Shown piece after piece: positions 1 to 24,099 of a stretch of DNA of 24,099 nt. Under the pieces are notes generated by a model that was given only the letters and a program-made list of their open reading frames with translations, made no database searches and was not told the origin of the DNA. Position 1 is the first letter of the stretch. The number at the start of each line of letters is the position of its first letter. The DNA comes from a virus: positions 1 to 24,099 of the IMG/VR virus record IMGVR_UViG_3300020433_000048; one strand, 5' to 3'. The position numbers and the translations under genes are program-made.

Positions 1-114
1 CTCGTAGGCTGCTCGTTCGTCGAAATACCATCCATGTTCTTCTTGTTTTTGTAAGATGTGTGCGACCTGATGTTCTAATTCGACCCAATCAGGTAAGGGT
101 GGAAATGTTGACAT
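1..114 (-). CDS. DNA polymerase, polymerase part (T7 gp5-like), N-terminal fragment cut by window edge
   Basis: The frame opens with ATG at 114 and runs off the window at base 1 after 38 residues. The residues (start MSTFPPLPDWVELEHQ, later QEEHGWYFDERAAYE) resemble the stretch of T7 DNA polymerase just after its exonuclease domain, around AAWLLAKQERNGFPFD. This is therefore the start of the polymerase part of an A-family replicative polymerase. It overlaps the end of the exonuclease gene by 40 bases in a different frame (-1 relative to it), so the polymerase is carried as two open frames. No classic X-XXY-YYZ slippery heptamer is visible in the overlap, so separate initiation at this ATG, coupled to exonuclease translation, is favoured over frameshifting. 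The family is inferred from a short fragment, so confidence is moderate. Confidence 0.7.
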   Translation of the reverse strand, partial: MSTFPPLPDWVELEHQVAHILQKQEEHGWYFDERAAYE

Positions 115-617
115 AGTTTCTTGGTAACGATTGTATCTTGTACGCAATAGTCCTCCATCTCCTTACTCCATTCTAGCCAATCGGAGGATTCTCCAAAGTC
201 CCCTTTGTATTCTCCTAATCGGTAGCCGTAGGATTCCAGAGAGTGGCGTCCGTACAACTTAGGTGGCATACCTTCCGGCTTAGACTTGCGGTCTACTTCT
301 AGCATGTTCGGATGGTACAACCTTGATAATAATAATGTATCTATGATACGTCCCTGTGGATTGAACCATGGGTATATCTTCTTCATCACAGGTATGTCGA
401 ACCCTATGATGTTATGTCCAATAATTGTGTCAGCTAGTTCTAGATACTGAACTGCTCTGACTATGGGCTGCTCTCCTCCTATATCATTGTATCTTGTAGT
501 CTCACCTGTCTCATAATCGAGAGTGACGATACAATGTATCTCAGTTCTTTCTGCCTTTAGAGGTGTTGTTTCCAGATCGAACAGGAGGGTGGTAGGTTTT
601 GTCTCTAAATTTTGCAC
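75..617 (-). CDS. 3'-5' exonuclease (proofreading domain of T7-type DNA polymerase) as a separate gene
   Basis: This 180-residue protein matches the N-terminal exonuclease domain of T7 gp5. The DxE motif is in LLFDLETT (D14, E16), the second acidic site in HNIIGFDIP (D74), and the third in DYCVQDTIVTK (Y157, D161), giving a complete DEDD-type active site. The stretch GRHSLESYGYRLGEYKGDF matches the T7 GSHALEAWGYRLGEMKG region. Its role would be proofreading during phage DNA replication. The start is GTG at 617; no in-frame ATG lies between it and the helicase stop 41 bases upstream. It ends at TAA/TAG-type stop 75 just where T7 gp5 would continue, and the polymerase half resumes in another frame. 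A single-base assembly error joining the two is the main alternative. Confidence 0.9.
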   Translation of the reverse strand: MQNLETKPTTLLFDLETTPLKAERTEIHCIVTLDYETGETTRYNDIGGEQPIVRAVQYLELADTIIGHNIIGFDIPVMKKIYPWFNPQGRIIDTLLLSRLYHPNMLEVDRKSKPEGMPPKLYGRHSLESYGYRLGEYKGDFGESSDWLEWSKEMEDYCVQDTIVTKKLCQHFHPYLIGSN

Positions 618-658
618 GTCTTTTCTGTTCTTTAGTTGGCGGGTTTGGTCGTTGCAAC

Positions 659-2251
659 TCAGAAGTCTGAGCTTGCGTCGAAAATTGGTGTTGTCTCAGT
701 TTCATTGTCCTCATAAAATTTACATGACGCTAGGTCATAGGTCAATCTTGTAGCGACTCCAACCTCTCCTGAGTAACGATTTTTAAGAACTCGCAGAGTT
801 GTTGTGTTGTTGCTATCTTCGCTTTGTTGGTCTCTCTCCAGAGCGAGGACGCTATCGCTGATCTGAGAGATCGAATGAGAGCCTCGTAGTTGTCCGAGGG
901 ATACACGTCCTCCCTCCTCGTGCGAATTACTGTCACTATTACTTCTCCTTAAATGTGATACTAAAAATAGGGTGATTCCTGTACGTTCGACTAAGCTACG
1001 TAGCCTTGTCATGGTAGAGTCTATCATTCTTCTTTCATCACCATCAAGTCCTGACAGTAATATACTGAGGTGGTCTAGGAATATAATACGACATTCCAAT
1101 CCACTGGCAAGGTATTCGACCCTGTTGTAAATAACGTCTGGGTCAAAAGAGCCAAAGCCGTCAAAAAGATATACGTTCCAATTAGCAAGCGTAGCATTGA
1201 AAGCCTCCGTTAGTTCTTCTTCTTCATGTTCTCCGATGTGGAGTGCTTTACCTACAGCTGATGACATCAAGCCAAGAGCTGTACGTTTTGTATTTGACTC
1301 CAGTTCTAATATACCTACTGTCTCTCCTTGTTGACAAAGATAAGACGCTAGGTCTCTTACGAATGAAGTCTTACCACTACCTGTACCGGCAGTGATGGTT
1401 ATAAGTTCTCCGTACCTGATGCCGTGTAACTTCTCATTCATACCCTCGTATGGGTACTTATGGTCACAGGCTTTGGTTGGTTCAGTTACTACACTAAGTA
1501 GATTCTTACCATCTATGATTCCGTCTGGTCGGTACGGCTTGGCGTCCCAGATGGCTTTTCTGATACTGTCAGAATCCCCATTTTGGAGAGCATCTGAAGC
1601 ATCTTTATAATTCTCGAGACGGGCAACCTTGACTCTGCCAGATGGGAGTATTCCCGAGGCAGATTCAGTGGCCTCACGCCCTGCTTCATCGTTGTCGAAG
1701 AAGAGGACGATCTCTTGGTATCCCTGTAAGAATGGGATTGCTTTTTGGAGGTCTTTCTTGGCACTTGCCGCACCATGAGGTAGGCTGACCATCGGCCAAC
1801 CTGACATAACCTCGTAACAAGAGGCTGCATCTAGTTCTCCTTCTGTAATTACTATTCGCTTTCCGGAGGTGGGGAAAAGATGCTGTCCAAAGAGCTGATC
1901 TGATTTTCCACCTTCGTAATGAAAGTCTTTCTTTCTTGATTTAATTTTGAATCCAACAACTTGCCCATTGTCATTATAATATGGGAAGCGTAAGGTATTT
2001 CCGTATCGGTAAATCCTATAGAACGCATTTGTTGATTCACTGATTCTTCGTTTGTGCAGCTGTTCAGCTGACCCGAGGAATTGTACTCGTTGTTCATTTG
2101 TCATTTGGGTGTAAGTGTTGTCCCCGTCCGCCGGGGTATACGTGTGGCACGAAAAGCAAAACTTGTGACCATCAGAGTAAACTGAGTTAGCATCTGACGA
2201 GCCACAGTTAGGACAGGGTTCGTGTGCCACAAATTCGCTTTCTTCGTTCAT
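659..2251 (-). CDS. DNA primase/helicase (T7 gp4-like)
   Basis: This 530-residue protein is a bifunctional primase-helicase that unwinds the fork and makes lagging-strand primers. Visible in order: a four-cysteine zinc ribbon (C13, C16, C32, C35 in EPCPNCGSSD and FCFSCH); a TOPRIM primase core with ITEGELDA (about 135-142) and FFDNDEAGR (about 184-192); a Walker A motif GTGSGKT (about 289-295); a Walker B-like IIFLDHLS (about 389-396); and RecA-fold motifs FLVSHLRR and QLRGSHSISQISD. The C-terminus is acidic and ends in DF like gp4. A longer frame opens at 2290, but ATG at 2251 overlaps the endonuclease stop as ATGA and begins just ahead of the zinc ribbon as in T7, so it is preferred. It lies between endonuclease I and the exonuclease, the T7 order. 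Confidence 0.95.
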   Translation of the reverse strand: MNEESEFVAHEPCPNCGSSDANSVYSDGHKFCFSCHTYTPADGDNTYTQMTNEQRVQFLGSAEQLHKRRISESTNAFYRIYRYGNTLRFPYYNDNGQVVGFKIKSRKKDFHYEGGKSDQLFGQHLFPTSGKRIVITEGELDAASCYEVMSGWPMVSLPHGAASAKKDLQKAIPFLQGYQEIVLFFDNDEAGREATESASGILPSGRVKVARLENYKDASDALQNGDSDSIRKAIWDAKPYRPDGIIDGKNLLSVVTEPTKACDHKYPYEGMNEKLHGIRYGELITITAGTGSGKTSFVRDLASYLCQQGETVGILELESNTKRTALGLMSSAVGKALHIGEHEEEELTEAFNATLANWNVYLFDGFGSFDPDVIYNRVEYLASGLECRIIFLDHLSILLSGLDGDERRMIDSTMTRLRSLVERTGITLFLVSHLRRSNSDSNSHEEGGRVSLGQLRGSHSISQISDSVLALERDQQSEDSNNTTTLRVLKNRYSGEVGVATRLTYDLASCKFYEDNETETTPIFDASSDF

Positions 2252-2613
2252 ATTAACCAATCTATGGGGATTGCGTGTGCACTTGCCCACTTGATGCCAT
2301 GCTTCTCACACCATTGGGCATAGGTAGTTTTGGATTTCTTGCTGATCTTATTGAACGGAGCTTGAAATACCATCCGTAAATCAAGATCGGGATTGTCTCG
2401 CATGACCGCCTTGATCTTACGTCTATCTTCTGAATCCCAATACCCCTTAGTCTCTAGCATCACACCGTTGACTAGGACGAAATCGGGATTGTAATGGTGC
2501 TGTATGGTATAAGCAACTTTGTGTGTCTCATACTCATACTTAGCACCTACTTTATCAAGAATGTCAGCGACACTCTCTTCTAATTTAGACCTAAAAGTCT
2601 TCTTCTTCTTCAT
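2248..2613 (-). CDS. Endonuclease I, Holliday-junction resolvase (T7 gp3-like)
   Basis: This 121-residue protein matches T7 endonuclease I, which resolves branched DNA and breaks down host DNA. The active-site pattern is intact: E12 in FRSKLEESV, D44 in YNPDFVLVNG, and E54 with K56 in VMLETKGYW. The later EKHGIKWA resembles the T7 EKHGIKFA segment. It is shorter than T7 gp3 (149 residues) because the basic C-terminal tail is missing. The N-terminus is very lysine-rich (MKKKKT), and its codons overlap the acidic tail of the ssDNA-binding protein by 23 bases in another frame. Its stop overlaps the primase/helicase ATG (ATGA), so the two are probably translated as a coupled pair. Confidence 0.93.
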   Translation of the reverse strand: MKKKKTFRSKLEESVADILDKVGAKYEYETHKVAYTIQHHYNPDFVLVNGVMLETKGYWDSEDRRKIKAVMRDNPDLDLRMVFQAPFNKISKKSKTTYAQWCEKHGIKWASAHAIPIDWLI

Positions 2614-3163
2614 CTTCTGCGGGTGGGACAGCTACTGGCTTAGGTTCAGATGTCTTGAAGCCTTCAGTTGTACCGAACATATCAGCAACTGCATCTTCAT
2701 CCATGCTATCTGTGTCTACAGCAGCACCTTCACCTACAGCAACAACTTGTACGCCAAGCAGCTTAAGGCTACTTCCGTAGGTAACGCCATCTCTGAGGAT
2801 GTACGGCTTCTGAAAGAAACCAAGCTTAACTGTTGAGCCACCATATAGTGGTGTCTTCTTGTCAGTAACTGGTGTGCCTTCTGTGTCGACAACACCGGGT
2901 CTCTTGTCTTCTCCCCATGAGAATTTGATTTTGTATTTACCATCAGCTACCTCCTCCCATGGTGTGGGTTTTAGGGTGGCTCTCTTTGGATTCTTCAGTT
3001 TGCCTTCAGCCCATCTAAGGACTTCAGCTCTTTCAGTCTCGAGCTTATCAATTACATCTTCGCCAACAATAGCAGCGAGTGAGTAACCGAACTTGCCGGG
3101 TTCAAGTATGGCTTGGAAGCCTTCTAGTTTAATCTCGTCAGTCACGTGGACGTTTTTAGCCAT
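2591..3163 (-). CDS. Single-stranded DNA-binding protein (T7 gp2.5-like)
   Basis: The 190-residue protein begins MAKNVHVTDEIKLEGF and ends with the acidic tail PAEDEEEEDF, like T7 gp2.5, whose acidic tail ending in F contacts the polymerase and helicase. The core has the OB-fold-like run of beta strands, including GKYKIKFSW and the KTPLYGGSTVKLGF segment that parallels the T7 IIGGGSKLKV segment. A frame opens at 3190, but ATG at 3163 is preferred: it is preceded by a good ribosome site (AAGGAG, 7 bases away) and gives the MAK start of the family. It overlaps the upstream small gene by 8 bases. Role: protecting ssDNA and organising the replisome. Assignment rests on position, tail and partial similarity. 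Confidence 0.85.
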   Translation of the reverse strand: MAKNVHVTDEIKLEGFQAILEPGKFGYSLAAIVGEDVIDKLETERAEVLRWAEGKLKNPKRATLKPTPWEEVADGKYKIKFSWGEDKRPGVVDTEGTPVTDKKTPLYGGSTVKLGFFQKPYILRDGVTYGSSLKLLGVQVVAVGEGAAVDTDSMDEDAVADMFGTTEGFKTSEPKPVAVPPAEDEEEEDF

Positions 3164-3389
3164 TAGTGTTCTCCTTGTGGTATGCGTCAATCTTAGACTG
3201 AATCTCAGTCTTTTGAGTGTTTAAGTAGTCAATCCTTTCGTTGATTGCTTTGAGTTGTGCGTGGTATTGTTCGTGTTTAGCCTTCTCTATGTCCTCTTTT
3301 GCCACGACGTAGATTTCTGTTGGTGCGAAGAAACTACTGAAAAAAGAACTAGGTGAATAGAAAGCCTCTTTATAAATGTCTATTGTCAT
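3156..3389 (-). CDS. Small protein with C-terminal coiled coil, unknown function
   Basis: A 77-residue protein that I do not recognise. The N-terminal third is aromatic (YKEAFYSPSSFFSSFFAP), followed by a predicted helical, charged half (AKHEQYHAQLKAINERIDYL onward) with heptad spacing typical of a coiled coil, suggesting an oligomer or partner-binding role. It lies two bases after the RNA polymerase stop and runs 8 bases into the ssDNA-binding gene. In T7 this stretch holds class II genes such as the gp2 RNA polymerase inhibitor and 1.x genes, but I see no clear similarity to any of them. Confidence 0.75.
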   Translation of the reverse strand: MTIDIYKEAFYSPSSFFSSFFAPTEIYVVAKEDIEKAKHEQYHAQLKAINERIDYLNTQKTEIQSKIDAYHKENTNG

Positions 3390-3391
3390 AG

Positions 3392-5731
3392 TTAACAGAA
3401 AAAATAAGTGGATTCTATAACCGTTTCTGGTTGTAAGTCGCCAATGATAGGCGGTTCTGTCTCTGCCCCAACATAAAGGGCAAAGGTCTTGAGGTAATCA
3501 TGCTCTGCAAAGAGGTGCATGTATGTTTCCCTTATTATAGCACTAAGTTTACCCATATCGCAACATCTGCTTAACACACTGTCATGAATTAGTGCAATCG
3601 GTTCATCAAAACTCCGAAGCGCAAGGTGTAAGAGAGATGCGTCCAAACTATGGATAAGGTTAGGTGCAGTAGCAGCCTTGTGCCTATTGATGTCGACCTC
3701 CTTCCCGTCTTCTACTGCGACGGATAAGTCACAACGACCTAATAGTTGTAGTTGTATACGTTCTACTTTCTTTTTAAAGTACCGCTGTCTAACTACGAAA
3801 CCAGAAGGGGTCGTCCATTCTATAAAATTTTCGCCACGTTTTATGGCTTGTCCTACCTCAGTCTCAATCCATCTCATAACTGACATTGGCCCGGGCACTA
3901 CTGCCTGCATAGCCGAACGAACTGATGAAACGATCTGAGTTAGGTCATCTTTATCTACATCTATACCCTTCTCTTTAAGTGCATCTTTGATGTATGATCT
4001 ATTAGAGTAAGCCTTTGCATTGTATGGAATAGTCATAACAGTACGCTTGACGCACTTTCTATCCCAGACATCTCTGTACTTCTCTGGTATATATGGGCTT
4101 GCAACCTCTGCAACGACAGCATAAGCATCTTGTGGCTTAGGTGACGGTACAACATTGACAAGCTGTGCTGTGGATTTATCACGTGCAAGACCTGCTAGTA
4201 TCTGTAAACCAGAACAGGTAGCATCGGTAGCCACAGGTAACGAGGTGGTGTTACGTTCCTTGAGAATTACACATTGATGGAACTCTTCGCACGCTGCTAA
4301 GAATAACCACGGCTCGTCTGCTGCTTCCCAATCGCCAAGATTAGCAATAGGGTCAAGTGAGACACGTGAGATTAGTGACCAATTCTCATGAGTCCAATCT
4401 AGTCTCTCTTGCATTGTAGCTTTATCTAATCCGTAAGTTGTAGCTACTTGGAAAGCGAGCCAGTCCTCACAGTTCTCGGTCAGAACGGCAGCATCAGCAA
4501 ACTGTAATAAAGATTTACCAAAGTCTGTATCCTGTGGTGTGAGAAATGCCGGTATTGGATAGGCTCGTCCCCTGTAATCAAACGACCACGGAATGTAAAA
4601 CTCTCTGTCTTTGAAGCGTGCGACAGCCTCCATAGTCATTCTTGTGCGGCAGCTTCTCTTGAACTCCGCCGCTCTCTTATTCATTACTTCCGCCGCTGCT
4701 CTACGGTAATGCTTCCGTGACTCTTTATTAGTCTCAATGTCAGCAGGCTTTGGAGGTAAATCATAATGTACGATAGGTAGGAATTTACCAACACTTACAC
4801 CTCTCTCTTGTAACAGCTCCGCAGTACGGACGATAAAGGGATTTAACCTATATTTAACTTGCTGTATTTTGTTCAGAAAAGCGAGTGGGATTTCCCCCTG
4901 TATAAGGGCGTGATCGCCTCTTCTGACAAGCTCATGGCCGTGCATGACCTCATTCAGTATATACCCACCTGCTTCGGTGTTTGTCCAGTCTCTGGGTGGT
5001 ATAAGCATAGGCCACGCTAATGGTGAAAATAATTCAGCATTTGCCATCACCTCGTCCTTGATGTCCATAAACTCTGCGGTTGGTACAATATATACTGTAG
5101 TCTTACGACCTGTGCGTATACGTTGCTTATAAAACCAACCACTTGACTCCATAATACAATCAAGTAGCCAACCACCAAGCTTGGTACGTATAGATGTACC
5201 CCAAGCATGCCATGGTTTCACATTATATCTGTTCATTAGCGTCCTAATTACTACGAGTTTCTGATGTGTACCACAAGCCTTGTGCCAGTAGTTATCTTTG
5301 AGTGTCTTAAGCAATGCAGGTGCATGGTATTCGTAGTGTCTCATCTGGCACTCATCCTCGACTGCTTTGCCGATGGCACTACATATATTTGTAGCGGTAT
5401 TACACTTATCCTTGTAACCAAATACGTTATCGAATGTAATCTTACACGCAATGGCTGCGGCGGCTAGTGTTTCTATTGTAGATAAGTATTCATGTATGTC
5501 CTTGAAGGCAGCACCATACTTACCTTGATGTATCTTTGTATTAGTATCCTCAATACGTTTAACTACATGTGGCAGTAACGTATCTATACTACTGATACCG
5601 TATACACTTGCTGACGAATAGTTCTGTTGTTCTAACTTATACGTCTGGTCACGTAATCGTTTCAGTCCCTGTGCTATCTGGGTTCTCTCCAGTTGCATCT
5701 GTTCTTCTATTATATCTGTCTGCAAGTTCAT
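3392..5731 (-). CDS. DNA-directed RNA polymerase, single-subunit T7 type
   Basis: A 779-residue polymerase (T7: 883) that would transcribe the phage middle and late genes. The catalytic residues are present: D503 in ATDATCSGLQ (T7 D537), K562 and Y570 in VKRTVMTIPYNAK (T7 K631, Y639), and D717 in IALIHDS (T7 D812). WSFDYRGRAYP matches T7 NMDWRGRVY. The C-terminus, VIESTYFFC, parallels the T7 FAFA foot. By alignment the promoter-specificity loop reads R658, Q660, D668, S670 where T7 has R746, N748, R756, Q758, so its promoter should differ from that of T7. T7 G640 is replaced by N571. The start at 5731 overlaps the previous gene by 83 bases; M12 at 5698 is an alternative start. A candidate cognate promoter lies inside this gene at 4895-4919. 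Confidence 0.97.
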   Translation of the reverse strand: MNLQTDIIEEQMQLERTQIAQGLKRLRDQTYKLEQQNYSSASVYGISSIDTLLPHVVKRIEDTNTKIHQGKYGAAFKDIHEYLSTIETLAAAAIACKITFDNVFGYKDKCNTATNICSAIGKAVEDECQMRHYEYHAPALLKTLKDNYWHKACGTHQKLVVIRTLMNRYNVKPWHAWGTSIRTKLGGWLLDCIMESSGWFYKQRIRTGRKTTVYIVPTAEFMDIKDEVMANAELFSPLAWPMLIPPRDWTNTEAGGYILNEVMHGHELVRRGDHALIQGEIPLAFLNKIQQVKYRLNPFIVRTAELLQERGVSVGKFLPIVHYDLPPKPADIETNKESRKHYRRAAAEVMNKRAAEFKRSCRTRMTMEAVARFKDREFYIPWSFDYRGRAYPIPAFLTPQDTDFGKSLLQFADAAVLTENCEDWLAFQVATTYGLDKATMQERLDWTHENWSLISRVSLDPIANLGDWEAADEPWLFLAACEEFHQCVILKERNTTSLPVATDATCSGLQILAGLARDKSTAQLVNVVPSPKPQDAYAVVAEVASPYIPEKYRDVWDRKCVKRTVMTIPYNAKAYSNRSYIKDALKEKGIDVDKDDLTQIVSSVRSAMQAVVPGPMSVMRWIETEVGQAIKRGENFIEWTTPSGFVVRQRYFKKKVERIQLQLLGRCDLSVAVEDGKEVDINRHKAATAPNLIHSLDASLLHLALRSFDEPIALIHDSVLSRCCDMGKLSAIIRETYMHLFAEHDYLKTFALYVGAETEPPIIGDLQPETVIESTYFFC
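4895..4919 (-). promoter_or_regulatory. Candidate phage-RNA-polymerase promoter, copy A (inside RNA polymerase gene)
   Basis: On the minus strand this reads AGGCGATCACGCC followed by CTTATACAGGGG, and it is identical at 23 of 25 bases to 11566-11590 just after the large terminase. A match of that length between two unrelated sites is very unlikely by chance. It ends in a G run like T7 promoters (TATAGGG), which is where initiation would occur. From here transcription would cover the end of the polymerase gene and then the replication genes, matching class II of T7. The function is inferred; the duplication is seen directly. Confidence 0.5.
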
Positions 5732-5876
5732 CTCTTATTTGTGCGAGTAGGTGTCTTTGTATTTCCTCGTAATGAGGATGATTCTCGTCAAGCATATCTA
5801 ATGCCTGTGAGTGGTATGTATAAATGTCGTCACTCGGAATCAATTTGTTTCTTTTCATTGTCGGTGAGGTATTCAT
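5649..5876 (-). CDS. Small early protein, unknown function
   Basis: A 75-residue hydrophilic protein (start MNTSPTMKRNKLIPSDD) that I do not recognise. The middle is predicted helical (EEIQRHLLAQIRDELADRYN) and the C-terminal 15 residues are Thr/Gly-rich and probably disordered. M7 at 5858 is an equally possible start. It overlaps the preceding gene by 47 bases and the RNA polymerase start by 83 bases, so it is probably translated together with the polymerase. It is the last of the early genes before the polymerase. Confidence 0.65.
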   Translation of the reverse strand: MNTSPTMKRNKLIPSDDIYTYHSQALDMLDENHPHYEEIQRHLLAQIRDELADRYNRRTDATGENPDSTGTETIT

Positions 5877-6165
5877 AGGGTTTCATATGTTGTATGTGAT
5901 CGTGTGTGCAGATGATAAACTCCTCTTGTTGATCTACTACAAGTTTTGCAACTCTTTTCTTGGCAGCCTTGTGCTGCTGATACACATACTCCTTGACTTT
6001 ACCAGTCTTGCAATTAATCGTACGTATTATGCAATCGTGTGATGCCGGAAGTTCCCAACCATTCATCTTCCAGTCCATAAAGTCATCATACTCCACAGGC
6101 ATGAACCATTCGGCGGGTGCTTTTTGTATTCTAGCCCAGTTGTTGGGAAAGTATTTCTTTGTCAT
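5830..6165 (-). CDS. Early protein, unknown function
   Basis: A 111-residue protein with an aromatic N-terminal half (FPNNWARIQK, EWFMPVEYDDFMDW) and a basic middle (KAAKKRVAKLVVD). No family is recognised. No signal peptide or membrane segment is visible, so it is probably cytoplasmic. It overlaps the upstream gene by 36 bases and the downstream gene by 47 bases, consistent with one polycistronic message. Coding is supported by length and by continuation of the tightly packed gene chain. Confidence 0.7.
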   Translation of the reverse strand: MTKKYFPNNWARIQKAPAEWFMPVEYDDFMDWKMNGWELPASHDCIIRTINCKTGKVKEYVYQQHKAAKKRVAKLVVDQQEEFIICTHDHIQHMKPYEYLTDNEKKQIDSE

Positions 6166-6346
6166 AAGGTCTGTACCTTCTGTTAGGGTTGTTGTGTTTG
6201 TCTAAGTATACGTCCTTGAGAGTAGTATCGTACCACTCTTTACACATGGTATCAGCACGATAGGCTGCTTCCATGTCGTCCTTTGCCATAAAGCAAAAGT
6301 GTTTGCCGCAATCTGTGTCGGCACAATAATAGCGATATAGGGTCAT
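6131..6346 (-). CDS. Small cysteine-containing early protein, unknown function
   Basis: A 71-residue protein, start MTLYRYYCADTDCGKHFCFM. The three cysteines C8, C13 and C18 plus C35 could bind a metal, but the spacing fits no zinc finger I know, so this is only a suggestion. Its ATG overlaps the upstream stop as ATGA, which fixes the start. The C-terminus overlaps the next gene by 36 bases. Function unknown. Confidence 0.7.
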   Translation of the reverse strand: MTLYRYYCADTDCGKHFCFMAKDDMEAAYRADTMCKEWYDTTLKDVYLDKHNNPNRRYRPYDKEILSQQLG

Positions 6347-6474
6347 GATTGTGAGTGGGTGAGTTTCTTAATTAGCATTTTGGTACGTTTCTTGGCAGCC
6401 TGTACCATTCGAGGCTTTTTCTTGTATTTTGGCGGTTTGTTGGAGTGCTTCTGCCAGTTCGGTGTTGTTGTCAT
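6343..6474 (-). CDS. Very basic 43-aa early protein, unknown function
   Basis: The start chosen is the ATG at 6474 (MTTTPNWQKHSNKPPKYKKK); the frame is open further back to 6528 but that region is coding in another frame. Nearly a third of the residues are Lys or Arg, suggesting binding to nucleic acid or to an acidic partner. Its stop overlaps the next ATG as ATGA. It overlaps the membrane-protein gene 6368-6577 for 107 bases in a different frame. Both could be real; the coupling at its end is the main support for this one. Confidence 0.5.
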   Translation of the reverse strand: MTTTPNWQKHSNKPPKYKKKPRMVQAAKKRTKMLIKKLTHSQS

Positions 6475-6577
6475 GGTAATTCCAATGTCGTGATACCCCT
6501 GCAATAATGAATATGTTAGTAAGTACACTCAATGTAAGTATAACATTCTTCTCGAATCTTGATTGTTTCTTACTCAT
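6368..6577 (-). CDS. Small single-pass membrane protein, unknown function
   Basis: A 69-residue protein with a basic N-terminus (MSKKQSRFEKN) followed by one hydrophobic helix (NVILTLSVLTNIFIIAGV, about residues 11-28) and a hydrophilic tail, so an inner-membrane protein with its N-terminus inside is likely. Its ATG overlaps the upstream stop as ATGA, which supports expression. The tail overlaps the basic 43-aa frame. Small early membrane proteins in T7-like phages often act on host functions, but nothing here identifies a target. Confidence 0.65.
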   Translation of the reverse strand: MSKKQSRFEKNVILTLSVLTNIFIIAGVSRHWNYHDNNTELAEALQQTAKIQEKASNGTGCQETYQNAN

Positions 6578-6741
6578 TTCGCAATGTATGGGTATTGTTC
6601 TTCGTCAGGATAATAGAAGTCAACTAATGCGTACTCGTGCTTATCGCAATGTTTTTCTGCATAGAAGTTGGCATCTGTGTTACTCCTGATTACATCTGCA
6701 TCAACGTCGACCTTTATGAGCAGGTATAGTGGTTTAATCAT
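6574..6741 (-). CDS. 55-aa early protein, unknown function
   Basis: A short acidic protein starting MIKPLYLLIKVDVDADV and ending in EEQYPYIAK. Its ATG overlaps the stop of the Api92-like gene (ATGA at 6738-6741), and its own stop overlaps the next ATG (ATGA at 6574-6577). Coupling at both ends makes it convincing despite its length. No family is recognised; the residue pattern suggests a small alpha/beta fold. Confidence 0.75.
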   Translation of the reverse strand: MIKPLYLLIKVDVDADVIRSNTDANFYAEKHCDKHEYALVDFYYPDEEQYPYIAK

Positions 6742-7232
6742 AAGTACCCCGCTATTTCACAGCCGGGCTCGTCGTAGAACCACGAGATGGCTACAGTATC
6801 CTCAAACTTTTCTCTGAGTGCATGGCATACAGCTTCTGGTGGTGACCATGCTGTATTGAACTCTATCTCTAGGTTCTCAGGGTCAGGGTCTACGACCTCG
6901 ACATCATATGCGTCCCACTTGGTATCCCAGTTCTGTAGTCTCCAGTCATACCACCTGTCATCAGCCAAACCTGTTGACTCAAATCTGTATGTGAGCCATG
7001 GGTCTTCTTTCTTGACAGGTAACTCGCCAACCTCACCACGTTTAGAGTGCAACCAGTTGCCTGCTGTTTGCTCGTCAAGTGGTGTGTTAGCCCAGTCTGG
7101 TTCTGGTATGATCTGTGTAAAGCAGTTCTCGTCCTCGAACATCTGCCTGATAGCTTTGATGTCCTCGATAGCTTTGGCTGTATTGTCTCCGGCAGGGTAA
7201 AATGTAACCCTGTTGTGGCAATGGTTTGGCAT
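6738..7232 (-). CDS. Api92-like / YubB ferredoxin-like domain protein (DUF1281-type)
   Basis: A 164-residue protein starting MPNHCHNRVTFYPAG and containing NWDTKWDAYDVEV and EFNTAWSPPEAVCHALREKF. The MPN-C-N-V start, the WGTKWD-like block and the TAWSPP block are the hallmarks of the Api92-like phage protein family found in many phages and plasmids. The family is often annotated as ferredoxin-like fold; this means shape, not an iron-sulphur cluster. Biochemical function is not established. The start has a GGAG ribosome site about 6 bases upstream and lies 12 bases after the preceding stop. Its stop overlaps the next ATG (ATGA). Confidence 0.85.
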   Translation of the reverse strand: MPNHCHNRVTFYPAGDNTAKAIEDIKAIRQMFEDENCFTQIIPEPDWANTPLDEQTAGNWLHSKRGEVGELPVKKEDPWLTYRFESTGLADDRWYDWRLQNWDTKWDAYDVEVVDPDPENLEIEFNTAWSPPEAVCHALREKFEDTVAISWFYDEPGCEIAGYL

Positions 7233-7244
7233 AATTATCTCCGA

Positions 7245-8132
7245 TTAGTTTTTGATGTTGTATCTAGCAATTAGTTTGTTGTAAGCTTCATCCTTATTAT
7301 ACTGTGTATTGTTAGCAATGTCAAGTAAAAGTTGCTTTAAGAATACATTTTCATCTGCTGATATACCTACAACTCTGCCTGACTTAGAACCTTTAGCTTT
7401 AGCAGGTGCTTTTTTAGGTGCAACTAGCTTGTTAGCTTTCATCTTAGCTACAACAGGTGCGTCCTTCATAGACTTTTTAGCGTTTGCGATAGCCTTATCT
7501 ATATTTGCTTGTTCTTGAGCTCTCTGTTCTGGTGTAGTAGAGAAGTCATATACTGGTAAGTCTGTTTTGATTGGTGTTTGTGTCATGGTGGTAATAAATG
7601 ATGGTTTGCGTGATGGTATGCGTAGATAGTTGGTAGCTAGCCACGGCTTGGTGTTGAGATACTGCTTGTATGCAGTAATAGTGTCGATAGTAGTATCGAA
7701 CTTGATAGACTCTGGCATGGCACGTGTGAAGTCTACGACCTTGCGTGATGCTTGTGAAAGATCGCCAACAATCTCGTAGTCAAAGCAGTTGTACCATATG
7801 CGCTGTGCTTGACATATAACGTCGTAACAGGTATGTACCTTGCCGTAGCGTTGGTAATACTCGTCGCATAGTGCAACGCCGTGTAATATGAGCCATGCAA
7901 GATTGTTTTGGTTGGCAGCAGCCCATTGTGTACAAGGGTGGTTGCGAAACGCACCGTGAGATGTACGATAAGGTGTGCCGTCTTGCTTGTATAGTTTGCC
8001 GACGCCGTAGTACCAGTCGCTGTATATAATGGACAGCATCTGGCAAGTCTCGAGTGGCATCTTGACTATGTGCTTGTCTGGTAGGTTGCGAGCTGACTGT
8101 ACTGGGCAGCGGTCTGTAACAAAGATATTCAT
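7245..8132 (-). CDS. Pyrimidine-dimer-glycosylase-like phage protein with Lys/Ala-rich extension
   Basis: A 295-residue protein. The N-terminal about 165 residues (MNIFVTDRCPVQSARNLPDK, HIVKMPLETCQMLS, TQWAAANQNNLAWLILHG, YYQRYGKVHTC) follow a pattern common in phage proteins often annotated as pyrimidine dimer DNA glycosylase (T4 endonuclease V-like). The catalytic Thr2 of T4 endonuclease V is not present, so repair activity is uncertain. From about residue 182 the protein changes to a low-complexity Lys/Ala/Pro part (KAPAKAKGSKSGR) and a short helical end, looking like a fused second domain; MTQTPIKTD at about 182 could be an internal start. A consensus-like promoter sits directly before the ATG, and no ribosome site is visible. 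Confidence 0.75.
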   Translation of the reverse strand: MNIFVTDRCPVQSARNLPDKHIVKMPLETCQMLSIIYSDWYYGVGKLYKQDGTPYRTSHGAFRNHPCTQWAAANQNNLAWLILHGVALCDEYYQRYGKVHTCYDVICQAQRIWYNCFDYEIVGDLSQASRKVVDFTRAMPESIKFDTTIDTITAYKQYLNTKPWLATNYLRIPSRKPSFITTMTQTPIKTDLPVYDFSTTPEQRAQEQANIDKAIANAKKSMKDAPVVAKMKANKLVAPKKAPAKAKGSKSGRVVGISADENVFLKQLLLDIANNTQYNKDEAYNKLIARYNIKN

Positions 8133-8138
8133 ATACTT

Positions 8139-8167
8139 ATTATAGTCTAAATATCACAAATTGTCGA
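8139..8167 (-). promoter_or_regulatory. Sigma70-like promoter abutting the glycosylase-like gene
   Basis: The minus strand shows TCGACA (8167-8162), a 17-base spacer, then TATAAT (8144-8139), a near-consensus promoter for host RNA polymerase. The predicted start point falls on or next to the ATG at 8132, implying a leaderless or very short-leader message. The -35 lies within the 3' end of the previous gene. Confidence 0.55.
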
Positions 8168-8401
8168 CCTTTTGTCAGGATTCTCAGATATATTATCTGG
8201 GACTCTTCTTGAGTATAGTTCATCACTCCACTCGTAGTTCTGTGCCCGCTTATATCTGGCATCTGACTCCTGTACGTAGACAAACATTGCGTCTTCACGT
8301 ATCTTGTTAGCTACGAATACGTCCACAGGTACTTGATTGTCCTGTATCATATCATACTCGTCCTGAGTGATGGCTAGTTCTGGTATGTAAATGTGTGGCA
8401 T
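8147..8401 (-). CDS. 84-aa early protein, unknown function
   Basis: An acidic, soluble 84-residue protein starting MPHIYIPELAITQDEYDMIQ. No family is recognised. The start overlaps the upstream stop as TAATG at 8401, so translation is probably coupled. The C-terminal codons overlap the -35 region of the promoter for the next gene. Confidence 0.75.
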   Translation of the reverse strand: MPHIYIPELAITQDEYDMIQDNQVPVDVFVANKIREDAMFVYVQESDARYKRAQNYEWSDELYSRRVPDNISENPDKRSTICDI

Positions 8402-8625
8402 TAGTCGTCCTCCTCGTCGTATTCTTCTCGTCCGTCTGCTATCTCTAAGCAGAAGTATTCTAGCAGTTGTCTAACTGTGTAATCAGGATACTCTAGCATA
8501 TCTTCCATGAAACTAGCGAATGATCGCCTAGTGCCGTCGACCATGTAGTAGTACTCCTGTATGTAGTCGGACTGCCATTTGAGTTGTTCTGGCGTTTGTG
8601 TTGGTGTCGGTAGTGATTGTGACAT
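8401..8625 (-). CDS. 74-aa acidic early protein, unknown function
   Basis: Starts MSQSLPTPTQTPEQLKWQSD and ends in the strongly acidic DGREEYDEEDD. Mostly helical by residue pattern, no membrane segment. Both ends are coupled by TAATG overlaps (8625 and 8401). A small acidic protein could act as a DNA mimic or inhibitor, but that is speculation. Confidence 0.75.
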   Translation of the reverse strand: MSQSLPTPTQTPEQLKWQSDYIQEYYYMVDGTRRSFASFMEDMLEYPDYTVRQLLEYFCLEIADGREEYDEEDD

Positions 8626-8804
8626 TACATCATCTCCCCGAAAACTAAAAATGGCTTGGCGTTATTGTTGTGCATCTCCCTCTTTTTAATGGCTTGATAT
8701 GTTGGATAAGGGCAATCTGTCCATGTGTCATGGCTAATCATCCAATCGTACGCCAATAGGTATGGTATCATGTCCTTGTCGTCTATGTATGTGTTAAATC
8801 CCAT
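8625..8804 (-). CDS. 59-aa early protein, unknown function
   Basis: Starts MGFNTYIDDKDMIPYLLAYD and ends AKPFLVFGEMM. The stop overlaps the next ATG as TAATG at 8625. The first 11 bases overlap the upstream gene. The residue mix, rich in aromatic residues, suggests a compact globular protein. No family is recognised. Coupling at the 3' end and exact fit between its neighbours support it as a real gene. Confidence 0.75.
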   Translation of the reverse strand: MGFNTYIDDKDMIPYLLAYDWMISHDTWTDCPYPTYQAIKKREMHNNNAKPFLVFGEMM

Positions 8805-8982
8805 GTGTTTTCTCCTCGTATAGTATTCTTTCTAGTCTTGTAATGTGTAGCTGTAAGTTTTCAGCGTGCTTGTATAGTTCATCGCCCTCGTCACCAAACT
8901 CGTTGTCGATCTCGTCCAGTAATGTAGCGACACCTATACTAGCTTGGTATAGTGAGTCTTGCCAAGCCGGTACTCGTATCAT
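8794..8982 (-). CDS. 62-aa helical early protein, unknown function
   Basis: Starts MIRVPAWQDSLYQASIGVAT and is predicted to be almost all alpha-helical, with heptad-like spacing in the second half (LQLHITRLERILYEEK). The ATG overlaps the upstream stop (ATGA, 8979-8982). No family is recognised; a coiled-coil binding partner is plausible. Confidence 0.75.
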   Translation of the reverse strand: MIRVPAWQDSLYQASIGVATLLDEIDNEFGDEGDELYKHAENLQLHITRLERILYEEKTHGI

Positions 8983-9413
8983 GACTTACCTCCGTCTATT
9001 ACTTGTAACTGTTTCTTTCTATGCTCTAGGTCAATGGACAACTGCCAATCTTCGACCTCTTTGTATGTTTTATGTATCAAGTCATGTGACTGAGCAAGAT
9101 CATAACATACTGTAGCTATGAACAGGTATATTACGTCCCTGATGAAATAAGTCTGTAAAGCAAACCTATCCTCCTCTTCAAGACCTCTTTGTGCCTTGTT
9201 GTATGCTTGCTGTATGTCTGCGTAGTACTCAAATGTTGTTGCGTCATCAAGTAACCAATGGTGTACGTCGCTGTTATGTTCTTTGTAGAAACTCATGATG
9301 TCCTTGGTGTCCTGATGGTGTACGAACGCATCATTGCTGTGATCGTGTATGATTCTCTTGACCTCTACAGGTGTGTATGCACCCATGATCTCTTCTACTG
9401 CCTTGTTTGTCAT
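8979..9413 (-). CDS. 144-aa early protein, unknown function
   Basis: A soluble, mostly helical protein (MTNKAVEEIMGAYTPVEVKR; HWLLDDATTFEYYADIQQAY). One moderately hydrophobic segment (VIYLFIATVCYDLA, about residues 90-105) is more like a buried helix than a membrane span. No family is recognised. The ATG overlaps the upstream stop (ATGA) and the stop overlaps the downstream ATG (ATGA), so it sits in a coupled chain. Confidence 0.78.
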   Translation of the reverse strand: MTNKAVEEIMGAYTPVEVKRIIHDHSNDAFVHHQDTKDIMSFYKEHNSDVHHWLLDDATTFEYYADIQQAYNKAQRGLEEEDRFALQTYFIRDVIYLFIATVCYDLAQSHDLIHKTYKEVEDWQLSIDLEHRKKQLQVIDGGKS

Positions 9414-9577
9414 TTGATTTCTTCTCCTTTGCTATTGAATGATTTGTCTAAGTCTGGTACGTATAGTACTCCGTCCTCCTTGAGATGTGAAATCATCAAG
9501 TTGAACCATTTGTTGTTGATGTCATGAAAGACCCCTTCTGGTAAGTCCTTGTAGTATTTCTGTGACCATTGTATCAT
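9410..9577 (-). CDS. 55-aa early protein, unknown function
   Basis: Starts MIQWSQKYYKDLPEGVFHDI and ends NSKGEEIK. The start is coupled to the upstream DUF3574-like gene by TAATG at 9577; the stop overlaps the following ATG as ATGA (9410-9413). It fits exactly the gap between its neighbours. The C-terminal codons include AAAGGAGAAG, which can also serve as the ribosome site of the next gene. No family is recognised. Confidence 0.75.
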   Translation of the reverse strand: MIQWSQKYYKDLPEGVFHDINNKWFNLMISHLKEDGVLYVPDLDKSFNSKGEEIK

Positions 9578-9858
9578 TAGATAAACTCCATTGGTGATGT
9601 TGTGAAATGACCTACAGCTTCTTGGTCAAACATGTCCTTGTAGTGCCAAGCGACATCCTCTACCTTGTCTTGGTTGGTAGTGTTGATAATAACTATCTTG
9701 GTATCTTCTAAGTCAGACTGCCATGTTCCCACTGCGTCCTGTATAGTATACCCGTCAAAGTTAGCATCAAGTACTTCCTGACAATACATTTGCCAGTCTA
9801 AGTCTGTGACGTAACCGCCGTCTGGCTTGTTACGACCTAGTGTTAAGTGATGTAGCAT
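9577..9858 (-). CDS. DUF3574-like small protein
   Basis: A 93-residue protein. The run LGRNKPDGGYVTDLDWQMYC, then TIQDAVGTWQSDLEDTKIVI and DVAWHYKDMFDQEAVG, resembles DUF3574, whose members share a LGxxKPDG-xVT-xxW start, a D-x-GxW block and a Y-xxFxQE-V end. Molecular function of that family is not known to me. The ATG is preceded by AGGACGCAGTT, a ribosome site like that before the 10328 gene. It overlaps the upstream 38-aa frame by 16 bases, and its stop forms TAATG with the next gene. Confidence 0.7.
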   Translation of the reverse strand: MLHHLTLGRNKPDGGYVTDLDWQMYCQEVLDANFDGYTIQDAVGTWQSDLEDTKIVIINTTNQDKVEDVAWHYKDMFDQEAVGHFTTSPMEFI

Positions 9859-9959
9859 AACTGCGTCCTAGCTGATGTGTGTGATTGATAGTTGTATAAG
9901 TTTATGAACTCTTGTGGTGTGAAGAGTAGTAAACTAAGTAGTATTGTATATGTAAGCAT
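9843..9959 (-). CDS. 38-aa leader-like hydrophobic peptide, unknown function
   Basis: Starts MLTYTILLSLLLFTP. The N-terminal 14 residues could be a short membrane anchor or signal. Support comes from a strong ribosome site (GGAGGAC) directly before the ATG and a sigma70-like promoter 15 bases further up, so it would be the first gene on that message. It overlaps the next gene by 16 bases. Confidence 0.55.
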   Translation of the reverse strand: MLTYTILLSLLLFTPQEFINLYNYQSHTSARTQLCYIT

Positions 9960-9973
9960 TGTCCTCCATTATT

Positions 9974-10002
9974 ATTATAGCAAATATTATATGATAAGTC
10001 AT
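9974..10002 (-). promoter_or_regulatory. Sigma70-like early promoter with extended -10
   Basis: The minus strand carries ATGACT (10002-9997), a 17-base spacer, then TGC-TATAAT (TATAAT at 9979-9974). The TGn before TATAAT makes an extended -10. It lies 15 bases before the ATG of the 38-aa gene and just beyond the stop of the 105-aa gene, so it starts a second early transcription unit. Confidence 0.65.
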
Positions 10003-10010
10003 GAGTATTT

Positions 10011-10328
10011 TTACTCAAAAGTTATCTTGTCTCCGTATGGTGTGTAAACTGTGACCTTAGTCGTGTACTCACCTAGTTCAGCATTGAGTAGTGCTGTAGC
10101 GATAGTCTGTTCGTTGGTCATTGATAGTACTGACTGATCGAGTACGTCCGTAAACTCTGCACGTGTCAGATGTAATGCGACCTCATTCTGTGTCTTGTCT
10201 GTCTCTGACTCTGTGTATGTTAAGTCACAGGCGTCCAACAGCTCCTCGCAGTCGCAGTCTATCTCTATGTAGAAGTCATAAGTACCCTGCGTCCTTGACC
10301 ACTCTCGCTTTTCGTCCTTGTATGGCAT
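10011..10328 (-). CDS. 105-aa acidic early protein, unknown function
   Basis: A strongly acidic soluble protein (MPYKDEKREWSRTQGTYDFY; EIDCDCEELLDACDLTYTES). Alternating hydrophobic residues suggest several beta strands, with two helices in the middle. Three cysteines lie close together (C30, C32, C39 approx). No family is recognised. The ATG follows GAGGACGCAATT, a clear ribosome site, and a promoter lies about 55 bases upstream, so it is the first gene of its unit. Acidic early proteins of T7-like phages can mimic DNA (Ocr), but no sequence similarity to Ocr is visible. Confidence 0.78.
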   Translation of the reverse strand: MPYKDEKREWSRTQGTYDFYIEIDCDCEELLDACDLTYTESETDKTQNEVALHLTRAEFTDVLDQSVLSMTNEQTIATALLNAELGEYTTKVTVYTPYGDKITFE

Positions 10329-10380
10329 AATTGCGTCCTCGTGTAATGATTGTGATGGTAAATAAAAATCTGTCTCTATA

Positions 10381-10394
10381 CCTCTATTATAGCA
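10381..10394 (-). promoter_or_regulatory. Early promoter, extended -10 (TGCTATAAT)
   Basis: The minus strand reads ATGCTATAATAGAGG here, with TATAAT at 10391-10386. No good -35 is seen at 16-18 bases, so it would depend on the extended -10. The segment 10373-10395 is identical at 22 of 23 bases to 10926-10948, meaning the promoter core has been duplicated. It serves the 105-aa gene. Confidence 0.6.
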
Positions 10395-10424
10395 TCTTAT
10401 CGTGAGACTAACTTGATATGTGTG

Positions 10425-10515
10425 GAATCTCTGATAAGAATAATAAGTATAATGAGTCGCATGAGACTGATTGTGATAATGAGTGTGAGTCTCAAACTGG
10501 ACTCAAACTAGACTC
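10425..10515 (-). repeat. GANTC-rich short-repeat block 1
   Basis: A non-coding 91-bp stretch containing five GANTC sites (10425, 10454, 10487, 10500, 10511). On the minus strand two tandem 11-mers, GAGTCTAGTTT and GAGTCCAGTTT, are followed by GAGACTCACAC. It holds one copy of the 9-bp palindrome TGAGTCTCA (10486-10494). It lies between the 65-aa gene stop and the next promoter, filling most of the 10329-10513 gene-free interval. Confidence 0.7.
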
Positions 10516-10711
10516 ACATCACTTTCTTATGTGTCTTAAATGTATTATTGTTACGCTTTATAAACTTTGGTGTGCGTTTATAATTAATTGTAGATGGTAA
10601 CACAGTATATGTCACTTCTTTACAATTCTCTTGTAAGTGCGTAATCGAATCATGTAACTGTTTGTAATATTCTGTTGAATGTTTATAAAACTTAAAGCGT
10701 TGATGATTCAT
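10514..10711 (-). CDS. 65-aa basic early protein, unknown function
   Basis: A basic 65-residue protein starting MNHQRFKFYKHSTEYYKQLH with a lysine/asparagine-rich C-terminus (FIKRNNNTFKTHKKVM). No family is recognised; the charge suggests nucleic-acid binding. The ATG overlaps the upstream stop as TAATG at 10711, so it is the second gene of the first early unit. Confidence 0.7.
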   Translation of the reverse strand: MNHQRFKFYKHSTEYYKQLHDSITHLQENCKEVTYTVLPSTINYKRTPKFIKRNNNTFKTHKKVM

Positions 10712-10905
10712 TAGGCAAACACCATAGTCGCTTTAGTCACAGGTTGAGACACTACTGTAATACCTAGAGTCTTAAGTGACGCAATGTCTTTCTCATTGAT
10801 AGTCTTTTTACCTGTTAAGGATTGTAAAGCTTGTGCTTGTACTGAATCTGTAACATAGTGTAATGTTTTGCCGAAGGCTGTCTTAGGTTGTGTCTTGATG
10901 GTCAT
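10711..10905 (-). CDS. 64-aa first early protein, unknown function
   Basis: Starts MTIKTQPKTAFGKTLHYVTD and ends TKATMVFA. No family is recognised. It has an AAGGAG ribosome site 9 bases before the ATG and a good promoter (10939-10968) about 34 bases upstream, making it the first gene expressed when the presumed left end enters the cell. First early genes of T7-like phages commonly counter host defence or take over host functions; that role is inference from position only. Confidence 0.75.
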   Translation of the reverse strand: MTIKTQPKTAFGKTLHYVTDSVQAQALQSLTGKKTINEKDIASLKTLGITVVSQPVTKATMVFA

Positions 10906-10938
10906 GTTTTGGAATCTCCTTTATCTCTCTATGCCTCT

Positions 10939-10968
10939 ATTATAGCATTATTATTCTGAGATTGTCAT
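10939..10968 (-). promoter_or_regulatory. Main early promoter (sigma70-like, extended -10)
   Basis: The minus strand carries ATGACA (10968-10963), an 18-base spacer and TGC-TATAAT (TATAAT at 10944-10939). ATGACA matches the TTGACA consensus at 5 of 6 bases and the -10 is perfect. Its position fits the T7 early promoters A1-A3. The downstream leader carries AAGGAG before the ATG at 10905. Confidence 0.7.
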
Positions 10969-10998
10969 GAGATTTTATCAGTCCCACACATCTAATTT

Positions 10999-11226
10999 GA
11001 GTCGCACATGATTGTGAGTCTCAGTCTAATACTGATTGAGACTGGACTAAGACTGAGATGCCAACAGATCGTGACACATTGTAACAGTCTCAGATTGCGT
11101 CCATGTTGCGTATGAGTGTGATCGGCGTACCGCACTTGACGAGTCTTACCATGAGTCTACCCTAGACTGCGTCCTAGTTTCGCTGAGACTCACTGGACTC
11201 GTCGGACTCGCTGAGACTCATGATTC
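10999..11226 (-). repeat. GANTC-rich short-repeat block 2
   Basis: A non-coding stretch of 228 bp with nine GANTC sites (10999, 11016, 11141, 11153, 11187, 11196, 11205, 11215, 11222). It includes a perfect 12-bp direct repeat CGCTGAGACTCA (11181-11192 and 11209-11220), two GGACTCG words 9 bases apart (11195, 11204), and three copies of the 9-bp palindrome TGAG(A/T)CTCA (11015, 11184, 11212). It resembles in placement the short repeats near the T7 terminal repeat, but the sequence word is different. Confidence 0.75.
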
Positions 11227-11228
11227 CT

Positions 11229-11237
11229 ATTATAACA
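11229..11237 (-). promoter_or_regulatory. Possible upstream early promoter (extended -10)
   Basis: The minus strand reads TGTTATAAT here, an extended -10 word. No -35 is visible at normal spacing. It would transcribe through repeat block 2 into the first early gene. Supported mainly by being the fourth TGnTATAAT word in the early control regions. Confidence 0.4.
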
Positions 11238-11298
11238 GGGACGGCAATGGGGGAAATGCGACCTACCTCCGTCGTATATATGACCAGACAAAATTATG

Positions 11299-11454
11299 TC
11301 ATTTTTTACGGAATAGGGATTCTAGGTATTGTTTTTTGAGCTGTAATCGCTGTTCTTGAAGACTTAACAGAGGCCACTTGTTAATCTTAAGTGCTATCTT
11401 TGTTTTTCTCCATCTATTCAGTAATATACGCTCTATAGCTGCGAATATTCTCAT
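11299..11454 (-). CDS. Possible 51-aa basic protein in the genome-end junction
   Basis: An ATG at 11454 opens a 51-residue frame (MRIFAAIERILLNRWRKTKI; end QYLESLFRKK). It is very basic and could form an amphipathic helix. No ribosome site precedes it, and an in-frame stop lies 11 codons upstream, so no longer version exists. The start is otherwise isolated, unlike the coupled genes elsewhere. It may be chance; if real it would be the last gene before, or the first after, the genome end. Confidence 0.3.
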   Translation of the reverse strand: MRIFAAIERILLNRWRKTKIALKINKWPLLSLQEQRLQLKKQYLESLFRKK

Positions 11455-11517
11455 GTTTTGGAGTTTGTGTAAGTGTATTAAGAGTTATCCACTCATAGGA
11501 TAACCGGTGTTATGATA

Positions 11518-11539
11518 GGAGGAGATGTTAGTCTCCTCC
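11518..11539 (-). terminator. Hairpin after large terminase (possible terminator)
   Basis: GGAGGAGA (11518-11525) and TCTCCTCC (11532-11539) form a perfect 8-bp stem with a 6-base loop. It lies 52 bases after the terminase stop, where the late transcript should end. No U run follows on the minus strand (TATCAT), so classic intrinsic termination is unproven. It could instead stop the phage polymerase or mark RNA processing. Confidence 0.45.
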
Positions 11540-11565
11540 ATAGGGGTCGAGTCCACCCTTCTCTT

Positions 11566-11590
11566 CCCCTGTATAAGTGCGTGATCGACT
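11566..11590 (-). promoter_or_regulatory. Candidate phage-RNA-polymerase promoter, copy B (phiOR-like position)
   Basis: The minus strand reads AGTCGATCACGCA then CTTATACAGGGG, 23/25 identical to 4895-4919. It starts directly after the large terminase stop codon, so it is not constrained by coding. T7 carries its phiOR promoter between gene 19 and the right end, the equivalent place. It is followed by GAAGAGAAGGG, a purine-rich start like that of T7 transcripts. Function inferred. Confidence 0.55.
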
Positions 11591-13324
11591 TTACCTCCAA
11601 TTAGGTAGCTCATTGCCTGTTTCACGCCCACGAGCCTCCTGACGCTGTTCTAGAGACATCCCCATAACTAGGTGATTAGCACTGCTTTTGGGGTTGTCTA
11701 AGAAATCTTCAAGTATACTCGCAAACTCGAGCTGTTTTCTTCTTTTTATCTCTTCCTGAGCACTTATATGTAGGGCATCTGTAAAATACTTTACGCCTTG
11801 TGCTAGACAATCGAGTCTATCGTCATGTTTGACTGCACCTTTCTGCCTACACATACGACTCATTTGGTAAAATAGCATATAGAGGAGCCGCTCTTCAGGC
11901 GGACTGTCTTGGTTCGACCTATAGTCCCAGTCGATAACGCCACGATCAACGATAAGGCGATGCTGATTGAGCACAGGTTCAAGAGCGTCAATAATCCTAT
12001 CCTCTTTCCTAACATTTGCTCGTACCTCTTCAATATGTATGTTTTGTTTTGTCTGAATAAGATGTTTTTTAAATAATTCACTGACTATACCGTCTCCAAA
12101 GTTTGTTTCGATAACAAGCGACGTAACACCGAACTTTTTACATCCTCTAAGGATGTCGAGCAAGGTATTATCACTATACCCGTCTCTGTACGCTCGCACT
12201 TCATGCAAATAGATGAGTCCGTTTTTCTGGGATAAATAACAAGCCGCTGTTTCGTCTGTACCCCTTCCGGATGGGTCCACGCTACAAATGGTTTCGTTAT
12301 ATTCACTCCAATCTCCTTGCATTTGCATAGGTGTATAGAAATAGTCCCCCGGTAATCCAACTGTTGGTGCATCTTTGATGACATTGTTGGGGTCTGAGCA
12401 CCATACGATGTTCTGGGGTGCAGTAGTAGGATTAACGCTAGTAACGATAAGATCAGCCATCTTAAGTGGGAATTTTTCGGCATCTGATAAGCTTGTGTCG
12501 AGTTGAAATTGCAACATGTAGTTGCTACGACCCATAGAAGCTTCTCGTTCTATCAAATCGTCATTTGTAAATCTGCTATCTGTAGGAGCCCATTCTTCTG
12601 CTCCATTATCTATATCTTCTTGTAAATCAGGTGCTAAAAGTCCTTCGTATTGGGTAATACTTTTACCTCTTGGGTATCTTGCCGGCCAAACCAAGGGACG
12701 ATACGAACGCTCTGCCAACTTACGATAAATAGTAAAAGTAGTCTGAGGAGTCCCGAGATACATAATACGGCTATCGCTTTTCGGGGTAAGGATACTTTCC
12801 GCTTCTGTACAAAGTTGTAAAAGTTTTTCACGCATAAGCTCCGTCATACTGTTGCCCGGAACCTCTACGTCGTCTAAAATCATGAGATCGGCTCGGCTTC
12901 CTGTGAGCTGCCCAGTGATTCCTACCGATTTTACGCTTGGTGCTTGGTGTGGTGAGCAGTTTACGTCGAAACTGATGCGACTCCAACGAGAATCGTCCGA
13001 TTTCGGTCTTAGAAAGTTTAGCCATGGTGTCTCAATGATAAGTTTTTGTAAGAAGATCGACATGTTATCCGCTCTCTCCTTAGAAGCGGAGATAATCATT
13101 ATTTTCCGTTCCGGGTCATTAAAGAGTGTCCATAACACAAAAGCACCAGTAATCCAAGATTTACCAACACCTCGAAAGGCTTGAATCTGGAGTCTCTTGG
13201 GTCCGTTTTGTAAGTAGTCTGCGATTGCATATTGGGCTCTGGTTGGTGAAGGTAGATCAAGCTCTCCCCACAATGCCTGTAGAAAAAGCTTGAAATCCTG
13301 TTGTAATAATTGTAAAGAATCCAT
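11591..13324 (-). CDS. Terminase large subunit (T7 gp19-like)
   Basis: A 577-residue packaging motor (T7 gp19: 586) that cuts concatemeric DNA and pumps it into the prohead with ATP. ATPase half: Walker A in AFRGVGKSWITG (K55, S56) and Walker B in DLMILDDVEVPG (D151, D152). Nuclease half: RNase-H-like fold with D350 in CSVDPSGRGTDETAACYL, and a later acidic pair in KHDDRLDCLAQGVKYF. A run resembling T7 IIDALEPVLNQHRLIV is present. The ATG at 13324 overlaps the preceding stop as TAATG. It is the last gene of the late operon and is followed directly by the genome-end region. Confidence 0.96.
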   Translation of the reverse strand: MDSLQLLQQDFKLFLQALWGELDLPSPTRAQYAIADYLQNGPKRLQIQAFRGVGKSWITGAFVLWTLFNDPERKIMIISASKERADNMSIFLQKLIIETPWLNFLRPKSDDSRWSRISFDVNCSPHQAPSVKSVGITGQLTGSRADLMILDDVEVPGNSMTELMREKLLQLCTEAESILTPKSDSRIMYLGTPQTTFTIYRKLAERSYRPLVWPARYPRGKSITQYEGLLAPDLQEDIDNGAEEWAPTDSRFTNDDLIEREASMGRSNYMLQFQLDTSLSDAEKFPLKMADLIVTSVNPTTAPQNIVWCSDPNNVIKDAPTVGLPGDYFYTPMQMQGDWSEYNETICSVDPSGRGTDETAACYLSQKNGLIYLHEVRAYRDGYSDNTLLDILRGCKKFGVTSLVIETNFGDGIVSELFKKHLIQTKQNIHIEEVRANVRKEDRIIDALEPVLNQHRLIVDRGVIDWDYRSNQDSPPEERLLYMLFYQMSRMCRQKGAVKHDDRLDCLAQGVKYFTDALHISAQEEIKRRKQLEFASILEDFLDNPKSSANHLVMGMSLEQRQEARGRETGNELPNWR

Positions 13325-15306
13325 TAAATATCATCCATTACTCCGCCTGCTCCCATACCATAAGTATCATATCTACCTGTACCTATATTAAATCTTCCCA
13401 TTGTAGGGTCATTAAATATAATTGACTTAATTTTAGCAAGTTGAAAGCGGTATAATTTTTCTTGATCTGGTGTAAGTGCAGGTTTTACTGCTTCAAAAGC
13501 ATAATTTATCTGTCTATAAAGCTCAGTACCATCTCCATAGTTTGCTTCAAGTGCAGCCATTTGTTTTTGTAGTTTCTTGCCTGTTGACTCACTAAAAAGT
13601 AATAAAAATAGTTTTTCCTTATCCAATTTTGAACCTGATAATTGTTTATAAATAAACGGGTTAATTTGTTTAGCAAGTTTGTTTATTGACTGTTCAGACT
13701 TCTTAGCTAGTGGTATACCTAAACCTTTAGCTTCAGCATCAGCTATTAATTGCTTTAATTTAGGTACAGACCAGTTATTAATATCGACTTCAGCTAATAA
13801 CTCACCTACTTCAAACGGGTCTAAGTCTGTCTCGTTTGCTGTAAAGAAGTTCATTCCTGATTTTACAATCTTATCGCCTTCATCTATCATGTCTAACCAA
13901 TCTTCTACGACTTCCATATGACCGTCAGCTGCTGCACCAGTTCCATCTACATGCTTTTGACGGCGAATTTTAGAATCCCAAATATCAACCATTTTAGTCT
14001 TACCATTCACTTTACGACTAGCTTTACCTTGCATCCATTCGTAGCGAGTATAGCCAGTGTTTCGATGTTTACCATTCCACCATATCTCACCTGCCGGTCC
14101 GGCTATTTTATTAAAAAATGCTGTTTTTTGAGCATGTGTGTAAGGTTCAAGTAAGTCTAAGTTTCCAGAAGCGTCCCCTGCAACATAACCTCTTTCTAAA
14201 ACTTTTCTTTGAATACGGTTATACATATTTCCGCCGGGTTTAGTATTATTATACATACCCAAGGATTGGACAAGTGTAAATGTATGATCTAAGTTGATTC
14301 TTCTTTCTGGTATTGGTCTTGGTACTAACTGTCCATCACTATTTAACATTTTAAAGTTTGCCATAGCGTCACCATATATAAGGTTCCACTTTGTCATCTC
14401 TACTTCTCTAATTTTATTCCAAGCTGCCGGTATTTTATAATGACCAACAGTCTGTATTTTAGTTGCTATCTGACGTCTATTACCTAAATGTAGTCTAGCA
14501 AACGGTAACCAGTCAAAACGTCTACCAGTTGTTGCACTCATACCACCTTGAACCATGTGGTTATTTAACATAGTCTGGAACATCTGAGCAGATTCAATAA
14601 CAGTAGGCTCAACATATCGTTGTCTAAATTCTGGCGTACCAACCATAGGTATATCATTAGCATCACCTGACCCTAAAATTTTACCTATAAGCATTTGTTT
14701 CTGAGCATCAATAACTTTAGGCTGATTTAATTCTGGTAACTGCATTTCTACGTCACCCATCATGCTAGACAATCCTTCTATGTTACCTTTTTCAAACGCA
14801 CGTTGATTTCTATTTTTAGCTATCTTAGCACCTACTTTGTTTGAAATGGCTGTGCCACCTCCTCCGACTACACCACCGAGAGTTCCGGCTGTTGCAACTT
14901 CTAAAGGATTAAGAAATCGTTGTTCATCAACTCCTACACGTACTTGTTCTGTACCTATACCTGTAAGAGCTCCTCCTACAAGTCCACGTTGTACTGTACC
15001 AGTTTTACCTACAACTTTAGCAACTCCTTTGCTAGCTCCTATATTCATAAACGGTATAGCACCGGCTGCACCAGAAGCTAAAATTTCACCCCAGTTAAGC
15101 TCGTCTTCACCGTATAAATGTTTTTGTACTAGATAATTAGTATAAGCACCCTGACCAAAGTTGATAACTCCATATCCTAACCAACCTAGTGGTCCCATAC
15201 CTAATAAAGGAGTGGTAGCTACATCTGTAGCAACACCACCACCTATTTCTATACCCATTCCTTGGAATCGCTTAATCAGTTGTTCTTTTTTAGCTTCGTT
15301 TTCCAT
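13324..15306 (-). CDS. 660-aa glycine-rich protein, possibly virion-associated, unknown function
   Basis: The N-terminal about 170 residues carry glycine-zipper-like hydrophobic stretches (GMGIEIGGGVATDVATTPLL; GGALTGIG; GTLGGVVGGGGTAISNKVG), able to insert in a membrane. I associate the IEIGGG-x-ATD ... GPLGW-x-YG-x-INF pattern with large internal virion or ejected proteins of aquatic podoviruses (recollection, not verified). The rest is hydrophilic, with an unrecognised central part containing GEIWWNGKHRNTGYTRYEWM and a helical C-terminus. T7 has only the spanin genes 18.5 and 18.7 between gp18 and gp19. Coupled by TAATG at both ends, so expressed with the late genes. Candidate: ejected membrane protein. 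Confidence 0.8.
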   Translation of the reverse strand: MENEAKKEQLIKRFQGMGIEIGGGVATDVATTPLLGMGPLGWLGYGVINFGQGAYTNYLVQKHLYGEDELNWGEILASGAAGAIPFMNIGASKGVAKVVGKTGTVQRGLVGGALTGIGTEQVRVGVDEQRFLNPLEVATAGTLGGVVGGGGTAISNKVGAKIAKNRNQRAFEKGNIEGLSSMMGDVEMQLPELNQPKVIDAQKQMLIGKILGSGDANDIPMVGTPEFRQRYVEPTVIESAQMFQTMLNNHMVQGGMSATTGRRFDWLPFARLHLGNRRQIATKIQTVGHYKIPAAWNKIREVEMTKWNLIYGDAMANFKMLNSDGQLVPRPIPERRINLDHTFTLVQSLGMYNNTKPGGNMYNRIQRKVLERGYVAGDASGNLDLLEPYTHAQKTAFFNKIAGPAGEIWWNGKHRNTGYTRYEWMQGKASRKVNGKTKMVDIWDSKIRRQKHVDGTGAAADGHMEVVEDWLDMIDEGDKIVKSGMNFFTANETDLDPFEVGELLAEVDINNWSVPKLKQLIADAEAKGLGIPLAKKSEQSINKLAKQINPFIYKQLSGSKLDKEKLFLLLFSESTGKKLQKQMAALEANYGDGTELYRQINYAFEAVKPALTPDQEKLYRFQLAKIKSIIFNDPTMGRFNIGTGRYDTYGMGAGGVMDDI

Positions 15307-16100
15307 TACTTGTATCCAAATTTATCAAAATTTTGTACGCTTTCTATAGTTAAAGACTTAGTCAAGTCACTCTTAGAACTGTTATTTAGTATTTGATTCT
15401 GGTTTATTTTTAGTTCTTCTATAAGACGATTATCTATAACTTGTTGTTCGTTTCTAAAGTCAGTACCCTCAAGATAGTCTTGCTTGTCTATTTTTATCGT
15501 TTTATACTTATTGTTAGGGTCTTTAATTGTAAGCTGTGGAAAGTTTTTACTAGGTGTATCATCTGCATTACGTATTTCTTCTGCAAATTCTCTATCTTCT
15601 AGTATGTCTTCAATGTTTTCAATTAAGGTAAATCTATCTTTATCTGTAGGTATATAATCGTCTCCAACTACGTAAGCTTCTCCGTTCGGCTTTACTAATT
15701 CAAACTTTTCTAGTAAACTTTTTTCACCCGGTTTTTTCAACCTACCTCTTGTGTAATCAAACATACCCTGAGTAATTTTACCACCCTCAGCTTTCATAAG
15801 TAAGATGTCTAATCGAGTAACTTTAGCAGCTAATTCTTCTTTTCTTTTATCTATCTCTTTTTGTTTGTTGACATTTTTTCCCCAAGCTTTACTTGCAAAC
15901 CAAGCGTTAGGGTCATTTCTTATTAAGTCTAACTCAGCCTGCCTTGCTATTTGTATTGTTTTAAGCTGATCTATTCTTCTATTATATTTAGCTAGCTCTT
16001 TTTCTAGTTTTTCTGTGCTTTTATAAGTTTTAGAGTATCCTCTAGACTTTTTGTTCTTACTTCCGCTCACAAGCCATTCTTTTTTCTTGTTTTCGCTCAT
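15306..16100 (-). CDS. 264-aa lysine-rich coiled-coil protein, unknown function
   Basis: A hydrophilic protein starting MSENKKKEWLVSGSKNKKSR. Residues about 28-60 (KLEKELAKYNRRIDQLKTIQ) and about 75-105 look like coiled coil; the C-terminal 60 residues are Asn/Gln/Asp-rich and probably flexible. No catalytic motif or family is recognised. TAATG coupling to the HNH gene before it and the 660-aa gene after it implies a shared late message. A virion or packaging accessory is plausible by position only. Confidence 0.78.
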   Translation of the reverse strand: MSENKKKEWLVSGSKNKKSRGYSKTYKSTEKLEKELAKYNRRIDQLKTIQIARQAELDLIRNDPNAWFASKAWGKNVNKQKEIDKRKEELAAKVTRLDILLMKAEGGKITQGMFDYTRGRLKKPGEKSLLEKFELVKPNGEAYVVGDDYIPTDKDRFTLIENIEDILEDREFAEEIRNADDTPSKNFPQLTIKDPNNKYKTIKIDKQDYLEGTDFRNEQQVIDNRLIEELKINQNQILNNSSKSDLTKSLTIESVQNFDKFGYK

Positions 16101-16426
16101 TAGTTAATGTGTGATAAAATTGTGTGTTCTCGATCAGTAATGCCGAATGTCGACCTCATCCAGTCCCTCCAGTTTTTACTACCTTTTTCCTGATTGCATC
16201 GCCTACAAGACGGGACAACATTTGTCGTCTCATCTCTTCCGCCCTTGCATTTTGGACGTACGTGGTCAATGGTGAGTTTGTGTAATTCATAAAATTCTCC
16301 GCAATAAACGCATTGACAATTAAAGTGCTCTTTGATAGCTCTTCTCCAGAGCCGTTTCGATTCTGAACTTGTCATCGTTATTAAATTGTGTAAATAGTAA
16401 TCAGGGTTTGGTAGTAATGGGGTCAT
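16100..16426 (-). CDS. HNH endonuclease
   Basis: A 108-residue HNH nuclease with C39/C42 (CVYC), D54-H55 (TIDHVRPKCKGG), N69 (TTNVVPSCRRC) and C74/C77-N78 (CRRCNQEKG), i.e. a zinc-stapled beta-beta-alpha-metal site with the catalytic His intact. HNH proteins beside terminase genes are common in phages, where some help the terminase cut DNA at packaging; others are mobile homing endonucleases. Its coupling by ATGA at the start and TAATG at the end argues for a fixed partner role. The ATG at 16426 is preferred for the overlap; M18 is an alternative. Confidence 0.92.
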   Translation of the reverse strand: MTPLLPNPDYYLHNLITMTSSESKRLWRRAIKEHFNCQCVYCGEFYELHKLTIDHVRPKCKGGRDETTNVVPSCRRCNQEKGSKNWRDWMRSTFGITDREHTILSHIN

Positions 16427-16674
16427 TTTCTAATTTTAAGTCTGCTGCGTCGGTTAATAGATGGCTTTTGTTTTCTGCCTTTGGTTTTACTACCCTTATA
16501 ATGGGCGGCATCCATTCCGTCACGGTTGCCATATGTTCCAAGTTTTCTATTAAGTTTGTTTGCATTGACTCTAATTGATAAACCTTTTTTAGTTTTGTTG
16601 TATTTAGCCTGTTGCTTAAGGCGTTTCTTCCTAGCTTTAGGATTCTTCTTGTAGTATTCAGAAGTTTTTGCCAT
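16423..16674 (-). CDS. 83-aa very basic phage protein, unknown function
   Basis: Starts MAKTSEYYKKNPKARKKRLK and contains NRKLGTYGNRDGMDAAHYKG. This MAKTSEYY-N-P start and the RK-GTYGNxDGxD-x-H block form a pattern I recall from many aquatic phage genomes; function unknown to me. The C-terminus is again basic (SINRRSRLKIRK). The conserved Asp and His could hint at a nuclease-like site, but this is weak. It overlaps the small terminase end by 17 bases and is coupled to the HNH gene by ATGA. Confidence 0.8.
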   Translation of the reverse strand: MAKTSEYYKKNPKARKKRLKQQAKYNKTKKGLSIRVNANKLNRKLGTYGNRDGMDAAHYKGSKTKGRKQKPSINRRSRLKIRK

Positions 16675-16921
16675 ATACTTTCCTCTTAACGAGTGAAGGG
16701 TCTACGGTAGGAATGATTTTGTGAAGCTTGTCTAAAGGACTACCCTCGAAGGCAACGCCTGTTATATCATTGGTTTTTAACCAGTCGCAAGCTGCTTTTA
16801 AATCTTGTGTTGTAGCTTCTCCACTTTTTATTCTACGCAAGAAGTCTTCTGTAACAAGGTAGTGTAGCTCGTTAAAACTTTCTTCTGTTGCTTTTCTGGG
16901 TAGTTTCTTTAGTTCTTCCAT
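16658..16921 (-). CDS. Terminase small subunit (T7 gp18-like)
   Basis: An 87-residue protein (T7 gp18: 89) with the block DFLRRIKSGEATTQDLKAAC and DWLKTNDITG, the helix-turn pattern typical of small terminase subunits in T7-like phages of aquatic bacteria. It would recognise concatemer DNA and recruit the large subunit. The start overlaps the previous stop as TAATG at 16921. The large subunit lies about 3.3 kb downstream, separated by four genes, instead of almost next door as in T7. Confidence 0.75.
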   Translation of the reverse strand: MEELKKLPRKATEESFNELHYLVTEDFLRRIKSGEATTQDLKAACDWLKTNDITGVAFEGSPLDKLHKIIPTVDPSLVKRKVYGKNF

Positions 16922-17079
16922 TATTCTATGTCAAGTCCTTTTTTAACAATTTGTAGAGCTCTGTCATCAAGCTCGTTATCTGTTTGCTCGACTAACTTTT
17001 CTAGTAGGTCTACAACAAATACTTTAAATTTTTCGCTTTTCAAGAAAGCTAATACGATTGGTTTTAATAGTGCTAACAT
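16921..17079 (-). CDS. 52-aa conserved-looking phage protein, unknown function
   Basis: Starts MLALLKPIVLAFLKSEKFKV and continues VDLLEKLVEQTDNELDDRAL. The pattern LLKPI..A.LKS..V..LVV.LLEK...TTDNE.DD is one I recall from short genes near lysis and terminase genes of many phages; function unknown. The N-terminus could lie on a membrane as an amphipathic helix. Coupled by TAATG at both ends (17079 and 16921). Confidence 0.78.
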   Translation of the reverse strand: MLALLKPIVLAFLKSEKFKVFVVDLLEKLVEQTDNELDDRALQIVKKGLDIE

Positions 17080-17195
17080 TACTCTTCTCCGGGTGTAGTT
17101 GTTTTAACATAGCGTCCGTTCTCGTCTCGCTTTGCAGCCTTTTTCTTAGGCTTTTTTGCAGCTTTTGCTGCTATTTGATCTGATAATGTACTCAT
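17079..17195 (-). CDS. 38-aa lysine/alanine-rich protein, unknown function
   Basis: Starts MSTLSDQIAAKAAKKPKKKA and ends YVKTTTPGEE. The ATG overlaps the upstream stop (ATGA, 17192-17195) and its stop overlaps the next ATG (TAATG at 17079). The basic, low-complexity body suggests nucleic-acid or membrane-surface contact. Coupling at both ends is the main support. Confidence 0.65.
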   Translation of the reverse strand: MSTLSDQIAAKAAKKPKKKAAKRDENGRYVKTTTPGEE

Positions 17196-17713
17196 TTTTG
17201 CCAAAAATTCTTTTTCTTAGGTGGTTGTAAAGATGATATAGGTACTATATCCTGACAGACTTTTGCCATCTCAGTTCCGGGTCTATATGTAAAACCCTTG
17301 CGTTGCAAATCTGCACACTTAGAAGCTCGTGTAATCTCATACTCTAACTTCATAGTGTTGTATTTCATCTCTGCCATTTCTTTACATTGTTTATAGCCTG
17401 ACTTATCTAGAGGAACCATAAAGTTAATCTGGAATCCCCAGTTCTCAGCTATTGTGTAACCAGAAGGGTGCATAAATTCATCGAATGGTTTACTATGATT
17501 GCCCATATAAAAAGGCTGAAATGTCATAGTACTACCATTACAGCTTATATTACCCCCGTAGTATTGTCTACTTTGTGCTCCATTGTTCTGGAACTGTACA
17601 GCTTGGTTGGTTACGTTACCGGTTGCTGCTGCTACAGGGTTGCTAACATTAGTATCTTCAGCAAATACAGGTGTACTTACTGTGAGAAGATAGAATAAGA
17701 GTTTGTAGTAGAC
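17192..17713 (-). CDS. Secreted four-cysteine protein, start codon unresolved
   Basis: The coding sense is clear from a signal peptide (YYKLLFYLLTVSTPVFA, cleavage likely before EDTN) and a mature part of about 150 residues with four cysteines (SCNG, QCKE, KCAD, VCQD) and the block YYGGNISCNG. Proteins of this pattern occur in aquatic phages, function unknown to me. No ATG, GTG or TTG lies near the signal peptide in this frame; the frame stays open back to 18082 only as a shadow of the 120-aa gene. I place the start at the GTC of 17713 as a marker. A non-standard start, a frameshift from the previous gene or a sequence error are the options. Confidence 0.6.
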   Translation of the reverse strand, partial: VYYKLLFYLLTVSTPVFAEDTNVSNPVAAATGNVTNQAVQFQNNGAQSRQYYGGNISCNGSTMTFQPFYMGNHSKPFDEFMHPSGYTIAENWGFQINFMVPLDKSGYKQCKEMAEMKYNTMKLEYEITRASKCADLQRKGFTYRPGTEMAKVCQDIVPISSLQPPKKKNFWQK

Positions 17714-18039
17714 TCTGTTTCTATTGTTCTGTCTATTGTTATTGTTTCTATTGTCCCTGCTTCTCTTGTTGTTATTGAGAAATCCCAACTGGTTTCGCCA
17801 GTTACTGGGGTGTAGGTAGCTGTGTCTGCACCAATCCCACCAGTTCCTCCAACGGTTATGTTTGTACCGCTGTAAGTTGTGACTTCTGCTCCTAGTACAT
17901 CGTGTACTATTTCTTCTGTTATTGTTTGTGATGTTGTTGTTGTCGACTGCATTGACCCTGTGGTAAACTGAGGCGTTACAGTGTTGGCTCTTGCTATTGC
18001 GGGTGACAACAATGCTAAGAGAAGAATCCATGTTTTCAT
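17677..18039 (-). CDS. 120-aa exported Thr-rich protein, unknown function
   Basis: Begins with a typical signal peptide (MKTWILLLALLSPAIARA, cleavage likely at ARA-NTV). The mature part is rich in Thr, Ser and Ile with alternating pattern (TETITIDRTIETESTT), suggesting beta strands, and no cysteines. It is probably sent to the periplasm or outer membrane late in infection. The ATG overlaps the holin-candidate stop (ATGA, 18036-18039). It overlaps the next protein's signal peptide region in another frame. No family with known function is recognised. Confidence 0.75.
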   Translation of the reverse strand: MKTWILLLALLSPAIARANTVTPQFTTGSMQSTTTTSQTITEEIVHDVLGAEVTTYSGTNITVGGTGGIGADTATYTPVTGETSWDFSITTREAGTIETITIDRTIETESTTNSYSIFSQ

Positions 18040-18332
18040 TTCTTTGGTGTTGTGGGTTCCTTCTTGTCCGTCTTCTTACCATTACCAGTAGACAAGCCGA
18101 ATGTGGCTAGTGCACCCGTAAAAATCGAAGCGACGAAAGTGATATCTGCCGAAGCATTGGATTTCTTTACCATAGGCAGCTCAACATAATTTAACGTGAT
18201 AATAAATCCTGACCAGATAACTACGCCTAGACGCACTGCTGCACCTAGTATAGCCATCTGTTCATCATGATCGTCTACGTTTTCTTTGAGCTTAGTGAAG
18301 AGTCCCTTTTTTTCTGGCGGTTTTGTTTCCAT
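18036..18332 (-). CDS. Holin candidate, two membrane segments
   Basis: A 98-residue protein with a charged N-terminus (METKPPEKKGLFTKLKENVD), two hydrophobic segments (AILGAAVRLGVVIWSGFIITL, about 28-48, and ITFVASIFTGALATFGLS, about 64-81) and a lysine-rich tail (GKKTDKKEPTTPKK). This layout, size and its place between tail fibre and small terminase (T7 holin gp17.5 position) fit a class II holin that opens the inner membrane for lysis. I cannot name the family. It overlaps the previous gene by 58 bases. Confidence 0.6.
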   Translation of the reverse strand: METKPPEKKGLFTKLKENVDDHDEQMAILGAAVRLGVVIWSGFIITLNYVELPMVKKSNASADITFVASIFTGALATFGLSTGNGKKTDKKEPTTPKK

Positions 18333-18676
18333 TTATTTATCTTACCTTGTAGGAACTTCTGTAATCGTTTCTTAATTTGTTCTATAACTGGCTGTGCAAC
18401 AGTTGTAGCCGCTACTGCTGTAACAGCTGCCACAGTTGTAGTAACTAATACTTCAGCCGGTGGTATAGGTATAGGTGGTAAGGGTGGTAAAGTTAGTGTA
18501 GGTGCAGGCGGTTCCTCTGTTTCTACAGGTTGTGTATCCTCCGGTTCTTTAAGATCACTCGGAGGTACAACCATAGGTTTATAAAAAGGTACGTCTGCAC
18601 TTGGCAACGGTATCTCTATCGTTTCTATCGTTTCAAAATCTGGTATTTCTGCAAACGGTATTACGATATGTTCCAT
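18275..18676 (-). CDS. 133-aa proline-rich membrane protein, unknown function
   Basis: Residues 1-75 are acidic and proline-rich (PPLPPIPIPP), followed by one hydrophobic Ala/Val/Thr segment (VLVTTTVAAVTAVAATTVA, about 81-99) and a basic tail (KWKQNRQKKRD). The order suggests an envelope protein with an extended arm; spanin-like roles rely on such proline-rich arms but the topology here is not a clear match. The start overlaps the previous gene by 16 bases. It may be part of the lysis group with the holin candidate. Confidence 0.7.
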   Translation of the reverse strand: MEHIVIPFAEIPDFETIETIEIPLPSADVPFYKPMVVPPSDLKEPEDTQPVETEEPPAPTLTLPPLPPIPIPPAEVLVTTTVAAVTAVAATTVAQPVIEQIKKRLQKFLQGKINKWKQNRQKKRDSSLSSKKT

Positions 18677-18894
18677 CTTTCTTTAACAGCAGCTAGTTCA
18701 TCTGCGTCTGTTATTTCAGTTAACGTACATGTATCATTAACTATTTTACTTGGGTCAAAATCTTTCTCTGCAATAACAACGTCAGGTCCGATTCTTTCCC
18801 ACTTTTTACTGCCGCCGGGGTCGGATAGACCGACTCCCCAATCTTCAGTTTTACCTGTTTCGGCATATTTATATATCTTATCTATTGTAAACAT
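18661..18894 (-). CDS. 77-aa protein after the tail protein, unknown function
   Basis: The start chosen is ATG at 18894 (MFTIDKIYKYAETGKTEDWG), which overlaps the tail protein stop as TAATG; a frame opens 8 codons earlier at 18918 but inside the tail gene. The protein is acidic, with a predicted helix at the end. No family is recognised. Genes placed right after an adsorption protein sometimes encode its chaperone, a possibility only. Confidence 0.72.
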   Translation of the reverse strand: MFTIDKIYKYAETGKTEDWGVGLSDPGGSKKWERIGPDVVIAEKDFDPSKIVNDTCTLTEITDADELAAVKERWNIS

Positions 18895-21800
18895 TAATCC
18901 TGTCCTCCTAGTATCCATTGATATCTCCAGAAACCATGCTGACTTCCTTGGTTAAATCCGGCTTGTGACCAACCATCATAACCACCAACATATAGAGTAC
19001 CACTATCAGTTAGTACATCCCAACCATTTTCACTGTATGTACCACCAGTATGGCTAAAGTCAATACACTTACCGGGTAAGCTGTTAACTTGCATAAAGAA
19101 AGCGTTACGACCTGTGTCGTTTTCTGGGTTTGCACCGGCTGTACCACCAGATGAATAACCTTTAGCAGCTGTAATAAGTCCGTAGTTAAAGTCTCTAGCA
19201 TTATTTCTTTCTAGGTTTGGTTCTAAATCATAGTCCCAATGACCTGTCCAGTATAATTTACCGAACTCGTCAAGTAAAACACATCTGTTGTATGTCTCAC
19301 TACTATGACTAGCAGGGAAAATCTTAACAATCTTACCTATCTTCATTTTACCATAGTTAGTTCCACCTGTCTGGAATGATTCCCAGTTACCGTAAACTTC
19401 GTTAACCATGTTGTTATTACTCTGGTTGTTCCAATCCTGACCTCTGTCACGGAACATAATCTCAGCTCCAAACCAGTTACCTGTACCCATGCTAGAAGAA
19501 CCTGTTGGGTTACTATAGTGTGTACCTGTACCTTGCTGACCTCTTGAATTACCACCAGTAGCATATACTTTTTGTGGTAAACCTGTTGTACCACCGTCAG
19601 TAATTATATAGATAGTACTATAACGAGTATTGTTTGTAACAAAGTAAACTACTTTCTGATTATCACTATTCCATAAAGTACTACTATTAGTTAATAATCT
19701 AGGTAGTGTTTGGTTAGTAGTGTTTGTTGAATCATAGTAACCTGTGTAGATACCATAATCTTGTAAATAACCACCAAAGTATATCTTACCTTCGTCAGTT
19801 AATACAAATACTTTACCGATATCGTTACCATCATTCATGGCTTCGATGTGAATAACTTTCTTATTAAGTAAGTCAGAACCGGCTACAGCTGTAACTTCTT
19901 GTGGTGTAGTATACTGTGTAGTGTTACCAAGTAAACACTGCCCTCTGTTATTTCTACCCCAAGCATACATCTTACCTGTTTCAGTAATACAGTAAGTTGT
20001 AGTGTAGTAATAACCACTTGTACAAATATAAATTACTTTTTCGTTATTAAAGTTAGAACTAGGTATTCTTCTAAAGTAATAGTTATTAGATGTGCTGTTA
20101 TGACCTAACTGACCATAACCATTATATCCCATAGAATACATGTTACCATCAGTATCGAGTGCATACATAGAGAAGTATGATTCGTGACCATTGTCTCCTA
20201 AATGAGCATTACTAAAGTCAAACTGCTTAATCTTAGGATAGTTTGTACCTGATAAAAGTGTAGAGTTCTCGTCGTGGAAAGTTACTGCTACTTCAGAATA
20301 CTGAGTAAGAGTTTTACCAAATCCTTCTCCACCATAGCCACCATAGCCTGCAAAGGTTACAATACCATTTTCATATAAGTAATAAGCTGTTTTATTACCT
20401 CTATGTACTTGCTTAAGTCTTGGCTTGTCAACTACGACATTACCATCTACATCAAGGTAGCCGAGATCGTTTCCTTCTGTATCAGTTAAGAAATGTGCAT
20501 AATCACTGTTGCCTGCAAGAGCTTCTACCCAGAACTTAGGACATCTCCAGTTAGAGTTCCAAGGCTTGTCATCAGCACCATTATAAGAAGTACATCCTGT
20601 ACCAATCGCACCTCCATAGTAGTAACCGTTAGAGCTGTTGTGGTACATATTACCCCAGAAAGTATAATGTCTATCTGAGATTACACCATTCTGTCTATAA
20701 CCAAGTTTACAAGTTCCATATCTAAATCCTCTACCAGACTTTTTAAGGTAATCAAGCTGAGGTAATAGACTTTCTGTATAGTTATTAATGTCGTGGTTAG
20801 CGAATGTATTATATGTTATATTATTATAATGTGTATCAGAAGGCTGTCTGTGCTCATTATTCAGTGACTTATTACCACCAGACCATACTGGCTTAAAGAA
20901 CATGTTATGTAAGGTAACATTTATCTCGTCAGCTGACATACCTTCGTCACGTATTCTTAATGAACCCGGTGTTGAGCTACTTGCTATTATAGCAATACTT
21001 CCACCACCAGATACTGAGTCAGGTGTTACACCCGCAGTTACACGTCCATTAGTACCGGCTGTACTATAGTTACTAGCATTAGGGTCTTTGACAGAATATG
21101 TCATACCTGTAGCTGATGGGAATGTAAATGTATACTGTGAGCCTCTAGTTAGGTCAATAGTAGGATGTGCGTCACTATGTAATAATCTTCCGGCAATCTT
21201 TGTAGATGATGTCCATGTAATGCCTGCACCCATACCACTGTGTTGTGTACAATAGTATTCGTATACTAAGAAACCTAAGTGAGGTACTACCCAAGTAACA
21301 GTTGCTCCGGATTGACCCGGTGTACCTGATCTTGTAACTCCATCTGCAACAGCACCTGTTTCAAAATCAAATGTAGTATTACTTGCACCTGTTCTTGCAT
21401 TAAATGCTAAAACATGCCCTGCGTTAGAAGCATCACTAACGTCAAATGTATATGTACTTCCAGTCTTTAATGTAAGTGCCTGTTGACTTACACCACCTAT
21501 TACAAACTTACTTGCTGCTACAGTAACTGTATATGAAGCATTTGCAGCTGTAGGATGATCGTCTTTAAATAAGTAAGCACTCTTACCATTTGTAGCCGGT
21601 GTAGCTCCCGGTAGCTGTACCTGTTCGTATATAACTGTTGTACCGGCAGGGAAAGATTCTTTAGGATTATTCTCTACTACTAAGTTAGATTGTAAAGCAC
21701 CTATTGGTAATCTTGAGTTTGTACCATCATTATCTCTGTACTCGATATCGCCTGCTGTAGTATATGAACCGGATGTACCTGTTGAAATAACTTTCCAATG

Positions 21801-22136
21801 GTTTGAGGAAGCTGATGTTCCGGGTGTATAAGCTGTACCTGTTAATGGACTAACGCTGTCAGAATCCATTATGTACGCATCGCTATTATAAAGAACTATA
21901 TCTCCTCTATAATAATTTGTTGAACTAGACCATGTACCTACGTAGTTTACACCACGCATCATGACTGTCCAGTTCGTTGAGTTTTGTTCTGGTGAGTTTG
22001 TAGTATTTGATGCGTCAGCTATGCAAATATAACTAGACCCATTATGGTATACTACATCATCAACCTCGTAGGCAGAAGCGGTACTCCATGTACCTTTCCA
22101 AGTAAACTTCAGTTTGCCTAAATCTATTTGTGCCAT
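18894..22136 (-). CDS. Large adsorption-type tail protein: carbohydrate-binding-like, cupredoxin-like and RCC1-like parts
   Basis: A 1080-residue protein. Residues about 11-50 and 61-95 are two copies of a carbohydrate-binding-like unit (WSTASAYEVDDVVYHNGSSY; W-x-YxxGD-x-V-x-Y). Residues about 200-305 look like a cupredoxin fold (ASKFVIGG, GSTYTFDVSD, NAGHVLAFN, YYCTQHSGMG) with H241, C296, H299 and M302 in the ligand order of type 1 copper sites. Residues 325-400 resemble a second copy lacking Cys. From about 580 to the end are RCC1-like propeller repeats (YALDTDGNMYSMGYNGYGQL; KMYAWGRNNRGQ; GKLYWTGHW). It follows the tail fibre by three bases, so it is likely the receptor-binding or fibre-tip protein. 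Confidence 0.85.
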   Translation of the reverse strand: MAQIDLGKLKFTWKGTWSTASAYEVDDVVYHNGSSYICIADASNTTNSPEQNSTNWTVMMRGVNYVGTWSSSTNYYRGDIVLYNSDAYIMDSDSVSPLTGTAYTPGTSASSNHWKVISTGTSGSYTTAGDIEYRDNDGTNSRLPIGALQSNLVVENNPKESFPAGTTVIYEQVQLPGATPATNGKSAYLFKDDHPTAANASYTVTVAASKFVIGGVSQQALTLKTGSTYTFDVSDASNAGHVLAFNARTGASNTTFDFETGAVADGVTRSGTPGQSGATVTWVVPHLGFLVYEYYCTQHSGMGAGITWTSSTKIAGRLLHSDAHPTIDLTRGSQYTFTFPSATGMTYSVKDPNASNYSTAGTNGRVTAGVTPDSVSGGGSIAIIASSSTPGSLRIRDEGMSADEINVTLHNMFFKPVWSGGNKSLNNEHRQPSDTHYNNITYNTFANHDINNYTESLLPQLDYLKKSGRGFRYGTCKLGYRQNGVISDRHYTFWGNMYHNSSNGYYYGGAIGTGCTSYNGADDKPWNSNWRCPKFWVEALAGNSDYAHFLTDTEGNDLGYLDVDGNVVVDKPRLKQVHRGNKTAYYLYENGIVTFAGYGGYGGEGFGKTLTQYSEVAVTFHDENSTLLSGTNYPKIKQFDFSNAHLGDNGHESYFSMYALDTDGNMYSMGYNGYGQLGHNSTSNNYYFRRIPSSNFNNEKVIYICTSGYYYTTTYCITETGKMYAWGRNNRGQCLLGNTTQYTTPQEVTAVAGSDLLNKKVIHIEAMNDGNDIGKVFVLTDEGKIYFGGYLQDYGIYTGYYDSTNTTNQTLPRLLTNSSTLWNSDNQKVVYFVTNNTRYSTIYIITDGGTTGLPQKVYATGGNSRGQQGTGTHYSNPTGSSSMGTGNWFGAEIMFRDRGQDWNNQSNNNMVNEVYGNWESFQTGGTNYGKMKIGKIVKIFPASHSSETYNRCVLLDEFGKLYWTGHWDYDLEPNLERNNARDFNYGLITAAKGYSSGGTAGANPENDTGRNAFFMQVNSLPGKCIDFSHTGGTYSENGWDVLTDSGTLYVGGYDGWSQAGFNQGSQHGFWRYQWILGGQD

Positions 22137-22139
22137 TTT

Positions 22140-23147
22140 TTAAGCTGTAGTTGTCAATATTAAATGTCCAGATGAATTTAGGGAATATCTGGGAGTTCCT
22201 TGAGTTCCACCTGATGTTGCTGAGTGCAAGGCTGCGGAGTCGCCTATGTGCCACTGTGCTTCGCCTTTGTACTGATAATCTTCTACTTTATATGTAGCAG
22301 TATCAGAAGCAGTAGCATAGTCTAACTTTAATGCACCGGCTGTAGTTCTATTAAAACCATAGAAAACTGTAAAGCCTGCATAAGAGTTAGCTAGTTGAGC
22401 ATAGTGAAGGGCAGATAACTGTCCGGTGACACCGGCAGATGTAGTAAACGTAGTATTATAAGCATTAGCTGCATACTTCTGGGCATCTGCAACTTGGTTC
22501 GCCATGTTTGTACCGGCGTTCGCAGCTTGCGTTGCACTGGCTGCGGCAGCTGTAGCTGACGTTGCAGCGGCTGTTGCCTGTGTAGTAGCTGTAGTTGCAC
22601 TTGCTGCTGCGGCAGTTGCCTGAGTTGTAGCAGTTGTAGCATGCCCTTGCAATACTGTATTGTTGTTTGTCGTGATGTCTTCAACTTGTTGTTTGTTGAC
22701 ACCATCTGTAGCAGATATACCGGCAGCGACGTTTGTCATCCGGTTACTACCTACGTTTAAGTTACCACTAATGGTTACGTTAGTAAGTGTACCACCAAGG
22801 TTTTGTACTGCATCTTTTTCTTCTTGTAGAGAATATATAGTTTGCAGTTGGTTAGCGTTTAAGTCAGCTGCTTTAACAGCAGAACCCGGCGTGTACGTGA
22901 CACGGGCTTGGTCGACGTCAGTGCTTCGTGCAATACGAATAATAACAGGACTTACTGGAATGTTACCAGTAGTAAATACAACTGTACCTCCGCCACTTGG
23001 AGTGTAAGAGGTTATGTTGTAATGTGTGCCTGCTGTTTGTAATTGACCATCTAACTTAACATCTATATCAGTGGTTTTTATTGAAGGGAAGGTAAAATTT
23101 TTATTATTTTGACCATCCGCTGTATATTCGATAAATGTGTTAGCCAT
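22140..23147 (-). CDS. Tail fibre protein (T7 gp17-like N-terminus)
   Basis: A 335-residue protein. The first about 120 residues (MANTFIEYTADGQNNKNFTF; VKLDGQLQTAGTHYNI; RIARSTDVDQARVTY; LNANQLQTIYSLQEE) match the T7 gp17 N-terminal domain that anchors fibres to the tail. Residues about 160-225 are an Ala/Thr-rich repeat (ATTATTQATAAAASA) likely to form a trimeric coiled shaft. The last 100 residues form a short tip, ending SLNSSGHLILTTTA. At 335 residues it is much shorter than T7 gp17 (553) and lacks the large receptor tip, which may be supplied by the next gene. Start coupled by TAATG at 23147. Confidence 0.9.
   Translation of the reverse strand: MANTFIEYTADGQNNKNFTFPSIKTTDIDVKLDGQLQTAGTHYNITSYTPSGGGTVVFTTGNIPVSPVIIRIARSTDVDQARVTYTPGSAVKAADLNANQLQTIYSLQEEKDAVQNLGGTLTNVTISGNLNVGSNRMTNVAAGISATDGVNKQQVEDITTNNNTVLQGHATTATTQATAAAASATTATTQATAAATSATAAAASATQAANAGTNMANQVADAQKYAANAYNTTFTTSAGVTGQLSALHYAQLANSYAGFTVFYGFNRTTAGALKLDYATASDTATYKVEDYQYKGEAQWHIGDSAALHSATSGGTQGTPRYSLNSSGHLILTTTA
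22514..22643 (-). repeat. Ala/Thr-coding repeat within the tail fibre
   Basis: Imperfect tandem units coding ATTQATAAAASATTATTQATAA-type residues, built from GCA/ACA-rich words (GCTACAACTCAGGCAACTGC-like). They encode the coiled shaft of the fibre. Such repeats can change length by recombination. Confidence 0.6.
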
Positions 23148-24099
23148 TATTTATATATGTTGAGTATGTTGGCAGAAGCATATTGCTTTTGAATTTGAGC
23201 TTCTTTTCTCTTTGCTTGCTGTAATATCAAAGCTTCAATTTCTGGGAAGTCAGTAAGTCTTCTCCAAGCTAGGACACGAGCTTCTTTAAATATTCTATCT
23301 ATAATCCTGTTATGGTAGTAATCACGTGCATTAAAATCACCACGTCTACCCGCTTTTATATCAGCATACATTAACTGCATAGATGCTATAATCTTGGGGT
23401 CTTTACTTAACTTATCTAGTTTCTGTTCTAGATTTTGTAGACCTATTTCCTTTTGGAACATAGACCTAATCTGAGGGTTATCAGTTAAATTAGTACCATC
23501 AGGTGCGTAGAAAACTGACATTCTTAAATCATAACCACTATTGAATAAAAATCTTCTAGCGTCTGATTCTTCTAAGTTTAAAGATACAGGACTAAACATA
23601 TTAAATGCTCTAGTCATGAAATCATAATCTCTAATAGGTTTACCGTTAAGCATATCATACTTAATAGGCAAGTCTCTAGCGGGTAGGTACTCAGTAGCTA
23701 AGTTTCTGTTACGAAGAGATTGAAATATACCAGAGTTAATTTCACGCATATGTGGTAATATTAATTTACCTATTTCATTACGTAAACCTGCTAATGGTAC
23801 AGTATTATTCATCAAACCGGCTGTAATACGTTCGACTTGACCGGGGCGTCCGGCTGCTAAATCTACAAGCTGTTGAATACCGGCTAGATAGGACTTACTA
23901 GATATAGCCTGAGCTATAACTAATGAAATCTTTTGTAGTTCTCTTTCTGTCCACTCTTCACCCATCAACATACTTGCATCACCAACGTCAGCAATAGTAG
24001 ATAGTATAAGGTTAAAAGGTTCAATAGAATCATAACCTACACGTACACCACCTACATCTATAGTTCTTGGCATATAACCACCGTCTATCCAACCTTGAC
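23147..24099 (-). CDS. C-terminal part of large internal virion protein (T7 gp16-like), cut by window edge
   Basis: The frame stays open from the first ATG seen (24073) to the window edge, with residues QGWIDGGY before it, so this is the end of a larger protein. Visible text includes GGVRVGYDSIEPFNLILSTI and ADVGDASMLMGEEWTE, then a long helical part and a charged C-terminus (LQQAKRKEAQIQKQYA). The YDSIEPFN-x-IL-x-x-IAD block is typical, as I recall, for the C-terminus of the largest internal core/ejection proteins of T7-like phages. The gene order (before the tail fibre) is that of gp16 in T7. The product would be ejected and help form the DNA channel across the envelope. Confidence 0.7.
   Translation of the reverse strand, partial: QGWIDGGYMPRTIDVGGVRVGYDSIEPFNLILSTIADVGDASMLMGEEWTERELQKISLVIAQAISSKSYLAGIQQLVDLAAGRPGQVERITAGLMNNTVPLAGLRNEIGKLILPHMREINSGIFQSLRNRNLATEYLPARDLPIKYDMLNGKPIRDYDFMTRAFNMFSPVSLNLEESDARRFLFNSGYDLRMSVFYAPDGTNLTDNPQIRSMFQKEIGLQNLEQKLDKLSKDPKIIASMQLMYADIKAGRRGDFNARDYYHNRIIDRIFKEARVLAWRRLTDFPEIEALILQQAKRKEAQIQKQYASANILNIYK

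Follow-up and report, generated by a model that had tools for sequence, protein, structure and literature searches.

What is the function of a 25-base sequence that a phage genome carries twice, once inside the gene for its RNA polymerase (RNAP) and once directly past its terminase gene? In the window, by which we mean the whole viral stretch of 24,099 nucleotides analysed here, both copies lie on the minus strand, at 4895-4919 and 11566-11590; a repeat search reproduced their agreement at 23 of 25 bases (92%), a similarity far over the chance level, and a reading of the sequence bore out that each runs through ACAGGGG into purines. The original prediction took the pair for the cognate promoter of a T7-type polymerase with a divergent specificity loop, and our comparisons lead to the same answer: with a probability of roughly 0.96, the element is the promoter of the phage's own single-subunit RNAP, present in two copies. 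The features concerned are the following.

Positions 3392-5731, minus strand: gene for a T7-type single-subunit RNA polymerase of 779 amino acids, assigned by homology.
Positions 3691-3781, minus strand: codons of the RNAP specificity loop (approximate), from alignment with T7 RNAP; residue 668 (D) corresponds to T7 R756.
Positions 4901-4916, minus strand: predicted RNAP-internal promoter copy, -16 to -1 in T7 numbering, CGATCACGCCCTTATA, from the pattern and relatives, with the register taken from RNAP coevolution.
Positions 11572-11587, minus strand: predicted post-terminase promoter copy, -16 to -1, CGATCACGCACTTATA, at a phiOR-like place, from the pattern and relatives.
Positions 11591-13324, minus strand: gene for the terminase large subunit, 577 amino acids, from its open reading frame and homology, immediately upstream of the second copy.

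Judged by its genes, the window phage is a T7-like cyanopodovirus, that is, an ocean cyanophage. Its RNAP shares 50-70% identity with the best-matching named cyanophage enzymes (NATL1A-7, 69.6%; S-RIP1, 68.5%; P-SSP7, 58.4%) and retains the catalytic residues D537, K631, Y639, H811 and D812 (T7 numbers), which places it among the T7-type (Autographiviridae) polymerases; at the DNA level, the terminase region finds its matches in Prochlorococcus phages. Along the minus strand run tail genes, terminase, a noncoding gap, small early open reading frames, RNAP, SSB, endonuclease, primase/helicase and the start of DNA polymerase. Because these genes flank the genome-end region, the record would be part of an assembly that was circularised or concatemeric; in another IMG/VR contig, 3300006305_000004 (49,952 bases), the RNAP gene is present twice, perhaps through assembly-end overlap. 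Since this phage is represented by the 24,099-base window, which may not be its complete genome, the whole-genome search for copies was made in relatives instead.

Within the window the pattern GATCACGC-n-CTTATACAGGGG has exactly two sites at up to three mismatches, with no extra copy at that threshold anywhere in the 24,099 bases and none in 100 dinucleotide shuffles, while a shorter pattern gave weak additional matches only (5 versus 1.9 expected). One copy falls within the RNAP reading frame and the other starts at the base directly past the terminase stop; the repeat thus occupies more than one genome place and is oriented like the genes, as a cognate T7-type promoter should be. The top 22-mer common to the RNAP gene and the 260 nt past the terminase scores 21, against a mean of 15.9 and a maximum of 17 when those 260 nt are shuffled (100 shuffles). 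IMG/VR records contain 64 exact copies of the window element, spread over 61 stretches: 50 lie after the terminase, 14 in RNAP and none elsewhere.

The same pair recurs in every named relative compared. We compared the post-terminase stretch with the RNAP gene in 24 cyanopodoviruses (20 named genomes plus four more of the Syn5 clade, with S-CBP42 as a 12-kb piece) and found the pair in 24 of 24, clear by inspection in 23 and weak in NATL1A-7, whose post-terminase copy differs from its internal copy at 4 of 16 bases; the 7B11-B pair was missed by the best-22-mer search and recovered by an anchored search (14/19). In every clear case the internal copy stands about 1513-1533 nt ahead of the RNAP gene end. 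Across relatives the constant part of the element is TATACAGGG, and the 12 bases preceding it are variable. Only two well-matching sites were found in 20 of 22 whole cyanopodovirus genomes (NATL1A-7 and S-CBP42 left out); S-B28 (~42340) and 7B11-B (~41296) have a third, promoter-like one close to the early genes of the left end, a place reminiscent of T7 phiOL, and P60, S-CBP2, Syn5, S-B28 and 7B11-B each have one additional 3-mismatch match elsewhere, which we read as chance. Further copies had been expected before capsid, tail and replication genes, and this expectation failed: the T7 late layout, with many copies before capsid and tail genes, appears neither in the window nor in the whole relatives. 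Its absence is no valid refutation of the promoter reading, because the verified Syn5 system also has two promoters only (PMC3950665).

As expected of a cognate promoter, the element coevolves with the promoter-contact residues of the RNAP. We aligned the polymerases with T7 RNAP and scored all columns against 12 promoter positions by mutual information in 71 RNAPs less than 92% identical, excluding the columns encoded by the element itself (T7 300-313) and using shuffles that ignore relatedness. The strongest pairs were 240 x -6, 756 x -9, 136 x -5, 233 x -6, 96 x -16, 754 x -10, 206 x -5 and 98 x -13. With residues 93-101 forming the AT-rich element and about 230-245 the intercalating element, this unbiased scan singles out the known T7 promoter-contact elements. 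In T7 itself, R756 contacts -9 and N748 contacts -10/-11 (PMC5937735). Residue 756 and base -9 pair as Q:T, R:C, K:A, D:G, E:G and V:A, the window phage having D and G; at 240 x -6, T goes with C in 50 of 50, and at 206 x -5, R goes with G in 39 of 39.

A tree-aware test, built on a tree with the contact regions masked and approximate in that it uses parsimony and a branch-length null, placed 24 of 26 changes in column 756 on the same branch as a change at -9 (null 7.6 +/- 2.0; 0 of 3000), first among all pairs. The couplings 240 x -6 (10; null 2.4) and 206 x -5 (15; null 5.4) also held, and the well-supported positions were only -9, -6 and -5, with -15 more weakly so. Four pairs, 748 x -11, 758 x -8, 96 x -16 and 98 x -13, did not stand out in this test, so that the AT-rich-loop couplings (96 and 98), strong by mutual information, become unclear once the tree is taken into account. 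When trained on RNAPs less than 75% identical, residue 756 predicts the -9 base in 59 of 64 cases, compared with 16 of 64 for the majority base; the nearest RNAP below 75% identity is right as a predictor in 26 of 71. Across these relatives, then, the identity of one amino acid (T7 756) appears to predict one DNA base (-9). An engineered T7 RNAP with R756E and other changes uses CGG in place of GAC at -11 to -9, and hence G at -9 (PMC6171733), which is what the natural E-to-G rule predicts. No earlier account of a cyanophage promoter code was found in the literature searched, which largely lies outside subscription papers, and the recognition code, as a broad covariation, appears to be new.

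The closest known system is that of Syn5, described by Zhu, Tabor, Richardson and co-workers, whose verified promoter occupies the two sites at which the window carries its element, one within the RNAP gene, about 1.5 kb from that gene's end, and one directly past the terminase. In the original JBC 2013 paper on Syn5, the second promoter is said to lie near the right genome end. The Syn5 promoter is ATTGGGCACCCGTAA; the genome has two only, the RNAP gene containing one of them, and more than 37 kb is served from a single promoter (PMC3950665). Syn5 and the window differ in the recognition half (ATTGGGCACCCG vs CGATCACGCACT), the window has TATA-CAGGGG instead of TAA-GCAAG, and the clades differ, the window RNAP being closest to NATL1A-7 and S-RIP1 at ~70%. 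The claim of a new promoter therefore stands for the sequence variant and falls for the kind, because Syn5 already has this two-site layout. T7 shares with the window phage the enzyme family, the catalytic residues, the register (with -9 read by 756) and promoters placed at gene 1 and close to the right end; it differs in having 17 phage promoters (PMC6171733), in its recognition sequence and in the position of phi1.1A/B, which lie directly past gene 1 and not inside it, whereas the window copy is inside the RNAP gene.

These likenesses suggest a course of transcription. Host RNA polymerase would first read the left-end genes and the RNAP gene; the phage RNAP, like that of Syn5, would next start inside its own gene and proceed through the replication and structural genes. 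With an internal start ~0.8 kb within the RNAP gene, the phage-driven message would exclude full-length RNAP. The second copy would serve as a phiOR-like promoter near the right genome end, a proximity judged from relatives such as P-SSP7, where the right end is known, and its transcript would begin with a stem-loop whose loop is nearly invariant. At each copy, the window RNAP would read positions -16 to -5 with its AT-rich loop, its intercalating hairpin and its specificity loop, the residue at T7 756 (D here) probably reading -9 (G here). Comparison with relatives, Syn5 and the covariation thus favours the original prediction on three counts, namely a cognate T7-type promoter, a polymerase with a divergent specificity loop, and one copy placed like phiOR with the other able to start the replication-gene message.

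Pairing, position, covariation and constraint are all read directly from the sequences, and from them we infer transcription from both copies and its start. In the T7 register TATA would occupy -4 to -1, and the internal-copy start is expected within about 3 bases past 4901. The position of +1 is fixed only to within a few bases, since the RNAP copies read TATA-CA-GGGG, making +1 a C in the T7 register, an uncommon start for polymerases of this class; among the post-terminase copies, some have TATA-GGGG; and the mapped Syn5 start fits the T7 register (R756 with -9 C) only if the recognition part lies one base closer to the start. Aligning Syn5 CACCCGTAA with S-CBP1 CACCCGTAT without gaps points to a common register, but we discarded this likeness as a guide: it sets an A, not a C, opposite the R756 of Syn5, and the C returns to -9 when the register is taken from the mapped Syn5 +1.

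Three other explanations of the repeat deserve consideration. It could be a DNA site for genome-end processing or packaging, such as a terminase recognition site or concatemer junction, given that the copy past the terminase gene is close to the genome end and has an adjoining stem-loop, and that P-SSP7 has 206-bp terminal repeats (PMC3350473; checked on the sequence) with its copy 1358 nt from the right end. We regard this as very unlikely: no genome end forms within the RNAP gene, which holds the second copy, the bases covary with promoter-contact residues of the RNAP, and the homologous Syn5 element is a verified promoter. The stem-loop, present at the terminase copy only, could still have a genome-end role.

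Scarcely credible is a recent duplication or recombination (an att-type site, for instance) with no regulatory role, even if two-copy repeats are frequent by chance and some T7-like cyanophages have an integrase and can integrate (PMC8776855). The repeat holds the same two places in all named genomes while its sequence diverges in concert, which contradicts independent drift of the copies. In the variable 5' half the copies agree at 94% within a genome, and at 42% when different genomes are compared (0 of 20,000 shuffles reach the within-genome value; 34 distinct pairs); since the post-terminase copy had originally been picked as the best match to the internal one, we redid the test with the same best-match search on every genome, and the genome's own copy matched at 11.1 of 12 bases versus 7.7 of 12 for other genomes (37 genomes; 0 of 20,000 shuffles). 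Synonymous constraint and the absence of other copies in the 61 IMG/VR stretches also count against duplication. Among the window phage and close relatives (13 sequences), the nine codons of the internal copy have a synonymous divergence of 0.077 versus 0.316 gene-wide, with 12 of 770 windows along the gene equally low; across all 82 RNAPs, 6 of 685 are equally low and the codons ATA CAG are invariant. In a mixed group of 9 relatives the dip is absent (207 of 769 equally low), so the synonymous evidence rests on the closest group and the all-RNAP comparison.

Just as improbable is that the TATACAGGG part is constrained by the protein sequence alone (x-Ile-Gln-Gly, with ATA CAG GGR in frame and ATA CAG invariant in the 82 RNAPs) and the post-terminase likeness is secondary, for the noncoding copy retains TATA(CA)GGGG, the Ile codon is always ATA, and the variable half, although it changes which residues are encoded, goes on matching the noncoding copy. 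Two further candidates were set aside: no tRNA was found in the window for a tRNA/attachment-site reading, and the post-terminase element was absent from a sigma-70 scan of its region.

The promoter reading carries a comparative rule, by which the cognate promoter is the repeat common to the RNAP gene and the post-terminase stretch. Promoter prediction has been described as the key limit on the use of new single-subunit RNAPs (PMC11475235), and that study predicted AAAATTCTTCAAGTTTACAA for the P-SSP7 RNAP and CACTTCCACTCAACCAACCG for the S-CBP42 RNAP; our rule gives different sequences, CAAACCCCTACGTATACAGGGG and CTGGCCCATGTAAGCAGGG, respectively. If it is right, cognate promoters would become available for more than 100 cyanophage RNAPs at once, and the 756/-9 covariation would offer a testable code of one residue to one base. 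A promoter pair likely exists in another lineage as well: Pelagibacter phage HTVC011P carries a perfect 20-base repeat, CTAAGTGCCACTATTAGATA, past the terminase and just past the RNAP gene (8622-8641 and 190-209 of two sequence pieces). As in the window, one copy follows the terminase and one adjoins the RNAP gene, and the pair is not annotated; the differences are the sequence itself and the RNAP-side copy, which lies between the RNAP and SSB genes.

Beyond the post-terminase copy lie two structures.

Positions 11542-11570, minus strand: stem-loop with which the post-terminase transcript is expected to begin, with arms AGGGG-aa-GAG and CTC-ga-CCCCT around the loop AAGGGTGGA, from relatives and covariation.
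Positions 11518-11539, minus strand: second hairpin, GGAGGAGA/TCTCCTCC, here without a T run and terminator-like in many relatives, from sequence and relatives.

Of 107 loci, 92 have AAGGGTGGA as the 9-nt loop and 10 have GAGGGTGGA; AAGTGGTGC occurs in two of the other loci, and the Syn5 clade has AGTGGTGC. In 65 distinct sequences the two arms pair at 0.755 of positions; reassigning arms at random between genomes lowered this to 0.608 and never reached the true value (0 of 2000), and exchanges of G-C, A-T, C-G and T-A are all seen. A terminator-like hairpin follows within 110 nt in 34 of 94 distinct sequences versus 1 of 94 shuffled. Rfam holds no family near the stem-loop (the top match, at E 2.7, is chance), and the structure appears to be new, being undescribed in the literature searched, which largely excludes subscription papers. 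It could stabilise the RNA 5' end, form part of a short RNA or act as a DNA site for end processing. Tentatively, and at clearly less than even odds, the post-terminase promoter may make a short structured RNA, with the AAGGGUGGA loop and often then a terminator; such an RNA would work at the genome end, in the priming of replication or in packaging, and would be an undescribed noncoding RNA found throughout the cyanopodoviruses, beside a promoter family supplying dozens of natural polymerase/promoter pairs under a readable residue-to-base code. The nearly unvarying stem-loop next to the promoter of the right end is a family-wide trait of abundant marine phages.

The noncoding gap past the terminase (window 10906-11590) is likely the genome-end region and has features of its own. 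GANTC, mostly as GAGTC or GACTC, is dense at 10200-11400, the stretch 11100-11400 holding 8 occurrences where the mean per 300 bp is 1.05. A single ATCTGTT, the T7 pause-type heptamer, lies in the gap at 11069 on the minus strand. Finally, GCTATAATAGAGG occurs twice on the minus strand, at 10946 and 10393, upstream of small open reading frames, and these sites are likely early promoters for the host RNA polymerase.
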